Source: Thermodesulfobacterium sp. (GTDB lineage: Bacteria; Desulfobacterota; Thermodesulfobacteria; Thermodesulfobacteriales; Thermodesulfobacteriaceae). Taken from it: DNA of 64,000 bases. Both the position numbers and the translations under genes were made by a program. The notes beneath the pieces were generated by a model. That model did no database searches. It worked only from the letters and a program-made list of their open reading frames with translations, and had not been told where the DNA came from. Positions 1 through 64,000 of this stretch are shown piece by piece; the first letter of the stretch is position 1, and each line of letters starts with the position of its first letter. The stretch covers positions 33,339 to 97,338 of the forward strand of contig JACDNX010000008.1 of NCBI GenBank assembly GCA_017656385.1. Direction: 5' to 3'.

Positions 1-266
1 ATATCTTCCAGACTTTTAATGCCTCCTCCCACAGAAAAAGGAATAAAAATACGTTCAGCAGTTCTTCTAACCACATCAATCATTATTTTTCTGTGCTCGG
101 CACTTGCTGTAATATCATAAAATACTATCTCATCAGCACCTTCCAAATAATACTTTTCAGCCATTTCCACAGGATCACCAACTTCTACATTATTTTTAAA
201 CTTCACGCCCTTTGTGGTCTTACCGTCCTTTACATCAAGACAGACAACGATTCTTTTGCTCAACAT
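1..266 (-). CDS. hisF: HisF, imidazole glycerol phosphate synthase cyclase subunit (partial, N-terminal part only)
   Basis: The reading frame starts at the ATG at 264-266 and runs off the left edge of the window, so only about 88 N-terminal residues are visible. The start [21 protein letters not shown] matches HisF at the first beta strand (CLDVKDG, with the catalytic Asp). It continues with [25 protein letters not shown] and a phosphate-binding FSVGGGI motif. HisF closes the imidazole ring of IGP in histidine biosynthesis using ammonia from HisH. It lies downstream of the fmdB-like gene on the same strand, 78 bp away. No strong ribosome binding site is visible before the ATG. Confidence 0.93.
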
Positions 267-344
267 GACTTTTAGTTTACAATGGAAATTTTAAAAAGGA
301 AGGTGTCCCGGCGAGGAAGACCTCCTCTCTTAGAATATTTATGC

Positions 345-545
345 TCAGGTGAAACCAAATCCTCTTCCTCCACAGGAGGGCCCGTTAAAAGAGGAGCTTT
401 TACCTGAATGAAAGCCGGAAAGCACCTTTTTTATGTTTTGAGAACTGCAGTGAGGACACTTTACCTTCTTTTCCTCTCTTGCCTTAAGAACGAACCTTTC
501 AAAAAGTTTACCACAGTTTAAACATTTGTACTCATAAATAGGCAT
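345..545 (-). CDS. FmdB-like zinc ribbon protein
   Basis: A 66-residue protein beginning MPIYEYKCLNCGKLFE. It has the CxxC...CPHC zinc-ribbon pair (Cys8/11 and Cys30/33) and a Gly/Ser-rich tail with a further Cys, as in the FmdB putative regulatory family. A clear ribosome binding site (AAGGAGGTGA) precedes the ATG. The family's function is not established; it is usually treated as a small metal-binding regulator. It sits between sir2 and hisF in a minus-strand run. Confidence 0.85.
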   Translation of the reverse strand: MPIYEYKCLNCGKLFERFVLKAREEKKVKCPHCSSQNIKKVLSGFHSGKSSSFNGPSCGGRGFGFT

Positions 546-609
546 AATAAAAAATCACCTCCTTAAGGATTAAAGAGCCACAAATAAAATAATAAAATTC
601 TAAAAAAAA

Positions 610-1350
610 TCAAGATTCAAATTGAAAAATAATTTTAGAAAGAATTTCAGATGCTTTACCTCTTAAAAAATAATCTGTAATAGAATGTGTATAGGGAGTT
701 TCCTCAAAATTTATTTCTACAATTTTGGCATTATTTAATTTTGCAAGATATGGAATTTCAGCAGCCGGAAAAACAACACCCGAAGTTCCTATAACTAACA
801 TAACATCACACTTTTTTGCTTCGTTCTTTGCTTTTTTCCTTACTTCAAAAGGTATAGGTTCTCCAAAAAAGATTACATCTGGCTTTAAAGGGCTTTTACA
901 CTTTGGACAGACAGGATAAGGTAGAGTTTCAATAAGTTCTTTTTTTACCGCTTCTTTTCTACCACAATCTAAACATAAAAGCCATTTGCAGTTTCCGTGA
1001 AATTCTATAACATTTTTATTTCCAGCTGATTGATGTAGCCCATCTATGTTTTGAGTAATTACCGTTTTTAAATATCCTAACTTTTCCATTTCAGCAAGAG
1101 CTTTGTGAGAGACATTAGGTTTTGCTTTTAGAACTACTTCAAACATCTCTCTTAACATTTTCCACACTTTTGCAGGATTTTTTAAAAAAGACTCAATATG
1201 AGCAAATTCTTCAGGATCGTATTTAGACCAAAACCCCTGAGATCCTCTAAAAGGAGGAATACCGCTTTCTACAGATATACCAGCACCTGTAAAAGCTATT
1301 GTATAGTTTGAAGTTTTTATAAGCTCTGCAACTTCTTTATATAGGTCCAT
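610..1350 (-). CDS. cobB: SIR2-family NAD-dependent protein deacylase (sirtuin)
   Basis: About 246 residues, full length for a bacterial sirtuin. Visible motifs are GAGISVESGIPPFRG (NAD-binding GAGxSxxSGIPxFR), TQNIDGLH (TQNxDxLH), the general-base histidine in EFHGNCKW, the Zn-binding cysteine pairs CLDCG and CPKC, and VIGTSGVVFPA near the C terminus. It removes acyl groups from lysine with NAD consumption. The ATG at 1350 overlaps the cutA stop codon (TGATG), which argues for translational coupling; a TTG three bases upstream is a less likely start. Confidence 0.92.
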   Translation of the reverse strand: MDLYKEVAELIKTSNYTIAFTGAGISVESGIPPFRGSQGFWSKYDPEEFAHIESFLKNPAKVWKMLREMFEVVLKAKPNVSHKALAEMEKLGYLKTVITQNIDGLHQSAGNKNVIEFHGNCKWLLCLDCGRKEAVKKELIETLPYPVCPKCKSPLKPDVIFFGEPIPFEVRKKAKNEAKKCDVMLVIGTSGVVFPAAEIPYLAKLNNAKIVEINFEETPYTHSITDYFLRGKASEILSKIIFQFES

Positions 1351-1676
1351 CAAATATCTTTTGTTTCTTTAAGAAGCCAGTTTAAGAAACACTCATTTGT
1401 TTTTTTTATTTGAATTTTGGCTATACAAGGACAAGTATAAGAGTGAAGTTCAAGAATTTTCTTCTCTGCTAATTCTGAAAGAGATTCTTTTGTTTTTACA
1501 ATCATAATGGATTCTCTTGACTTTTCTATTTTCCCTTCCCACCAATACATTGATGCTATTTGGGGATATATATTGACACAGGCACAGAGCCTTTCTTTTA
1601 AAAGGGCTTCCCCTATTTTTTGAGCCTCCTCTTCAGAACTACAGGTTACATAAAGAAATACGATCTTATCCTTCAT
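1350..1676 (-). CDS. cutA: CutA1-family divalent cation tolerance protein
   Basis: 108 residues, the usual CutA1 length, with family signatures VTCSSEEEAQKIGEALL near the N terminus, CACVNI, the central YWWEGKIE and SYTCPCIAKI. CutA1 proteins are trimeric, ferredoxin-like-fold cytoplasmic proteins linked genetically to copper tolerance; their biochemical role is unclear. The start overlaps the moeA stop by 4 bp and the end overlaps sir2, so moeA-cutA-sir2 read as one operon. Confidence 0.9.
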   Translation of the reverse strand: MKDKIVFLYVTCSSEEEAQKIGEALLKERLCACVNIYPQIASMYWWEGKIEKSRESIMIVKTKESLSELAEKKILELHSYTCPCIAKIQIKKTNECFLNWLLKETKDI

Positions 1677-2905
1677 AAAATTTCCACCTCCACCTCTTCA
1701 TCTTTTTCAAATCCCAGAAGATCTTCAGGAATACAAAGTATTCCATTTGCCTTCACTAAGGTCATAATAAGCCCTGATTTACTTAGAAGTGGAGTAGCAA
1801 AAAGATTATTATCTCTTTCTTCTAAGTATACTCTGATAAAATCTGTCCTTCCTGCCTGTGAAAAAATACTTCTTGTTAATTTAGCTTTAACCTTAGGTTT
1901 GTAAATTTTGTCTGTTAACCCAAGCAATCTATGTATTACTGGTTTTACAAATAATTCAAAGCATATATAAACAGCTACAGGATGACCTGGAAGACCAAAA
2001 ACCGGTTTTTGATTACATATACCTGCTATAATTGGTTTTCCTGGTTTAATAGAAACTCCGTGAAAAATAACTCCTGGTTCACCAAGCTCATTAATGATCT
2101 GAGCAGTCATATCTTTTATTCCTGCACTTGTTCCTCCTGTTATTAAAACAATATCTGAGGATTCAAAAGCTTTATCAACAACATCTTTAATTTCTTTATA
2201 ATCATCTTTAACAATCCCCATTTTGAGAGAAACTCCACCTGTTTCTTCAATTAAACCTGCTAGGACAAAAGAATTAATGTCTCTTACCTTTCCTGGCATT
2301 GATTTTTCGGTATGAGGTATGATTTCATCACCTGTAAGAATGATAGAAACTACAGGTTTTTTAACCACCTTTATCTCAGAAAATCCCAAACCTGCAAGTG
2401 CACCTATGTCCTGAGGCTTTAATTTGTGTCCCTTCGGTATTACAATCTCTCCCTTTTTAATATCTTCATCTTCAAAAATTACATTTTCACCAGGACCAAC
2501 AGGTTTTAAAACTTCTATCAAATCAGAAGAGACAACATTTACATGTTCAACCATTACCACTGCATCTGCTCCCTCTGGAAGCATTCCTCCTGTTCCAATT
2601 TCAGCACATTCACCAGGTCCCAAAGAAAAATCAGGAGCTGATCCCATTTGGATACGAGCTTTTACAGTTAAATAAGCAGGCATCGTTTCTTTAGCTCCGA
2701 AAGTGTCCTGAGATCTTACTGCAAAGCCATCAACAGTTGACCTTCTAAAGCCAGGAAGATTTTCAGAGGCATAAATATCTTCAAAAGTGACTCTATGATA
2801 AGCTTTTTCTATAGGGATAACCTCGTAAGATAAATTCTTAGGGTTTATACGCTTTAAGAAAAGTTCAATGCTCTTTTTTAAAGTAAGATATTTTTTGTCA
2901 AGCAT
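1673..2905 (-). CDS. moeA: MoeA, molybdopterin molybdenumtransferase
   Basis: 410 residues, typical MoeA length. It shows RSTVDGFAVRSQDT (the MoeA substrate-loop signature), GTGGMLPEGADAVVMVEH, RDINSFVL, the MPT-binding ITGGTSAG motif, and GLPGHPVA followed by the C-terminal MoeA domain IV. MoeA inserts molybdate or tungstate into adenylylated molybdopterin. It is divergently oriented from the formate dehydrogenase locus, which needs bis-MGD. A second MoeA-type gene lies at 7792-9723, so the two may differ in metal (Mo or W) or regulation; that split is inference. Confidence 0.93.
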   Translation of the reverse strand: MLDKKYLTLKKSIELFLKRINPKNLSYEVIPIEKAYHRVTFEDIYASENLPGFRRSTVDGFAVRSQDTFGAKETMPAYLTVKARIQMGSAPDFSLGPGECAEIGTGGMLPEGADAVVMVEHVNVVSSDLIEVLKPVGPGENVIFEDEDIKKGEIVIPKGHKLKPQDIGALAGLGFSEIKVVKKPVVSIILTGDEIIPHTEKSMPGKVRDINSFVLAGLIEETGGVSLKMGIVKDDYKEIKDVVDKAFESSDIVLITGGTSAGIKDMTAQIINELGEPGVIFHGVSIKPGKPIIAGICNQKPVFGLPGHPVAVYICFELFVKPVIHRLLGLTDKIYKPKVKAKLTRSIFSQAGRTDFIRVYLEERDNNLFATPLLSKSGLIMTLVKANGILCIPEDLLGFEKDEEVEVEIL

Positions 2906-3055
2906 TGTGTTAACACTTAATTATAACTTAAGGATTTAAAAAAATAAATGCATAAATTTTTAAATAAAGAAGAAAAAAAGAAAGAAATTAAGTTTAAATA
3001 AATCAAAAAAAATAAAAATTATACAAAAAACAAAGAGGATTAGTTAAAATAGGAA

Positions 3056-3084
3056 TTGACTTAATAATACTTTCAAAATAATTT
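3056..3084 (+). promoter_or_regulatory. Candidate promoter for the formate dehydrogenase operon
   Basis: TTGACT at 3056-3061 and TAATTT at 3079-3084 are separated by 17 bp, 60 bp upstream of fdhA and within a strongly AT-rich gap. The match to a sigma-70 promoter is moderate, and AT-richness alone makes chance matches common. Confidence 0.35.
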
Positions 3085-3143
3085 AATAGTTATAAAAATA
3101 AAAAAAATTTTATAAAGTATGATAATAAAAGGGAGGTGTTACT

Positions 3144-6100
3144 ATGGATGTTAAATTTACAAGGAGGGATTTTTTAAAGTTATCCATAGGTTCTTTGGTT
3201 TTAAGCTCCTTAGGAATAAACTTAGAGCCTGTTAAAGCATATGCGAAAGAGCTCAAAATTAAGAATGCTAAAGAAACGACAACCATTTGTCCTTACTGTT
3301 CTGTGGGATGTGGAATTATTGTTTATTCTAAAGGAGGAAAGGTAGTAAATACAGAGGGAGATCCTGATCATGTTATTAGTAGAGGTAAGCTTTGTCCAAA
3401 AGGTGCTTCACTTTATCAGCTTGCCAATAATCCCACAAGACTTTTGAAACCACTCTATCGTGCACCCTATTCTGACAAATGGAAAGAGGTTTCTTGGGAC
3501 TGGGCTCTTGATAGAATTGCTAAACTGGTAAAGAAAACCAGAGACAAATATTTTATTTACAAAAACGAAAAAGGTCAGGTGGTAAACAGAGTGGAAGCAA
3601 TTGCCCATGTAGGTTCTGCTGCTCTTGATAACGAAGAGTGTTACATTTTACAAAAATTTTTGAGGGCGCTGGGAATTGTATATATAGAGCATCAGGCGCG
3701 TATATGACATAGTGCAACAGTGGCGGCTCTGGCAGAGTCGTTCGGAAGAGGAGCTATGACAAATCATTGGGTTGATATGAAAAACTCTGATGTAATTTTA
3801 GTAATGGGTGGAAATCCTGCTGAAAATCATCCAGTATCCATGCAATGGATACTCAAAGCTAAAAAAGAAAGAGGAGCAAAGTTAATTGTAGTTGATCCTA
3901 AATATACAAGAACAGCCTCTCAGGCAGATCTTTTTATTCAGATTCGTCCAGGAACAGATATAGCTTTTCTTGGAGGGTTGGTTAAGTATATTATTGATAA
4001 TGAACTTTACTTTAAAGACTACATAGTAAATTATACAGATGCAGCCTTTTTAGTAGATCCTAATTTTAAGGATACCGAAGATTTGGGTGGTGTATTTTCT
4101 GGATACGATCCTAAAAAGAAAAAATATAATAAATCCACTTGGAAGTATCAACTTGATGAGAATGGAATTCCCAAGAAGGATCCTACTTTAAAGGATCCTA
4201 ACTGTGTATTTCAGTTATTGAAAAAGCATTTTTCAAGATACACCATAGATGTGGTTTCTGAAATTACTGGTGCACCAAAAGAAAAGATTTTAGAGGCTTA
4301 CAAGATTTATGCTTCAACTGGAAAGCCGAACAGAGTTGCAACTGAATGTTATGCAATGGGATGGACTCAGCATACAGTGGGAACACAGAATATTAGATGT
4401 ATGGCAATTATTCAGCTCCTTCTCGGAAATATTGGAATGGCTGGTGGTGGAGTAAATGCATTAAGAGGAGAATCTAATGTTCAGGGTTCAACAGACATGT
4501 GTCTACTTTTCCACATTTTGCCTGGTTATTTACCTATGGTCAGAGCTTCTCATGTGGATTTGAAGACTTATATTAAAAAAACAACCCCTAAGAGTAATGA
4601 TCCCAAGAGTTTGAACTGGTGGAAGCACAGATCCAAATATATTGTTAGTCTGCTTAAGGCTTTCTGGGGAGATTATGCAACTCCTGAGAATGATTTTTGT
4701 TTTAACTACCTACCCAAACTTGACGACGGCAAAGCTTATAGCTGGTATGACCTTTTTGATGCTATGTATAAAGGTAAAATCAAAGGATTTTTTGCCTGGG
4801 GACAAAATCCTGCATGTTCCAGTGCTAATGCTAATAAAGCAAGACAGGCTCTTTCAAAGCTTGACTGGTTAGTATGTGTGAATCTTTGGGATAGTGAAAC
4901 AGCTTCTTTCTGGAAAGGACCTGGAATGGATCCAAAGAAAGTAAAAACAGAGGTATTTTTACTTCCGGCTGCAGCTTCAGTTGAAAAAGAAGGAAGTATT
5001 ACAAATTCTGGAAGATGGTTGCAATGGAGATACAAAGCAGTTGAACCACCTGGGGAAGCAAGACGCGATGCAGAGATTGTAGATGAGCTTTATAAAAGAA
5101 TAAAAGCTTTATATGAAAAAGAAGGTGGAGCTTTTCCTGATCCTATAGTTAAACTTAACTGGAATTATGGAGATGGTGAGGTAGATACTAAACTTATTGC
5201 TAAGGAAGTAAATGGATACTTTACCAAGGATACCACAGTTAAGGGTAAAAGATTTAGAAAAGGTCAACAGGTTCCCAATTTTGTTTACTTGAAGGATGAT
5301 GGATCAACTGCATGTGGAAACTGGCTTTATTCAGGAAGTTATACAGAAGAAGGAAATATGATGGCAAGGAGAGAGAAAATTGATCCTACAGGACTTGGAA
5401 TGTATCCGAAGTGGGCATGGTGCTGGCCTGTTAATAGAAGAGTTCTTTATAACCGTGCAAGTGTTGATCTGATGGGTAATCCATGGGATCCTGAAAGACC
5501 AGTTATTAAATGGAATCCTTCCACAAAGAAGTGGGTTGGAGATGTGCCTGATGGACCACAGCCTCCTCTTGCTCTTGGTGGTGTGTTGCCATTTATTATG
5601 AAACCAACAGGTGTAGGAACTATATTTGGAAAAGGTCGTGCAGATGGACCATTCCCCACACATTATGAACCTGCAGAGTCTCCATTTAAGAACATACTTT
5701 ATCCAAAAGTTAGAATTAACCCTGTTGCAAGGATATTTAAGGATACTCCTGTTGACAAATTGGTATTAGGTGGAGATCCAAGATTTCCTTATATTGCAAC
5801 TACATACAGAGTTACAGAACATTGGCAGACAGGTCTTATGACAAGGAATATGCCTTGGCTTCTTGAACTTGAACCTCAGGTATTTGTAGAGATGAGCAAA
5901 GAACTTGCTAAGGAGATTGGAGTAAAAAGCGGAGATAAAGTGATTGTTACTTCTCCAAGAGGAAAAATTTGGGCGATAGCAGTAGTTACTGAAAGAATTA
6001 AACCTTTAAGAATTGAGGGACATACTTGTCATATAGTAGGAATACCATGGCATTATGGATGGAGATGGCCTGAAGATGGAAGTGGAGGAGATAGTGTCAA

Positions 6101-6182
6101 CCTTCTTACTCCACCTGCTCATGATCCGAATACCTCTATTCAGGAAACTAAATGCTTTGCAGTAAATATAAAAAGGGCATAA
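3144..6182 (+). CDS. fdhA: Formate dehydrogenase catalytic (alpha) subunit, selenocysteine-containing; internal UGA read through
   Basis: One selenoprotein gene of 1012 residues interrupted at 3705-3707 by TGA, which falls at residue 188. The context HQARI-U-HSATVAALAESFGRGAMTNHW matches the FdnG family, where Sec ligates Mo/W. The N terminus is a twin-arginine signal (R7 R8, TRRDFLKLS), so the enzyme is exported folded. A [4Fe-4S] site (Cys49, 52, 56, 84) precedes the bis-MGD domains. The C-terminal molybdopterin dinucleotide-binding domain is intact, including GDKVIVTSPRGKIWA. It oxidises formate to CO2 with fdhB as electron acceptor. No cytochrome b subunit is nearby, suggesting the soluble periplasmic two-subunit type. 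The ribosome binding site is AGGGAGGTG. Two separate genes were considered and rejected because both halves align continuously across the TGA. Confidence 0.96.
3705..3745 (+). promoter_or_regulatory. Selenocysteine UGA and candidate bacterial SECIS hairpin
   Basis: The UGA at 3705-3707 is followed by a hairpin with stem GGCTCT (3725-3730), loop GGC (3731-3733) and stem AGAGTC (3734-3739), with one G-U pair. It begins about 18 nt after the UGA, the distance expected for a SelB-recognised bSECIS, and the short apical loop carries G residues as in known examples. The hairpin lies within the coding sequence. SelA, SelB, SelD and the Sec tRNA are not in this window. Confidence 0.7.
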
Positions 6183-6190
6183 AACCACTT

Positions 6191-6216
6191 AAGGGAGAGG
6201 AATTACCCTCTCCCTT
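6191..6216 (+). promoter_or_regulatory. Intercistronic hairpin between fdhA and fdhB
   Basis: AAGGGAGAGG (6191-6200) and CCTCTCCCTT (6207-6216) form a perfect 10-bp stem with a 6-nt loop, starting 8 bp after the fdhA stop. It is not followed by a T-run, so it looks like an mRNA-stabilising or processing hairpin, or a weak attenuator, and not an intrinsic terminator. Confidence 0.6.
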
Positions 6217-6246
6217 GTGTAACTTAGGATAAAAAGGAGGGGAAAA

Positions 6247-6963
6247 ATGGGAAGGAAAGCGTTACTTATAACTCCAGAGTTATGTATAGGATGTAGAGCT
6301 TGTCAGGTAGCATGTAAATCCTGGAATAATTTACCTGCAGAGAAAACAAAAAATAATGGAACTCATGAAAATCCACCAGATCTTTCAGGGTATACTTATG
6401 TGAAAATAAGGTTTATAGAAAAAGAAGTTAAAGGTGAGGTAAAATGGCTTTTTGTTCGTCAATCGTGTATGCATTGTGGTGAGCCTGCATGTGTGCAGGT
6501 GTGCCCAGTAGGAGCTATGCAGAAGGATCCTGAAACAGGTATTGTTTTTTACGATAAAAGCATATGTATAGGTTGTCAGGCATGTAGATCAGCCTGTCCT
6601 TTTGATGTCCCAAGATATGATAAAGAAGGTAAAATTAGTAAGTGTTATATGTGTATAGATAGAGTAAAAGCTGGACTTGAACCTGCTTGTGCTAAAACCT
6701 GTCCTACGGGAGCTATAAAATTTGGAGAAAGAGATGAGCTTATAGCACAGGCTAAAGCTGAGGGATTCAAGGTGCTTTACGGAGAAAAGGAACTTGGAGG
6801 ATTGGGAGTAATATTTGCACTCAATAGAGAGCCAGCTTATTACAACCTTGTAGAAAATCCGAAGGCACCTGAGAAAGTTGTTGCTCTTGGAGAAATGCTT
6901 AAGATTCTTGTTGCTAAGGGAATTCCTATTAACAATTCTATAATTAAAGAGTTTCTGAGCTAA
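6247..6963 (+). CDS. fdhB: Formate dehydrogenase iron-sulfur (beta) subunit
   Basis: 238 residues with four ferredoxin-type [4Fe-4S] cysteine groups: CIGCRACQVAC near the N terminus, CMHCGEPACVQVCPVGA, CIGCQACRSACPFDVP, and CYMCIDR...CAKTCPTGAI. This is the FdnH/FdhB/DMSO-reductase electron-transfer subunit pattern. It receives electrons from fdhA and passes them to an external acceptor. It lacks the C-terminal membrane anchor found in FdnH, consistent with a soluble periplasmic alpha-beta enzyme exported with the Tat-bearing alpha subunit. The ribosome binding site AAAAGGAGGGG sits just before the ATG. Confidence 0.94.
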   Translation: MGRKALLITPELCIGCRACQVACKSWNNLPAEKTKNNGTHENPPDLSGYTYVKIRFIEKEVKGEVKWLFVRQSCMHCGEPACVQVCPVGAMQKDPETGIVFYDKSICIGCQACRSACPFDVPRYDKEGKISKCYMCIDRVKAGLEPACAKTCPTGAIKFGERDELIAQAKAEGFKVLYGEKELGGLGVIFALNREPAYYNLVENPKAPEKVVALGEMLKILVAKGIPINNSIIKEFLS

Positions 6964-6987
6964 AAATTTTCCTTCCTCTTCAAGATA

Positions 6988-7013
6988 GAAGGGGGCTCCC
7001 CCCTTCTTTTTTT
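6988..7013 (+). terminator. Rho-independent terminator after fdhB
   Basis: GAAGGGGG (6988-6995) pairs with CCCCCTTC (6999-7006) around a 3-nt CTC loop, followed directly by seven T residues. It closes the fdhAB transcript and separates it from fdhE. Confidence 0.92.
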
Positions 7014-7045
7014 CAAATTGTAAAGTATTATATTAGAGGTGTTTT

Positions 7046-7789
7046 ATGGATGTTGAAGTTATAATTAAAAAACTAAAAGAAGAAAAACCCTATTTAAAAA
7101 GTCCTTTAGAATTATATGAAAAAGTGCTGACTTTTAATAAAAATTGTAAAAAAATTTTGGAGAAGGAAACTCAAAATAGTTTATTAAATAAGATCATTGA
7201 TGAGTTTTCAGGTCTTTTTGAAATACCTTACGAATTTGCTTCTTTTTTAAAATCTTCAATTATTAATAGTGGCAAAGATCCTTTTAAAGAACCAAGAAGT
7301 ATTTTAGAGCTTCCTGTAAGTGAGGAAGAAGTTTCCAGAGAGGAAATCAGTAGAGCTCTCTTTATTCTTTCAAAACCTTTTTTTGCAAGGTATAGAGAAA
7401 CTTTAAAAGAAAAGAAAAAATTTGAAGAAACTGGAAAGTGTGGTGTTTGTGGAGCACATGTATCTTTAACCATGATAGATGAAGAAAATAGAAGACATAT
7501 GGTTTGCACTGTATGTGGTCATAAAGAAGAAATATTCAGAATAGGATGTAGCTACTGTATGCAAAAGGTATGTGAAAAGATAGATCTTTTAGTGGATGAG
7601 GATGAGATAAGAGTTGAGCTCTGTAAAGATTGTAAGACCTATATAAAAAGTTTTAAAGATGAAGTGTATCAAAAATATAAAGATCCCTATTTGATAGATA
7701 TAATTAGTATGCCTCTTGATGTTGTTGCTCAGGAAAGAGGTTATATAAGAAGGTCTCCAAATATAATAGGGATAAAGGAAATAGTCTAA
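7046..7789 (+). CDS. fdhE: FdhE, formate dehydrogenase accessory protein
   Basis: 247 residues with the FdhE arrangement: a helical N-terminal half followed by a rubredoxin-like zinc/iron region holding CGVCGAH, CTVCGHKEE, CSYCMQ and CKDCKTY cysteine pairs. FdhE is a cytoplasmic maturation factor for Tat-exported formate dehydrogenases, thought to act before export. It lies downstream of fdhAB beyond a terminator and 2 bp before the MoeA-type gene, so fdhE and moeA form a separate maturation transcript. Confidence 0.93.
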   Translation: MDVEVIIKKLKEEKPYLKSPLELYEKVLTFNKNCKKILEKETQNSLLNKIIDEFSGLFEIPYEFASFLKSSIINSGKDPFKEPRSILELPVSEEEVSREEISRALFILSKPFFARYRETLKEKKKFEETGKCGVCGAHVSLTMIDEENRRHMVCTVCGHKEEIFRIGCSYCMQKVCEKIDLLVDEDEIRVELCKDCKTYIKSFKDEVYQKYKDPYLIDIISMPLDVVAQERGYIRRSPNIIGIKEIV

Positions 7790-7791
7790 AA

Positions 7792-9723
7792 GTGGAGAAG
7801 AAAGTTTTTCACGAGCTTCTCCCTTTTGATTCTGCACTTAAGCTTCTTTTAGAAAATTTTAAAGAAAAAGTTTTCTATCCCTTATCTTCGGAAACAATCT
7901 CAGTTAAAGATGCGCTTAATAGAGTGACAGCAGAGCCTGTTTTTGCCAGAATTTCTTCTCCTTATTTTCATTCTTCTGCTATGGACGGTTATGCAGTCAG
8001 GGCAAAAAGTACTTTTTCTGCTACAGAAAAAGATCCTGTAAAGTTAGAAATTGGAAAAGAAGCTATCTGGATTGAAACAGGAGATCCGCTTCCAGAGGAT
8101 TTTGACGCAGTTATTCCTGTTGAGGAAGTTAATGTCTATGAAAACTACATTGAGATTTATAAAGCCTATCCACCCTATCACGATGTAAGACCTGTTGGTG
8201 AGGACATAGTTGCTACAGAGCTTATAATACCTGAGAACCACTTTGTCAGACCTGTAGATATAGGTGCTATGCTTGCAAGCGGAATTTTGAAGATTAAAGT
8301 AAGGAAAAAGCCTTTAGCAGGAATAATTCCTACAGGCTCAGAATTAATAGAGCCGGAAAGGATAGAAGAAGGAGCTTTAAAGCCTCCGGCTCTTATTGAA
8401 TATAATTCCTCGGTTCTGGCAAATCTTATAAAAGAAGACGGTGGAGAAGCTAAGGTATATCCAATTGCTAAAGATGAAGAAAAAGATATAGAAGAAAGTA
8501 TTTTGAAAGCCTGTGAGGAATGTGACCTTATTCTTCTAAATGCAGGTTCTGGTTATGGTAAGGAGGATTTTACTTACAAAGTATTGAGCAAACTCGGGGA
8601 AATTATTATAAATGGTGTAGCTATAAAGCCTGGCAAACCTTTTATAGCGGGATTTGTTGAAAATAAACCTGTTCTGGGAATTCCTGGTTATCCTGTTTCA
8701 GCCTTTTTTTGCTATCATCTATTTGTCAAACCACTTATAGAAATGTATTTAGGTGCAAAGCTGAGAAGAGAAGAAAAAATTCAGGCAACACTTTCAAGAG
8801 GTATATCCTCCGGCATAGGGGTGGACGAATTTGTAAGGGTTAAGGTGGGAAAGGTTGGAGATAAGTATATTGTTTCTCCTGTAGGAAGGGGTGCAGGTCT
8901 TCTTATGTCGGTTGTAAGAGCAGATGGCTATATTGTGATACCTTCTGGCTCTGAAGGATATTCTCAGGAACAGACTGTAGATGTCTATCTCTGGAAGTCA
9001 AAGGAAGAAATTGACAATACCATTGTTTGTATAGGAAGTCATGATAACACCCTTGATATTCTTTACAATTATTTGAGAAAAAAATATCCCCATATAAGTC
9101 TTTCTTCTGCTCATGTTGGTTCTATGGGAGGACTTATTGCTGTAAAAAAAGGAGAGGCACATATAGCAGGAACTCATCTTCTGGATGAAACAACTGGAGA
9201 ATATAATATACCTTTTATCAAAAGACTTTTGCTTGAAAAAAAGGTAGTGTTAATAAATCTGGTATACAGGACTCAGGGATTGATTGTAAGAAAGGGAAAT
9301 CCAAAGAATATAAAAGGTTTTGAAGATTTGAAAAGAGAAGATGTGGTTTTTATCAATAGACAGGCTGGTTCTGGAACAAGACTTCTTCTGGATAAGCATT
9401 TAAGGGAAATAGGAATAAATCCTTCTCAAATTAGAGGATACGAAAATGAAGAATATACACATATGGGAGTTGCACAGGCTGTTGCAAGTGGTAGAGCAGA
9501 TGTAGGTTTAGGCATTTTGGCAGCAGCAAAGGCGCTGGATCTTGATTTTATCCCGGTAGCAGAAGAAAGATACGATATCCTTATTGCAAAAGAATTTTTA
9601 GAGCTGGAAATTATCCAGGCACTTCTTGATGTAATAAAGAATGATGAAGAATTTAAAAAAGCAGTTTTATCCTTAGGAGGATATGATATAAGAGATATGG
9701 GAAAAATAGTTTACGAAAGTTAA
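7792..9723 (+). CDS. moeA: MoeA-type molybdopterin molybdenumtransferase with C-terminal substrate-binding (PBP-like) domain
   Basis: 643 residues, starting at GTG directly after the fdhE stop. Residues 1 to about 405 are a complete MoeA, with HSSAMDGYAVRAKST, ETGDPLPEDFDAVIPVEEV, EYNSSVLANL, NAGSGYGKEDF in place of the usual TGGxS motif, and GIPGYPVSAF. The remaining ~235 residues form a PBP-like domain (IGSHDNTLDIL, SAHVGSMGGL, NRQAGSGTRLLLDKHL, GRADVGLG) as in ModA- or LysR-type anion-binding folds. Such fusions are common in archaea and sulfate reducers and may sense or bind oxyanions. Co-location with fdhE suggests it serves this dehydrogenase. Confidence 0.9.
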   Translation: MEKKVFHELLPFDSALKLLLENFKEKVFYPLSSETISVKDALNRVTAEPVFARISSPYFHSSAMDGYAVRAKSTFSATEKDPVKLEIGKEAIWIETGDPLPEDFDAVIPVEEVNVYENYIEIYKAYPPYHDVRPVGEDIVATELIIPENHFVRPVDIGAMLASGILKIKVRKKPLAGIIPTGSELIEPERIEEGALKPPALIEYNSSVLANLIKEDGGEAKVYPIAKDEEKDIEESILKACEECDLILLNAGSGYGKEDFTYKVLSKLGEIIINGVAIKPGKPFIAGFVENKPVLGIPGYPVSAFFCYHLFVKPLIEMYLGAKLRREEKIQATLSRGISSGIGVDEFVRVKVGKVGDKYIVSPVGRGAGLLMSVVRADGYIVIPSGSEGYSQEQTVDVYLWKSKEEIDNTIVCIGSHDNTLDILYNYLRKKYPHISLSSAHVGSMGGLIAVKKGEAHIAGTHLLDETTGEYNIPFIKRLLLEKKVVLINLVYRTQGLIVRKGNPKNIKGFEDLKREDVVFINRQAGSGTRLLLDKHLREIGINPSQIRGYENEEYTHMGVAQAVASGRADVGLGILAAAKALDLDFIPVAEERYDILIAKEFLELEIIQALLDVIKNDEEFKKAVLSLGGYDIRDMGKIVYES

Positions 9724-10901
9724 GTTTTTAATAAATCATTTAAAGTAACTTGAGAAAAGTTTTGTGTTAAATCGGATATTTTTTTTATAAAATTATTAAT
9801 TTCTGGAAGTTTTGGTAGGTCTTTAACATCGTTAAGCCCTATTATTTTTGCAATTTTTATTTTTTGTAAGGGTTTAACAAAAAACACTTCCTCGTCCCTA
9901 ACAGCTATAAAACCTTCTTTTTCCAGCTCCTGTAGAAGTGACTCTAAAAAGATAGGAGAGACATTTAAGTATTCTGAAATTTTAAATATATTGCAATTTT
10001 TACCTTCGGTAAAAAGTTTCCCTAAAAGATAAAGTATGTAAAGTTTTAAATATGGGTAAGGAAGATTTATAGGAATTCTTCTCCAGCATTTTTGTTCTAA
10101 AAATACTACCAGCTCGGCTCCCAGAAGAAATACCAACCAGTTTATAAATAACCATACTAAAAACAGAGGTATAGCTGAAAGCGAGCCGTAAACTTTGGAA
10201 TATCCTACTGCATATTTAACATAAAAAGAATAAAAATAAGAAGATAGAGTCCATAAAATAGTTGAAAAAAACGCACCAATAAAAGCTTCTTTTTTGCGAA
10301 CATCTTTTGCAGGGAAATATATATACATCAAGAAGAAAAAAAGTGTGATAATTATTAGTATAAAAATATTAAAAAACTTTCCGAGGTAAGAATGAAAAGA
10401 TACAGGCATAAAAAAAAGAAAGGGAATTATAGTCATACATACCCAGAAAAAGGTTATTCGTTGTGTAAATTTTCTTCTTTTTGAGCTTTCAAAAATTCTA
10501 TTTAATATTCCTTCAATCTGGAAAAGAAGTCCTAATCCCATAACAAAATAACCTATAAGGCTGAATTTGCCGAGTGGAAAAGTTTCAAGTTTTTTAACCA
10601 ATTCTAAAATGGTGTCCATAACTTTTTTGGTAGCTTCAGGAGTGAGATACTGAGCAATGTTTATAAATATTTGTTCCGTTAGTTTTTGCTGAGGAATAAA
10701 GATTTTTCCTATAGAAAAAATTAAACCTAAAAGGGGAACTAAAGTAAGAAGCGTATTAAAAGTTAATCCCTGAGCGCTAAGCAGAATATCGTCCTTTTGA
10801 AGTTTTTTAAAAAAGGTTATAATTGTAATTTTTAAAAAATAAAGGATGTTTTGCAATCTCATAGATTTTATAATTTTAATGGACATCTTAATTTTAGACA
10901 A
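9720..10901 (-). CDS. YihY/BrkB-family inner membrane protein
   Basis: 393 residues. The N-terminal ~280 carry about six hydrophobic segments with the YihY signature around SAQGLTFNTLLTLVPLLGL and later PLFLVWLFINWLVFLLGAELV. The last ~110 residues are a soluble tail that looks like a winged helix (ISEYLNVSPIFLESLLQELE), a common addition in this family. The family was formerly misnamed RNase BN; its transport role is unresolved. The stop overlaps the end of the convergent moeA by 4 bp. Confidence 0.85.
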   Translation of the reverse strand: MSKIKMSIKIIKSMRLQNILYFLKITIITFFKKLQKDDILLSAQGLTFNTLLTLVPLLGLIFSIGKIFIPQQKLTEQIFINIAQYLTPEATKKVMDTILELVKKLETFPLGKFSLIGYFVMGLGLLFQIEGILNRIFESSKRRKFTQRITFFWVCMTIIPFLFFMPVSFHSYLGKFFNIFILIIITLFFFLMYIYFPAKDVRKKEAFIGAFFSTILWTLSSYFYSFYVKYAVGYSKVYGSLSAIPLFLVWLFINWLVFLLGAELVVFLEQKCWRRIPINLPYPYLKLYILYLLGKLFTEGKNCNIFKISEYLNVSPIFLESLLQELEKEGFIAVRDEEVFFVKPLQKIKIAKIIGLNDVKDLPKLPEINNFIKKISDLTQNFSQVTLNDLLKT

Positions 10902-10912
10902 GAAGGATAATT

Positions 10913-12010
10913 ATGGAACTTAAGGAAATAGTATTAAAAGAAAATGAACTTGAGATTAAACCAGACTGGGGAAAAATTTTTAAAAGAAAGGCTCCGCTTT
11001 TTTTGGAAATAGGAATCGGAAATGGAGAATTTATTGTTTGGATTGCTAAAAAAAATCCTGAATCAAATTTTATTGGTGTTGAGGTTTCAAAGAAATATTT
11101 AAGGAAAGCAGTAAACAGAGTGGTAAATGAGGGGCTGAAAAATGTAAGACTTATGTATATAGAAGGTTCAAAGTTTATTTCTAAATTTTTAGAAAGAGAA
11201 ACTCTTTCAGGAATTTATATAAATTTTCCTGATCCATGGTTGAAGAAAAAGCATAAAAAAAGAAGACTAATTTCTCAGCCTTTTATCTGGCTTGTTGCTG
11301 ATAGACTAACTTTAGAAGGTTTTTTTCTTATGGTTACTGATTGTGAAGATTATGCTAAGGAAGTTGCAGAGCTTTTTTCTGAATGTCCAGCCTTTTTACC
11401 TCTCTGGGATAGTCCTGTAAAAATTAACTTAATTGATTATTATTTAACCAAATATGCAAGAAAATGGCTTTCCCAAGGTTTACCGCTTTTTTATATTGGG
11501 TTTAAAAAACATAAAAGAGTTGAAATTCCTGAATGGGTATATAAATTTTATCCTTTAGCAAAGTTTTCAGAGGAGGAAACTTTGCCTGAAAACATATTAG
11601 AAGTGAATGAAAAAGTTGATTTTTTTGAACTGGCTAAAAAATTACCGAGAGGGATTGTTTGGAAAAGGGAAGAAGAGGTTATAAAAATATTGGATATTTA
11701 TTACAAGGAAGATGGAATTCTTATAGATACACTGGTTGTAAAAGGTTTTTTAAAACAAAGATTTTTTATCACTATTAAACTTTATCAGGGAAAAAAGATA
11801 ATTATTGCCATTCACGATTCAGATAAGCCAGATATTACAGAAGAAGTTCACAAAGCTATCATTATCGTAACCTTAGAAATTCAGAAAGTTTTCAAAAATT
11901 CTCGTCTCGTAAAAAGCACCTGTAAAAGGAAATTTTTTGAACCCTTACAAAGTGAGCTCTTGCATAAATTGAAAATAGAAGATAAAATTTCAAAATTAGA
12001 AAAATTTTAA
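10913..12010 (+). CDS. trmB: TrmB, tRNA (guanine-N7-)-methyltransferase with C-terminal extension
   Basis: 365 residues. The N-terminal ~200 are TrmB: SAM-binding FLEIGIGNGEF, FIGVEVS, the catalytic YINFPDPWLKKKHKKRRL motif, and FLMVTDCEDYA. It makes m7G46 in tRNA. The ~150-residue C-terminal extension is longer than in enterobacterial TrmB and resembles the extended thermophile (Aquifex-type) form; its role is not known from sequence. It is divergent from yihY with only an 11-bp gap. Confidence 0.91.
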   Translation: MELKEIVLKENELEIKPDWGKIFKRKAPLFLEIGIGNGEFIVWIAKKNPESNFIGVEVSKKYLRKAVNRVVNEGLKNVRLMYIEGSKFISKFLERETLSGIYINFPDPWLKKKHKKRRLISQPFIWLVADRLTLEGFFLMVTDCEDYAKEVAELFSECPAFLPLWDSPVKINLIDYYLTKYARKWLSQGLPLFYIGFKKHKRVEIPEWVYKFYPLAKFSEEETLPENILEVNEKVDFFELAKKLPRGIVWKREEEVIKILDIYYKEDGILIDTLVVKGFLKQRFFITIKLYQGKKIIIAIHDSDKPDITEEVHKAIIIVTLEIQKVFKNSRLVKSTCKRKFFEPLQSELLHKLKIEDKISKLEKF

Positions 12011-12026
12011 AAAGGAGGGTAATTTT

Positions 12027-12476
12027 ATGGGCGTTGATATAGAAGAACTTTTTTTAGAGGGTGCAAAAATACTTACTTTAAAGCAATTTGATAGAGCTTT
12101 AGAGATTTTTAGTAAAGTTCTTGAAATGGATCCAAATCACATTAAGGCGTTGGAAGCAAGAGCTGTTATATACATGCAGAAAGGAGAAATAGAGCTTGCA
12201 CAAATTGATCTGGAAAAAGCTATAAGTATAGAACCAGAAAATGCAAGGCTTTACTTCCGTTTAGGACAAGTATATTATCGTAAAAAGGATTTGGACAAGG
12301 CATTGGAACTTTTTACCAAAGCTATTGATCTTGAGCCTGTTTATCCAGCTGCTTACATGGCAAGAAGTCAGGTTTTAAGAGAAAAGGGGATGGAAGAAGC
12401 AGCAGACTTAGAATTAGATAAGGCAGTTGCAGTGCAGAGAGAAATTGCTAAAGCAAGAAAGGTAGTAGATTTTTAG
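12027..12476 (+). CDS. Tetratricopeptide-repeat protein
   Basis: 149 residues with about three consecutive 34-residue TPRs, for example DRALEIFSKVLEMDPNHIKA, EIELAQIDLEKAISIEPENA and DLDKALELFTKAIDLEPVYP. No signal peptide or membrane segment is visible, so it is probably a cytoplasmic protein-interaction scaffold. A strong ribosome binding site (AAAGGAGGGT) lies 16 bp after trmB, suggesting co-transcription. The partner cannot be deduced. Confidence 0.85.
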   Translation: MGVDIEELFLEGAKILTLKQFDRALEIFSKVLEMDPNHIKALEARAVIYMQKGEIELAQIDLEKAISIEPENARLYFRLGQVYYRKKDLDKALELFTKAIDLEPVYPAAYMARSQVLREKGMEEAADLELDKAVAVQREIAKARKVVDF

Positions 12477-13543
12477 TCTTCTAAAGTAACCGTCCAGTTA
12501 AAGATATCTTCTTTTTCTCCATATTGAATCCCTGTAATGTAATCAAAAAGCATTCTGGTAAGTTCTCCTGTATCCCCATTGTTAATGATGTATGATTTAT
12601 CTTTATAACAAATTTCTCCTACAGGACTTATAACTGCAGCTGTTCCTGTGCCAAAACATTCTTTTAAGGTATTGTTTTTTATACCTTCTATTACTTCGTC
12701 TATGGAAATTTTTCTTTCTTTTGCTGGAATGCCAAGTTTAGGAACCAGTTTTAAAACTGAGTCTCTTGTAACACCTGGCAGAATTGAACCTGTAAGAGCA
12801 GGGGTAATCAGTTCATTTTCAAAATAGAAAAAGATATTCATGCTTCCTACTTCTTCAACATATTTTCTCTCTTTAGCATCAAGCCAAAGAACCTGAGTAT
12901 ATCCTTTTTTATGTGCCAATTCCTGAGCTTTGAGACTGGCAGCATAATTGCCACCGGTTTTTACCTCTCCTGTTCCTCCTGGACAGGCTCTTATATATTC
13001 AGTGGTTACATAAATTTTAACAGGGTTAAATCCCTCTTTATAATAAGCTCCCACAGGAGAAAGTATTATAACAAAAAGATACTCACAGCTTACTTTAAGC
13101 CCCAGAGTGGGCTGGGTAGCAAAAATAAGTGGTCTTATATAGAGTGCCGCTCCTTTTTTCTTTGGTATCCATTCTTTATCAATGGAGACAAGAGTTTTAA
13201 TTGCTCTAAAAACAAAATCAGGATCGATCTGGGGAATACACAATCTTTCAGCAGAGCGATTAAGCCTTGCAATGTGATCCCATATGCGAAAAAACCTTAT
13301 CTTTCCATCAATTCCGTAATAAGCTTTCAATCCCTCAAAAACTGATTGAGAGTAATGTAAAACTATAGCTGCAGGATGAAGCTCAATATTGGAAAGAGGC
13401 TTAATTTGCGGAGAATGCCAGCCTTTGTTTCTTTCGTATTTCATTATAAACATGTGAGGAGTAAAGATTTTTCCAAAAGAAAGTTCTTCAAAATTAGGAA
13501 CTTTTCTCTTTTCCTCTTCAGCTAAAAAAATTTCTATTTCCAT
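12473..13543 (-). CDS. ilvE: Branched-chain amino acid aminotransferase (IlvE)
   Basis: 356 residues, the long BCAT2-type form. Motifs include FGKIFTPHMF, YSQSVFEGLKAY, the PLP lysine region GGTGEVKTGGNYAASLKAQ, EEVGSMNIFFYF, LTGSILPGVTRDSVL and the GTGTAAVISPVG cofactor loop. It transfers the amino group between glutamate and the 2-oxo acids of Val, Leu and Ile. The stop overlaps the convergent TPR gene by 4 bp. The ribosome binding site GGAGGAGAAG precedes the ATG. Confidence 0.94.
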   Translation of the reverse strand: MEIEIFLAEEEKRKVPNFEELSFGKIFTPHMFIMKYERNKGWHSPQIKPLSNIELHPAAIVLHYSQSVFEGLKAYYGIDGKIRFFRIWDHIARLNRSAERLCIPQIDPDFVFRAIKTLVSIDKEWIPKKKGAALYIRPLIFATQPTLGLKVSCEYLFVIILSPVGAYYKEGFNPVKIYVTTEYIRACPGGTGEVKTGGNYAASLKAQELAHKKGYTQVLWLDAKERKYVEEVGSMNIFFYFENELITPALTGSILPGVTRDSVLKLVPKLGIPAKERKISIDEVIEGIKNNTLKECFGTGTAAVISPVGEICYKDKSYIINNGDTGELTRMLFDYITGIQYGEKEDIFNWTVTLED

Positions 13544-13607
13544 TCTTCTCCTCCATAAGTTTTAAAATTACTCTTTAAAAAAGAAAAAATATACCTTTTA
13601 TAAAGGT

Positions 13608-13635
13608 TTGACAAGAGTTAAAATATAAATATCTT
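13608..13635 (+). promoter_or_regulatory. Candidate promoter for the nuclease pair
   Basis: TTGACA at 13608-13613 and TATCTT at 13630-13635 are spaced by 16 bp in the gap between divergent ilvE and the AddA-type nuclease gene, 21 bp before the ATG. Confidence 0.4.
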
Positions 13636-13656
13636 AAAATATTTTAAAAGTTTATT

Positions 13657-14289
13657 ATGCCTGTAAAACTTAATCAGGGAAAGGTTTCTTTAAGAGTTTT
13701 AAAAGAAAAAACCGATTATATTATTCTGGGAGAGATTTTACACTATATCTGGGAAAATTTTTTGATTGCAGGGAAAGATTTTTTTTCTCTTTCTCCAGAT
13801 TCAGAGGAATTTAAGAAAAAAGTAGAGATTTACATAAAAAAAGCTTTAGCCTTTTATCAAGAGCCTCTTCCACAAAGAAAAAATATTTCAGAAAAAGTGA
13901 AAAAAATTATAGAGAAAATATTTAAGAGCAATGAATTTAGGAAATTTAAAGAGCTTATCAAAAAAGAAGACATTGTAGCTATATATAGGGAGCCCGAAGG
14001 GTTTTTTAAAGAAGATAGTGATTTTCTGGATTTAAGACCGGATATAATAATAAAGAAAAAAGATGAGTGGATTATTCTTGAACTTAAACTTCATAAAGAG
14101 TTTGATAAAACTCAATTGGAAAACTACTATACTTTGTTGAAAAAAATATTTCCCAATGATAATATAAAGGTGTATTTAATTTCTTTTGAACCCTTTAAGG
14201 TGGAATTAATATACTATCAAAAAGCTAATGTAGATGAAAAGATGTCTTCTTATCCCACCCAGCTCCCACTTTTTAAAAACTTTAACTAA
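13657..14289 (+). CDS. Stand-alone RecB/AddA-type PD-(D/E)XK nuclease domain
   Basis: 210 residues that look like the C-terminal nuclease module of AddA/RecB without any helicase. ILGEILHYIWENF matches the G..xH motif, LRPDIIIKKKDEWIILELKLH supplies the Asp and E-x-K active-site residues, and TQLENYYTLL is the motif IV Q-xx-Y. The helicase part expected upstream is absent: the next gene upstream is ilvE on the other strand. It overlaps the AddB-like gene by 56 bp, so the two are probably made together as a two-subunit DNA end-processing nuclease. It could instead be the surviving tail of a truncated addA, but the frame is clean and has its own start and a nearby promoter-like site. Confidence 0.65.
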   Translation: MPVKLNQGKVSLRVLKEKTDYIILGEILHYIWENFLIAGKDFFSLSPDSEEFKKKVEIYIKKALAFYQEPLPQRKNISEKVKKIIEKIFKSNEFRKFKELIKKEDIVAIYREPEGFFKEDSDFLDLRPDIIIKKKDEWIILELKLHKEFDKTQLENYYTLLKKIFPNDNIKVYLISFEPFKVELIYYQKANVDEKMSSYPTQLPLFKNFN

Positions 14290-17215
14290 TCTATTTTTAG
14301 ATAAATACTCTCTAAATAATCCAAATATCTTAAAAGTATGGTGTATTTTCCCTACCAAAAGGGCAGGTCTTTATTTTAAGAATTATCTTAAAGAAAAAGC
14401 TGAGTTAAAAAAAATTAGGGCAGGTTTTTTCCCTAAGGTTCAATCCTTAGAGGAGTTTGTAGAAAATCTTTATACTGATTTAACAGATTCCCCTTCTCCT
14501 CAAGTTCCTGATGTGTTGAGGGTTTTTGCTTTTCTGGAAGTTTTGGAGAAAAAGAAGAATCTTTTTTTTGAAAAGAAGGAAGAAAACCTAAGAAAATACT
14601 TCAGCTGGGGATTAAAATTTTTGGAAGTTTTTGAAGAATTCGAAAAAGAAGGAAGAATTCCTGAAAACTTAATTTATCCTCCAGAAGGACTTCCAGAATT
14701 AGCTCAAAAAATTTTTGAAGAATTGAGAATCAGTTATCTTGAGTTTACTTTCCTTATTGAGAAGAGAAATTTTTCTTATTACTCTTACAGACTGAAAAAA
14801 ATATCAGAAATTTTGAAAGAAAAAAGAGATATAGATACTCTTTCTAAGGAAATAAGTGAGATCTGGTTTATTGGCTTTGCAGCCTTAAGAAAGGTAGAAA
14901 CAGAGATTTTCAAATTTTTTAAAGAAAAGTTTAAGAGCTATTTTGTTTTTGAAGCCTATGAACCATTACCTTCTGTAATAAAAAACACTTTGAATGCTCT
15001 TGAGATAGATTTTGAATGGGTCTCTTCTGAGTATTACGAAAGAAAGACTTTTAAAAGCCCTCATATATACTTTTATGAAACTACGGATCCACATTTAGAG
15101 GTTAAAGAGGCTTCAGGTCTTATTCCAGAAAAGGTTGAGAATCCTGATGAAATAGCAGTGGTTGTTCCTAATTCTCTAAATTTGTTACCTCTTATTTATA
15201 CCTTGGAAGGCAAAGAAAACCCGATAGAAGTAAACATTACCCTTCAGTATCCTATCACTAAAATCCCCTTAAATCAGCTTTTGAGAAACTTAATTAAAGC
15301 TCAAAAAGAAAAAGAGGGTAAATTTTATCCAGCTAAGATTTATCTTAAAATTCTCAAACATCCTTACTTTTCAGCACTTGAATTTGGAGAAGGTGTTTCC
15401 TGCCAGAAAATAGTAAGTGAAATAGAAACTACCTTAAGAAAAAAAGGCTATCTCAAAATAACTCTGGAAGAGGTTGAAGAGTTATTTCCTGGATATAGAG
15501 AATTTTTAGAAAGAATCCACAGGGTATTTTTTAAAAACTGGGAAGAAATACAAACCCCTTTTGAGCTTTCTGAGAATTTAAAAAGCATTTTACAAATTTT
15601 TGCACCTTTGTTTGAAAGGCTGAAAGAAAAGGCAGATTGGCACTCGGTTCTTTTAAGAAACTATATTTACATTATTGAGACAAAAATTTTACCTATATTT
15701 GAAGAGGAAACCTATTTTAAAGATAAAAAATTTTCAGGACAGTTTCTTCTGGAGATTCTGGAATATCTTCTCAAGGAAGAGACAATTCCTTTTATCGGGG
15801 ATCCTTTAAAAGGTCTTCAGATTATGGGATTTTTGGAAACAAGGCTTCTTTCTTTTAAAAAATTGATCATTCTTGATGTGAATGAGGGTATTTTACCACC
15901 AGCACCTTCTTTTAACCCTCTTCTCACAGAAGAAATCAAAAGTTATCTGGGTATTCCTGTTTTCAGGAATGAGTTATGGGTTTATTATTTTGAGAGGCTT
16001 ATAAAAAGTGCAGAGGAGGTTCATCTATTTTATATTTTTGTAGAAAAAGGGAAAACTCAGGAATTCAGAGAGCCTTCAAGGTTTATTCAAAAACTCAAAT
16101 GGGAACTTGAAAAAAAAGAAGTCAAGCCGGTTGAGAAGTTAATTCCGCTGAGTTTTGAAATTCTTTCTGAAAAAGATGGCATTCCTAAAACAAAAAAAGA
16201 TAAAGAATTACTTTTAGAGATTATCAAAAATTCAGAAATAAGCAGATATTTTCTGGAAACCTATCTTAAATGCGGAGTAAAATTTTATTTTAAGTATCTT
16301 TTAAAGCTAAAAGAAACGGAGAAAATAGGGTTAAAGCCCGTAGATGTGGGTAATTTTATTCATGAATTTTTTGAGAAAATTTTTAAGGAATTGGAGGGCA
16401 AAGAGATACTAATAAAGAATGTTTATAATGAAAAAGATATTTTAGAAAAGCTTGATTTCCTCTGGCTGACTTACAAATTTGAAAGAAAGATGGATGCTTT
16501 ATCACACTTCTTTTCCAAAAAAATTGCAGTAGAAACCATCAGAAGATATTTCAATTATTTGATTGATATGGAAAAAAGCGGGAAGGTTAAAAGGACTAAA
16601 ATTTTAGGAGTTGAAAAGGAGTTAAAACTGCATACTGAAATTTCTTTATTAGATTCTTCTTTTGACTTACAGAAAGTTTTAAGAGTTTGTTTAAGCGGAA
16701 GAACTGATTTTCTGATCAAAAGAAAAGAAAATATAATTAAATATCTTATATTTGATTTTAAAAGCAATCCTGATACATCTCCCTCTCCCAGAAAGATTGG
16801 TAAAATATATTCTTTTTCACTTTCTGAAAAATTTGATAGAACTTCCATTTATGAAGTTGCGGATATTTTTGGCTCAAACCTTTACAGTTTTCAGCTTCTC
16901 TTTTATTACTATCTTTTCTATCAACACAAGGAAAAATTTATAACTGAAGATAAAGGAGAATTTGTGATTATAAATGCAGGGTTTATCACTCCTTCAGATT
17001 TTAAGAGACCTGAAAAATTTCTTTTTAACATTTCTTCAAGAGGTGAATGGGCAAAAGTTTATAAATATTTTGAAAACAGTTTTAAAGAATTGATTGAATG
17101 GATTTTAAATCACATTATAATAAGTAATAAATTTTATTTTCCTGTAGATGACAAAGTTTGCAGATATTGTGAGTATAAAGCTCCCTGTAAAAATTATAAA
17201 TATCTTTTAGGATAA
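14234..17215 (+). CDS. AddB-like PD-(D/E)XK nuclease with C-terminal Fe-S cysteines
   Basis: 993 residues. The N terminus (CIFPTKRAGLYFKNYL) has an AddB-like helicase fold but lacks the GxxGxGKS Walker A motif, as in inactive-helicase AddB types. The C-terminal ~250 residues hold the nuclease: VGNFIHEFFEKIF, GRTDFLIK, FDFKSNPD and FQLLFYYYLF. One upstream cysteine (YLKCGVKFYF) and the terminal CRYCEYKAPC together form a four-Cys [4Fe-4S] site typical of AddB. It should process double-strand ends for recombination. No UvrD/AddA helicase is visible in the window. Confidence 0.78.
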   Translation: MKRCLLIPPSSHFLKTLTNLFLDKYSLNNPNILKVWCIFPTKRAGLYFKNYLKEKAELKKIRAGFFPKVQSLEEFVENLYTDLTDSPSPQVPDVLRVFAFLEVLEKKKNLFFEKKEENLRKYFSWGLKFLEVFEEFEKEGRIPENLIYPPEGLPELAQKIFEELRISYLEFTFLIEKRNFSYYSYRLKKISEILKEKRDIDTLSKEISEIWFIGFAALRKVETEIFKFFKEKFKSYFVFEAYEPLPSVIKNTLNALEIDFEWVSSEYYERKTFKSPHIYFYETTDPHLEVKEASGLIPEKVENPDEIAVVVPNSLNLLPLIYTLEGKENPIEVNITLQYPITKIPLNQLLRNLIKAQKEKEGKFYPAKIYLKILKHPYFSALEFGEGVSCQKIVSEIETTLRKKGYLKITLEEVEELFPGYREFLERIHRVFFKNWEEIQTPFELSENLKSILQIFAPLFERLKEKADWHSVLLRNYIYIIETKILPIFEEETYFKDKKFSGQFLLEILEYLLKEETIPFIGDPLKGLQIMGFLETRLLSFKKLIILDVNEGILPPAPSFNPLLTEEIKSYLGIPVFRNELWVYYFERLIKSAEEVHLFYIFVEKGKTQEFREPSRFIQKLKWELEKKEVKPVEKLIPLSFEILSEKDGIPKTKKDKELLLEIIKNSEISRYFLETYLKCGVKFYFKYLLKLKETEKIGLKPVDVGNFIHEFFEKIFKELEGKEILIKNVYNEKDILEKLDFLWLTYKFERKMDALSHFFSKKIAVETIRRYFNYLIDMEKSGKVKRTKILGVEKELKLHTEISLLDSSFDLQKVLRVCLSGRTDFLIKRKENIIKYLIFDFKSNPDTSPSPRKIGKIYSFSLSEKFDRTSIYEVADIFGSNLYSFQLLFYYYLFYQHKEKFITEDKGEFVIINAGFITPSDFKRPEKFLFNISSRGEWAKVYKYFENSFKELIEWILNHIIISNKFYFPVDDKVCRYCEYKAPCKNYKYLLG

Positions 17216-17220
17216 AATTT

Positions 17221-18330
17221 ATGTGGATTAAAGATTTTTCCAGACCTGAAGAAGAGAGAAATTTTATTCTGGAGGAAACTCTTAAAAAGAATTGTGAACT
17301 TAAGGATATTTCTGAAAAGGTTCTAAATTTTGAGCCTCTTGATTTTGAATCAGCTTTGAAGCTTTACAGAGAAGGAGATATTTTCTTTTTAGGGGAGCTT
17401 GCAAGAAAAGTTAAAGAAAGAATACATGGGAAAAAGTATTATTATACAATAAACAGACACATTAATTATACTAATGTTTGCGTTATTAATTGTAAATTCT
17501 GTGGTTATCATAAAAGACCCGGAGAAGAAGGAGGTTATACCTTAGAGATAGATGAAATTTTAGAAAAATTAAAAGAAACTCCTCAGTTAAAAGAGGTTCA
17601 TATTGTAGGAGGGTTAAATCCAAGACTTCCTTATGAATATTATGTAAATTTAGTTCGTAAAATAAGAGACTCTTTTCCTGAAATTCACATAAGGGCTTAT
17701 ACTTGTGTTGAAATAGACTGGCTCTCAAAAATTTCTGGGAAGTCTGTGGAAGAAGTTTTGAAGGAACTAAAAGAAGCAGGTTTAAATTCTATTCCTGGAG
17801 GGGGTGCAGAGGTTTTTTCTGAGAGAATAAGAGCTGAGCTTTATCCAACTAAGATTTCTTCTGAAAGATGGATTGAGATTGCAAAAACCGCTCACAAGCT
17901 TGGTATTCCAACAAATGCGACTTTGCTTTTTGGACACATAGAAACAGATGAAGAAATAATAAAACACCTTTTAATTTTAAGAAAAATTCAAGAGGAAACA
18001 AAAGGATTTTATTGTTTTATTCCTCTTGCTTTTATTCCTGAAAATAATGAATTATCTCATCTTCCAGGACCTTCTGCTCACAAGATTTTAAAGGTAATAG
18101 CTATTTCTCGTATAATTTTAAATAATTTTCCGCATATTAAGGCTTACTGGGTTTTTCTGGGAATAAAATTAGCTCAGATAGCTCTTCTTTGGGGAGCAGA
18201 CCATTTTCACGGAACAGTGATAGAAGAAAAGATAAGCGAGTTGATGCGAGGGCAACAGGTTATGCATCTTCCTCCAGTTGAAATTCAACGTCTTATCCGC
18301 GAAATCGGTGGAGAACCAGCTGAGATTTAA
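17221..18330 (+). CDS. mqnE: MqnE, aminofutalosine synthase (radical SAM)
   Basis: 369 residues. The radical-SAM CxxxCxxC motif is in NVCVINCKFCGY, followed by HIVGGLNPRLP, IPGGGAEVFSERIR, NATLLFGHIET and the C-terminal GPSAHKILKVIAISRIIL and KAYWVFLGIKLAQ, which distinguish MqnE from MqnC. It joins SAM and 3-(1-carboxyvinyloxy)benzoate to give aminofutalosine in the futalosine route to menaquinone. Other mqn genes are not in this window. Confidence 0.92.
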   Translation: MWIKDFSRPEEERNFILEETLKKNCELKDISEKVLNFEPLDFESALKLYREGDIFFLGELARKVKERIHGKKYYYTINRHINYTNVCVINCKFCGYHKRPGEEGGYTLEIDEILEKLKETPQLKEVHIVGGLNPRLPYEYYVNLVRKIRDSFPEIHIRAYTCVEIDWLSKISGKSVEEVLKELKEAGLNSIPGGGAEVFSERIRAELYPTKISSERWIEIAKTAHKLGIPTNATLLFGHIETDEEIIKHLLILRKIQEETKGFYCFIPLAFIPENNELSHLPGPSAHKILKVIAISRIILNNFPHIKAYWVFLGIKLAQIALLWGADHFHGTVIEEKISELMRGQQVMHLPPVEIQRLIREIGGEPAEI

Positions 18331-18334
18331 AAAG

Positions 18335-19840
18335 ATGAAAATTAAAGAAACTTTTTCTAAAACTTCTTTAGAAAATTTTTCCGAAAAATCACTTATTTTT
18401 ATACTGTTATTCTTATGTGTAACTTTTCGATTTATTATGCTAAAACATACCTGTGGTATTAATAATGACGGAATAGGTTATATTTATATAGCTCAAAAAA
18501 TATGGGAAGGAAATTTAAAAGAAATGTTTTCTTGCGGAGGATTTTGTTTAGGGGTAATTTATTCTTCTACCATTACAGCTTTTTACTTTTTTTTAAAAAA
18601 CTGGGAACTCAGCGGGAACCTAACTTCTATTTTTTATTCTTCCCTTATAGTTTTTCCTTTATTTAAAATTTTGCGCCAAATATTTTCTAAAAGTTATGCT
18701 TTTCTTCTTTCTCTTATAGCTTTAAATTTACCCTATATCATCAAACAAAGTGTAGATATTATAAGAGATACCGCTTACTGGTTTTTTTTACTTTTAGGTA
18801 TTTATTTTTTTTTAAATTGGTTTAGCACCTCTACCAAATATCCTAAATTTTATTTTTTAGCAAGTGTCTTTTCTTTTTTATTAGCTGGCTTAAACCGTGT
18901 AGAAGGATTTTTTGTAGGCTTTTTTTCTTTTGTTCTTTTTCTTTATAAACAAAGGGGTTGGAAAAAAGATCTTCAGTATTTTTTTGCAGGATTGTTAATT
19001 CTTTTCTTAGGTATTGCCATAATTTTCATATTTTTCCCTTCTACTTATGAGTATTTACGGCATAAAAGTAGTTTTAATATTTATCTTAATAATTATGAAT
19101 ATTATTATAATGAACTAACTAAACTTTATTTATCTACTGATAGATTTTTTTGGATATATTTTCGCATGTTACTTCCCTATATTCCTTTTTTTATTAGCTT
19201 ATTGTTCATTGTTAAAGTTTATAATTTGCTATTCCCTTTCTTAATTTATGGGATTCACACTTATTCAAAAAGAAGTTTTCAATTTTTATCCACAAAATAT
19301 TTTTTTGCCCTTTTTGGGGGCTATTTTTTGTTATTGATTTTATGGTCCTATTCTTATGCCTATTTGTCTAAAAGATATTTTGTACCTCTAATTTTTATAG
19401 GGCTACCTTTAGTAGGATTAGGAATAAAAAATTTTATAGAAAGACAATTTTTTTATTTCATAAAGTTTCTTATTTTCTTTTTAATAACAGTTATATTGAT
19501 AATTTCTATTTTATCTACTATTTTTTCTACTCGGCGTGAAGATGAGCTTATTTATAAGAAAATCGCTTCTGTAATAAACAAGATGGAAAATCAACATAGA
19601 AATCCTATTATAATTGCTGGGAATAATAAAAAAATAAATTTTTATGTTAACTTAGAAAGGAAACCTGCAATATGTGCTTTAAACATAATTTCTCCTCAAA
19701 AGTTTTTTAATAAATGTAATGCCGATTATTTAATACTTTCAAAAGAAGAACAAAAAATATATCGAAAAAAACTCAACATTTCTAAAATTAAAAAAGTAAC
19801 AGAAATTGATGGATGGGGAATATTTAAATGTCAAAAATAG
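18335..19840 (+). CDS. Membrane glycosyltransferase-like protein (GT39/ArnT-type fold)
   Basis: 501 residues with about ten hydrophobic helices. An early NNDGIGYIYIAQKIWEG loop carries the acidic residue expected in lipid-linked sugar transferases, and DIIRDTAYWFF follows. The C-terminal ~110 residues are a soluble, probably periplasmic domain. The ATG at 18335, 4 bp after mqnE, is chosen over an upstream ATG at 18278 that would overlap mqnE. It probably adds a sugar from a polyprenyl-phosphate donor to the LPS core or lipid A. The exact substrate cannot be told. Confidence 0.7.
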   Translation: MKIKETFSKTSLENFSEKSLIFILLFLCVTFRFIMLKHTCGINNDGIGYIYIAQKIWEGNLKEMFSCGGFCLGVIYSSTITAFYFFLKNWELSGNLTSIFYSSLIVFPLFKILRQIFSKSYAFLLSLIALNLPYIIKQSVDIIRDTAYWFFLLLGIYFFLNWFSTSTKYPKFYFLASVFSFLLAGLNRVEGFFVGFFSFVLFLYKQRGWKKDLQYFFAGLLILFLGIAIIFIFFPSTYEYLRHKSSFNIYLNNYEYYYNELTKLYLSTDRFFWIYFRMLLPYIPFFISLLFIVKVYNLLFPFLIYGIHTYSKRSFQFLSTKYFFALFGGYFLLLILWSYSYAYLSKRYFVPLIFIGLPLVGLGIKNFIERQFFYFIKFLIFFLITVILIISILSTIFSTRREDELIYKKIASVINKMENQHRNPIIIAGNNKKINFYVNLERKPAICALNIISPQKFFNKCNADYLILSKEEQKIYRKKLNISKIKKVTEIDGWGIFKCQK

Positions 19841-20730
19841 GTTTTTCCATAATAGTTCCTACTTATAATAGAGCAAACTTTGTAGTTGAAGCAATAAATT
19901 CAGCTTTAAATCAAACTTATAAACTACCTTATGAAGTTATAGTGGTGGATGATGGTTCTATAGATGACACAGAAAAGATTTTACTTGAATATATGAAAAG
20001 GGAGCCGAGGTTGAAATTTATTAAACACGAAAGAAATAAAGGTTTAGCAGCAGCACGGAATACGGGAATATTAAACTCCCAAGGGGAATATTTATTATTT
20101 TTGGATTCGGATGACAAACTATTACCTGATGCTTTAAATGTATTCGCAAGGGCAGTTGAAACCTATTCAGATGGTGATGTGTTTATAGGAAGGATTATAA
20201 GAGAAAATTTAAAAAGCAAAAAATTGGGTCCAGTTCCTAAAATTTCCGGAAATAATAAAAAAGATTTCCAAAAGTTTTTAAAAAGAGAAATTCCACTTGT
20301 AGCAGGTTCTTTTATAGTTAAGAAAAGTATTATTGAACAGAATCTTTTCCCTGAAGAAATAAGATTGAGAGAAGATTTGCCTGTCTATGGGTATTTAATT
20401 GCTATGTATAGATGTTATGCGTTAAAAGATCCTGTTGTAATTATAAAAGACCATCCTGATAGGTTAAGAAAAGATGAAAATTTATTAAAACAAAGAAATT
20501 TAAAGCCTTTAGAAATCCTTTTTCAAAGATTACCTCAAGATTTTCAAAATTTTTATTCTTTTGCTTTATCTCGAGAGTATTTATCAATTTTTAGGTCTTA
20601 TTATTTAATAGGAGAATATTCAAAAGCTATTGAATACTACCATAAAGCAATAAGAGTTTATTCTAAGAATCTTTTTTTAATTTCGTATTTTAAAAAGTAT
20701 TTAAAAGGTATAATAAAAAGTTTATTTTAA
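19828..20730 (+). CDS. Family 2 glycosyltransferase
   Basis: 300 residues. The GT-A fold is clear: SIIVPTYNRANFVVEAINSA, VVDDGSIDDTEKI, AARNTGI and the DxD motif in LLFLDSDDKLL. It uses a nucleotide sugar to extend the LPS core. It overlaps the preceding membrane protein by 13 bp, and the next gene follows after 7 bp. Confidence 0.88.
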   Translation: MSKIGFSIIVPTYNRANFVVEAINSALNQTYKLPYEVIVVDDGSIDDTEKILLEYMKREPRLKFIKHERNKGLAAARNTGILNSQGEYLLFLDSDDKLLPDALNVFARAVETYSDGDVFIGRIIRENLKSKKLGPVPKISGNNKKDFQKFLKREIPLVAGSFIVKKSIIEQNLFPEEIRLREDLPVYGYLIAMYRCYALKDPVVIIKDHPDRLRKDENLLKQRNLKPLEILFQRLPQDFQNFYSFALSREYLSIFRSYYLIGEYSKAIEYYHKAIRVYSKNLFLISYFKKYLKGIIKSLF

Positions 20731-20737
20731 GAAGTTT

Positions 20738-21856
20738 ATGAAAATAGCTTTGATTTCTCAAAGTTTTGAAGAAAACAAAGGTGGAGCAGAAAAATTTTCT
20801 TCAGAACTTGCAAAGTATTTAATAAAAAAAGGTTTGAATATTAAACTTTTTGCAAGAAAAATTGAGGTTTCAGATCTTAAACCCTTCGGTGTAGAAATCA
20901 AAATCCCAAAAAAACCTCCTTTCTTTCGGATCTTAATTTTAGCTTATACAGGACTTTACTTAGCTAAAAAATGGAAAGCTGATAGAATTTTTGCAATGAT
21001 GCCACTTCCGGAGGGAGATTTTTATTGGCTTGCTGGAGGAGTTTATAGTAATTGGTTAAAGATAAAATATCCTAATGTTATGGAAAGAGTCATAGCCTGC
21101 TTGTTTAAACCACATAATTTATTGAATCTTTATTTTCAAAAAAGGTGTATTACTTCATCAACTTTAAAAAAGGTGATTACAAATTCTGATCTTGAAAAAA
21201 ATATAGCAATTAAAACATTTAATATTTCGCCTGAAAAAATTGTAGTTATACCTAACGGAGTTAATCTAACTTGTTTTAACTTATCGGTTAAGAAAGATAG
21301 AGATATAATGCGTAAAAAGTTAGGTTTTAATAAGTCTGACAAAATTATTATGTTTGCAGGAAATAATTTTAAAAGAAAGGGACTTGAGACAGTTATCAAA
21401 GCTCTGGCAAGGCTTAAAAATATATCAAAATTATATTTGTTGGTTGCAGGTAAAGATAAAACTGATTATTTTATTAAACTTTCTCAAAGATTAGGAGTGA
21501 GTGAAAAAATTAAATTTCTTGGTTATGTGAAGGAAATAGAAAAGATTTATGGTATGGCAGATTTATTTGTTTTCCCTTCTCAATATGATTCTTTTGCAAG
21601 TGTAGTTCTTGAAGCTATGGCATGTGGACTCTCTGTGATTACTACCAAAACAAACGGAGCAAGTATGGTAATTAACCACGGAGAAGAAGGTTTTATTTTA
21701 AAAAGATGGGATGATGATAGACTCTTAGCAGAATACATAGTAAAAACCCTTGAAAACTCTGAAGAAATGGGATTTAAAGCTTACCAAAAAGCCTTAAATT
21801 ATTCTGCAGAGAATTGCTTTGAAAAATATTACCAGGTTTTAGCAGCAGATTTATGA
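20738..21856 (+). CDS. Family 4 glycosyltransferase (WaaG-like, LPS core)
   Basis: 372 residues of GT-B fold. Motifs include NKGGAEKFSSELAKYL near the N terminus, VIPNGVNLTCF, MFAGNNFKRKGLETVIKAL and the C-terminal donor-site PSQYDSFASVVLEAMACGL. The arrangement is closest to LPS core glucosyltransferase WaaG. It is followed with a 4-bp overlap by a WaaP-type kinase, the usual WaaG-WaaP neighbourhood, which supports inner-core assembly. Confidence 0.85.
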   Translation: MKIALISQSFEENKGGAEKFSSELAKYLIKKGLNIKLFARKIEVSDLKPFGVEIKIPKKPPFFRILILAYTGLYLAKKWKADRIFAMMPLPEGDFYWLAGGVYSNWLKIKYPNVMERVIACLFKPHNLLNLYFQKRCITSSTLKKVITNSDLEKNIAIKTFNISPEKIVVIPNGVNLTCFNLSVKKDRDIMRKKLGFNKSDKIIMFAGNNFKRKGLETVIKALARLKNISKLYLLVAGKDKTDYFIKLSQRLGVSEKIKFLGYVKEIEKIYGMADLFVFPSQYDSFASVVLEAMACGLSVITTKTNGASMVINHGEEGFILKRWDDDRLLAEYIVKTLENSEEMGFKAYQKALNYSAENCFEKYYQVLAADL

Positions 21857-22638
21857 TAAAAAGGTCCTATCAATTTATTGAGAAAAATAATCTGAAAATA
21901 AATTTAGAGTATTTAGACCTACTTAATTCTAAAGGTCTTTTAAGTTTTGAAAGTTTATGGAATTTAAAAGATAGCTATTTCTATTATAAAAAAAGATATC
22001 GCACAATAGAGGCTTATGATTTGGGAGGTTTTAAACTTTATTTAAAAAAATATGAATTTAATCTAAAGGAAGCTGAGAATGAATGGCGAAACTTTTCTCT
22101 TTTATGGGAAAAAGGATTCCCTACTCTTACACCAGTAGTTTTTGGAAATAAAAAAGATAAAGTTCTTATTGGAACAGAAGAATTAAAATTTCCATCCTCT
22201 TTAAAACTTCTTAGTGAAAAATTAATTTCTCCGGAGATTTTACTTTTAAAGTTTTCTCAATTTTTGGCACTTTTTCATGAAAATAATTTTTTTCATCAGG
22301 ATTGTTATATAGGACATTTTCATTACGATGCGAAAAAAGATATGTTTTATATTATGGATGTAGCCAGAGTAAAGTATAATCCTAAATTTAAAATGAGATA
22401 TTTAATAAAAGACCTTGCTCAATTGAAGTATTCTTTTATGGAAACCTTTAAAGAACAAAATTTATACTGGTGGGATTTTTTTTGGAAAGAATATAATAAA
22501 CATAGAAAGGAAAAACTTGGGAAACTTATAAAATTTTTAATAAATAAAAAAGCTCAATTGATAGATAGACACACTCAAAAAATAATAAAAAAAGGTGGGG
22601 AAGGCGTAATAACTTATTATAAAAAAATCCTAATTTAA
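21853..22638 (+). CDS. LPS core kinase (WaaP/KdkA/InaA family)
   Basis: 261 residues with a compact protein-kinase-like fold. The lysine region is GFKLYLKKYE, the catalytic loop is HQDCYIGHF (residues 149-157, matching HRDCYICHF of WaaP, catalytic Asp150) and the metal-binding Asp is in IMDVARV (Asp169). It phosphorylates an inner-core sugar (heptose or Kdo). Phosphate groups allow cation bridging and so outer-membrane strength. Confidence 0.82.
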   Translation: MIKRSYQFIEKNNLKINLEYLDLLNSKGLLSFESLWNLKDSYFYYKKRYRTIEAYDLGGFKLYLKKYEFNLKEAENEWRNFSLLWEKGFPTLTPVVFGNKKDKVLIGTEELKFPSSLKLLSEKLISPEILLLKFSQFLALFHENNFFHQDCYIGHFHYDAKKDMFYIMDVARVKYNPKFKMRYLIKDLAQLKYSFMETFKEQNLYWWDFFWKEYNKHRKEKLGKLIKFLINKKAQLIDRHTQKIIKKGGEGVITYYKKILI

Positions 22639-22640
22639 GT

Positions 22641-23906
22641 ATGATTGAAATCTTACAAGAAGGGAAAGGAAGAAAGATTGAGTTTAACCATAAAGATGGC
22701 TTGGTGTATAAGTCAGGCTCTTTTTTAAAATTATTAAAAGAATGGCACAAATTAAAGAAAGCTTATAGTCTGAATTTAAATGTCCCCAAACCTATTAAAT
22801 TTATTAGACAATCTTTGTTTAAAGCCCAAATTGTAATGTCTTTTATTAAGGGAAATACTTTGGAAAATTTGCTACCCAATTTAAGTTATTCAGATAAAAT
22901 TAAACTTGCCTTTAGCTTGGGAAAAACTTTTAAAGAATTAAATAAACATAGACTGTGGCATAAAGATATTCATAAAGGAAATATTATAGTTACTCCGGAA
23001 GGAGAAATTTTTTTACTTGATTTATATAAACTCCAAAAAAGCCTGAGTTTTAAGATTTCTCAAATTAAACAATTAGCGGTTCTTTATGGAGCATTTATAA
23101 AAGATTTAGACATAAAAATAATTTTATCTTTTTTAAAAGGATATTTAGGTAATTATAAAAACGCTAAAGAATTTATAAAAGAATACGGACAACAGATTCA
23201 AGAAAAAGGAATAAAAAATTTGATAAACATTTTAAAAAAAGAAATTTCTAATCTTGATAATCCAAGAAGATTTAAGAAAATCGTGTTAGGAGATTGGAAA
23301 GGATATCTTGCTTTAAGAACAAATGGTTTGTTTTATGAAAACGAAATTTTAGATTGGTTAGAAGGTTACCAAAAAGAAAATAAAATTTTAGGTAAAATTG
23401 TAAAAGAGGGGAGGTCAGCTTTAGTAGTAAAATATAAAAATATTTGTCTTAAATTATTTAAAAAAAGGATGCACAAATGGAAAGGTTTAAAAGACTTACT
23501 TTTATATAGAATAAAATATACAAGAGCCCGAAAATCATTTTTTAACTCATACTTGTTTTATTTTACTTGTGGATATACACCTCCACCATTAGCTTTTTTT
23601 GAAAATAAAAATGGAGAAGGAATATTTGTTACACTTTTTATTGAGGATTCTATTACTTTTTCAAAATTTATAGAAAAATTTCCGGATAAAGAGAAGGCTC
23701 CATATATAAATAAGCTTCTAAAATGGTATAAAAAGATTTTAGATTACAATTTTATAAGTAAAGATGCTAATTTAAGAAATATATTGGTTAATTCAAAAAA
23801 TAATATATGGCTAATTGATTCACTTGATATTGTTTATACTAATAATCTTAAGAAAAAAACGAAGAGTATTAATAGATTGTTAAAAGATTTAAAAATTTAT
23901 GAATAA
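22641..23906 (+). CDS. Protein with two LPS-kinase-like domains in tandem
   Basis: 421 residues carrying two separate kinase-type catalytic centres. The first has HKDIHKGN (residues 107-114) and LLDLYK (Asp127), close to the HxDxHxGN kinase loop. The second has ISKDANLRN (residues 372-380) and LIDSLDI (Asp393). Each is preceded by a beta-rich lobe with a plausible ATP lysine. It lies between a WaaP-type kinase and a glycosyltransferase in the LPS cluster, so it probably phosphorylates two core positions, or one domain is regulatory. The tandem arrangement is read directly; the activities are inferred. Confidence 0.65.
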   Translation: MIEILQEGKGRKIEFNHKDGLVYKSGSFLKLLKEWHKLKKAYSLNLNVPKPIKFIRQSLFKAQIVMSFIKGNTLENLLPNLSYSDKIKLAFSLGKTFKELNKHRLWHKDIHKGNIIVTPEGEIFLLDLYKLQKSLSFKISQIKQLAVLYGAFIKDLDIKIILSFLKGYLGNYKNAKEFIKEYGQQIQEKGIKNLINILKKEISNLDNPRRFKKIVLGDWKGYLALRTNGLFYENEILDWLEGYQKENKILGKIVKEGRSALVVKYKNICLKLFKKRMHKWKGLKDLLLYRIKYTRARKSFFNSYLFYFTCGYTPPPLAFFENKNGEGIFVTLFIEDSITFSKFIEKFPDKEKAPYINKLLKWYKKILDYNFISKDANLRNILVNSKNNIWLIDSLDIVYTNNLKKKTKSINRLLKDLKIYE

Positions 23907-24726
23907 ATTTATGAATAAGAACTACAAAATAGAAGATTTAAAAATATCTTTAATTATAACAACCTATAATACTCCGCACTTTTTGGAAAAAGTCTTGCAG
24001 AGTGTGCTTAAACAAACTTTATTACCTTATGAAGTAATCATTGCTGATGATGGTTCGACTGAAGAAACTGCAAGATTAATAAAAAAATATCAGAAAATAT
24101 TTCCTGTACCACTTTTACATGTATGGCATGAAGATTTAGGCTTTAGAGCTGCAAAAATAAGAAATGAAGCAATTAAAGTATCTTCAGGAAATTATATTGT
24201 TTTTTTAGATGGAGATTGTATACCTGATAAAAATTTTATTTTTGATCATGTTAAATTAGCAGAAAGTAAATGTTTTGTTCAAGGCAAAAGAATTCTTTTA
24301 GATCAAAAAATTTCTCAAAATTTTAGTTTTGATACTATAGAATCTTTCTCTAAAAAACTAAAACTCTTTTTTTCTCCAAAAATTTCTAATCGTCATCATT
24401 TAATAAGAATACCTTTTTTCCCTGCTTTTAGAAATAAAAAAATTAAAGGAATCAAAGGTTGTAATATGGGAGTGTTTAAAGAGGATTTATTAGCTGTAAA
24501 TGGATTTAATGAGGATTTTTTAGGATGGGGAAGAGAAGATACAGAATTGATTATAAGGCTTTATAAATATGGATTAAAAAGAAAAGAACATCCATTTATG
24601 GCTATATGTTTTCATTTATGGCATCCTCCTCAACCAAGAGAAAATTTAAATAAAAACGATGCTTTAGTTGAAAAAGCTTTTAATAGTGATAGTTATTTTT
24701 GTGCCAATGGAATTATAAAAGTTTAA
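23899..24726 (+). CDS. Family 2 glycosyltransferase with galactosyltransferase-type C-terminal motif
   Basis: 275 residues. The N terminus is SLIITTYNTPHFLEKVLQSV, IADDGSTEETARLI and LDGDC for the metal site. The C terminus has KGCNMGVFKEDLLAVNGFNE followed by GWGREDTELIIRLY, the WGxED motif of chondroitin-polymerase and galactosyltransferase families. It is the last gene of the LPS-core run and overlaps the tandem-kinase gene by 8 bp. Confidence 0.85.
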   Translation: MNKFMNKNYKIEDLKISLIITTYNTPHFLEKVLQSVLKQTLLPYEVIIADDGSTEETARLIKKYQKIFPVPLLHVWHEDLGFRAAKIRNEAIKVSSGNYIVFLDGDCIPDKNFIFDHVKLAESKCFVQGKRILLDQKISQNFSFDTIESFSKKLKLFFSPKISNRHHLIRIPFFPAFRNKKIKGIKGCNMGVFKEDLLAVNGFNEDFLGWGREDTELIIRLYKYGLKRKEHPFMAICFHLWHPPQPRENLNKNDALVEKAFNSDSYFCANGIIKV

Positions 24727-24753
24727 ATAAAGCTAAAAATTTTTGTTTAAAAT

Positions 24754-24978
24754 CTACTTTCTAAATAGCAGGTTTAATAAAATAGTTAAAATAATGCTGA
24801 GTAATATAGAAGTTGCCAGAGGAAAGTAAAAAGTGAAGTTCCCCCTTTTGATGTAAATATCTCCTGGAAGTTTTCCTAAGTAGGGAATTTTAGGAATAAA
24901 GGTAAGGAAGATCCCCAGACAGATTATTATAACACCCAACAGTATTAAAAATTTTCCCAATCCGGAAAGTTCGTTCAT
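24754..24978 (-). CDS. DUF2905-family small membrane protein
   Basis: About 74 residues from the ATG at 24978 (a longer start at 25014 is possible). Two hydrophobic segments flank the conserved PKIPYLGKLPGDIYIKRGNF loop that defines DUF2905. Function is unknown; the family is widespread in bacteria. It is convergent with the LPS cluster. Confidence 0.8.
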   Translation of the reverse strand: MNELSGLGKFLILLGVIIICLGIFLTFIPKIPYLGKLPGDIYIKRGNFTFYFPLATSILLSIILTILLNLLFRK

Positions 24979-25046
24979 ATTAATAAAATTTAAAGAGAAA
25001 TGTAAAAATTGCAATGCTTCAAAGCTGTATTAAAATCTTTTAGAGA

Positions 25047-25349
25047 ATGGAGAGAAAAATAAGACTTTCTGAAAAAGAAATAGAAGTTATTAAAAAAAGC
25101 GCTGAGGAAATATTTGGCAAAGGAACTAAAGTTTATCTTTTTGGTAGCAGAGTTGACCTTAAAAAAAGAGGAGGAGATATTGATCTTTACGTAAGACCCA
25201 AATTCAGAAATAATTTATTGGAAAAAAGAATTAAATTTTTAATTAAATTGTGGGAAGAACTTGGGGAACAAAAAATAGATATTATCTTAGAGAAAGATCC
25301 TGAAAGAGAAATAGAAAAAATAGCTTTAAAAGAAGGGGTTGAACTCTGA
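25047..25349 (+). CDS. MNT-type minimal nucleotidyltransferase
   Basis: 100 residues with the nucleotidyltransferase signature LFGSRVDLKKRGGDIDLYV (GS..D-x-D) and a third acidic residue in KIDIILE. Such proteins commonly pair with HEPN proteins as AMPylating antitoxins. No HEPN partner is adjacent here, so it is an orphan or works with a distant partner. The next gene starts 17 bp downstream. Confidence 0.8.
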   Translation: MERKIRLSEKEIEVIKKSAEEIFGKGTKVYLFGSRVDLKKRGGDIDLYVRPKFRNNLLEKRIKFLIKLWEELGEQKIDIILEKDPEREIEKIALKEGVEL

Positions 25350-25366
25350 AAGAGAAATAAGTCTCA

Positions 25367-26161
25367 ATGGTTATTTCTTTTTTGCCAGGTTTTAAAGGAG
25401 ATTTTAACTTTTTTCAATTTGAGCCTTTAGATAAAAGTTTTTTTGAAACACTTTTGCGAGCAAAAGCAGTTATTTTTCCTCCCACTATTTCTCCTGAATT
25501 ATACTTTTTTGTAAAGAATTCAGGCATACCTGTTTTTCCAGAATATACATTTAGATTTTTGTATCCTGGTAAAATCGGGCAGATAATGCTTTTTAAACTT
25601 TTAAATTTGCCTCATCCTGAAACCACCGTTGTTCCGAGGCTTTGCGGAATAGAAGAGAATCCTTATAAGAGAACTTTCAAAATTAAATATCCCTGTGTAA
25701 TTAAGGGGAACTATGGAGACGAAGGAAGAGAAATTTTTCTGGTAAAAAATGAAGAAGAGCTGAAAGAAGTTTTTAAGGAAATTAAAAAATGGGAAAGAGA
25801 GGGAAGATTTGGTTTCCTTATACAGGAATATATACCCTGTGATTTTGATGCAAGAGCCTATGTTATCGGAGAGAAAATTTTGATCGTCTTTAGAGAAGGA
25901 GGATTTAAAAAAAACATTTCTCAAGAAGGCAGAATAATACCCTGTCCTGAAAAAAATTTAAAAAAGAAAGTTCTTGAGCTTACCAGTAAGATTATAAGAA
26001 ATACTCATTTTAATCTTGTTGCTATAGACTTTCTTTTTAAAAACAAAGAGCCCGTAGTTAGTGAATTTAATTTTGTTTTCGGAAGACGGGCAATAGGAGA
26101 AAAAAGGTACGAAACACTTTTAAAAAAAGCCATAAAAGATTTTTTGGAAAAATTTGGTTAA
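25367..26161 (+). CDS. ATP-grasp protein (RimK-like)
   Basis: 264 residues. The ATP-grasp core is visible as YPCVIKGNYGDEGREIFLV (ATP lysine and glycine loop), FLIQEYIPCDFDARAYVIG and VAIDFLFKNKEPVVSEFNF (metal-binding residues). The N-terminal ~80 residues match a RimK-like pre-ATP-grasp domain. It should ligate an amino acid or similar to an acceptor carboxylate with ATP. The acceptor cannot be predicted, and the gene is not next to lysine, arginine or glutathione synthesis genes. Confidence 0.78.
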   Translation: MVISFLPGFKGDFNFFQFEPLDKSFFETLLRAKAVIFPPTISPELYFFVKNSGIPVFPEYTFRFLYPGKIGQIMLFKLLNLPHPETTVVPRLCGIEENPYKRTFKIKYPCVIKGNYGDEGREIFLVKNEEELKEVFKEIKKWEREGRFGFLIQEYIPCDFDARAYVIGEKILIVFREGGFKKNISQEGRIIPCPEKNLKKKVLELTSKIIRNTHFNLVAIDFLFKNKEPVVSEFNFVFGRRAIGEKRYETLLKKAIKDFLEKFG

Positions 26162-26175
26162 ATCTGTATTTATTT

Positions 26176-26620
26176 TTAATTTAGATCTTCTACGGTTATT
26201 AAATCACTAAATTTTTTAAAATCTTCCGAGTTTTCTGTATAAATAGTAAGAATATCATTCTCTAACATGGTGGCTACAATTACAACATCCCAAAATTTTA
26301 TTCCTTTTATATTTCTTTCGGCAGAAAGAGAGATGCTTTTTCTTAAAATAGTTTCTGTAACAGGAAGAATAGTCAATATTTCAGAAGAAAACAAATCATT
26401 GATTTCTTTCTTTGCTTCCTTTGGTGTTAGAGGTGCTTTAATACCTCCTAATTTTCTGGTAAGGACTACATAAAATTCTCCGATAATCTGAGTTGAAATG
26501 AAAGCTTGATACTCAGAATTTTTAATCCTTTCAATTAATTTAATGGCTTTCTTGTGATTTTTTCTTGTGGTATCGTATAGCAGATACGAGGATGTTGGTA
26601 TCTAAAAAGATTTTATTCAT
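26176..26620 (-). pseudogene. PIN-domain toxin (VapC-like), frameshifted
   Basis: The gene starts at the ATG at 26618-26620 with KIFLDTNIL (the first PIN Asp), then needs a one-base shift near 26578 to continue as YDTTRKNHKKAIKLIERIKN, STQIIGEF and KFWDVVIVATML (further acidic residues). A shorter open frame from 26394 alone would lack the N-terminal active-site strand. VapC proteins are RNases that cut tRNA or rRNA. It overlaps the antitoxin stop by 8 bp, the usual coupling. The break may be a real inactivating indel or a sequence error. Confidence 0.75.
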
Positions 26621-26852
26621 AAAGATTTTCTCTTTTAAATTCTTTTATGTGCAAAGGTCTTGGTGTAGGCCAATGAGAATGTCTTTTTTGAATTTTGAGC
26701 TCATTTTGTATAGCTTTTCTAATTAATTCCGTCACAGTAATTTTTTTCCGTTTGGCTTCTTCTACTAAGGCAATTTTTTCTTTTAAGGGGATTCTTATGG
26801 TAAGTGTAACTTTCGGATCTGATAATTGTGTAATTTTAGCTCTTGTTTTCAT
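26613..26852 (-). CDS. Ribbon-helix-helix antitoxin (VapB/CopG-like)
   Basis: 79 residues. VTLTIRIPLKEK gives the DNA-binding beta strand, and ALVEEAKRKKITVTELIRKA gives the two helices of an RHH fold. The basic and Pro-rich C-terminal tail would wrap the toxin. The ribosome binding site AGAGGTG is in place, and an inverted repeat with a promoter lies just upstream, so it should repress its own operon. The antitoxin appears intact while its toxin is frameshifted. Confidence 0.82.
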   Translation of the reverse strand: MKTRAKITQLSDPKVTLTIRIPLKEKIALVEEAKRKKITVTELIRKAIQNELKIQKRHSHWPTPRPLHIKEFKRENLYE

Positions 26853-26865
26853 ATTGCACCTCTTT

Positions 26866-26887
26866 TTGCACTTTTAGTATAGTGCAA
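26866..26887 (-). promoter_or_regulatory. Toxin-antitoxin operator and promoter
   Basis: TTGCACT (26866-26872) and AGTGCAA (26881-26887) are a perfect 7-bp inverted repeat with an 8-bp spacer. A third half-site TTGCAC lies at 26854-26859. On the minus strand a TATACT -10 (26876-26881) falls inside the repeat, with TTGAGT 16 bp upstream as a -35. Binding of the RHH antitoxin here would block the promoter. Confidence 0.65.
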
Positions 26888-26990
26888 TTAATAAAAAACT
26901 CAATTATAAATCAATCCTGCATTTTAAACATTTTGTACTCTTCAATAATAACTTTATGTGAACCATCACTAAAATTGCATTTAGAAATTG

Positions 26991-27019
26991 TTGACAAGAG
27001 TGATTAAATTTTATAAGAT
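26991..27019 (+). promoter_or_regulatory. Promoter for mtaB
   Basis: TTGACA at 26991-26996, a 17-bp spacer and TAAGAT at 27014-27019, 37 bp before the mtaB ATG. This is one of the best sigma-70-type matches in the window. Confidence 0.6.
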
Positions 27020-27056
27020 AGCTAAGGGGCAAATTTTAGGCTTTTGAGAAAAAAGT

Positions 27057-28433
27057 ATGAAAGGGAAAAATTTTTTCGTAAAGACACTTGGTTGTAAAGT
27101 AAATCAGGTAGAAAGTGCTTATATTGTGGAAAGTTTGCTGAGAGAAGGTTTTTCTCTTTCTTCAGAAAAAGAGGCAGAGATTTTAATTTTAAACAGTTGC
27201 ATTGTTACAGCTAAAGCAGAAACTGAGACTCGCAAAATTATAAAAAGGTGGTTAAAACTACCCCCCCAAATTATAGTGCTTACAGGATGTTATTCTCAGA
27301 AGTTTTACAAAGAGGTATCAAGAAATTTACCAGATAATCAGGTTAAATTTTTAATTTTGGGGCAAAAGGAAAAATTTAGAATTGCAGAAATTTTGAAGAA
27401 ACTTTCTCAGGAGGGTCAAATTAGCGAAATTTCAAAGGTTTTTATACAGGTTGAGGATGTTTCTCAGGAAAAAGTTTGTCTTCCTGTAATTTTACACAAC
27501 TTTTTTGGGCACTCAAGAGCATTTGTAAAGGTTCAGGACGGTTGCGACAGTTTTTGCAGTTACTGTATTGTACCCTATGTTAGAGGAGCTCCAAGGAGTG
27601 TCCCTGCTGAAAAAGTTTTAGAGCAGATTAAAATTTTTGTAGAAAAGGGATATAAAGAAGTTGTTCTTACAGGAATTCATCTTGGAAAGTGGGGACAGGA
27701 TTTTAAACCTAAAAAAAAACTTACAGATCTTCTGTGGAAAATAGAGGAATATCTGGAACTTCAAGAAAAGGAATTTAATCTCAGGCTTTCTTCCTTAGAA
27801 GTAAACGAGGTGGATGAGGATTTTTTAGAATTTGTTAAAAAAAGCCGATTTTTGGTTCCCCATTTTCATATTCCTTTGCAGAGTGGTTCAAACCGCATTT
27901 TAAAGCTAATGAATAGAAATTATACCAGAGAACAATATATGGAAACACTTTTAAAACTTTATGAAATATATCCTTATGCTACTTTTGGAGCTGATGTAAT
28001 TGTTGGTTTTCCTGGAGAAAGTGAGGATGATTTCAAGGATACTTATGAGGTTATTAAAGATTCGCCTTTAAACTGGCTTCATATTTTTCCCTTTTCTCCT
28101 CGCTCAGGAACAGCGGCGGAGAAACTTCCCGGAAGGGTGAGTCCTTCTGTTATTAAAAAAAGGGCGGAGGTTTTGAAAAGACTTTTTTCGGAAAAAAGAA
28201 GATGTTTTCTTGAAAAGGAAATCGGAAAAACAAGAAAGGTGGTTTTGGAAAATTTTGATGAGAGCCGCGGTATGTGGAAAGGACTTTCTGAAAATTACAT
28301 TTCTACATTTGTAAATCTAAGGGATAAAAAAACAGAGCTGAAAGGAAAGATTGTAAAGGTAAAATTTTTAAAGCTTGAGAAAGATTATCTTATTGGGGAT
28401 TTGGTAAAAGATTTCCAGAACAAAAAGGCGTAA
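27057..28433 (+). CDS. mtaB: MtaB-type tRNA methylthiotransferase (radical SAM)
   Basis: 458 residues. The N-terminal UPF0004 domain begins KTLGCKVNQVESAY with NSCIVT and TGCYSQ supplying its [4Fe-4S] cysteines. The radical-SAM motif is CDSFCSYCIVPYVRG, followed by GYKEVVLTGIHLG and FGADVIVGFPGE. A C-terminal TRAM-like region ends the protein. KVNQ at the N terminus favours MtaB (2-methylthio-t6A) over MiaB. The end overlaps convergent pgsA by 49 bp. Confidence 0.88.
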   Translation: MKGKNFFVKTLGCKVNQVESAYIVESLLREGFSLSSEKEAEILILNSCIVTAKAETETRKIIKRWLKLPPQIIVLTGCYSQKFYKEVSRNLPDNQVKFLILGQKEKFRIAEILKKLSQEGQISEISKVFIQVEDVSQEKVCLPVILHNFFGHSRAFVKVQDGCDSFCSYCIVPYVRGAPRSVPAEKVLEQIKIFVEKGYKEVVLTGIHLGKWGQDFKPKKKLTDLLWKIEEYLELQEKEFNLRLSSLEVNEVDEDFLEFVKKSRFLVPHFHIPLQSGSNRILKLMNRNYTREQYMETLLKLYEIYPYATFGADVIVGFPGESEDDFKDTYEVIKDSPLNWLHIFPFSPRSGTAAEKLPGRVSPSVIKKRAEVLKRLFSEKRRCFLEKEIGKTRKVVLENFDESRGMWKGLSENYISTFVNLRDKKTELKGKIVKVKFLKLEKDYLIGDLVKDFQNKKA

Positions 28434-28957
28434 TGAAAGCCAGAAAGCAGAGTGAAAAATATCACCAATTGAGAAAAAATTGAGATTAATAGATCATTTA
28501 GCGGGTTTATAAAGAGATGGACAAAATACAGAAATAGAAATATTAGCTGGAAAACTGTGCAGGTTTTTCCAAGGTAAGTTGGGCTGAATTTGACCTGATC
28601 AGGATATTTGAAGTAAAGGAGAGTTGCTCCTGAGAGTATAGCTATATCTCTTGCTAAAATGATGGATAAAAAAGATAAAGAAATGTTTTTATTTAAATAA
28701 AGAAGAACGAAAAGCATATTTATAAAAACTTTATCTGCAAGCGGATCTAAGATTTTACCAAGGTCTGTTTTTTGATGAAAAATTCTTGCTATGTTTCCAT
28801 CAAAGGTGTCGCTTAAGATAGCTGTTCCAATTAGAATAAGTAAAATTTTATCTTGTATTTCTAATTTCCAAAGGAAAGGGAAAATCAGCCCCAGTATGAG
28901 TCTATAAAGACTTAAAAGATTAGGTATTTTGACCAGGTCCTTCCATCTAATCTGCAT
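28385..28957 (-). CDS. pgsA: CDP-alcohol phosphatidyltransferase (PgsA-like)
   Basis: 190 residues with about five membrane helices and the full family motif DGNIARIFHQKTDLGKILDP followed by LADK (DGxxAR...GxxxDxxxD). It probably makes phosphatidylglycerol phosphate from CDP-diacylglycerol and glycerol-3-phosphate, the usual role for a protein of this length; related cardiolipin or inositol transferases share the motif. Confidence 0.82.
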   Translation of the reverse strand: MQIRWKDLVKIPNLLSLYRLILGLIFPFLWKLEIQDKILLILIGTAILSDTFDGNIARIFHQKTDLGKILDPLADKVFINMLFVLLYLNKNISLSFLSIILARDIAILSGATLLYFKYPDQVKFSPTYLGKTCTVFQLIFLFLYFVHLFINPLNDLLISIFSQLVIFFTLLSGFHYAFLFWKSFTKSPIR

Positions 28958-29004
28958 AAATCTTAATTATAAGCCAAAAATTCCATTTTAAAAACCTTCC
29001 TACC

Positions 29005-29029
29005 ATCTACCACTTCCGAAGTGGTAGAT
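29005..29029. repeat. Palindromic hairpin in the pgsA-queH gap
   Basis: ATCTACCAC and GTGGTAGAT form a 9-bp stem around a TTCCGAA loop (nearly a 12-bp palindrome). It lies between divergent genes, so it does not end either gene. It could be an operator, an mRNA 5' structure or a remnant of an IS200/IS605-type palindromic end. There is no transposase around it. Confidence 0.45.
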
Positions 29030-29087
29030 TTTGGTTTTAGGGGTAAAATTGGGAAATAAAAGTTAAAGAATAGAGAAATGGTGGATT

Positions 29088-29666
29088 ATGATTTTACTTC
29101 ATATATGTTGTGGACCCTGTAGCCTTTATATAATAGATTATTTTAGGGAAAAACAACTATCCTTTGTAGGCTATTTTTATAATCCCAATATTCACCCCTA
29201 TAAAGAATTTCGTCAGAGAATAAGAGCCTTGGAAGAGGTTCAGAAAATAAAAGATTTTGAAATTATCTGGGATAAGGAATACGGACTTAGAAAATTTATC
29301 GGAGAAACTTTTATGTATTGGGATAAACCAGGCAAGAGATGTGAAAGGTGTTATTTTATGAGACTTAAGGCCACGGTTAAAAAAGCTCTGGAAATAAAAG
29401 CTGATGCATTTACCACCACCATGATTTACAGCGTCCATCAGAATCACGAGCTTATTAAAGCTATTGCAGAAGACCTAAGTTATCGCTACAAAGTTCCGTT
29501 TTTTTATGAGGATTTTAGAGCCGGATATAAATATGGACAAGAGATTGCTAAGAGTTTGAATATTTACAGACAGGGTTATTGTGGTTGTATATTTAGCGAA
29601 GAAGAAAGGTATTATAAAAAAAGAAGAAAAGAACTATTAAAAGAACTTAAAAATTCTAAAAGCTAA
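29088..29666 (+). CDS. queH: QueH, epoxyqueuosine reductase
   Basis: 192 residues. The protein begins with HICCGPCSLY (adjacent cysteines), then FYNPNIHPYKEFRQR, CERCYFMRL and TTMIYSVHQNHELI, and ends with QGYCGCIFSEEER. These are the conserved cysteines of the QueH (DUF208) family, which bind a [4Fe-4S] cluster plus another metal. It reduces epoxyqueuosine to queuosine at the wobble base of tRNA. Confidence 0.9.
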   Translation: MILLHICCGPCSLYIIDYFREKQLSFVGYFYNPNIHPYKEFRQRIRALEEVQKIKDFEIIWDKEYGLRKFIGETFMYWDKPGKRCERCYFMRLKATVKKALEIKADAFTTTMIYSVHQNHELIKAIAEDLSYRYKVPFFYEDFRAGYKYGQEIAKSLNIYRQGYCGCIFSEEERYYKKRRKELLKELKNSKS

Positions 29667-30037
29667 TGGTATTTTTTCATTTCATCAATAATAAAAGCCA
29701 GAGCCAAAAAGGCTTCTTTCCTGTGCCTTGCAAAAACAGCGATTGAAGCAACCCTTTCTCCAACTTCAAGAAAACCTGTTTCGTGAAAAATAACCACCTC
29801 TAAAAGATCGTATTTTTTAATAGCTTCATCTCTTATCTCTTTTAATTTTTCTATAACCACCTCCTCCACATTCAATCCCTTTGCGGGAACCCTCTTCCCT
29901 CCTTTAATATCGTACTCCCTCACGAACCCGTTAAATTCAACTATACATCCATACCTTCCCTTAAGAGACTGGGCTAAGGTTTCTTTCTTATCAAGGTATT
30001 CCTGATAGTTTCTAAAAATCATTTTCTTAACCGCCAA
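29663..30037 (-). CDS. MoaE-like molybdopterin synthase large subunit, short C terminus
   Basis: 124 residues. CIVEFNGFVREYD, VEEVVIEKLKEIRDEAIKKY, VVIFHETGFLEVGE and FARHRKEAFLALAFIIDEMKK follow MoaE throughout. MoaE with MoaD inserts two sulfurs into precursor Z to make molybdopterin. The usual end (around APFWKKE) is missing: the lysine in DEMK is kept but the second catalytic-site lysine of E. coli MoaE is lost. No moaD is adjacent. It may be a functional short form or a diverged paralogue. Confidence 0.7.
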   Translation of the reverse strand: MAVKKMIFRNYQEYLDKKETLAQSLKGRYGCIVEFNGFVREYDIKGGKRVPAKGLNVEEVVIEKLKEIRDEAIKKYDLLEVVIFHETGFLEVGERVASIAVFARHRKEAFLALAFIIDEMKKYH

Positions 30038-30040
30038 AAT

Positions 30041-30788
30041 TTAAAATCCGGTTTTTATAAGGAGTGCTCCTTTATCTTCAACCTTTTTCTCCACTTCTTT
30101 TCTTACCTCAACTGCAACGAGTACGGGAATTACCTCTTTTTTAAGAAGATAAGCAAGTATGTCAGCTCTTTCCACTGAACGCTCAACATCCTGTTCGTGC
30201 AAACTGTAGAACACCTCCACCGCTAAAAGAACCTCTTTCTTAGTGGATTTTAACATTCCGCTTACTAACAGGTCAAGCTGAAACACAGATAATTTTTGTT
30301 CCTCAGTAATTAAACCCTCGTCCTCTGCGGATTCAAGAAGTGGCAAAATTTCTTCAAAGTTAACGAGTTTGCTTTTTCTAAGCAGTCTGCCAAAGTATGC
30401 GTAGTATTTTTCTCTTATCGTTCTCTCAAACTCCCTGCCTTTAAATCTACCAAATTCTCCCTTTAAATAAGCCACATCCTTTTTTAATACAGCCACATCC
30501 TGTTTAAGTACGGCTACATCCTGCTTTAATACAGCTACATCTTCCTTTAATACGGCTACATCCTCCTCAATTTTTCCGACCCTCTTTTCCAACTTCCTTA
30601 CACTCTCAAACAGTTTTTCAATTTTTCTCGGCAGTTCTATTAGCTCGGTGGTTAGAATAATTTTTCTCAACTCTTCTAACCATTCCGGATGTTCTTTCAG
30701 GGCTTTTTATAATGTCTGCAAATGTTAATACGGGGTGTTTTTTCATTTCCTCTTCTAAATTTTGCTGATTTTTGTTTAAGGTAGGCAT
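30041..30788 (-). pseudogene. Coiled-coil protein with DUF3782-like nuclease-type domain, frameshifted near the N terminus
   Basis: The likely start is the ATG at 30788 (MPTLNKNQQNLEEEMKKHP). A T5 run on the plus strand at 30704-30708 breaks the frame; past it the protein continues ALKEHPEWLEELRKIILTTE, the expected family sequence. It then has five DVAVLK heptads forming a coiled coil, and a C-terminal domain with LLAVEVFYSLHEQDVERSVERA resembling the PD-(D/E)XK-like fold of the DUF3782 family in thermophiles. Translation could also start at 30670, giving 209 residues. Function unknown. Confidence 0.6.
30458..30562 (-). repeat. Five tandem 21-bp coding repeats (DVAVLKx heptads)
   Basis: Five consecutive heptads, DVAVLKE, DVAVLKQ, DVAVLKQ, DVAVLKK and DVAYLKG, are coded by near-identical 21-bp units. 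Hydrophobic positions fit a and d of a coiled coil. The DNA similarity makes copy-number change by slippage likely. Confidence 0.85.
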
Positions 30789-30797
30789 AGCTTTAAA

Positions 30798-31871
30798 TTA
30801 ATTTCCGGTAATTTTTCTTATTTTTATAATTTTCCAGTAGAGATAAGTATAAAACACAGAAAAAAAGATGCAACAGAGGATAAGAATTTTGGTGTTATTC
30901 CAGAAAAGAAGAGCAGGGACAATGGCTAAAGCATTTATTATCCATAAGAATACAGAGGTGAGAGGATTTCTGACCTCAGGTGCATACAAATTAAAAAAAC
31001 GCTTAATTAGAATTTTATAGATCAAAGTGTGAAGATGAAGACCATCGGGACTCATAGCAGGTTTTTTCCTTAAAAAGTGTCTTCTATAAATAGAAAAAAG
31101 GGTCTCATATACGGGATATATGTTTACTGTTAAAGCAAACCATGGAGAGACTTCCGAATGTTTGTAAACGAGAAGCACAACTGAAATACCTATTAGAAAA
31201 CCTGTAAAATAGGCTCCTCCATCGCCGAGAAAAATTAATCCAAAGGGATAGTTTAAAAGAAAAAATCCAAGAAGTGCAAAGGTTGATACCGTGCAAAGGG
31301 TAGCAATTTCGTAGTCCCCAAGTTTATAGGCAACATAAGAAATAGACATAAAAATCATCATGGAAACCATGCTTGCAAGACCATTAAACCCATCTATGAT
31401 GTTTATGGCATTAGATATTCCGACAAGAGCAAAAACTGTGAAGGCAAGAGAAACAAAAGTAAATTTTAAAAGAGTATCTGCTAAAGGAAGGTCTACCCTT
31501 GTAATTTTAGCATTTAAGAAAAAAAAAGCTAAAACAGAAGAAAAAGCAAGTATAATCAACCTAATTTTAGGGTGTAATTTTCCTGTTATATCTTCAAAAA
31601 AACCAGCAAGAAAAACAGGAAAGGAGCATAAAATAAGAAGTAAATAATTGTAGTAAAAAGTTTTTTGGGCCAAATAAGCAAACAAAAGACCTAAACTTGT
31701 ACCTGCAAAAATACCAAGTCCTCCTAATCTTGGAGTAGGTCTGGTATGAAAGGTCTGAGGGCCAAGATGAAGATGGTCAGTTAGAAAAAGCCTAATTTTT
31801 TTACTTCCTGCGATAAAAAGCAAACACAAAAAAAAAGAAACAAAAAAGGCTAAACTTGCATATTTTAACAT
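30798..31871 (-). CDS. WecA/MraY-type polyprenyl-phosphate sugar-1-phosphate transferase
   Basis: 357 residues with about ten membrane helices. It has the family residues RPTPRLGGLGIF near the N terminus, ISNAINIIDGFNGLASMVS (acidic metal-binding residues) and NYPFGLIFLGDGGAYFTGF. It transfers a sugar-1-phosphate, most often GlcNAc-1-P, to undecaprenyl phosphate to start O-antigen or related glycan synthesis. It fits with the LPS cluster upstream but is on the opposite strand. Confidence 0.87.
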   Translation of the reverse strand: MLKYASLAFFVSFFLCLLFIAGSKKIRLFLTDHLHLGPQTFHTRPTPRLGGLGIFAGTSLGLLFAYLAQKTFYYNYLLLILCSFPVFLAGFFEDITGKLHPKIRLIILAFSSVLAFFFLNAKITRVDLPLADTLLKFTFVSLAFTVFALVGISNAINIIDGFNGLASMVSMMIFMSISYVAYKLGDYEIATLCTVSTFALLGFFLLNYPFGLIFLGDGGAYFTGFLIGISVVLLVYKHSEVSPWFALTVNIYPVYETLFSIYRRHFLRKKPAMSPDGLHLHTLIYKILIKRFFNLYAPEVRNPLTSVFLWIINALAIVPALLFWNNTKILILCCIFFSVFYTYLYWKIIKIRKITGN

Positions 31872-32003
31872 TTAACCCAGTTCCTAAATATCAAATCTAA
31901 GTAGTATTAATAGTTATAAAAATATCACAAAATTTTATAAAAACAAAAAATTATTTTTACAAACGAATGGCGTAACACACCGTTGCTGAGGTTTTGGTGC
32001 TAA

Positions 32004-32177
32004 ATTGAAAAATTTTCAAAAGTTTTAAAAGAGTATTTAGAGACCCTGATTTCTCTTGCTGAATTGAGCCACTCAAGTAAAAAAGCAAGAAACATTCAGA
32101 TGAAAAAAGAGCTTACTGCAGATACTGCTATAATCAGTTTTCCACAGGATTTATTTGAATTATTAAAGAGTTTGTAA
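32004..32177 (+). pseudogene. Unidentified gene remnant
   Basis: An open stretch of 57 codons without a proper start runs IEKFSKVLKEYLETLISL... and ends FPQDLFELLKSL before a TAA that overlaps the antisense end of the APS kinase gene. Composition and codon use look protein-like, but I do not recognise the family and see no start codon before an internal ATG. Treat as a possible C-terminal scrap. Confidence 0.25.
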
Positions 32178-32809
32178 CCAGCCTTTTTTAACAAGAAATT
32201 CGTAAACTTTCTTGGCGGATTCTTCAGGAGAAAGTTTGTCAGATTCAATTATTAAATCAGGATTCTCTGGTTCTTCGTATGGTGCATCAACTCCAGTGTA
32301 ACCTTTTATTATTCCGGCTTTAGCTTTTTTATAAAATCCCTTAGGGTCTCTTTTTTCACAAACCTCAACAGGACATTTTACATAAATCTCTATAAAGTCT
32401 TCCTTACCTATTATTTGTCTAATATATTCTCTATCCTTTCTATAAGGAGAAATGAAACAAGCAAGTCCTTTCTATAAGGAGAAATGAAACAAGCAAGCAC
32501 AATTAAACCTGCATCAACAAAAAGTTTGGATACTTCTGCTATTCTTCTAAGGTTTTCTCTTCTGTCTTCTGGAGAAAAACCAAGATCTGAATTAAGCCCG
32601 TGTCTGATATTGTCTCCGTCAAAAACATATACCTTTATTCCTTTTTCAAATAGAATTTTTTCAAGAGTATGAGCAATTGTGGATTTGCCTGAGGCAGAAA
32701 GCCCTGTAAACCACACAACTCCACTCTTGTGCCTATAGGCTTTGTTTCTGTCTTCTCTTTTAACATATCCGTCGAAACGAACTATATTGTTTTCTTTCAT
32801 TTCCCCCAA
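32163..32809 (-). pseudogene. cysC: Adenylyl-sulfate (APS) kinase, broken by a 32-bp tandem duplication
   Basis: The N terminus is intact: [20 protein letters not shown] (P-loop), [26 protein letters not shown] and [11 protein letters not shown] perfect 32-bp duplication then shifts the frame, giving a stop about 17 codons later (short form 32411-32809). Removing one copy restores a 204-residue kinase continuing [54 protein letters not shown] and ending at 32163. APS kinase makes PAPS. The organism may not need it if sulfate is handled through APS. The downstream half retains excellent conservation, so the break is recent. Confidence 0.9.
32434..32497. repeat. Perfect 32-bp tandem duplication inside cysC
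   Basis: Positions 32434-32465 and 32466-32497 are identical. The unit begins TCCTTTCTATAAGG and ends AACAAGCAAG. A 32-bp insertion is not a multiple of three, so it alone explains the frameshift. Confidence 0.97.
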
Positions 32810-33152
32810 AATCTATAAGTATTAATTTAACGAAGTTTTATTTTAGTGAGGTTTGAAATATTTGTCAACCATTTTATTGTTTATAGACTGACTGCTGTGA
32901 ATTTTTTAGAAGGTATATTCTAAGTTTACTTTGTAAATCTTATGGCTCCCGCATAATTTTTCTCAATTCTTTTTTTAATTCTTAATCTATAATTTTTATA
33001 ATATCAGATTTCTAATGGATTTAGAAAACGTTTCAGAGCTTTACGAATGAATTAATAAAGAGAAATTCGCCTTGTTATTATTTTATAGGCTACCAAATTG
33101 GTTACTAAGTAAGATTTAAGAATTTGAGATATTTGACTTTAATGAATTAAAG
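32810..33152. other. Intergenic stretch without a recognised gene
   Basis: About 340 bp of AT-rich DNA between cysC and the tRNA cluster. I see no coding signal, no strong hairpin and no clear repeat. It probably holds the cysC promoter on the minus strand and downstream sequence of the tRNA transcript. Confidence 0.6.
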
Positions 33153-33225
33153 AGCCGGCGGAGGGACTTGAACCCTCAACCTTGGGATTACAAATCCCAC
33201 GCTCTGCCGATTGAGCTACGCCGGC
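33153..33225 (-). tRNA. tRNA-Thr (anticodon TGT)
   Basis: Read on the minus strand it folds fully: acceptor GCCGGCG with CGCCGGC, a D-arm TAGCTCAATCGGCAGAGC, an anticodon stem GGGAT...ATCCC with loop TTTGTAA, and T-arm GAGGGTTCAAGTCCCTC. The anticodon is TGT (Thr). CCA is not encoded. Confidence 0.93.
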
Positions 33226-33242
33226 AAAGAATTATTCAAAAA

Positions 33243-33333
33243 CGGAGGAGGCGGGATTCGAACCCGCGGCACGGGTTTTAGCCCGTGCACTCGCTTAGCA
33301 GGCGAGCGCCTTCGACCACTCGGCCACTCCTCC
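33243..33333 (-). tRNA. tRNA-Ser (anticodon GCT)
   Basis: A 91-nt class II tRNA on the minus strand: acceptor GGAGGAG with CTCCTCC, discriminator G, anticodon loop CTGCTAA with GCT, a long variable arm GCACGGGCTAAAACCCGTGC, and T-arm GCGGGTTCGAATCCCGC. The long variable arm and discriminator G confirm Ser. Confidence 0.94.
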
Positions 33334-33354
33334 AAAAATTAACACTCCAAAATC

Positions 33355-33429
33355 TGGTTCCGGGGCGTGGATTCGAACCACGATTCTGGGAGCCAAAGTC
33401 CCATGTCCTGCCAATTAGACGACCCCGGA
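33355..33429 (-). tRNA. tRNA-Gln (anticodon TTG), CCA encoded
   Basis: Minus strand: acceptor TCCGGGG with CCCCGGA, D-arm TCGTCTAATTGGCAGGAC, anticodon loop CTTTGGC with TTG, T-arm CGTGGTTCGAATCCACG, discriminator A and an encoded CCA at 33355-33357. The three tRNAs form a cluster with short spacers, probably one transcript. Confidence 0.93.
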
Positions 33430-33592
33430 ACTCTTTTCTCTTAATTTTAAAAATATAACATCTCTTTCTTTTTTGTAAAGATTATAAGTAAGGTTGTTCA
33501 ATTCAGAGCAAAAATTTTAATAATAATGTAAAATAAATTTAAAAACACAAAAGTAAAATTGCCTCTTGACAAAATGCTTTTTAATTTTAATC

Positions 33593-33609
33593 TTGAGAAT
33601 AAGTTTCAA
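33593..33609. promoter_or_regulatory. Imperfect dyad upstream of fur, possible autoregulatory site
   Basis: TTGAGAATAAGTTTCAA has TTGA and TCAA outer arms with an imperfect centre, 20 bp before the fur start, and lies just downstream of a TTGACA (33566-33571). Fur-family genes are often self-regulated from such sites. The symmetry is incomplete, so this is only a suggestion. Confidence 0.3.
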
Positions 33610-33629
33610 ATTAAAAAAAGGAGTAAAAA

Positions 33630-34073
33630 ATGAGCGTTACATCTGAAATTGTAAAAGATTTCAAAAATTTTATAAAGAAAAAGGGATTAAAATATACCTC
33701 TGAAAGAGAAGAAATATTAAAAGAGATTTTGAAATCCAAACAACATTTTGATGTAGATGAACTTTATATGAAATTGAGAAAAAAAGGAAGCAAAGTTTCC
33801 AAGGCCTCAGTTTATAGAACCATACCTCTACTTGTAGAAGCAGGTTATATACAGGAAGTTTATAAACAGGATTCAAGATCTTACTACGAAGTTACCTTAG
33901 ACAAACTTCCTCATATACATTTTATCTGTATTAAATGTAAAAGTGTAGATGAAATAATAGATGATTATTTGGCAGAACGTATTCAAGAAGAAGCTAAAAA
34001 CAAAAATTATACCCCACTTACATACCATTTAGAAATTTTTGGAATATGCCATAAATGTAAAAAGGGGGTTTAA
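33630..34073 (+). CDS. Fur-family metal/peroxide-responsive repressor
   Basis: 147 residues. The N-terminal winged helix contains KYTSEREEILKEILKSKQHF, VDELYMKL and VSKASVYRTIPLLVEAGYI. The C-terminal dimerisation and metal domain has PHIHFICIKCKSVDEI and the second pair CHKC. Whether it senses iron, peroxide or zinc cannot be told. The feoA-like gene directly downstream favours iron. It heads a plus-strand run that ends with surE. Confidence 0.9.
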   Translation: MSVTSEIVKDFKNFIKKKGLKYTSEREEILKEILKSKQHFDVDELYMKLRKKGSKVSKASVYRTIPLLVEAGYIQEVYKQDSRSYYEVTLDKLPHIHFICIKCKSVDEIIDDYLAERIQEEAKNKNYTPLTYHLEIFGICHKCKKGV

Positions 34074-34080
34074 TAATAGT

Positions 34081-34368
34081 ATGTTTTTAATTGATGCAAG
34101 ATGCGGAGATGTAGTAGAAATTAAAGAATTTCTTGACAAAGGATCAATTCTTAAAAAAATTGAAGCTATGGGATTGAGAAAAGGGGATACCTTTGAGGTT
34201 ATTCGGAGATGGGGAAGAAATCTTTTGTTAAAAAATGGAAATAATAGACTCATTATTAGTTCAGACATAGCTAAAAATATTGAAGTGGAATTGGTAGGCA
34301 CTACATTCAAGCCTTGCGAGTTTAAACCCTGTAAAAGAAAGAGATGGAGATGGGGTTGGTTAAAATGA
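34081..34368 (+). CDS. FeoA-domain protein
   Basis: 95 residues from the ATG at 34081, 7 bp after the fur stop. The SH3-like FeoA fold is visible in CGDVVEIKEFL, LKKIEAMGLRKGDTFEVIRR, LLLKNGNNRLIISSDIAKNI. The C terminus is basic and Trp/Cys-rich (PCKRKRWRWGW). FeoA proteins assist the ferrous iron transporter FeoB, but no feoB follows, so it may serve a FeoB elsewhere or act as a small regulator. Confidence 0.82.
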   Translation: MFLIDARCGDVVEIKEFLDKGSILKKIEAMGLRKGDTFEVIRRWGRNLLLKNGNNRLIISSDIAKNIEVELVGTTFKPCEFKPCKRKRWRWGWLK

Positions 34369-35339
34369 AACGCAAATTTACCAGAATACCTATTTCTAAC
34401 ACCGTAGAGTTTTTCTGGCAGAATAAAAGCTATCAAGGAGTTTTGAAAAATGTAAGCTATGGTGGATTATTTGTTAAAAGCAAAATTGTTCCTACCTTAA
34501 ACGAAGAAATTCCTCTTGTTCTCTTTTTAGGGGAGAAAGGAGCTATTTTTAAATTATTTTTAAAGGGAAAAATAGTAAGAACTGAGCCAGAAGGTTTTGC
34601 TGTTAAATATACTTACATTTCTCCCGAAAGTTTTGAGCATTTTAAAAATTTTATTGCTTATAATTATCCTTCTTCAGATAAGGCAGAAAAAGATCTTTAC
34701 AGATTTCTGGGAGAAGCTCATCCACTGGTTAGAAGCTTTATAAATTTAAACATTTCGGTTTTGAAAGAAGAGCTTTTGAAATATATTTTAGATAGAGCTT
34801 TTTTGTATAGCCCTGAAAAGCCTTTTATTCTTTCAAGTGGTAAAGAAAGTCCTTATTATTTAGATTGCAGAAGAATTACTCTCTACTCTTTAACTTTTGA
34901 TTTAATAGGTGCTTTATTCTGGCAGAAAATTAAGTATCTCAGGGTAGACGGTGTTGCAGGAATGAGTATTGGTGCAGATCCTATAGTGTGTTCTATTCTT
35001 GCAAAATCAGCAGAAGAAAAAGTTTCCTTAGAGGGGCTTTTGGTAAGAAAAGAGCCTAAAAAGTATGGAACCCAGAGGCAGATAGAAGGTAATGTAAGAA
35101 AAGGTATGGATATTGTAGTTGTAGAAGATGTGGTGACAACAGGTGGCTCGGTTCTTAAAGCTGCTGAAGTGCTTGAAAAAGAAGGTTTTGAGATCATTAA
35201 GATACTTGCTTTAATTGATAGAGAAGAGGGAGGAAGAGAAAATATAGAAACTAAAGGATACGATTTTGAGGCTCTTTTTACTTTAAGCGAGATTATAAAA
35301 AAGTATCAGCAGGGAGTAGTGTCAGAAAGTAAAATATAA
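34365..35339 (+). CDS. pyrE: PilZ domain fused to orotate phosphoribosyltransferase
   Basis: 324 residues from the ATG that overlaps the feoA stop (ATGA); an upstream ATG at 34344 is possible. Residues 1 to ~105 are a PilZ domain with both c-di-GMP motifs, RKFTR (R3xxxR7) and NVSYGG (N29xS31xxG34). From ~115 onward it is a complete orotate phosphoribosyltransferase: FILSSGKESPYYLDCRR, VDGVAGMSIGADPIVCSIL, VRKEPKKYGTQRQIEG, and the PRPP loop VVVEDVVTTGGSVLKA. OPRT makes OMP from orotate in pyrimidine synthesis. The fusion implies that c-di-GMP could control pyrimidine supply, or that the fusion places the enzyme; this is inference. Confidence 0.88.
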   Translation: MKRKFTRIPISNTVEFFWQNKSYQGVLKNVSYGGLFVKSKIVPTLNEEIPLVLFLGEKGAIFKLFLKGKIVRTEPEGFAVKYTYISPESFEHFKNFIAYNYPSSDKAEKDLYRFLGEAHPLVRSFINLNISVLKEELLKYILDRAFLYSPEKPFILSSGKESPYYLDCRRITLYSLTFDLIGALFWQKIKYLRVDGVAGMSIGADPIVCSILAKSAEEKVSLEGLLVRKEPKKYGTQRQIEGNVRKGMDIVVVEDVVTTGGSVLKAAEVLEKEGFEIIKILALIDREEGGRENIETKGYDFEALFTLSEIIKKYQQGVVSESKI

Positions 35340-35353
35340 AAAGGAGAAACGGT

Positions 35354-36382
35354 GTGAGAAAAATAATATGGATTTTAAGTTTTTTTATAATCTTTGCGAT
35401 TTATGGTTGTAAAAAAGCTTCTGAAAGGACAGAGGTGAAAAAGTTTCTTAACGGAGCAGGTGCAAGTTTTCCTTATCCACTTTATGCAAACTGGGCGGCT
35501 GGATACTATAAACTCACAGGGATTAAAATTAACTATCAATCTATTGGTTCTGGAGGAGGTATCAGGCAGATTGCGGAAAAGACGGTTGATTTCGGAGCAA
35601 GTGATATGCCTCTTCCTCCAGAGGAAGTAGAAAGTAAAAAACTTTTGCAATTTCCCACAGTTATAGGTGCTATTGTTCCTGTGGTTAACCTTCCTGAAGT
35701 TAAGAATTCTCACCTGATTCTTGATGGAAAAACTCTTTGTGGGATCTATTTGGGGGAAATTATCAAATGGAATGATCCCAGAATAAAGGCTTTAAATCCA
35801 GAGCTTGAGCTACCAGCTAATTCCATAACTCCTGTATATAGAGCTGATGCATCTGGGACTACAGCAATTTTTACCAAATATTTAAGTCAGGTGTGTAATG
35901 ACTGGAAAAAAGAGGTGGGTTTTGGAACTGCTGTAAAATGGCCTATTGGTATAGGTGCTAAAGGAAATGAAGGAGTAGCTAATTATGTTAAAAGAACTCC
36001 TTATACCATAGGATATGTGGAAATAGCATACGCTGTTCAAAATAGACTTTTTTATGTAAGACTTAAAAACTCAGCAGGTAATGTAGTTGAGCCAGAAGAA
36101 AAAAATATTAAAGAGGCAACCCTTTATTCAAGTCTTGATCCTTCCAAACATTTTTATGCTTGGCTTACCAATGCTCCGGGGAAAGAAGCTTGGCCTATTG
36201 TGGGAGCAACTTATATTCTTCTTTCCAGAGAAAAGAAAGATACTAACAAAGAGGTGATTAAATTTTTTGACTGGGCATTTAAAAATGGAGACCAAGTAGC
36301 CGAAAATTTGACTTATGTTCCTCTTCCTGAAGAGATAAAAGAAAAAATTAGATTTTACTGGAAGAAATACGAAATATATTAA
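35354..36382 (+). CDS. pstS: PstS, phosphate-binding lipoprotein of the Pst ABC transporter
   Basis: 342 residues, GTG start. It is a lipoprotein with a hydrophobic signal and lipobox FAIYGC (Cys19). The body shows LNGAGASFPYPLYANWA, YQSIGSGGGIRQI, DFGASDMPL and YRADASGTTAIFTKYL, the phosphate-binding loops of PstS. It binds phosphate in the periplasm and delivers it to PstC/PstA. It follows the PilZ-OPRT gene by 14 bp, so pst is probably partly co-transcribed with it. Confidence 0.94.
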   Translation: MRKIIWILSFFIIFAIYGCKKASERTEVKKFLNGAGASFPYPLYANWAAGYYKLTGIKINYQSIGSGGGIRQIAEKTVDFGASDMPLPPEEVESKKLLQFPTVIGAIVPVVNLPEVKNSHLILDGKTLCGIYLGEIIKWNDPRIKALNPELELPANSITPVYRADASGTTAIFTKYLSQVCNDWKKEVGFGTAVKWPIGIGAKGNEGVANYVKRTPYTIGYVEIAYAVQNRLFYVRLKNSAGNVVEPEEKNIKEATLYSSLDPSKHFYAWLTNAPGKEAWPIVGATYILLSREKKDTNKEVIKFFDWAFKNGDQVAENLTYVPLPEEIKEKIRFYWKKYEIY

Positions 36383-36492
36383 AATACTCAACTAATTCAA
36401 ACAAATTTCGGCTTGAAAAAATATCATAAGTTATTAGAATAAAACCAGATTTTTAATGTAAGCTTACTCTTTTTTTCTTCTCAGGTTTGTAA

Positions 36493-37428
36493 GTGGAAAA
36501 AAGAGGTCACTATTTAGAAATAATAATAAAAAACTTTTTAGGTTTCTGGGCTCTTTTTTCTGGATTTCTTTTTCCTTTTATCATATTTTTAATTCTATTT
36601 TATGAATCCCGTTTAGCTATTAAAAACTTTGGTATAGTTAAATTTTTAACCACTTCTACCTGGGATCCTGTTTCTCAAACTTTTGGTGGTTTACCCATGA
36701 TTGTTGGCACATTAATAAGCACCTTTATAGCGGTACTGATTGCAGCACCTGTAGCAATAGGAATAGCTATTTTTATTACAGAACTTGCTCCTTCATGGTT
36801 AAAGGGTGTTATCACAAGTGCTATAGAACTTCTGGCAGCTATACCCAGTATAATATACGGAATGTGGGGATTTTTAATATTAGCCAATTTTATGAGATCC
36901 TATGTAGAACCTTTTTTGCAAAAAATATTTTCTCCTTTCCCTTTACTGGGAAAGCTTTTTTCTGGTCCTCCCACAGGAATAGATGTTTTTACCACATCCT
37001 TAGTTTTGTCCATAATGATTATTCCTTTTATGGCTTCGGTTGTAAAAGATTCTTTCAATTTAGTTCCCTCAGTTATGAAGGAATCAGCTTACAGCTTAGG
37101 GGCAACCAAATGGGAAGTTATTAAAGATGTGGTTATACCTTATACTATTTCAGGTATTACAGGAGGACTTGTTCTTTCAACAGGTAGAGCTTTGGGAGAA
37201 ACTATGGCAGTAACTTTTCTGGCAGGAAATGTGGCTCAAATTCCATCCTCTCTGTTTTATCCTTTTACAACTATAACAGTTGCTTTGGCAAATCAGTTTA
37301 CTGAAGCAGATACACCTCTTTATCTTTCTTCTCTTTTTTATTTATCTCTTATTCTTTTTGTTCTTTCGTTTATAATACTTAGTTTTGCCAAAATTATGGT
37401 ATTACGCTTGCAGAAGAGATGGAAATGA
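36493..37428 (+). CDS. pstC: PstC, phosphate ABC transporter permease
   Basis: 311 residues, GTG start, six membrane helices. The permease EAA loop is ESAYSLGATKWEVIKDVVIP, and GGLPMIVGTLISTF and TGRALGETMAVTFLAGN are conserved PstC stretches. A 110-bp gap follows pstS, the only large gap in this run. The end overlaps pstA by 10 bp. Confidence 0.94.
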   Translation: MEKRGHYLEIIIKNFLGFWALFSGFLFPFIIFLILFYESRLAIKNFGIVKFLTTSTWDPVSQTFGGLPMIVGTLISTFIAVLIAAPVAIGIAIFITELAPSWLKGVITSAIELLAAIPSIIYGMWGFLILANFMRSYVEPFLQKIFSPFPLLGKLFSGPPTGIDVFTTSLVLSIMIIPFMASVVKDSFNLVPSVMKESAYSLGATKWEVIKDVVIPYTISGITGGLVLSTGRALGETMAVTFLAGNVAQIPSSLFYPFTTITVALANQFTEADTPLYLSSLFYLSLILFVLSFIILSFAKIMVLRLQKRWK

Positions 37429-38288
37429 GAATATATAGAAGAAAAGTGATTAACGGTGTTATGCTTTTTATTTCTTTTTTGACTGCTTTATATGGATTAT
37501 TCTGGCTTTTTTGGATTTTGGGGACTTTATTTGTAAATGGTTTCAGATATCTTACTCTTGACCTTTTTTTGCAAGATCCCACACCCCCTGGCATTGAAGG
37601 TGGTGGGCTGAGACATGCTTTTGTTGGACACATCATTATAACTTCATTAGCTACTCTAATAGGTATTCCTATCGGGGTTTGTGCTGGAATTTATTATGCA
37701 GAGTATGGTAGAAATTCCAAATTTTTTATGGCACTTAAAAACATTACTGATATAATGGTGAGCACACCATCTATTATTATGGGTGCAGTGATGTATGCTT
37801 TAATGGTAGTTCCTTTTAAGCAGTTTAATGCCCTTTCTGGAATTTTGGCTTTAGCACTTCTTATGGTTCCTGTTATAAGTGTTACAACATATGAAATGCT
37901 GGATCTGGTGCCGCATACCTTAAGAGAGGCAGCTTATGCACTTGGAGCGTATAAATGGCAGATTATAAAAGATGTTACCTTAAGAGCTGCTAAGTTTGGA
38001 ATCTTGACTGGTATTCTTCTGGGGGTGGCAAGAATTTCTGGAGAAACAGCTCCTCTTCTTTTTACATCCTTTAACAATGCTTATCTTTCTTTTGATCTTT
38101 TCAAACCAATGGCTACCCTTACTGTAACCGTTTTTAATTACATAATGGGACCTTATGATTACTGGCATAAGCAAGCCTGGGCTGCTGCTTTGTTTTTAAC
38201 ACTTTTGGTGCTGGTGCTCTCTCTACTTGCAAAAGCCCTTCTTTATTTTGGAACTCTCAATCCTTTTAAATGGAAAGAAAAAAGATAG
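37419..38288 (+). CDS. pstA: PstA, phosphate ABC transporter permease
   Basis: 289 residues with about six membrane helices. [43 protein letters not shown], the EAA loop [19 protein letters not shown], and [11 protein letters not shown] are PstA signatures. It forms the inner-membrane channel with PstC. The start may be the ATG at 37419 or 37425, both overlapping the pstC end. Confidence 0.94.
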
Positions 38289-38301
38289 TCAAGGAGACGA
38301 A

Positions 38302-39060
38302 ATGAAAAAAAACATAGAAATAGAGGTAAAAAATCTAAATTTTTATTACGGAGAGAAACTTGTTCTTAAAAATATCAATTTATCTATTTATAGAAATAAA
38401 ATTACTGCTTTAATAGGCCCATCTGGTTGTGGAAAAACTACCTTTTTAAGGTGTCTGAATAGAATGCATGATTTGTATGTGGGAAACAGATATGAAGGGG
38501 AGATAATTTTTGAAGGGAAAAACATTTTGGACAAAAATGTAGATCTGATAAGTCTTAGAGCTAAAATAGGAATGGTTTTTCAGAAGCCAACCCCTTTTCC
38601 GATGAGTATATTTGATAATGTAGCCTATGGATTGAGATTGAAAGGTATTAAGGGTTCTGAACTAAAGGAAAGGGTTGAAAAAGCTCTTATAGATGCAGCT
38701 CTTTGGGATGAGGTAAAGGATAAACTGAGGGAAAGTGCTTTTTCTCTTTCTGGAGGGCAACAGCAAAGACTCTGTATAGCGAGGGCTATCGCAGTAGAGC
38801 CCAAGGTGCTTTTATTTGATGAACCAACCTCTGCTCTTGATCCCATTTCTACTTCGAAAATAGAAGAACTGATTGTAAAGTTGAAGTCAAAAATAACTAT
38901 AGTAATAGTTACTCATAACATGCAACAGGCAGCAAGAATATCTGATTATACAGCTTTTATGTATTTGGGAGAATTGATAGAGATTGGTCCAACAGAAAAA
39001 GTTTTTACTACACCAGAAAAGAAACTAACAGAAGACTATATTACAGGAAGATTTGGTTAA
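38302..39060 (+). CDS. pstB: PstB, phosphate ABC transporter ATP-binding protein
   Basis: 252 residues from the ATG at 38302, preceded by AAGGAGACGA; an in-frame ATG inside pstA at 38227 is rejected. Walker A is [19 protein letters not shown], the Q loop is [10 protein letters not shown], the signature is [16 protein letters not shown] and Walker B is [13 protein letters not shown]. It powers phosphate uptake. A phoU gene, which usually follows, is absent; argJ comes 12 bp later. Confidence 0.95.
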
Positions 39061-39072
39061 AAAGGAGAGATT

Positions 39073-40218
39073 ATGCTTATTCCAAAAGGTTTTCTTTTTT
39101 CAGGAGTTAGTTGTGGAATAAAGGAAAATAAACCTGATCTTGGTTTGATTTATTCTCCCAGAGAACTTACTTGCTGGGGAGTTTTTACTACGAATACAGT
39201 AAAAGCTGCTTCTGTTTTACTTGGGAAAAAATTTATCAGGCAAAAGGAGATTTATGGTGTAATAGCTAACAGCGGAGTTGCTAATGCCTGCACAGGAGAG
39301 GAGGGAGTTAAAAAGGCTCTAACTCTTATAAAAGAGGTTTCAAAAAGATTAAGTATCCCATATAAAAGTTTACTTCCAGCTTCAACAGGAGTGATAGGAG
39401 AACAATTACCCTTAGAAAAGATTTTACCAAAAATTGATGATCTAATCTCTGGTCTTTCAGCTCAAAATTATATCCACTTTGCTAAGGCAATTATGACTAC
39501 TGATACCTTTCCCAAAGTAGTATTTAAAAAAACAGAAGAAGATATAGTGATACTCGGGGTAGCCAAAGGGGCTGGAATGATAGCCCCCAATATGGCTACC
39601 ATGCTTGCCTTTATTTTAACTGATGCTCAAGTTTCTAAGGATTACTTAAAAAGAGTTCTTCCTAAAATAGTAGACCATAGTTTTAACAGAATTAGTGTGG
39701 ATGGAGATACCAGTACAAACGATACAGTATATATGTTGTGCAGTAATCTTAAAGAAGTTAGAAACTGGGAAAAATTTGAAGCTACCTGCTTAGAAGTGGC
39801 TAAGGAACTGGCATATCTTATAGTTAAAGATGGAGAAGGGGCGAGTAAAGTTATAAAAATTGTGATAAAAGGAGCTCAGACCAAAAAAGAGGCAAAATTA
39901 CTTGCTAACTCCGTTGCTAATTCACTTTTGGTGAAAACAGCTTTTTACGGTGAAGACCCAAACTGGGGAAGAATACTTTCAGCACTTGGAAAAACAGGAA
40001 TTAAATTTGTTCCAGAAGAAATAGAAATTTATCTCAACGGAGTACCTTGGATTGCCAATTTAAAAGTTTTAAAAAATGAGGAGAAAATTAAAGAAGAAAT
40101 GAGAAAACCTGAGATAGAGCTCTTAATCAAACTTAAAAAAGGGAAATTAAGCTGTGAAGTTTTAACCACTGATTTAACTGAAGAGTATATCCGAATAAAT
40201 GCACATTACAGGACATGA
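39073..40218 (+). CDS. argJ: ArgJ, glutamate N-acetyltransferase / amino-acid acetyltransferase
   Basis: 381 residues, full length. The autocleavage site is in GAGMIAPNMATMLAFILTDA, where the Thr becomes the N-terminal nucleophile of the beta chain. Other conserved parts are IANSGVANACTGEEG, STGVIGEQLP, ISVDGDTSTNDT and the ending RINAHYRT. It moves the acetyl group from N-acetylornithine to glutamate in the cyclic arginine pathway. It overlaps surE by 4 bp. Confidence 0.94.
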   Translation: MLIPKGFLFSGVSCGIKENKPDLGLIYSPRELTCWGVFTTNTVKAASVLLGKKFIRQKEIYGVIANSGVANACTGEEGVKKALTLIKEVSKRLSIPYKSLLPASTGVIGEQLPLEKILPKIDDLISGLSAQNYIHFAKAIMTTDTFPKVVFKKTEEDIVILGVAKGAGMIAPNMATMLAFILTDAQVSKDYLKRVLPKIVDHSFNRISVDGDTSTNDTVYMLCSNLKEVRNWEKFEATCLEVAKELAYLIVKDGEGASKVIKIVIKGAQTKKEAKLLANSVANSLLVKTAFYGEDPNWGRILSALGKTGIKFVPEEIEIYLNGVPWIANLKVLKNEEKIKEEMRKPEIELLIKLKKGKLSCEVLTTDLTEEYIRINAHYRT

Positions 40219-40979
40219 AAATATTACTTACAAATGACGACGGAATTTATGCAGAGGGTCTCTGTGCTTTATACGAAGTTTTAAGTCTTGAACATCAGGT
40301 TTATATAGTTGCTCCTGAATCTGAAAGAAGTGCTGTAGGACATGCTATCACCATAGAACAACCCTTAAGAGTTACAAAAGTCAGAAGAGGAAAGTATTTC
40401 TGTGGTTATGCTATAAATGGAACACCTGCTGATTGTGTAAAACTTGCCATTTATGAACTTGTAGGATCTGTAGATCTTGTGATTTCTGGTATTAACAGAG
40501 GAGCAAATGTAGGAATTAATCTTTTATACTCTGGAACAGTTTCAGCAGCAACTGAAGCAAAAATACTTGGATATCCTTCTATTGCAGTCTCTATAGACGC
40601 TTATAAAGATATAGATTATTGCTTTGCAGCAAATTTTATAGGTGTTTTTGTAAAATATATTTTTAGTTTACCCCTTGATTTACCTTTCTGTTTAAATATA
40701 AACATACCACACATAAACCCACACAAGATTAAAGGAATTAAATTTGTCAGGCAATCAACAGCTAAGCTGAAAGAAATTTTTGACAGAAGAATTGATCTTC
40801 ACGATAGAATATATTACTGGCAGGGAGCAGAAGAACATACAGAAAAAGATCTTGATACAGATGTGATAGCTCTAAAAGAAGGATATATTACTATCACACC
40901 CATTCATTTTGATTTAACAAATTATTCTTCTTTAAATAAACTTAAACAGATCAAAAATAAACTTGTTATAGAATTTTAA
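40215..40979 (+). CDS. surE: SurE, 5'/3'-nucleotidase
   Basis: 254 residues. The metal-binding N terminus ILLTNDDGIYAEGL, APESERSAVGHAIT, NGTPADCVKLA and SGINRGANVGINLLYSGTVSAATE are all present. SurE is a stationary-phase phosphatase of nucleoside monophosphates. Here it ends the fur-to-surE gene run. Confidence 0.94.
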   Translation: MKILLTNDDGIYAEGLCALYEVLSLEHQVYIVAPESERSAVGHAITIEQPLRVTKVRRGKYFCGYAINGTPADCVKLAIYELVGSVDLVISGINRGANVGINLLYSGTVSAATEAKILGYPSIAVSIDAYKDIDYCFAANFIGVFVKYIFSLPLDLPFCLNINIPHINPHKIKGIKFVRQSTAKLKEIFDRRIDLHDRIYYWQGAEEHTEKDLDTDVIALKEGYITITPIHFDLTNYSSLNKLKQIKNKLVIEF

Positions 40980-41088
40980 AAACTTTTACTTTTTATTGAA
41001 ACTCGTTTTTTATCTATCTTGATATTTGTAAAATTTAATTTAATTTTATATAAAAAAGAAAATTAAAATATAATATCGGAGGTAATAA

Positions 41089-41322
41089 ATGAGAAAGAGA
41101 GGAAGAACAATAACAATTGAAGATGTTAAGTTTGTATATGAAAATTATGCTAATATGAGTGCTTCTGAGATAGCAGAGAAATTAGGGATAAGCAAATTTC
41201 AAGTAAACAAGATTGTAAATGAACTGAGAAAAAGAGGGGTTAACATTCCTAAAAAGATTGGGAAAAAAGTTAATGTTTATGATAGATTTGTAGAAGAATT
41301 GAAGAAAAAAGGAAAACTTTGA
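41089..41322 (+). CDS. Small helix-turn-helix protein
   Basis: 77 residues with a HTH (SASEIAEKLGISKFQVNKIV NE) after a basic N terminus, and a Lys-rich tail. The ribosome binding site CGGAGGT is good. It overlaps the end of convergent ribF by 46 bp. It resembles small DNA-binding regulators of thermophilic deltaproteobacteria, but I cannot name a family or target. Confidence 0.7.
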   Translation: MRKRGRTITIEDVKFVYENYANMSASEIAEKLGISKFQVNKIVNELRKRGVNIPKKIGKKVNVYDRFVEELKKKGKL

Positions 41323-42236
41323 GATAAAATTTTGTCTATTAGTTCACAATCTTTTTTTATTTGAGTTTTAAGTTCCTCTGTAGAGGAAAATTTTTTCTCT
41401 TCTCTTATGTGTTTAATTATTTCAACTTTTAATGTTTTGCCATAAATTTCTTTGTTAAAGTTAAAAATATACACTTCTACTGAGAAATCTTTTTCTTCAA
41501 AAGTTGGTCTTTTGCCTATGTTTAAAGCACCCTTAAATTTTTCTCCGTTTACAGTGACCAGAACTGCATAAACTCCTGCAGGAGGAAGCATTTTCAGAGG
41601 AGAAACTTCTATATTGGCTGTGGGAAATCCAAGATTTTTACCTCTTCCTTTACCCTTTATCACTTTACCCAAGATAAAATAAGGTCTACCAAGAAGTTTG
41701 TTTGCTTCTTCAATCTGTGCTTTTGCTATAAGATTTCTTATTGTAGAGCTTGAAATTGTAACACCGTTTAAAATTACAGGAGGGACAGCTTTTACTATAA
41801 AGTTGTATTTTTGTGCTATTTGCTCAAGATAGTCTACATTTCCCATTTTTTTCTTACCAAATCGGAAATTGAACCCTACTATTACTCCCTTTGCTCTGAG
41901 TTTATCTACTATATATTCCTGAACGAACAGGTCCGGAGAAAGTTCGGAGAGTGTTTTGGTGAATGGAATCAACAAGAGGTTTTTTATTTTTGATGCAGAA
42001 AGCAGATGAATTTTTTCTTCCAGGGTAGTTAGAAGTTTAAATTCGGATTCTGGGAAAAGAACCATGCGTGGATGCGGATCAAAGGACACTATCACAGGTT
42101 CAGATTTTAAAGCACTTGATAGATTAAGGGTCTCCTCAAAAAGTGTTTGGTGCCCCAGGTGAATTCCGTCAAAGCTTCCTATAGTAATTACTGTTTCAAA
42201 AGGGAGAGGTAAGTCCTTAGGGGTATAAATTTTCAA
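41277..42236 (-). CDS. ribF: RibF, bifunctional riboflavin kinase/FAD synthetase
   Basis: 319 residues from the TTG at 42236, which has GGAGGGA at the right distance, overlapping the carA stop by 20 bp. An ATG at 42287 is open but would overlap carA by 71 bp and adds a hydrophobic leader unlike the family. The FAD-synthetase half has TIGSFDGIHLGHQTLF, VIVSFDPHPRMVLF and SSSTIRNLI. The kinase half has GKGRGKNLGFPTANI, GVYAVLVTVNG and LNIGKRPTF. It makes FMN and FAD. Confidence 0.93.
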   Translation of the reverse strand: MKIYTPKDLPLPFETVITIGSFDGIHLGHQTLFEETLNLSSALKSEPVIVSFDPHPRMVLFPESEFKLLTTLEEKIHLLSASKIKNLLLIPFTKTLSELSPDLFVQEYIVDKLRAKGVIVGFNFRFGKKKMGNVDYLEQIAQKYNFIVKAVPPVILNGVTISSSTIRNLIAKAQIEEANKLLGRPYFILGKVIKGKGRGKNLGFPTANIEVSPLKMLPPAGVYAVLVTVNGEKFKGALNIGKRPTFEEKDFSVEVYIFNFNKEIYGKTLKVEIIKHIREEKKFSSTEELKTQIKKDCELIDKILSQSFPFFFNSSTNLS

Positions 42237-43350
42237 TCTTTCCCTCCAGAAGATTGAGAAAACTGTCAAAAAGATAGACAGAATCATGGGGTCCAGGAGC
42301 GTTTTCTGGATGATACTGCACAGACATAGCTTTCATCTCAGGCACAAAAATGCCTTCAAGAGTTTCATCATTTAAATTTACATGAGTTACTACAGCATAT
42401 TCTGGAAGTTCTTCTTTTTTGACACAAAATCCGTGATTTTGAGAAGTAATTTCTACTTTTTTATTAAAAAGATTTAATACAGGATGGTTTATTCCCCGAT
42501 GTCCAAATTTAAGTTTATAGGTTGTTGCACCAAGGGCCTGTCCCAAAATTTGATGTCCTAAACATATTCCAAAAACGGGCTTTTTGCCGAGAAGTTCTCT
42601 CACATTTTTAACTATGGTGGTTAAAGGTGCTGGATCCCCTGGTCCATTTGAGACAAAAATTCCATCAGGATTGTGAGAAAGTATTTCAGATGGATCAGTG
42701 TAAGCAGGAAAAATCAAACATTCGCAATTTCTTTCGGTAAAAAGCCTGAGTTGATTTAACTTTAAACCACAATCAATAACTGCTATTTTATATTTAGCAT
42801 TACCTTTAAATGCTTTATAGTTTTCTTTGCCATCTTTTCCAAAGTAATAAGGTTCTTTACAGGTTACATATTGAACAAGATCTCTGCCTACATAATCTGG
42901 ACTTTCTTTAACTTTTTTCAGAAACTTTTTTGGATCAAGGGTCTCTGTGGTTATACCACCTTTCATAGCACCGTAAAGTCTGAGATGTCGTGTAAGGGCT
43001 CTGGTGTCTATTCCTTCTATTCCCAGAACATTATTTTCAGAAAGCCACTCTCCCAGAGATTTCTCAGCTCGCCAGTTGCTGTAAAAATTCTGATACTCTC
43101 TTACAATAAATCCTGCTACCTGTATTCTTTCACTTTCCATATCTTCTCGGTTTATTCCATAATTTCCAATAAGAGGATAGGTCATGGTAACAATTTGCCC
43201 ATAATAAGAGGGATCTGTGAGGATTTCCTGATATCCCGTCATTCCAGTGTTGAAAACAATTTCTCCAAATGTTTCCCCTCTTACAGTGAAAGAGTAACCC
43301 CAGAAATGAGTTCCATCTTCTAACATAACAAGAGCTTTATGCTTTTTCAT
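42217..43350 (-). CDS. carA: CarA, carbamoyl-phosphate synthase small (glutaminase) subunit
   Basis: 377 residues from the ATG at 43350, 6 nt after GGAG; a GTG at 43362 lies inside that ribosome binding site. The class I amidotransferase triad is visible: nucleophile Cys in FGICLGHQILGQALG, and the His and Glu in VQYHPENAPGPHDSVYLF. The N-terminal LEDGTHFWGYSF, MTGYQEILTDPSY and GIDTRALTRHLR are CarA-specific. It supplies ammonia to CarB, which is not in this window. Confidence 0.95.
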   Translation of the reverse strand: MKKHKALVMLEDGTHFWGYSFTVRGETFGEIVFNTGMTGYQEILTDPSYYGQIVTMTYPLIGNYGINREDMESERIQVAGFIVREYQNFYSNWRAEKSLGEWLSENNVLGIEGIDTRALTRHLRLYGAMKGGITTETLDPKKFLKKVKESPDYVGRDLVQYVTCKEPYYFGKDGKENYKAFKGNAKYKIAVIDCGLKLNQLRLFTERNCECLIFPAYTDPSEILSHNPDGIFVSNGPGDPAPLTTIVKNVRELLGKKPVFGICLGHQILGQALGATTYKLKFGHRGINHPVLNLFNKKVEITSQNHGFCVKKEELPEYAVVTHVNLNDETLEGIFVPEMKAMSVQYHPENAPGPHDSVYLFDSFLNLLEGKIENLYP

Positions 43351-44501
43351 TTTTTTCTCCACTTTGTTGTTTTTTTAATTTTTGTCTGGATTCCCATAAA
43401 AGGTATTCCCTTATGAAGTCATCAATTTCTCCATCAAGGACTTCATCAACTCTGTAAGACTCATAATGAGTTCTGTGGTCTTTTACTACCTTGTAAGGAT
43501 GCAGGGTATAAGTTCTGATTTGATTCCCCCAGCTTATTTCTTTTTTTTCTCCTATAAGGTTTTCCTTTTTTTGTTCAAGCTTTTGTTTTTCTAATTGATA
43601 AAGCCTTGATTTTAAAATCTTTAGAGCAGTCATTTTATTAAGGTACTGGCTTCTTTCATTCTGGCAGGTTACTACTATTCCGGTGGGGAGATGAGTGATT
43701 CTTACAGCGGTTTCAGTTTTATTTACATGTTGTCCACCGTGTCCACTTGCTCTCATAGTTTCAATTTTTAAATCTTCTGGCTTTATCTCTATCTCAATAT
43801 CTTCTTCTATTTCAGGAATAACAGTAACAGAGGCAAAAGAGGTGTGGCGTTTGGAATTTGCGTTAAAGGGTGAAATTCTTATAAGTCTGTGAACTCCCTT
43901 TTCTCCTTTTAAATATCCATAAGCTTTTTGCCCTTCAATAAGTAGGACCGCATTTTTTATTCCTGCTTCTTCACCTGGCAGAAGGTCAACAATTTTTACT
44001 TTATAGCCCTTTCTTTCAGCCCATTTTACATACATCCTGAGAAGGATAGAAGCCCAGTCCTGAGCATCAGTTCCACCAGTTCCAGCATGAATACTAAGGA
44101 TGGCAGAAGATTGGTCATATTCTTCTGAAAGCAAAAGTTTTGACTCTTCAGCTTTAAAAATTTCTTCAAAATAAGAAAGTTCTTCTAAAAGAGCACTGAA
44201 TATTTCAGGACTTTTCTCTTCCTTATATAAGGAATACCATTCTAAAATATCTTTGAACTTCCGGTTGAGATTTTCAAAAATAGATAATCTTTCAGAAATT
44301 TGAGCTCTTTTTTTGAGAAGATTTTTTATTTCAGGAGAATCCCAGTTTATGTTGTTTTGAAGTTTTTCTTCAATTTTGCTTAACTGATTTTCCAATTCCT
44401 GGGGTTCAAAGACACCCCCTTAAATCTTGCAATTTTTCCTCATAACTTTTTATCACTTTTTCCAGATCCACATTTTTATAAGCTTGAGCAATTCCCTGCA
44501 T
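43337..44501 (-). CDS. prfB: Peptide chain release factor 2, with programmed +1 frameshift
   Basis: Translation starts near the ATG at 44501 (31 codons, to a TGA at 44406-44408) and continues by a +1 shift into the main frame at 44405. RF2 marks are RISPFNANSKRHTSF (the SPF stop-codon-reading motif) and RASGHGGQHVNKTETAVRI (the GGQ catalytic motif). It releases at UGA and UAA. Its own UGA makes expression self-limiting. No strong ribosome binding site precedes the ATG, so a nearby upstream start is possible. The end overlaps carA by 14 bp. Confidence 0.95.
44406..44420 (-). promoter_or_regulatory. prfB: prfB programmed +1 frameshift site
   Basis: On the minus strand the codons are AGG GGG TGT CTT TGA, the conserved layout with an internal Shine-Dalgarno (AGGGGG) three bases before the CUU-U slip site. 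The usual TAT codon is TGT here and the base after TGA is A, not C. The TGA falls at codon 32, versus 26 in E. coli. Confidence 0.93.
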
Positions 44502-44543
44502 AGCAGATAAAATATAATCCAATTTTTAAGAAAATAAAGTGTT

Positions 44544-45269
44544 TTAAAAAATTTTTAAAAGCTTTTTGAGATGGGAAATGTGTTTTCGGGCAATTTCTTT
44601 TCCGTCAAACATCAAATAGCTAAAGTTTTCTTTTTCAAGTAACTCTATCGTTTTTTGAACTTTCTGAGGATTTAATTTAAAATCCTTTGGAAAAGGAAAG
44701 AGATTGTTCAAACTCCAGAGACTGAGAAATTTTACTGCTAAATCTGGAGAAGATATTAAATGCTGATATAAATGAAAATGTGTTTTTTTCTCCAGAAGTT
44801 CATTTCTGTATTTTTGGGCAAGTCTTCCTAATCCCCATATAACCCCTCTTTGAGCAGGGGGAAATTCTAAATAATTGTCAGCTTTGTATTTTTGAGTATC
44901 TTCGGTATTCCATATATAAGACACAAAAATGGAAAGATACTCATTTTTTAAAACTTCGTGATTGTATAAGGCTTCAGCAAAACCTTCAGGCACTCCCCAA
45001 CCCATGCCTCCTGATTCTTCGTTGAGCATCCAGATTAGACGCCTGATTACTATTCTTGCTTTTTCTAGTTCTATCTCAGCTATTCTGGATACCACATATC
45101 CAAAAGCTATCACAGCCTTCCAGCGAACTTCTTCCTTAACATGCAAAAAAGCCCCGATAAGGAAGCTAACAACTTTAGTAGGAGGGAATTTATTAAGAGA
45201 ATTTAAAGCACTATTAATATCTTCTTTTTCAAGAATATTCCAAACTTCTTTTTTTAAATAAACAGCCAA
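44544..45269 (-). CDS. HEAT-repeat protein, DVU0298-like
   Basis: 241 residues, helical throughout. RWKAVIAFGYVVSRI, ARIVIRRLIWMLNEESGGMGW and AQRGVIWGLGRLAQ match the helical-repeat protein family of sulfate reducers typified by DVU0298. The GGMGWG stretch is the most conserved part. No catalytic motif is seen; it is probably a protein-binding scaffold of unknown function. It is on the same strand as the superoxide-reductase genes upstream. Confidence 0.7.
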   Translation of the reverse strand: MAVYLKKEVWNILEKEDINSALNSLNKFPPTKVVSFLIGAFLHVKEEVRWKAVIAFGYVVSRIAEIELEKARIVIRRLIWMLNEESGGMGWGVPEGFAEALYNHEVLKNEYLSIFVSYIWNTEDTQKYKADNYLEFPPAQRGVIWGLGRLAQKYRNELLEKKTHFHLYQHLISSPDLAVKFLSLWSLNNLFPFPKDFKLNPQKVQKTIELLEKENFSYLMFDGKEIARKHISHLKKLLKIF

Positions 45270-45278
45270 TTTCTATCC

Positions 45279-45395
45279 TTAAGAAGAAATTTTAACTTTT
45301 TGGGCAACTATTTTTCCCATTTCTTTGCATAACTTTAAAATTTCTTCATCAGGACTGTAAACATTCTCACATACACTACATCTATATTTTTTCAT
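45279..45395 (-). CDS. 38-residue rubredoxin-like mini-protein
   Basis: A very small gene with a good ribosome binding site (GAGAAGGTG) and reading MKKYRCSVCENVYSPDEE, the first metal-binding knuckle of rubredoxin. It then becomes a short helix and ends without the second CxxC of rubredoxin; only a lone Cys23 follows. It lies 33 bp after the superoxide-reductase gene, where many anaerobes place rubredoxin. It could be a homodimeric FeS4 or zinc protein, or a degenerate rubredoxin. Confidence 0.65.
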   Translation of the reverse strand: MKKYRCSVCENVYSPDEEILKLCKEMGKIVAQKVKISS

Positions 45396-45428
45396 TTTAA
45401 ACACCTTCTCATTATCTAATATTTATGG

Positions 45429-45830
45429 TTATTTAGAAGGTTCGCAAACTTTGGAAGATTCCCAAAGTCCATGTAAATTACAATATTCTTTGGCTACTAT
45501 CTTTTGAGCTTCTACCTGAAAACTTGCTTCAGGATTTTCTCCTGGTTTAAGAAATTTAATGTAAACTTTGTCATCATCTGTGTGAAGCTCAATCCACTCA
45601 ATGTAGTGCTCTTCTGTCATAGGATGAGAAGTGCTTCCAACTTTTACCCTGCATTCATTTCCATTTTTTTCAATTACAGGAACATGTTTTTCAACTGCAG
45701 CATCAACAGAGCCAGCAACTAAAAGCTCCATAGGCTTTCCACAACATACAAGCTCACCTTTCCCACTATGCATAACCAGAACAATATTTCCACATACATT
45801 ACACTTGTAAACTCCTAACTTTTTTGCCAT
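45429..45830 (-). CDS. dfx: Desulfoferrodoxin (superoxide reductase, 2Fe type)
   Basis: 133 residues from the ATG at 45830 (after AAGGGGGG). The N-terminal desulforedoxin centre uses Cys10, Cys13, Cys29 and Cys30 (KCNVCG and LVCCGKPM). The SOR domain has [26 protein letters not shown] and YCNLHGLWE, giving the His4-Cys iron site. It reduces superoxide to peroxide without releasing oxygen, an anaerobe's defence. Electrons usually come from rubredoxin; the mini-protein downstream is a candidate. Confidence 0.94.
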
Positions 45831-45902
45831 TTTCAACCCCCCTTATTTAAAATTTATTTAAATTAAAATTAAATACAAATTTAAAATTTGTCAATAGAAT
45901 AT

Positions 45903-46235
45903 TTAAAGATTTTTATAGATTTCTTTGAGTTCTTTCAAGACTTCCTCTATGATTTTTTTTGGATCCTTTTCAGTAGAAGGTTTGAAAGAGGGTTCTTTTT
46001 TTATAATTTTTTTAATTCCTTCCAGAGAGTAACCTTCCTCAAGTAATTCTTTCACTCTGGTAAGAAGTCTGATCTGTTCTTTTTTATAAAATTTTCTGTT
46101 AGAAATGCGATAAGCTCTCAATTGAGGGATTTTTTTTTCCCAGTAGAGAAGAATGTGAGGCTTAACTTTTAAAATTTTAACGGCTTTACTAAAACTTATA
46201 TAGAGACCTTCATTTTTATTATTATTATTTTTCAT
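45903..46235 (-). CDS. MerR-family transcriptional regulator
   Basis: 110 residues with the MerR helix-turn-helix and wing SFSKAVKILKVKPHILLYWE, NRKFYKKEQIRLLTRVKELL. A Lys-rich tail follows. No effector domain is present. It overlaps ihfA by 11 bp; an ihfA-merR pair after pheT is a recurring bacterial arrangement. Confidence 0.84.
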   Translation of the reverse strand: MKNNNNKNEGLYISFSKAVKILKVKPHILLYWEKKIPQLRAYRISNRKFYKKEQIRLLTRVKELLEEGYSLEGIKKIIKKEPSFKPSTEKDPKKIIEEVLKELKEIYKNL

Positions 46236-46515
46236 TATGTAGTTCAGCTCTAAACTGAGGAGCTGTGTGAAACACCACCTTTTTAAAAGACTTGATTTCT
46301 AATTCTTCTTTGGTTTTAAAATTTCTTCCTACTCTTTTTTTTGTTTTATAAGGAATAAAGCTTCCAAATCTTACAATTTTTACTTCCTCACCAAGTTCCA
46401 GAGATTTTTTAATTTCTTCTAAAAGCTCATCAACAAGGTTTTTTAAAATCCTTTTTGAAAGCCCTACCTTTTTGTGTAGCTCTTCTACTATATACTTTTT
46501 ATTGACGGTTGCCAT
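46225..46515 (-). CDS. HU/IHF-family DNA-bending protein (IHF alpha-like)
   Basis: 96 residues. The HU/IHF fold is shown by NKKYIVEELHKKVGLSKRIL, VKIVRFGSFIPYKTKKRVGR and the C-terminal HTAPQFRAEL. It follows pheT by 2 bp, the usual position of ihfA. The ProGRNP arm is altered (GRNFKTKEE), so its DNA-bending tip may differ. Confidence 0.86.
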   Translation of the reverse strand: MATVNKKYIVEELHKKVGLSKRILKNLVDELLEEIKKSLELGEEVKIVRFGSFIPYKTKKRVGRNFKTKEELEIKSFKKVVFHTAPQFRAELHNEK

Positions 46516-46517
46516 TT

Positions 46518-48920
46518 TTATCTTGGTTTCGCAGAAAATCTTTCAAATATCTTTTTGGCTACGCTGTCTTGTATTTCGTTAACTTCCTTATCTTTTAAAG
46601 TTCTATCTTCAGCTCTATACCAGAATCTTATGGTTATACTTTTTTCTCCTTCTGGAATAGGAGAACCTTCATAAATTTTAATACAATCAACAGCTTCTAA
46701 GTAAGGAATTGATAAAGTTTTCACAAAATCAAGAATTTCTTTGATTTTTATCTGCTTTTTGATGATACAGGTGACATCTCTAAAAGTAGAAGGATACTTA
46801 GGTGGTTTTTTAACAATAAATTCTTTTTCTAAGGTTTCTATTTTTTCAAACAGAGATTGAAGATTTATTTCTGCAATAAATACACAGGTTTTTAAATCAA
46901 ATTCTTTTAAAACTAAATTTTTCATTTCTCCTGCAAAGCCTATTTTTTCTCCATCAAGGTAGAGATCAAAGGAAACTCCTCTTTTAAGGAAAGTTTCTGA
47001 GGAATAGGGTTTAAAATCTACATTAACTTTTAAAATCTCAAAAAGAGAAGCTAAATAGCCTTTTAAGTCGTATATATCAAATTTTCTCAGGTTTTCATAC
47101 CAGGTCTCTTTGTTTGTGTTTCCCATAAGTAAGATCCCTAAGTATAAGGGTTCTTTAGCCAAAAGGTCTTCAGTTGGCAAGAAAATTTTTCCGATTTCAA
47201 ATATTTTGAGAGAATTTACTTCTCTAAAAAAGTTGAAACAGGCAGTTTCAATAAGACCAGGAATTAAGGTGGTTCTCATGATAGATTGATTAGAAGACAA
47301 AGGATTAGCAAGTTCTATAAAGTTTAATCTCGGGTCATTTTTTTCCAAATTGAGCTTTTCCAGGGTTTTAGGATCTATAAAACTGTAGGTAATTACTTCA
47401 GAAAAACCAAGAGATTTTAAAATATCTTTAAGTTTTTTTTCAAATATTAAAATTTTTGATGGACTTTGACAGTGCAAAGTGCTTCTGGGGAAAGAAGAAG
47501 GTATTTTATCGTAACCATAAATCCTTGCAACTTCTTCTACAAGGTCCTCTGGTATTCTAAGATCCTGACGATAGGAAAACGGAATAAACTGGAAACCGTA
47601 ACCACTTCTTCTTACCTGTCCTATTTTTTTTAAAATTTTTTCTACTTCCTCAGAAGGAATTGAAAATCCCAGATACTTGGTAAGTTTTTGATTGAAAAGA
47701 GAGATCTGAGGGGGGATAAAATGTTTTGGATATACATCAACTATTTCGGAAAGAATTTCAGGTTCAGCAATTTTTGAAATGAGTTCACTTGCTCGAAGCA
47801 ATCCCAGAACAACCCCTTCAGGATCTATATTTCTCTCAAACCTGTAAGAACTTTCAGTGGTAATTCTGTGTCTCTGAGAACTTTTTCTAATTCTTTTTTG
47901 GTTAAACCAAGCAGACTCCAGAAATATATTTTTTGTGTTTTCAGAAACTCCTGACTCCTCACCTCCCATAATACCTGCAAGAACCATTGGCTTTTTAGCA
48001 TCTGCTATTACAAGGTCTTCCTCGGTAAAGGTTCTTTCTACACCGTCTAACATAAGAAGTTTCTCTCCGGGATAGGCTTTTCTTATAAGAATAGTTTTAT
48101 CTTCTATTTTTTCCCAGTCAAAGGCATGTAGAGGCTGTCCAAGTTCTAAGAGCACATAGTTTGTTATATCTACAATGTTGTTAATGGGTCTAAGGCCACA
48201 GAGCCACAATCTTTTCTGGATATAAAATGGACTCTCTTTTACTTTTATGTTCCCAAAAAATCTTCCCGCATATCTAAAACAGCCGTCTTTATCAAGAATC
48301 TCTATCTTACCAGGAAATTTTTCTCCGGTTTTTATAGCATTTTCAAAATTTGGAGGATTGAATTCCCATGAAGTTAAAGTATGAATTTCTCTTGCAACTC
48401 CCAAAATTGAAAGAAGATCTCCTCTGTTAGGAGTTATAGCAAGATCAAGCACCTTTTCAGAAATTCCCAGTATTTTATATATAGACTCACCAAGAGGAGC
48501 ATTTTCAGGGAGAACAAGAAGCTTTTCTTTTTCTTCACCCAGTCCAGCTTCATAAGGAGATAAAAACATTCCGTAAGATTTGAATTTTTTAACAGCTTTT
48601 ACTTCTACTTTTTCTCCGCTAAAAGTAAAGCTTTCAGGTTTGGCAAGTCCCACTATCAAATTTGGTTTTACCTGCTTCTTAGCAGTAGTGAGAACTGTAT
48701 AGGTTTCTTTTCCGTCTGTAACTTTACAAAGAACCAGATCTTTAAGATCTTCTGGCTCGTAAACTTCTAAAATTTTTACTGCTATTAAATCTCCGAGATT
48801 TTCGTAGGGATTTTCTATAGCCTCTACTTCAACTCCTCCTATGGTAAGGATTTCTGCAATTCTTTCAGGACTTTCTTTTAATTCAATAAATTCAGAAAGC
48901 CAGCTTATAGGAACCTTCAT
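46518..48920 (-). CDS. pheT: PheT, phenylalanyl-tRNA synthetase beta subunit
   Basis: 800 residues, full length. Motifs: KVPISWLSEFIEL at the N terminus, GVEVEAI, the B1 domain, TPNRGDLLSILGVAREI, NNIVDITNYVLLELGQPLHAFD, GIMGGEESGV, and the C-terminal ferredoxin-fold anticodon-binding domain FPPTFRD-like (KYPSTFRDVTCI). It works as an alpha2beta2 tetramer with PheS and edits mischarged Tyr. It follows pheS by 21 bp. Confidence 0.96.
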   Translation of the reverse strand: MKVPISWLSEFIELKESPERIAEILTIGGVEVEAIENPYENLGDLIAVKILEVYEPEDLKDLVLCKVTDGKETYTVLTTAKKQVKPNLIVGLAKPESFTFSGEKVEVKAVKKFKSYGMFLSPYEAGLGEEKEKLLVLPENAPLGESIYKILGISEKVLDLAITPNRGDLLSILGVAREIHTLTSWEFNPPNFENAIKTGEKFPGKIEILDKDGCFRYAGRFFGNIKVKESPFYIQKRLWLCGLRPINNIVDITNYVLLELGQPLHAFDWEKIEDKTILIRKAYPGEKLLMLDGVERTFTEEDLVIADAKKPMVLAGIMGGEESGVSENTKNIFLESAWFNQKRIRKSSQRHRITTESSYRFERNIDPEGVVLGLLRASELISKIAEPEILSEIVDVYPKHFIPPQISLFNQKLTKYLGFSIPSEEVEKILKKIGQVRRSGYGFQFIPFSYRQDLRIPEDLVEEVARIYGYDKIPSSFPRSTLHCQSPSKILIFEKKLKDILKSLGFSEVITYSFIDPKTLEKLNLEKNDPRLNFIELANPLSSNQSIMRTTLIPGLIETACFNFFREVNSLKIFEIGKIFLPTEDLLAKEPLYLGILLMGNTNKETWYENLRKFDIYDLKGYLASLFEILKVNVDFKPYSSETFLKRGVSFDLYLDGEKIGFAGEMKNLVLKEFDLKTCVFIAEINLQSLFEKIETLEKEFIVKKPPKYPSTFRDVTCIIKKQIKIKEILDFVKTLSIPYLEAVDCIKIYEGSPIPEGEKSITIRFWYRAEDRTLKDKEVNEIQDSVAKKIFERFSAKPR

Positions 48921-48941
48921 TGAAAACTCCTGATTTTATGT

Positions 48942-49955
48942 TTATTTAAAGCTCTGTAAAAATGACAAATGATTTTCAAAAAACATTCTTATGTCATCTA
49001 TGCCGTATTTTATCATAGTTATTCTTTCTATACCCAGTCCAAAAGCAAATCCCTGCCATGTTTCAGTATCGTAGTTAACAGCATTAAAAACTTCAGGATG
49101 AACCATTCCTGCTCCAAGTATTTCCAGCCATCCAGCTTCTCCACACACTCTGCATCCCTTGCCTTTACAAATTACACATTCTATATCCATCTCTAAACTT
49201 GGTTCTGTAAAAGGAAAATAGCTTGGTCTAAATCTCACTCTTGTCTTTTTCCCAAAGGTTTCCTTGGCAAAGTAGGTTAAAACACCTTTAAGATCAGCAA
49301 AGCTTACATCTTTATCTACCATCAAGCCTTCTAATTGATGAAACATGGGAGAGTGCCTGACATCAGCATCACAACGATAAACCTTACCAGGAGCAATGAT
49401 TCGTAAAGGTGGTTTGCGTTCAAGCATTGTTCTAATCTGCATAGGAGAAGTATGAGTTCTCAACAGAGCTCCGTTTTTAAGATAAAAGGTTGCCTGCATA
49501 TCCCTTGCGGGATGCCAGTCTGGAATGTTTAAAGCAGTAAAATTGTAATATTCAGTTTCTATTTCAGGTCCTGTAACTATTTCAAAACCAAGCCTTGAAA
49601 ATATATCGCAAAGCTCACCAATCACCTGAGAAAGAGGATGAAGTGTTCCAACTGAAAAGGATCTTCCTGGTAAAGTTAAATCCAATCCTAGATCTTTGTC
49701 TTCTTCTTTAAAGAGAATTTCTCTTTCTTTTATTTTTAATTTTCTTTCCAGCTGATCCCTTAACTCGTTAAGCTCTTTCCCTAAGCGTCTTTTTTCCTCT
49801 AAGGAAAGATCTTTAAGAGATTTAAGTAAAAAAGTAATTTTTCCTTTTTTTCCCAGATATTTAACACGAAAATTTTCTAAGTGAGAAAGATCTTGTATTT
49901 TTTCAAAATTTTCCCAAACTTCTTTTTTTAGTTTTTCTATCTCCTCTGAAATCAT
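48942..49955 (-). CDS. pheS: PheS, phenylalanyl-tRNA synthetase alpha subunit
   Basis: 337 residues. An N-terminal coiled coil precedes the catalytic core: GSLHPLS-like GTLHPLSQVIGELCDIF, NIPDWHPARDMQATFYL, LRTHTSPMQIRTM, the class II motif 2 IIAPGKVYRCDADVRHSPMF and motif 3 GFAFGLGIERITMIKYG. It charges tRNA-Phe. Confidence 0.96.
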   Translation of the reverse strand: MISEEIEKLKKEVWENFEKIQDLSHLENFRVKYLGKKGKITFLLKSLKDLSLEEKRRLGKELNELRDQLERKLKIKEREILFKEEDKDLGLDLTLPGRSFSVGTLHPLSQVIGELCDIFSRLGFEIVTGPEIETEYYNFTALNIPDWHPARDMQATFYLKNGALLRTHTSPMQIRTMLERKPPLRIIAPGKVYRCDADVRHSPMFHQLEGLMVDKDVSFADLKGVLTYFAKETFGKKTRVRFRPSYFPFTEPSLEMDIECVICKGKGCRVCGEAGWLEILGAGMVHPEVFNAVNYDTETWQGFAFGLGIERITMIKYGIDDIRMFFENHLSFLQSFK

Positions 49956-49971
49956 TTTTTGAACTTTTTAA

Positions 49972-50328
49972 CTATTGCCATTGAGCTTTGGCTATTTCTA
50001 CAAGTTTTGCAAAAACTTCTGGTTCATTAATAGCCAAATTTGCAAGAACTTTTCTGTCAAGCTCTATTCCAGCCTTTTTTAAGCCTCCCATAAACTTGCT
50101 ATAGTTTAACCCGTTAAGCCTTGCTGCAGCATTAATTCTAATTTGCCAGAGCCTTCTAAAATCTCTTTTTTTCTGTCTCCTATCTCTATAAGCATAAACT
50201 AAAGCCCTTTCAACAGTTTCTTTGGCTCTTCTAAAAACGTTTTTTCTCTGTCCCCAATAACCCTTGGCAAGTTTTATCAATTTTTTATGTCTTCTTCTGG
50301 TCTTAAAACCTCCCTTTGTTCTTGGCAT
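49972..50328 (-). CDS. rplT: Ribosomal protein L20
   Basis: 118 residues, typical L20: basic N terminus with [39 protein letters not shown] and [14 protein letters not shown]. It binds 23S rRNA early in 50S assembly. It follows rpmI by 37 bp. Confidence 0.97.
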
Positions 50329-50365
50329 AAAAAATCCCCTCCCTTTTAAAAGTATTTTTTAGAGC

Positions 50366-50581
50366 TTAAAATTTGTAGGGAATGCATTTTTTAATATGAG
50401 AATAGTAGCCGGAAAAAAGCTCTTTTTCCTGCTTAAGATGTCTTTTTCTTTTCCTGCTTTTTTTTCTTAAAAGATGGCTTTTTCCCGATTTTTTGTGAAG
50501 GATTTTTCCTGTAGCAGTAACTTTAAATCTTTTCGCTGCAGATCTGTTTGTTTTCATTTTTTGCTTTGCCACTTTTTTCAC
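50366..50581 (-). CDS. rpmI: Ribosomal protein L35
   Basis: 71 residues, rich in Lys/Arg: [19 protein letters not shown] and [19 protein letters not shown]. It precedes rplT as usual, but infC, the normal upstream partner, is missing; panB stands there instead, only 24 bp away. Confidence 0.96.
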
Positions 50582-50605
50582 CTCTTTTCCAAAATTTTTA
50601 TAATT

Positions 50606-51454
50606 TCAACACTTTACACTATTTTTTATTTGTTTCAACACCTTTTCAGAAATTTTAAAACTCTCTTTTTCTAATGGGAAATTTTTATTTTTGCAATCCT
50701 CTATAAATTCCTTTAAGGCCTTTTTGAAAGCTTCATAACCTCTAAAATAAGTTCTTACAAATTTAGGACGCATTTCAGGATAAAGCCCGACTACATCGTG
50801 GAAAACAAGTATTTGTCCATCGGTATAAGGACCTGCTCCAATTCCGATAGTTGGAATCTTTATCTTTTCTGTAATAACTTTAGAAAGTTCTGAAGGAACA
50901 CACTCAATGATAAGCCCGAAGACTCCAGCTTCTTCAAGCACCATAGCGTCATTTAATAGCTTTTGGGCACTTTCTATAGTTTTACCCTGAACTTTTAATC
51001 CTCCAAGTTCCATACTTCTTTGGGGAGTAAGACCTATGTGTCCCAAAACAGGAATACCTGCTTTTACGATGGCTGAAACAGTTTCAGCAACTTCTTCTCC
51101 ACCTTCCACTTTAACTCCATGACATCTACCCTCTTTTACGAATCTGCCTGCGTTTAAAATGGCCTCCTCCTTAGATACCTGATAAGATAAAAATGGCATG
51201 TCTCCTATACGAAGAGTATTCGTAGCTCCCCTACTTACAACTTTGCAAAAAAGAAGCATCTCTTCCATTCCTATGGAATAAGTATCTGGTTCTCCCAAAA
51301 TTACCATATTCGCAGAATCCCCTATTAAAATAAAGTCAAATCCAGCATCTTCTGCAAGCCTTGCAGATACATAATCGTATGCAGTAATAGCAACAATAGG
51401 CTCTTTGCCTTTTTTTTCTATTAAACTGTATGGACTTAACTTGAAAAGAGACAC
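50606..51454 (-). CDS. panB: PanB, 3-methyl-2-oxobutanoate hydroxymethyltransferase
   Basis: 282 residues. AITAYDYVSARLAEDAGFDF, LIGDSANMVILGEPDTYSI, GMEEMLLFCKVVSRG, VKVEGGEE and IGIGAGPYTDGQILVFHDVVGL are PanB signatures. It makes ketopantoate from 2-oxoisovalerate, a product connected to IlvE metabolism. It overlaps ruvB by 19 bp. Confidence 0.95.
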   Translation of the reverse strand: MSLFKLSPYSLIEKKGKEPIVAITAYDYVSARLAEDAGFDFILIGDSANMVILGEPDTYSIGMEEMLLFCKVVSRGATNTLRIGDMPFLSYQVSKEEAILNAGRFVKEGRCHGVKVEGGEEVAETVSAIVKAGIPVLGHIGLTPQRSMELGGLKVQGKTIESAQKLLNDAMVLEEAGVFGLIIECVPSELSKVITEKIKIPTIGIGAGPYTDGQILVFHDVVGLYPEMRPKFVRTYFRGYEAFKKALKEFIEDCKNKNFPLEKESFKISEKVLKQIKNSVKC

Positions 51455-52440
51455 TGAGTTCCCTCTTTATAGGGGATATTAAATTTTTCTTTCAGATAAA
51501 GATAACCTTTTTGAGTAAGAATTCTTCCTCTCTTTGTTCGTGCTATAAGTCCCAATCTTATTAAAGCTGGCTCATAAATAGTTTCAAATTCCTCTGGAGT
51601 TATATCTGCAGAAAGGGCAAGAGAAGTTACTCCCACAGGACCACCATTGAAATCTTTGTAAAGTGTTAAAAGACATCTTCTATCCTCAGGGGTGAGTCCC
51701 CATTCGTCAATATCAAGAAGCTTTAAAAACCTTTCAAACTCCTGAAAAGAGACCTTTAATAAGCTTTTATCCTGTTCTCCTGAATTTAAAAGGACAAATT
51801 CTCTCAGTCTTCTTACAAGGTTTAAAGCCTGTCTCGGTATTCCTTTTGAGGCTCTGGCAAGTTTAAGAGCTGAATCTTTTTCTATCTCAAGTCCCCAGTT
51901 TTTGCCCACTTTTATAATAATGTCCCTTAGCTCTTCATCTTTATAGTAGTTTAGCTTAAAAGTTAGCTGAAATCTATCTCTAAGAGGAGCAAGACAAAGA
52001 TTGGGTTTGTTTGTAGCACCAATTAAGGTGAATTTGGGAAGAGTAAGTCTTATGGTCTTACCGGTGTTGCCTTTCCCTATCACAATATCCAGAGCAAAGT
52101 CTTCCATAGCTGTATAGAGAATTTCCTGACATGGTTTCGGCATTCTGTGAATCTCGTCAATAAAGAGAATGTTTCCTTCTTTTAAATTGGTAAGAACTGC
52201 GGCAAGAGTTCCTGTTTTATCAAGAACAGGACCAGAAGTGATTTTTAAATCTCTTTTTAGTTCATAAGCTATAATTCTTGCAAGAGTGGTTTTCCCAAGT
52301 CCTGGAGCACCAATAAAAAATGTATGAGGAAAGATGTCATTTCTTTTTTTTACCGAAGATATATAAACAGAAAGTTCATCCTTTATTCTTTCCTGTCCTA
52401 TAAATTCATCAAGAACATGAGGACGATAATAAATCATCAA
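51436..52440 (-). CDS. ruvB: RuvB, Holliday junction branch-migration helicase
   Basis: 334 residues. YYRPHVLDEFIGQERIKDEL, Walker A FFIGAPGLGKTTLARIIA, Walker B LFIDEIHRM, sensor 1 LIGATNKP, and the C-terminal winged helix GPVGVTSLALSADITPEEFE are intact. RuvB drives branch migration with RuvA. ruvA and ruvC are not in the window. Confidence 0.96.
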   Translation of the reverse strand: MMIYYRPHVLDEFIGQERIKDELSVYISSVKKRNDIFPHTFFIGAPGLGKTTLARIIAYELKRDLKITSGPVLDKTGTLAAVLTNLKEGNILFIDEIHRMPKPCQEILYTAMEDFALDIVIGKGNTGKTIRLTLPKFTLIGATNKPNLCLAPLRDRFQLTFKLNYYKDEELRDIIIKVGKNWGLEIEKDSALKLARASKGIPRQALNLVRRLREFVLLNSGEQDKSLLKVSFQEFERFLKLLDIDEWGLTPEDRRCLLTLYKDFNGGPVGVTSLALSADITPEEFETIYEPALIRLGLIARTKRGRILTQKGYLYLKEKFNIPYKEGTQCLFSS

Positions 52441-52477
52441 AATTATTATATAAAAACTTCACAAATATACAAGAAAG

Positions 52478-54451
52478 CTACATCTCTTTTTTAAGCTCTT
52501 TTAAGTAAACTTCTTTCATCTTCTCAAATAAAGACGTCAGCCTTGAAGCAAGGTTTTCTCTTTCAGCAATTAAATTTTCAATTTTTTCTTTATCTCCGCT
52601 GTTGTGAGCAATCACTATCTCTTTACAAATAAGGTGAAATTTTTTGTGTATTTCTTCAAATTCAGAAAATACGGGTATTCCTTTAAAACTTTGTCCTTCT
52701 TCACTATAATACCATTTTCCTATTCCACAGGCCTTGTGATTCCCGAGAAGTTCTGGGTCAAGAGTATCAAGTCCCATAAGATGACCAGTAACTCTTATAT
52801 TTAGTCTTTCATGGTCAGATTTAAAGATATCAAAGAGAAGTTCTTTTAATTTTTCTGTTTTAACTGAGGTTGCAGTGTGTCTGAGGTCTGAAGAAACAGA
52901 TACCAAGCTGTAAATATTTTGAGCTAAATGTTCAATTAAGCTGACAACTTCATTAGTGAGTTGGGCTGTTTTTTCTACATTTTTGGTTATCTCTTCACTT
53001 GCTGTGGATTGTTCTTCAGTTGCTGCAGCAACCTGGGCTATAGCGTCTTTTACTTTCTGAGAGGATTCTACAATATTATTAAGAGCCTCTTTTACTTTGT
53101 TTAAGGACTCTACCGCTTTTTCAACTTCTTTAGCAGTAACTTCCATACTTTCAAATGCTTTCCCTGATTCAGTTTGTATAGATTGAATTTTTTCTGCGAT
53201 TTCATCTGTTGCTTTAAGAGTTCTGTCTGCAAGCTTTCTTATTTCCTCTGCAACAACCGCAAATCCTTTTCCGTGTTCTCCTGCACGAGCTGCTTCAATG
53301 GTAGCATTGAGAGCAAGAAGATTTGTCTGATCAGCTATATCTTTAATAAGCTGAACCACATATCCAATTTCTTCTGTACTTTTATTAAGGGTTTCAATTA
53401 CGGTTTTTAAAGTTTTTGTGTCTTTATTTGTTTTAATTATGGTGTTCACCGCTTCTTCAGAAATGTTTTTTCCTTCCATTGCAGCATTTATGTTTTGAAC
53501 CGCCAATTCCGAAACATTAGAGGCATTTTTTGCAATATCAGCAATGGTTGCACTCATTTCTTCAACCGCAGTAGCAACCTGAGATGTCTGAGTGTTTTGC
53601 AGTCTTGCATCCTCCAGAGTTTTATCAATAAGTTTAAAACTTTCATCTGTTGAATCGGAAAGTTTTTGTGAATAGAGAAGAGATTTTTCATTAAGAGAAA
53701 TAAAATATTGTAATAATTTTTCCATACTTCTTGCAATCCTTCCAACTATATCAACCCGGTCCTGAAATCCTATTTTTACAGTCAAATCTCCTTCTGCTAT
53801 TTTCTCAAGAAGTTTCCCAAGTTTTTCAAGCGGTTTATGAGTTACAATATAAGCTATGTAAAGTATTATAGGAGTTGCCAGTATTCCTAATAATCCCAAA
53901 ACTGCAAACAATATCTGTATTTTTCTTGCAACAGAGAGAACCTTTTTAAAAGGCATTTCTATAACCACTCCTCCCAACACATCACCAGTTTTTACTTTAT
54001 GACAGGAAAGACACATTCTTTTTGCTTTTAAAATATACACACCCTTGAAAACACCGTTTATCTCATATACTTTTTCTGCATTTTTGTTTAAAAGTGCTTT
54101 TTCAATAAGCTTTTTTTCTTCTGGAGAGGGATAAAATTCAGGTTTTTCACTACCAAACTGGGTATCCACTTTTTCTGTTCTGAATATCTTTACATTTTTT
54201 AAAGAATTCAAGTAATAGTTTCTGAGTTCTCTATAATTAGGGTTTCCCATATCTTTTATTAAAGAAGCTTTTACAGCAGAATAATAGCTGGGTAAAGTTT
54301 CGGTCTTGGCATGATAAAGGGTAATCCAATGAAGAGCATAACCTGAAACAAGGACTGTCACTATAACACCAAGAGCAGTGACTAAAGTTAAAGGTATAAT
54401 GAGTTTCCAACGAATTTTTATTTTTTTATCTAAATCGCTAAAAAATCCCAT
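52478..54451 (-). CDS. Methyl-accepting chemotaxis protein with haem-c-type sensor domain and C-terminal CZB domain
   Basis: 657 residues. The first membrane helix (about 17-40) is followed by a periplasmic Tll0287/DUF3365-like domain containing MCLSCHK (Cys147, Cys150, His151), a covalent haem attachment motif. A second helix, a HAMP domain and the methyl-accepting signalling domain follow (hairpin tip around EIRKLADRT, with the conserved [17 protein letters not shown]). The last ~110 residues are a CZB zinc-binding domain ([23 protein letters not shown]). It should report redox or gas signals to CheA. The ribosome binding site AAAGGAGGAG is strong. Confidence 0.9.
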
Positions 54452-54886
54452 ATTCTCCTCCTTTATTCAAGGATTTCCTAATTAAAATTATTTAAAAAAA
54501 GCAAAAAAAGTCAAGCTTTATATCAAGTTTACGAGGAAAATTAAAACCCGATTCAGATCTTTCTAAAAGACTTTAGCGGATAAGATACCTCATCCAGACA
54601 CACCCTTAGGTAAATACTCTATCTGAGAGCCAGAGCTTGCTTTGAGAGTTCTTGCTATTACAAGAATTTTACTTCCCAAGGCTAATATACCTGCGACAAC
54701 AGCATTAGGAACTGTTTTAAATAATTTAAGGCCTAAGGCTTTTGACTGTAAAGCAAATGTAGTTACGCTTGATGTTACTCCAAAACTTTATAAAAGTTTT
54801 TTACTATCTATATATAAATTAGCTAAGATGAAATCCTGAGAAATTGGGAAGAAGGCCTTCTTAGAAAGTAAAGTTTTGGCAAAAAA
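54452..54886. other. Intergenic stretch upstream of the chemoreceptor
   Basis: 435 bp. Open frames exist on both strands around 54590-54839, one antisense to the other (a minus-strand hydrophobic stretch ending LPKGVSG at 54590 and a plus-strand 65-codon frame). Neither has convincing family similarity. The chemoreceptor promoter should lie at its left edge. Confidence 0.5.
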
Positions 54887-55251
54887 TTATTTTTTAACTT
54901 CTTTTGTTTTTAAGAGGAACATAAGCCAGTCTTTCATGTTTTGGATATTTTTATTTAGATACCATCTGCCGTTTTCAAATACTCCGTAATCTGCTCCTCC
55001 CATAGCTGAAGCAAATCTTACAGAATTCGCATAGAATAACCATTGCTCAACCCACATTTTCTCTATAGCTTCATCAAAAGGATTAGAAGGATCGGCAACA
55101 CCTTTTTCCCAGGTTTTTTTTACAATACCAGGAGTTACTATTCTATGACAGGAAAGACAAGCTTGTGTTTCTATACTTATAGAATCCTCAACAAAGGATA
55201 TAGTATTAAATAAAAAACAACAAAAAAAATTCTAAATATATATCCAAACAT
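54887..55251 (-). pseudogene. Remnant of an octahaem (hydroxylamine-oxidoreductase-like) cytochrome c
   Basis: From the ATG at 55251 (after GGTGGGAGAT) comes a signal-peptide-like MFGYIFRIFF, a frame break at an A8 run (55222-55229), then SFVEDSISIETQACLSCHRI and VTPGIVKKTWEKG, the first haem site of HAO-like cytochromes. The next residues, DEAIEKMWVEQWLFYANSVR and FASAMGGADYGVFENG, are typical of the C-terminal helices of the same family. About 300 or more residues with the other haem sites are therefore missing. It ends KTKEVKK and a stop at 54887. Confidence 0.7.
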
Positions 55252-55488
55252 ATCTCCCACCTTAGGTAATTTACTTAAATTTTAGAAAAAAATACAATAG
55301 CACAAACCTCAAAGTCGGAAAAAATTTCTTGATGAAGGATAAACTGAGAAAATTACAAAAAGGAAACTTTTTGAAGAAACTCGCCAATTTTAATAGAAAA
55401 TCTTTGTATCTATGGTGGTATGGATACCGAAAGGCTGGCAAAATTTGTAAATTTTTAATTATAGTCTTTAATTTTAAAATATGGAGAT

Positions 55489-56800
55489 TTAAATATGGAG
55501 TAAATAAGTCCAGATTGGAATAAAATAAAGCTCTGTAGAACCAAATTTTTCTGTTTTTAATTCGTCTTTTGTCAAAATAATTCCTTTATTAGAATTAAAC
55601 TTTTTACAAAAATTTAAAATTCCTTTTAAGTCATTTGTTTTGATTTTTTCTTTCCATTTTACTTCTATAGGAATTTTTTCCATTTTGTCTTCTAAAACAA
55701 AGTCCACTTCGTTTTTTCTCTCCCGCCAGAAAAAAATCCGTTTTCAGAAAATTTGCCACCACATTTTCGATAATTTTTCCTATGAACTCAGAATCAAAAA
55801 ATTTTTCCTGAAAAAACTGGAAAATAAAATTTGTAGAAGCTAAATAGACTTTTTTTAGCTTTCTCCCTGAAGAAAATTTTGAGCCTGAAAAATTGGATAG
55901 CACTTTTACTAATAAAGCATAATTAAGATAAAAGACATAATTTGAAATTACTCTTTTATCCTTTTTAAAAACTTCTGCCAATTTGGTATAATCGAGCAAA
56001 AATCCGGGATTAGAAGCTATCAGTTCAATAATATCTTTTAAAATCAGTGGCTCTTTTATCTTAAAACTTAAAGGGATATCCCCCAGAATTACCCGCTCTA
56101 AAATTGATTTTGAATACTCTTTAATCTTAAAATCGTCCTCTTCTCCCGCAATTTCAATAAAACCACCGGTTTTTAAATAAGAAAAAAATAAAGGGAAAAT
56201 ACTCTCTCTTTTTAAATAAAATTCTTTTAGTTCTGAGAAATTATAGATATTTTTTATTCGGGGGATGTTTTTTCCCAAAAAGTTTAAATACTCTCTGAAA
56301 CTTAGAAGTGGTAGAACAAATTCGTAAACCCTTCCAGCTAAGCTTTCCTCAACTCCTTTTGAAATTACAAGACTTGCAGAACCGGTCACAATAAACTTTA
56401 TATTAGGATAAAGATCATAAAAGAGCTTTAACTGCTCTTGCCAGTCCTTTAATTTTTGAATTTCGTCCAAAAATACATAAATTTTCCCTGCGGTTAAAAT
56501 ATCTTTTCCCAATACCAGCCCGGCATACTCTTCCAGAAGCTCTTTTAAGGAAGCGACCTTTTCATCAAAAGTGAAATAAAAAATATACTTTTTATCTATT
56601 CCATTTTTTAAGAGATAATTAATCAGTTGATATATTAAAATAGTTTTTCCTACTCGTCTAAGACCATAAATCAAGATTATCTGTCTTGTATCTAAAAATT
56701 TTAAGATTTTATTGAAAAGTTTACGCTTAAAAGGCTTGAGATAAATCTCTGGAACTTTACCTGTATCCCACCAGCGATTGAATGTAATTAAATGCAACAT
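55489..56800 (-). pseudogene. AAA-type ATPase with DUF4143-type nuclease domain, frameshifted
   Basis: From the ATG at 56800: ILIYGLRRVGKTILIYQL (Walker A), KIYVFLDEIQKLKDW (Walker B), FIVTGSASLVISKGVEESLA (sensor), then a winged-helix region. The frame breaks at an A7 run (55730-55736); beyond it the other frame continues FWRERKNEVDFVLEDKMEK and PIEVKWKEKI, the nuclease-like active site of DUF4143 proteins, to the stop at 55489. Such ATPases are frequent in archaea and thermophiles, sometimes near mobile DNA. Removing one base restores a protein of about 436 residues. Confidence 0.8.
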
Positions 56801-56827
56801 TTAATTACATTGTAATGTAATTAAATG
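56781..56827. repeat. Three alternating 14-bp repeats over the ATPase start
   Basis: AATGTAATTAAATG occurs at 56781-56794, its exact reverse complement at 56798-56811, and again AATGTAATTAAATG at 56814-56827. The second and third form a perfect 14-bp inverted repeat with a 2-bp spacer. The start codon of the ATPase overlaps the middle copy, so this is a candidate autoregulatory operator. Confidence 0.85.
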
Positions 56828-56945
56828 AAAAAATTAAGAGGCTTTGAAGAAGATTTTTAATAGTCAGTCAGAAAAGTGCTTATTTATAAAAGTTTAAGAT
56901 CAACAAAAATTAAGAAGCATTAAGAATAAAAAGGGGAGACCTTAG

Positions 56946-57089
56946 GTGGTAGAAAATATTAAGGTTTTTGCAGGTGCTAAAGAAGAGGGAAGGTATTTTT
57001 ATAATGATGAAAGGAAAGAATATATATTTACTTACACAAAGGATAATCCTATTTCTCTGGTAATGCCTTATAAAAAGGGGCTTATGTAA
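56946..57089 (+). pseudogene. HipA N-terminal domain fragment
   Basis: 47 residues from the GTG at 56946: VENIKVFAGAKEEGRYFYND, IFTYTKDNPISLVMPYKK. This is the start of the HipA N-terminal (couple_hipA) region with the conserved PISLxMP motif. It ends at 57089 with no kinase domain following. A GGGGAG lies upstream. Only the beginning of the gene survives next to transposon sequence. Confidence 0.55.
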
Positions 57090-57125
57090 GTCAGGGTACT
57101 TGTCAAGAGAATTGTGTCTGGAGTT

Positions 57126-57308
57126 TTAATGAAACATTTGCTTTAATTCATAAAAACAACTTCTTATTCCAGGCAAAGGCTTTTTCCACCTTCTATCCTT
57201 CATATTTTCATATACCACATAAATACTCACCTCTGCTGTCTTCACACTCTGAAAATATCCACCACTCCTCATTCTTGCTACCTCTTTTTCAAACCTTCTT
57301 TCTACCAA
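57126..57308 (-). pseudogene. IS256-family transposase C-terminal scrap
   Basis: 60 codons reading VERRFEKEVARMRSGGYFQS and AEVSIYVVYENMKDRRWKKP, then RSCFYELKQMF. The pattern matches the C terminus of the neighbouring IS256-family transposase (GGYFPSQRSLEV, DRWWRKPMPTVR) but is diverged, so it comes from a different, older copy. Confidence 0.65.
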
Positions 57309-57514
57309 ATCCGTTCTTTATTAACAACTATTCTAACTCCTTGCGTATTCTTTGATTTGGCTTTTATCCTTTTCATAGGCCGCCCTCTTTTTACAGGAAT
57401 TATAAAGCAACTTTTCAAAATTTTATTAATAATTTTAAATTTTATTATATTTTATTATATTATATAGTATTACTTAAGAGGTTTCTTGTTGATCAAATAA
57501 GGGAGGCCTATAGT

Positions 57515-58860
57515 AAAAATTGTGTAAGTATTTATAGAGATTTTTCATTATAATACAGCCTCCATTTTGTAAGTCGAGGTAAATATTTGTTGAAGTTCAT
57601 AGCTAACAGCTCTTACAGTAGGCATTGGTTTTCTCCACCATCTGTCCTGAAGATTTGAAATCTGAATAAAAACATTTACCTCAAGAGACCTTTGAGATGG
57701 GAAATATCCCCCGAGTTCTGTTACCATTCCCTCAAGCCCAGAATTTATACTTTCCACAGCATTGGTGGAATATATGTGCTTCCTAACTTCCTGTGGATAT
57801 TCAAGAAATGCTAAGTAATTATCTCTTTTTTTAAAAAGCTGTTTTCCCCAATCCTCATTCTTTTCTTTTGCTATTTCACAAAGTTTATCAAAAATACTTT
57901 CTTCTTCTTGTTTGTCTATAGCAATTTTAAGCTTTAGAAACATAGCTTTAGCTTGACTATAAAGTTTTTTGTTCAATTTGCTTTTGAAATTTCTTTGGAG
58001 ATGTATAAGACAGAGTTTGTGTTTAGCATAGGGAAAAAGTTTTTTAATGACTTCAGTAAGTCCGGGAAAATCATCGGTAACAAATAGGAGAGGTCTTTTG
58101 AGTCCTCTATTTATAAGATCTTGGAGGATTTCTAACCAGAAGGCTTTGGATTCTTTACCTTTGAGGTACCAGAAGCCGAGGATGTGTTTAGTGCCAGTTA
58201 AGTCAATACCAAGAGCTATGAATAGGGAGATTTGGTGCAGAGCTTTTGTTTCGGGGTTTTTTAATTTTAGTCCAGTAAGCATCAATGAAGACAGCGAACC
58301 AATCTGGTTTAAGGGGTTGAGAGCGGTAGAAGTGGAGTTTTTCTTGGATGAAGTCAAGGACATCCTGGAGGGAGTCATCGGAGTAAGGGAGTCCAAGTTT
58401 TTTAAGGGTGCGTTATATTTGAGCTTTTGAGTAGCCATTAGCGAGCATGGCGATAAGCAGTTCTTCGTAGTCTTTATCTATTCGTTTCCAGGGAGGGGGA
58501 AGGATGGAGGGTCGGAAGGAGTTTCCGAATCTGACACGAGGGATTTTAAGGTTGAGGTTGCCGAAGGAGAGGTAAAGGTTTCTGTGGTAGAAGCCATTTG
58601 AGGAGTTTTCTGGGTGGGATTTAAGGAAGAATTCTCTTTCTTTAAGCATGATGGAGTTTAGAAGGGACTGAAGAAGGTGAGAGAGGATGGGCTTAAGTCC
58701 TTGAGATTTTTGCTGTTGGATAGATTTAACAATTTCTTCTAACCAGTCTTCGGGGAAGGAATAGGAGTATTTTTTAGGCATTTTTAACCTCCTTTATTAA
58801 AAACTCTATTCTTTAGTTTTTCTATTCAATTTACTCTCTTTTCCCCTTTACACAATTTTT
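57515..58860 (-). mobile_element. IS256-family insertion sequence (inactivated)
   Basis: The element is bounded by a 13-bp inverted repeat, AAAAATTGTGTAA at 57515-57527 and its reverse complement at 58848-58860, giving about 1346 bp, the right size for IS256. It contains one transposase gene on the minus strand. The flanking 8 bp on the two sides differ, so no target duplication is visible. Confidence 0.75.
57548..58781 (-). pseudogene. IS256-family (mutator-type) transposase, stop and frameshift
   Basis: The N-terminal 122 codons (58781 downward, start after AAAGGAGGTT) end at a TAA at 58413. The same frame continues after that stop as RTLKKLGLPYSDDSLQDVLD and FAVFIDAYW (first catalytic Asp), then a one-base shift near 58265 moves into the frame with NPETKALHQISLFIALGIDL, FVTDDFPGL (second Asp) and STNAVESINSGLEG (catalytic Glu region), ending at 57548. 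The frame that opens at 58438 is a shadow up to the shift. Two lesions mean it cannot transpose on its own. Confidence 0.85.
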
Positions 58861-58890
58861 TTCCTGCTCCTGCAATGATAGGAGAGAATT

Positions 58891-59187
58891 ATGAGTAAAA
58901 ATCAGACAAATAAGACTCAATATGTATTAAAACTTCTCAGAGAAGAAAGTGTTGACAAAAATTTGTTTGAGGACAATACTCATGAAAAAATAGCGGAATC
59001 TATTTCAAGGTTAATAACAACTGAAGAGAAAAGAATTTCAATTGGATTAGAAGGGCCTTGGGGTTCTAGAAAATCGACTATAATCTCAATTTTGAAACGG
59101 AAACTTAAAGAAACTACCCTTTCTATTCTTTTGATTCAATTTGATGCATGGGCTCATGAAGGAGATCCACTTCGAAGGATTTTTCTT
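58891..59187 (+). pseudogene. KAP-family P-loop NTPase, N-terminal fragment
   Basis: About 99 residues of KAP NTPase: LREESVDKNLFEDNTHEKIA, ISIGLEGPWGSRKSTIISIL (Walker A with Arg where the family has Gly) and LIQFDAWAHEGDPLRRIFL. After about 59187 the frame runs 12 more codons of unrelated sequence to a stop at 59223. KAP proteins are membrane-associated NTPases often found in defence or mobile contexts. The altered P-loop and truncation make it non-functional. Confidence 0.7.
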
Positions 59188-59311
59188 TTGCGATTTGGTC
59201 GGATATTTCCAATTTTGGTCTAACTTTTGTCAAAAAAGAAATAAATATAAAAGAAGCTATAAAACTTGATAAAACCCCAACAATGACCGGATATAAAAAA
59301 TGTTCAAGCAT
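59123..59311 (-). pseudogene. Membrane protein fragment, N-terminal part
   Basis: 62 residues from the ATG at 59311, which has GGAGGGGA at the right distance. MLEHFLYPVIVGVLSSFIAS gives one membrane helix, followed by VRPKLEISDQIAKEKSFE, resembling the start of proteins with a single helix and a long cytoplasmic beta-rich domain. After about 59185 it runs into the antisense of the KAP fragment. I do not know its function. Confidence 0.45.
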
Positions 59312-59448
59312 TACTATCCCCTCCACACCAACATTCCACTTAATATTTTTGGGATAAAAATAAGTTACCAAAGAAAATTTAGGCAAAGTAAAACGAAGTA
59401 TTTTATCCATTATTAAGCGGTCGTTGGTCATTATATATTTAATTTCCT

Positions 59449-60078
59449 TTAAATAATCTCTGTTTGAACCAGTAGCTTGCGATAAACAAAGATCCAAGCA
59501 ACCATTGTTGTGGGAATAGTAGCAAATAAACCGATCAATAGACAGATGGCTCCAAGTAAATTAATAAGACCCAGTAACAAATTAAAAAGAAACAAATCCC
59601 ATTTAGCACCCTCTGTAATCGCTGAACTTTTTTTCAAGGCTTCTATTGGACCAACCCCTTTGTCCACAATAAAGCAGCTAAAAAACTGAAATTTGATTCC
59701 CCAGATAATACCAGGAATAATCAATAATATTATTCCTCCAAGGACAATCAGTTCATAAAGAATTAAACCGAACAGATATTTGAAAAATAGTGGAAAACAA
59801 GAGAAAAGATCAGCAAATTTACCCTTCTCATTGTCACAGAATCTTAGAGAAATTCTGATTAACCCCATTTGGATTACCATGTATAAAACCCCAAAGACAA
59901 TACTCATAATACTCGACAGAATCGGAGCCTTAGCTTTTATTGATACTATAATAAAATCTGAAACAAAATAAAAAATTCCCACCACTATTAGAAGACCAAT
60001 GAAAAAGCCAAAATTATTTTTCATCGTATTCCATCCAAACCTTATTGCTTCACTTTTGGAGAACTTTTGTGTTGCCAT
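59449..60078 (-). CDS. Multi-pass membrane protein (DUF975-like)
   Basis: 209 residues with about five to six membrane helices. The start SKSEAIRFGWNTMKNNFGFF and the later LILYELIVLGGIILLIIPGI and WGIKFQFFSCFIVDKGVGPI resemble uncharacterised DUF975/YciC-type membrane proteins. A ribosome binding site (AAAGAGGTG) is present. Function unknown. Confidence 0.65.
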   Translation of the reverse strand: MATQKFSKSEAIRFGWNTMKNNFGFFIGLLIVVGIFYFVSDFIIVSIKAKAPILSSIMSIVFGVLYMVIQMGLIRISLRFCDNEKGKFADLFSCFPLFFKYLFGLILYELIVLGGIILLIIPGIIWGIKFQFFSCFIVDKGVGPIEALKKSSAITEGAKWDLFLFNLLLGLINLLGAICLLIGLFATIPTTMVAWIFVYRKLLVQTEII

Positions 60079-60722
60079 ATTTTCACCTCTTTTTTTATTT
60101 AACGACCAATGTTGCCTAACTTATTCATATCTGAACAGTAATGAGTATAAATTTTTGTCTTTTTGAACTTTTATTTCTTAAAAACTCTTGAATATATCTT
60201 AGATCGATTCTATTTTTTAAAATTGTGCAACAAAACTATGCTTTAAAGATTGCACGAAAATATTTCTATTAATTCCGGTTTTATTACAGGTATTCTGAAA
60301 AATTTTTTGAAAGAATCTTGCAATTAGATACTTATCTTTGTTCCAACTTAAAATAACCATTTTTGAAGTTTTTAAGATTTTTCTTTCATCTTTATCCTTT
60401 TATTAACTCCTAATTATAAAAATAGAGAATTATAATACTGTTGTTTTTCCAATCTCAATTTTCTCAACAAAAATTTTACTTTACTATGTTATTCTATTTT
60501 ATACCTACCTTATTTTTTATGTAAAAACGGGCAAAAGTCAATTTTTATTTTTACAAAAACGGTCTTCAAACTCAATAAATTCGCTCAGGTATGTAAGATA
60601 ACTACCCTAAAATGCTATTTTCGGGTAGTTTTATTCGAGTATTTTTAAAAACACTCTATTAGCTATCTTTTTCTTGACAAAATATTCATTATCCCTTACT
60701 TTAACTATGAAGAGGTAAAAAA
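60079..60722. other. Long intergenic stretch with a promoter and a hairpin
   Basis: About 640 bp of AT-rich DNA with no convincing gene. A hairpin AACTACCC/GGGTAGTT (60600-60607 and 60623-60630) followed by TTATT may be a weak terminator. A TTGACA (60674-60679) and TACTTT (60697-60702) with a 17-bp spacer lie 20 bp before the cysteine-rich gene at 60723 and are its likely promoter. Confidence 0.5.
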
Positions 60723-61001
60723 ATGAAAAGATTAATCTTTTCACTTTTAGCTGTATTTTTACCTGGATTTAACTATGCTTATCCCGATAATTGTAAGTTA
60801 TTAGCATTTAGGAGGACAGATTATAAATGTCTTAGTGATTGTTAGAGTAAAGGTTATTCATATGGATATTGTAAAGAGCTTTGTAGCTATGATACTGAAA
60901 ATCTTTATGACTGGCGTCTTAGAACTGATTACAAATGTTTGTATGATTGCTTAGATGATGGTTACTCATATAGTTATTGCAAATACCTTTGTAGCTACTA
61001 A
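60723..61001 (+). pseudogene. Exported two-hairpin cysteine-rich protein with an in-frame amber codon
   Basis: Signal peptide MKRLIFSLLAVFLPGFNYAY, then two copies of a repeat. Copy 1 is TDYKCLSDC, TAG at 60843-60845, SKGYSYGYCKELCSY; copy 2 is TDYKCLYDCLDDGYSYSYCK followed by YLCSY. Each copy is CX3C-x9-CX3C. The TAG stands where copy 2 has Leu (TTA), so a single T-to-A change of TTG would create it. As it stands translation ends after 40 residues. The ribosome binding site is GAAGAGGT. Fold and function unknown; the twin CX3C pattern predicts a disulfide-locked helical hairpin. Confidence 0.7.
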
Positions 61002-61010
61002 AAAATTGCT

Positions 61011-61439
61011 ATGAAAAAAGAAATTCTTTTGAATATTTTGTTAATGTTTGTATTTGTATGTTTTGCTTTTGCAGATGAACATGAGAAATGTTTAGAAAGT
61101 TGTAGTAAAATATTTAGAGATTGTATAAATTTATGTAAAGAAACAACATGTTTCAATGGTTGTGAACATGGATATGATATCTGTATAGATAAATGTCGTC
61201 ATTCCAGTCTTTCTCTCTATAAAGAACGAGAAATAAAAGAAGTAGAATACCAAAAATGTTTAGATAGATGTGATCAATCCTATAAAAGAACAAGAAGTTT
61301 TTGTAATATAGGATGTTTTCCTGCTACATTTAGCAGTGTTAGTGGCGCGTACCTTATTTGTGTAGGTGATTGTGTTAAAGAGGCTGAGAAAGACAGAAGT
61401 GAATGTTATCAAAGATGTGTTCTTAGATATAAATACTGA
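61011..61439 (+). CDS. Exported protein with four twin-CX3C hairpins (16 paired cysteines)
   Basis: 142 residues. Signal peptide with AFADE cleavage region. All 16 cysteines of the mature protein fall in eight CX3C units: Cys27/31, 38/42, 47/51, 58/62, 83/87, 98/102, 117/121 and 132/136, which pair as four hairpins with loops of 6, 6, 10 and 10 residues. Helical, charged sequence lies between. There is no match to CxxCH haem or CxxC metal sites. It starts 9 bp after the previous gene. I do not recognise a named family; structural analogy is to CHCH/alpha-hairpinin folds. Probably periplasmic and disulfide-bonded, or metal-binding. Confidence 0.8.
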   Translation: MKKEILLNILLMFVFVCFAFADEHEKCLESCSKIFRDCINLCKETTCFNGCEHGYDICIDKCRHSSLSLYKEREIKEVEYQKCLDRCDQSYKRTRSFCNIGCFPATFSSVSGAYLICVGDCVKEAEKDRSECYQRCVLRYKY

Positions 61440-61457
61440 AGATTGCAGGGGGTGAAA

Positions 61458-61844
61458 ATGAAAAGATTAACCTTTTTACCTTTGATCCGCTTTTTAATCT
61501 TACTTCTTACAGGAGTTTTAACTTTTTATGTTTATGCGGATACTCAAGTTCTAACAATTTCAGATATTTTAGATCATCCTGATAAATATCATTTAAAAAC
61601 TGTTCAGGTAAAAGGTAAGGTATTAGATGTGAAACATAAAGTTTCTAAAAAAGGAAATGAATATACAGTTTTTGTTTTATCAGATGGAAAGGCAAGTATT
61701 AAAGTATTTACCTTTGGAACCCCTGAAATTAATATCGGAGATGTGGTTAAAGTAGAAGGAATTTTTTATAAAGTAAAGCATGTCGGAAAATATACTTTTT
61801 ATAATGAAATTGATGCATCAAAAGGACTGATAAAAAGAGAATAA
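61458..61844 (+). CDS. Exported OB-fold protein
   Basis: 128 residues from the ATG at 61458, which follows GGGGGTG (a TTG at 61443 is rejected). An N-terminal membrane segment or signal FLILLLTGVLTFYVYA precedes LTISDILDHPDKYHLKTVQV, GKVLDVKHKVSKKGNEYTVF, KVFTFGTPEINIGDVVKVEG, the five-strand pattern of a secreted nucleic-acid-type OB fold. Binding partner unknown. It lies inside the cysteine-rich cluster but has no cysteine itself. Confidence 0.7.
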   Translation: MKRLTFLPLIRFLILLLTGVLTFYVYADTQVLTISDILDHPDKYHLKTVQVKGKVLDVKHKVSKKGNEYTVFVLSDGKASIKVFTFGTPEINIGDVVKVEGIFYKVKHVGKYTFYNEIDASKGLIKRE

Positions 61845-61846
61845 AA

Positions 61847-62404
61847 ATGAAAAGATTAATCTTCTTTACTGGATTTTTACTTTTAACTATGTTTTTGTTT
61901 GAGTTTAATTATGGTTATTCTCAAAAAAATGATTTTGAAGAAGCTATAAAGGAAAAAATTATAAAGGTTTGTAAAGAATATTGTAGGATTTATAATAGTC
62001 CAAAATTTTGTAAAAGAATTTGTGAAGTTGAGATTTCTGATCCAAGATGGATTTTTTTGGGTTTTGATAGCTCTGGATCAGCTCGTTTTTATGATTCTAA
62101 AAGCTTATCTACTTCTGATAACATTGTTAAAGTATGGGTGAAAATAATATATTCAGAAAGAGCAAAACAAGAGTATATAAAAGAAAAGGGAAGAAAATAT
62201 GAAAATTTAGACCTTAGTTTGGATTTACTTGAAATTGATTGTACTAAAAAAATTTTTCAAATATTAAGCTTTATTTATTATGCTTCAGATGGTTCAGTTA
62301 TAGATAGTTATGATTACCCCGAATTTTTAGCTGATTGGAATCCAATTCCTCCAGATTCAATGATAGAAGCTTTATTTAAAAAAATATGCCAAGTTAAGGA
62401 ATAA
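61847..62404 (+). CDS. Exported protein: twin-CX3C hairpin joined to an adhesin-E-like domain
   Basis: 185 residues, signal peptide at the N terminus. CKEYCRIYNSPKFCKRIC is a CX3C-x8-CX3C hairpin. From DPRWIFLGFDSSGSARFYDS through VKVWVKIIYSERAK, LLEIDCTKKIFQIL and DWNPIPPDSMIEALFKKICQ the protein follows the surface-adhesin E (PF16747-type) pattern, including the two Cys that would form its disulfide. It starts 2 bp after the OB-fold gene. A surface or periplasmic role is likely. Confidence 0.7.
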   Translation: MKRLIFFTGFLLLTMFLFEFNYGYSQKNDFEEAIKEKIIKVCKEYCRIYNSPKFCKRICEVEISDPRWIFLGFDSSGSARFYDSKSLSTSDNIVKVWVKIIYSERAKQEYIKEKGRKYENLDLSLDLLEIDCTKKIFQILSFIYYASDGSVIDSYDYPEFLADWNPIPPDSMIEALFKKICQVKE

Positions 62405-62478
62405 GGAATAAATAAGATAAGTTGAGATTAGGACTAACACACTTCCTACTTCCTCATAAACTGGTTTTCTTTATAAAG

Positions 62479-62494
62479 CCTGACTAAAGTCAGG
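62479..62494 (+). terminator. Weak hairpin after the cysteine-rich cluster
   Basis: CCTGAC and GTCAGG form a 6-bp stem around TAAA, about 75 bp after the last plus-strand gene and followed by TCTTTTATTT a few bases later. It could end the cluster transcript. Confidence 0.35.
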
Positions 62495-62615
62495 AATGTC
62501 TTTTATTTCGCTCGTATATATAATTGAAAAAAGAAATTGTAAATAAGAACTTAAAAAAGAGATTTTTGTTTTTAAAAATTTGAAAAAATTTTGCTTTTAA
62601 ACCATGTTATAAACT

Positions 62616-62771
62616 TTAATAAGAACATATTTCTTTGCAATAATCATATGAATAACCAGCTTCATAAAAACAATCATTAAAACATTTATAATCTACTTGT
62701 TTCCAAGCAAAAGAAATATTAACAAAGAGAAAACTAAACAATAAAATTACAAAAATTAAAACTTTTTTCAT
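62616..62771 (-). CDS. Exported single twin-CX3C hairpin protein
   Basis: 51 residues, too short for most gene callers. Signal peptide MKKVLIFVILLFSFLFVNIS then FAWKQ, followed by one repeat VDYKCFNDCFYEAGYSYDYC and KEICSY. It matches the repeats of the 60723 gene residue by residue (DYKC-x3-C ... GYSYxYCK-x2-CSY), which makes it very unlikely to be a chance frame. It is convergent with the cluster. The ribosome binding site is weak. Confidence 0.72.
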   Translation of the reverse strand: MKKVLIFVILLFSFLFVNISFAWKQVDYKCFNDCFYEAGYSYDYCKEICSY

Positions 62772-63222
62772 TTTTTATAGATTGTGTCTTAATAATTATA
62801 TTTAAAATATAGCATAAAAAGTAATTGGAGTCAAGGGAGTTTGTTAGCGGAAAGTTCCTATATAGTAAATACTACAGCCTCTTAGGTAAGAAGGGAAACT
62901 AAAAACTTATAAGGTTATTTTAACTTACTATATAGTAGCCATCCATCAAAATGTTTTTAATACCCGTTACTTTCATGCTATCTTTTCAGACACAGTTATT
63001 GATACATAACCACAATAATTTTTTTCAATAAAAAGGATACATATATAGCATTACTTATATTTCTGAAGTTTAAAAATAGTGCAGCTTGTAGAAGACTTTT
63101 GATGTAGGCAATGATCTTTGTTACTTACATTCTTGACGGAATAAAATTAAAGTTTTACCTTATGATTATTTAAAACATTCAAAAAATTGTATCTATAATT
63201 TTTTTAAAAAAATCGATAAAAA
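62772..63222. other. Intergenic stretch with an inverted repeat
   Basis: 450 bp. CTATATAGTAA at 62858-62868 and its exact reverse complement at 62935-62945 bracket 66 bp. This could be the ends of a small non-coding mobile element or an AT-rich operator. No gene is seen. Confidence 0.4.
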
Positions 63223-63615
63223 ATGGATAATTGGGATTATAAAATATTTAACAAAATAGTAAATTTTTTTAGAAAATCAATAGAAAATGGCTGGATAAAA
63301 GACTTTCTTGCGTGGCATGGTTGGGGGATTGTTATAGTTTCAATATTTCACTTAGTTTTTTTAAGAAGCAAGGCAGATTTTGAACTTAAATTGTATTCTA
63401 TTTTCCTTGTTATTATCTGGATTTTTACAGGGATAGCTATAATAGATAAAGCTCAAGATTTCTCATTTAAATTAATACAAAAAGAACAGAATAGATTTAA
63501 AAATTTTTTATTTATCATATCAATAGCAATAACCATTTTTATTCTTTTGTGTATGTTTAAATTAGCAGGATTCCTTTTAAAAATATTTAATGTGTTCAAT
63601 ATAAATTGTAAGTAA
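63223..63615 (+). CDS. Small membrane protein of unknown family
   Basis: 130 residues with three predicted helices (around GIVIVSIFHLVFL, YSIFLVIIWIFTGIAII and FLFIISIAITIFILLCMF) and short charged linkers. The upstream region has no strong ribosome binding site. I do not recognise a family. It stands alone near the tRNA end of the region. Confidence 0.5.
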   Translation: MDNWDYKIFNKIVNFFRKSIENGWIKDFLAWHGWGIVIVSIFHLVFLRSKADFELKLYSIFLVIIWIFTGIAIIDKAQDFSFKLIQKEQNRFKNFLFIISIAITIFILLCMFKLAGFLLKIFNVFNINCK

Positions 63616-63966
63616 ACAATTAACAACTTAAGGTTGTATCAATAATTTTGTGTAAACCAAACTTAAGAATACTTCTTAAAATACATCTTTCTTAATCTTC
63701 TCTTTAGATTCTAAAAATTGGTATTTACGGAGTGTTCTTCATAAAGTTATCCTAATTTTTTAAAAAATTTTTCAATCCACTTTTCATTCTTTTTTGACCG
63801 AAAAGAAATGGGGGAAAATTTTATCACTCAGATTTATAGTTAACCTCTTTATTTAATTATTATAACTGGGTGCAAACTGGGTGCAAAATGCACCCAAAAA
63901 TCCTCTGAAATCGATTGAAATCGATTGGAATAAATTTTTGAAAACCCTGATTATTTCTTGAAAAGC
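63616..63966. other. Intergenic stretch with short tandem repeats before a tRNA
   Basis: 350 bp without a full gene. AACTGGGTGCA is repeated exactly head-to-tail (63864-63874, 63875-63885) followed by the inverted TGCACCC (63889-63895), and TGAAATCGAT is repeated (63906-63925). In one plus frame this reads TGCKLGAKCTQKSSEID then a stop, similar to the tails of tyrosine integrases that sit beside tRNA attachment sites. Confidence 0.45.
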
Positions 63967-64000
63967 TGGTGGGCCGTGGAGGACTCGAACCTCCAACCTA
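63967..64000 (-). tRNA. tRNA, 3' part only (CCA encoded; identity not determined, Ile-like)
   Basis: On the minus strand the visible part is a T-arm GGAGGTTCGAGTCCTCC followed by the 3' acceptor strand ACGGCCC, discriminator A and CCA (63967-63969). The anticodon is beyond the window. The acceptor sequence would suit a GGGCCGT 5' end, as in several tRNA-Ile(GAT) genes, but this is not proof. Confidence 0.85.

Follow-up and report, generated by a model that had tools for sequence, protein, structure and literature searches.

Cysteine-hairpin proteins of a 2-kb Thermodesulfobacterium stretch appear to form three sequence families, one of which recurs in viral contigs

Small genes with paired CX3C motifs are packed into 2 kb of a 64-kb stretch of DNA (the window), and the cysteine-hairpin proteins that they encode are, judged by sequence, members of three families and not of one: the DYKC type (genes 60723 and 62616), the 61011 type, and the 61847 type. 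Sequence comparison argues strongly that the DYKC unit marks a family not described before, whose proteins have an export-like leader and between one and three units; from position and by analogy with a known phage protein, we read these as envelope cargo of phages that may serve in superinfection exclusion. The original prediction, of a cluster of exported proteins built on CX3C hairpins, was largely right in its first observation, but a four-gene system is not upheld; the genes themselves are real and under-described. The features are listed below, with the leaders of the window proteins assigned by eye, without a signal-peptide predictor.

60723..61001, + strand: DYKC gene of two units, interrupted by TAG at 60843-60845 (the leader and the first half of unit 1 precede the stop; the remainder of unit 1 and unit 2 follow it)
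61011..61439, + strand: 142-aa cysteine-rich protein (eight CX3C motifs with 16 Cys; a further Cys in the leader)
61458..61844, + strand: 128-aa protein, export-like leader, weakly matched to the OB-fold (PF01336, under the cut-off)
61847..62404, + strand: 185-aa protein with a leader, a CX3C-X8-CX3C hairpin, and an Adhesin_E domain (PF16747)
62616..62771, - strand: 51-aa one-unit DYKC protein with a leader (matched by the unit profile; hairpin predicted by AlphaFold)

The cysteine pattern in 60723..62771 is beyond chance. When stop-to-stop frames of at least 20 aa were scanned across the 64-kb window, CX3C-X4-20-CX3C was found in 5 of 1753 frames, and four of these five lie inside the 2-kb stretch (frames 60846-60998, 61011, 61847, and 62616). 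Shuffling the residues within frames gave a mean of 0.485 such frames per whole window. The claim of four genes with CX3C units in 2 kb is thus borne out for the pattern, but one of the four genes is broken. The 60723 gene had been described as encoding two units; in translation, however, an in-frame TAG at 60843-60845 cuts unit 1 midway. The frame that follows has no ATG and a single TTG, which lies inside unit 2. A 55-aa relative from the same genus (L003, genome G011) has a sense codon at the position of the TAG, but its own frame runs out before the last Cys of unit 1 is reached. As had been predicted, the 62616 gene on the opposite strand holds one unit, which contains all four of its Cys.

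Assignment of both genes to the DYKC type was made with a profile trained on 35 units from outside the window, with the window units absent from the training set. This profile matched the 62619-62774 frame (62616) at an E value of 1.1e-08 and the 60846-60998 frame at 6.1e-14, and with the stop read as X, 60723 scored 2.5e-19; among 20,000 shuffled Cys-rich frames, the lowest E value was 0.0046. Because the DYKC profile matches 60723 and 62616 and misses the hairpins of 61011 and 61847, we distinguish three families. The three types have a common architecture and, in part, common leaders, with no sequence ancestry detectable between them. Near-identical DNA directly follows the start codon in the 60723, 61458, and 61847 genes; within two mismatches this DNA has five matches in the window, three of them in these genes, against 0.82 expected. 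A probable tRNA gene lies near the cluster, and a broken transposase and an NTPase fragment adjoin it. No integrase, terminase, or tail gene was recognized, by eye or with Pfam, among the listed window ORFs near the cluster.

AlphaFold predicted two helices in the 62616 protein, at residues 28-38 and 42-49 (pLDDT of 93-95 in blocks 31-50; whole-model pTM, 0.45), and its four Cys, at positions 30, 34, 45, and 49, fall within the predicted helices; the expected disulfides would join 30 to 49 and 34 to 45. In a comparison of the unit model with the PDB, the best match had an E value of 8.2 and none reached 0.001. One outside protein (P0001) is 94% identical to the 62616 protein. With 62616 as the query, matches at an E value of 0.1 or less were found in 9 of 79 genomes, its own included, and only those in G011 and its own genome read as DYKC.

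The DYKC unit spans 25 residues around the core DYxC...GYxYxYC...CSY. A DNA pattern of the unit found 53 stretches in a collection of species genomes and 23 in viral contigs; the same pattern run backwards found 3 in viral contigs, the only collection that this control covered. The profile passed 19 of the 53 species-genome stretches, or 17 once L076 and L088 were left out, since these two look like chance by eye. Among 65 viral loci gathered with three DNA patterns, 24 hold DYKC members by profile, and exclusion of L115, L122, and L125 as identical proteins leaves 21 distinct proteins from 23 contigs; related loci from a separate search, largely on the same contigs, were kept out of the 21. 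Several of these members had been taken into the training of the profile, and their passing is no independent test. A member has a leader followed by a single unit or a pair, and L106 has three units; the outside leaders are hydrophobic by eye and by a simple count of hydrophobic runs.

The idea that the DYKC unit is special to the window's group did not survive this survey, as clear members occur in Alpha-, Beta-, and Gammaproteobacteria and in viral contigs. According to record titles, 15 of the 17 chromosomal members belong to these three classes and one to Bacillota (L097), with L104 as the remaining one; two chromosomal copies (L063 and L070) have no phage neighbours in the stretch examined. 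Within the window's own phylum, the profile matched 9 of 395 genomes at an E value of 0.05 or less, the window's genome included, and of these only L045, in genome G188, looks like a member with two units. In Pfam and NCBIfam, no curated cut-off was passed by the window units or by the four outside members that were scanned. The nearest Pfam match under its cut-off was to Big defensin (PF14862) in one member (E value, 5.5e-05; 23.6 bits; cut-off, 25), and Ole_e_6 was matched below the cut-off by all four members scanned (E values of 6.3e-05 to 0.0064). In PHROGs, the best E value over four members was 0.013 and the window units had no match at 0.1 or less, and PADLOC gave no DYKC match at 0.01 or less. 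Protein searches of 50,697 named phage records returned nothing at an E value of 1 or less, or only matches at 3 or more. Because these records held no clear match, no DYKC member is known in a cultivated phage, a hint that its carriers have yet to be brought into culture. The unit recurs in viral contigs and in several proteobacterial classes, yet no curated family of Pfam or NCBIfam claims it above the cut-off.

The viral neighbourhoods vary. By raw count, four of the 21 distinct viral proteins are encoded behind a CI/XRE repressor. The upstream repressor has Peptidase_S24 and HTH matches for L108, L111 (on one contig with L108), and L116, and an HTH_3 match alone for L118. The members L108, L111, and L118 start within 6 bases of the repressor or overlap it, and the L116 member lies 250 bases past it, with a small lipoprotein-like ORF between them. 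Elsewhere, one member (L175) is one gene away from a divergent repressor and another (L169) is directly behind an integrase/invertase. Six of the 21 are near terminase or portal genes (L112, L114, L117, L166, L192, and L199; the L166 terminase was scanned as L140, on the same contig), and two are near replication genes (L110 and L194, the latter scanned as L139). The L121 member is inverted between two forward genes, and L117 and the chromosomal L104 have a common layout of a CsrA-like gene, the member, and a terminase, the L104 terminase being recognized by eye. Two of the 21 have lipoprotein-like leaders before the unit (L175 and L195, by eye); by eye, no clear lipobox was seen in the leaders of the remaining viral members. 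The scattered positions and the own orientation give these genes the look of added cargo, and the repressor-side cases suggest expression in lysogens.

The 61847 protein was correctly predicted to join one CX3C unit to an adhesin-E-like domain. Following its CX3C-X8-CX3C hairpin, residues 68-182 match positions 1-109 of the 109-position Adhesin_E profile (PF16747; E value, 3.6e-13; 50.1 bits; cut-off, 23.7); among the proteins of the cluster, only this domain matches an already characterized family. A search with 61847 gave 18 matches, itself included. The alignment was built from these by removing the query's own entry (P0007) and the short P0021 and P0024 and adding L015; in the resulting 17 rows, C42, C46, C55, C59, and C132 are invariant, two of the rows (P0015 and L015) being near-duplicates that overlap almost wholly. 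By eye, one relative (P0019) has a leader of the OB-gene type on an Adhesin_E protein, and another (P0023) has an additional Cys-rich region. The OB-fold gene that had been predicted to be embedded in the cluster does lie there and has an export-like leader, but its fold assignment is less firm: the PF01336 match of the 61458 protein (E value, 4.6e-05) scores 23.7 bits where the cut-off is 27, and the protein may be a distant OB-fold relation.

The original prediction had treated the cluster as a possible single system and proposed a search for homologues and their co-occurrence. That search found the 61847 gene in 5 of 79 genomes, its own included, and no 61011 match in the 78 other genomes (1 of 79, its own); with the nine genomes matched by the 62616 query, the homologues are for the most part scattered and do not co-occur, largely the outcome that the prediction had itself named as refuting, and the idea of one system finds no support. 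The exception is the OB-fold gene with the Adhesin_E gene. A relative of the OB-fold gene, 81% identical, was found in one further genome (2 of 60, including the window's), where it adjoins a relative of 61847 (60% identity); among the genomes searched, this pair occurs only in the window's genome (G000) and in G014, which is of another genus. It is conceivable that the proteins serve in structure or surface adhesion, with the Adhesin_E and OB-fold genes doing the work and the hairpins stabilizing them. The above-cut-off Adhesin_E match, the hairpin that is invariant in 17 of 17 aligned rows, and the adjoining pair in G014 are consistent with this. We nevertheless consider it unlikely, as it covers 61847 and 61458 only, the one- and two-unit DYKC proteins of phages stand without such domains, and the Pfam name says little on function in the window's bacterium.

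The 61011 protein, predicted to have four units, indeed has eight CX3C motifs, which hold 16 of its 17 Cys; the remaining one is in the leader. Five relatives were found in a large protein collection. When 297 genomes were searched with a profile, four more matches turned up, all weak; one of them (L021) is a lipoprotein-like frame in which the same CX3C-X6-CX3C pattern occurs twice. The predicted model, based on six sequences, is all-helical (helices at 3-40, 45-101, and 113-140; mean pLDDT, 79; pTM, 0.50). The Cys spacings run 4-7-4 facing 4-7-4 and 4-11-4 facing 4-11-4, and from these spacings the 16 paired Cys could form two long disulfide ladders, with four rungs per hairpin. The rungs would be 27-62, 31-58, 38-51, and 42-47 in the first hairpin and 83-136, 87-132, 98-121, and 102-117 in the second. 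One relative (P0004) lacks C102 and C117, which make up one rung in this model, yet gains two other Cys in an insert. In another (P0005), the Cys that correspond to C47 and C51 are missing, two residues that the model does not pair with each other, though the N-terminal half of P0005 is spaced differently and may be misaligned. By eye, P0006 joins a leader of the Adhesin type to the C-terminal half of a 61011-type protein.

The claim of disulfide-locked helical hairpins outside the cytoplasm found support in prediction, through the modelled helices, and in a VKOR-like relative, although DsbA (PF01323) was not found in the window's genome. The Pfam VKOR profile missed the window's genome and matched 19 of 60 genomes, with a score over the cut-off in 4; a VKOR-like protein of G002 that scored under the cut-off has a relative in it (G000:C12:22337-23095; E value, 4.9e-56). 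Because of this relative, a route to disulfides probably exists in the window's bacterium. The cysteine pairs might instead serve for metal binding or as protection from oxidants in the periplasm, which would make the proteins host factors for metal handling or thiol buffering; a high Cys content where DsbA goes undetected in the genome fits this reading. Copper-storage bundles are all-helical, as the predicted 61011 model is, and Foldseek lists such chains for it only at E values of 5.5 and above; Pfam gave no match to copper-storage families. A metal or thiol role seems rather unlikely to us, given that the Cys stand as facing pairs in hairpins, as expected of disulfides, that by eye His and Met did not look enriched, and that the VKOR-like relative is present; carriage by phages and placement beside a repressor would also be left unexplained.

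The net charge from the first unit on ranges from -3 to +2 in the 21 viral members (median, +1) and is -1 and -2 in the window units, and such near-neutral values speak against a cationic antimicrobial peptide. We regard it as improbable that the hairpins are secreted to act as antimicrobials or toxin-like peptides on competing bacteria, similar to the alpha-hairpinins of plants, even though CX3C-X4-20-CX3C, a leader as judged by eye, and modular multi-unit precursors fit what is described for alpha-hairpinins (PMC11591084) and the peptide-family matches under Pfam cut-offs (Ole_e_6 in four of four members, Big defensin in one) point the same way. Further against it, no immunity partner was recognized by eye beside the viral members examined, and two members are tied to lipoprotein-like leaders. 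Finally, the stretch might be nothing more than a decaying region where small orphan genes that evolve fast lie together with no common role; this would suit the broken 60723, the adjoining broken transposase and NTPase fragment, and the patchy distribution, but is highly improbable with four of the window's five four-cysteine motifs in 2 kb, hairpin Cys invariant in relatives, and 62616 and 61011 still open.

We tentatively favour the reading in which the proteins are cysteine hairpins of the envelope and the DYKC type blocks DNA entry by rival phages, as Ltp does; we infer this function from position and analogy and hold it to be possible, though short of probable. The leaders, for which export is predicted, would likely send the small proteins of the cluster to the envelope, where paired CX3C motifs would staple two helices into the predicted hairpin through disulfides that a host VKOR-like enzyme may make. 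A phage-borne DYKC gene would be expressed in lysogens, and its hairpin would likely block DNA entry of competing phages, as superinfection exclusion of the Ltp type. Of the window's two DYKC genes, the first is broken and the second intact; they would be what is left of phage cargo in a disturbed stretch, that is, remnants or domesticated forms near the probable tRNA gene and the broken transposon, and would sit beside two other Cys-hairpin proteins with like leaders and architecture. A broader proposal is more doubtful: that bacteria and temperate phages have in common an exported, disulfide-stapled mini-hairpin family (DYxC...GYxYxYC...CSY), which phages keep beside the repressor as a compact superinfection-exclusion device and alongside which the window's bacterium has its own array of shuffled leaders, hairpins, and an adhesin domain. 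Should lysogens be protected by the DYKC protein, it would rank as an anti-phage device of very small size, located in the envelope.

Ltp, to which the DYKC type is compared here, has Gram-positive hosts. Ltp of the Streptococcus thermophilus phage TP-J34 is described as a lipid-anchored protein in which a spacer leads to an active repeat domain; its gene lies in the lysogeny module and is transcribed in the prophage, and the repeat domain stops DNA injection (PMC3952083). The DYKC proteins would resemble it as small, putative envelope proteins of phages with a leader (lipoprotein-like in 2 of 21), a linker, and one or two units, on the repressor side in 4 of 21. Unlike the arrangement in Ltp phages, the window DYKC genes are not behind a repressor. 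The word "cysteine" is absent from the main text of the Ltp paper (PMC3952083), and the likeness is one of position and architecture. P22 SieA is likewise an envelope protein expressed from the prophage that blocks DNA entry, but it differs from DYKC: it spans the inner membrane several times, lacks an obvious signal sequence, and is no cysteine hairpin (PMC10883804).

The C-terminal domain of 61847 matches the whole profile of surface-adhesin protein E (Adhesin_E, PF16747), whereas the additional N-terminal CX3C hairpin, invariant in the 17 rows, sets the protein apart. The small Tim chaperones of mitochondria, which are eukaryotic, have twin CX3C motifs that pair two helices. Twin CX3C would do the same in the DYKC type, a likeness that comes from the motif type alone. 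The alpha-hairpinins of plants combine CX3C-Xn-CX3C, a helix-loop-helix, a leader, and modular multi-unit precursors (PMC11591084), and the DYKC type resembles them in the four-cysteine motif, a leader recognized by eye, a predicted helix-loop-helix, and several units. Alpha-hairpinins are described from plants, while DYKC has its own core, DYxC...GYxYxYC...CSY, and is near neutral, unlike the cationic type. The identical four-cysteine layout in plant defence peptides makes the comparison of wider interest.

The palindrome AAAAGATTAATCTTTT was found directly 3' of the start codons of the three cluster genes that share near-identical DNA at this point (60726-60741, 61461-61476 and 61850-61865), with one copy being exact and the other two each carrying one mismatch. 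It may merely reflect the shared start of the leader, or it may be a regulatory site. Next to the cluster lie a broken gene and a gene fragment.

57548-58781, Mutator-type transposase, divided between two overlapping frames
58891-59223, 110-aa piece of a P-loop NTPase of the KAP family, with a profile match confined to its first part

A VKOR-like protein, a putative disulfide-forming enzyme, was matched at E<=1e-5 in all of the same-genus genomes searched (10/10, including the window's own). The following copies come from the window's genome and from the loci L157 and L158.

Contig C12 of the window's genome, 22337-23095
L157, 1066-1908
L158, 1066-1941

In L157 and L158, the VKOR-like protein shows a thioredoxin-like CPHC or CKHC motif, as judged by eye, and its gene is adjoined by a ThiC-like gene, also named by eye.

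Elsewhere in the window, a formate-dehydrogenase-like gene (3144-6182, named by eye) is interrupted in frame by a single stop codon following IEHQARI, the pattern expected of a selenocysteine codon. The 3' limit of the window is the end of contig C8, where 63966-64000 resembles, by eye, the 3' portion of a minus-strand tRNA gene cut by the contig end. An 18-base piece of it gave one match, with three mismatches, within the tRNA-Thr gene at 33152-33225.

Two-unit hairpin relatives on chromosomes are present in two Rhodocyclaceae records (L063 and L070) that have a neighbour gene in common, and no phage genes were recognised around either within the stretch read. A viral contig of 44.8 kb (IMGVR_UViG_3300024982_000004) carries both L108 and L111, which hold differing copies of the two-unit gene, each with a separate repressor upstream. 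L117 and L104 are related phage-type loci, sharing a CsrA-like regulator gene directly upstream of the hairpin gene.

L117, 4346-4636, CsrA-like regulator
L104, 2035-2361, CsrA-like regulator
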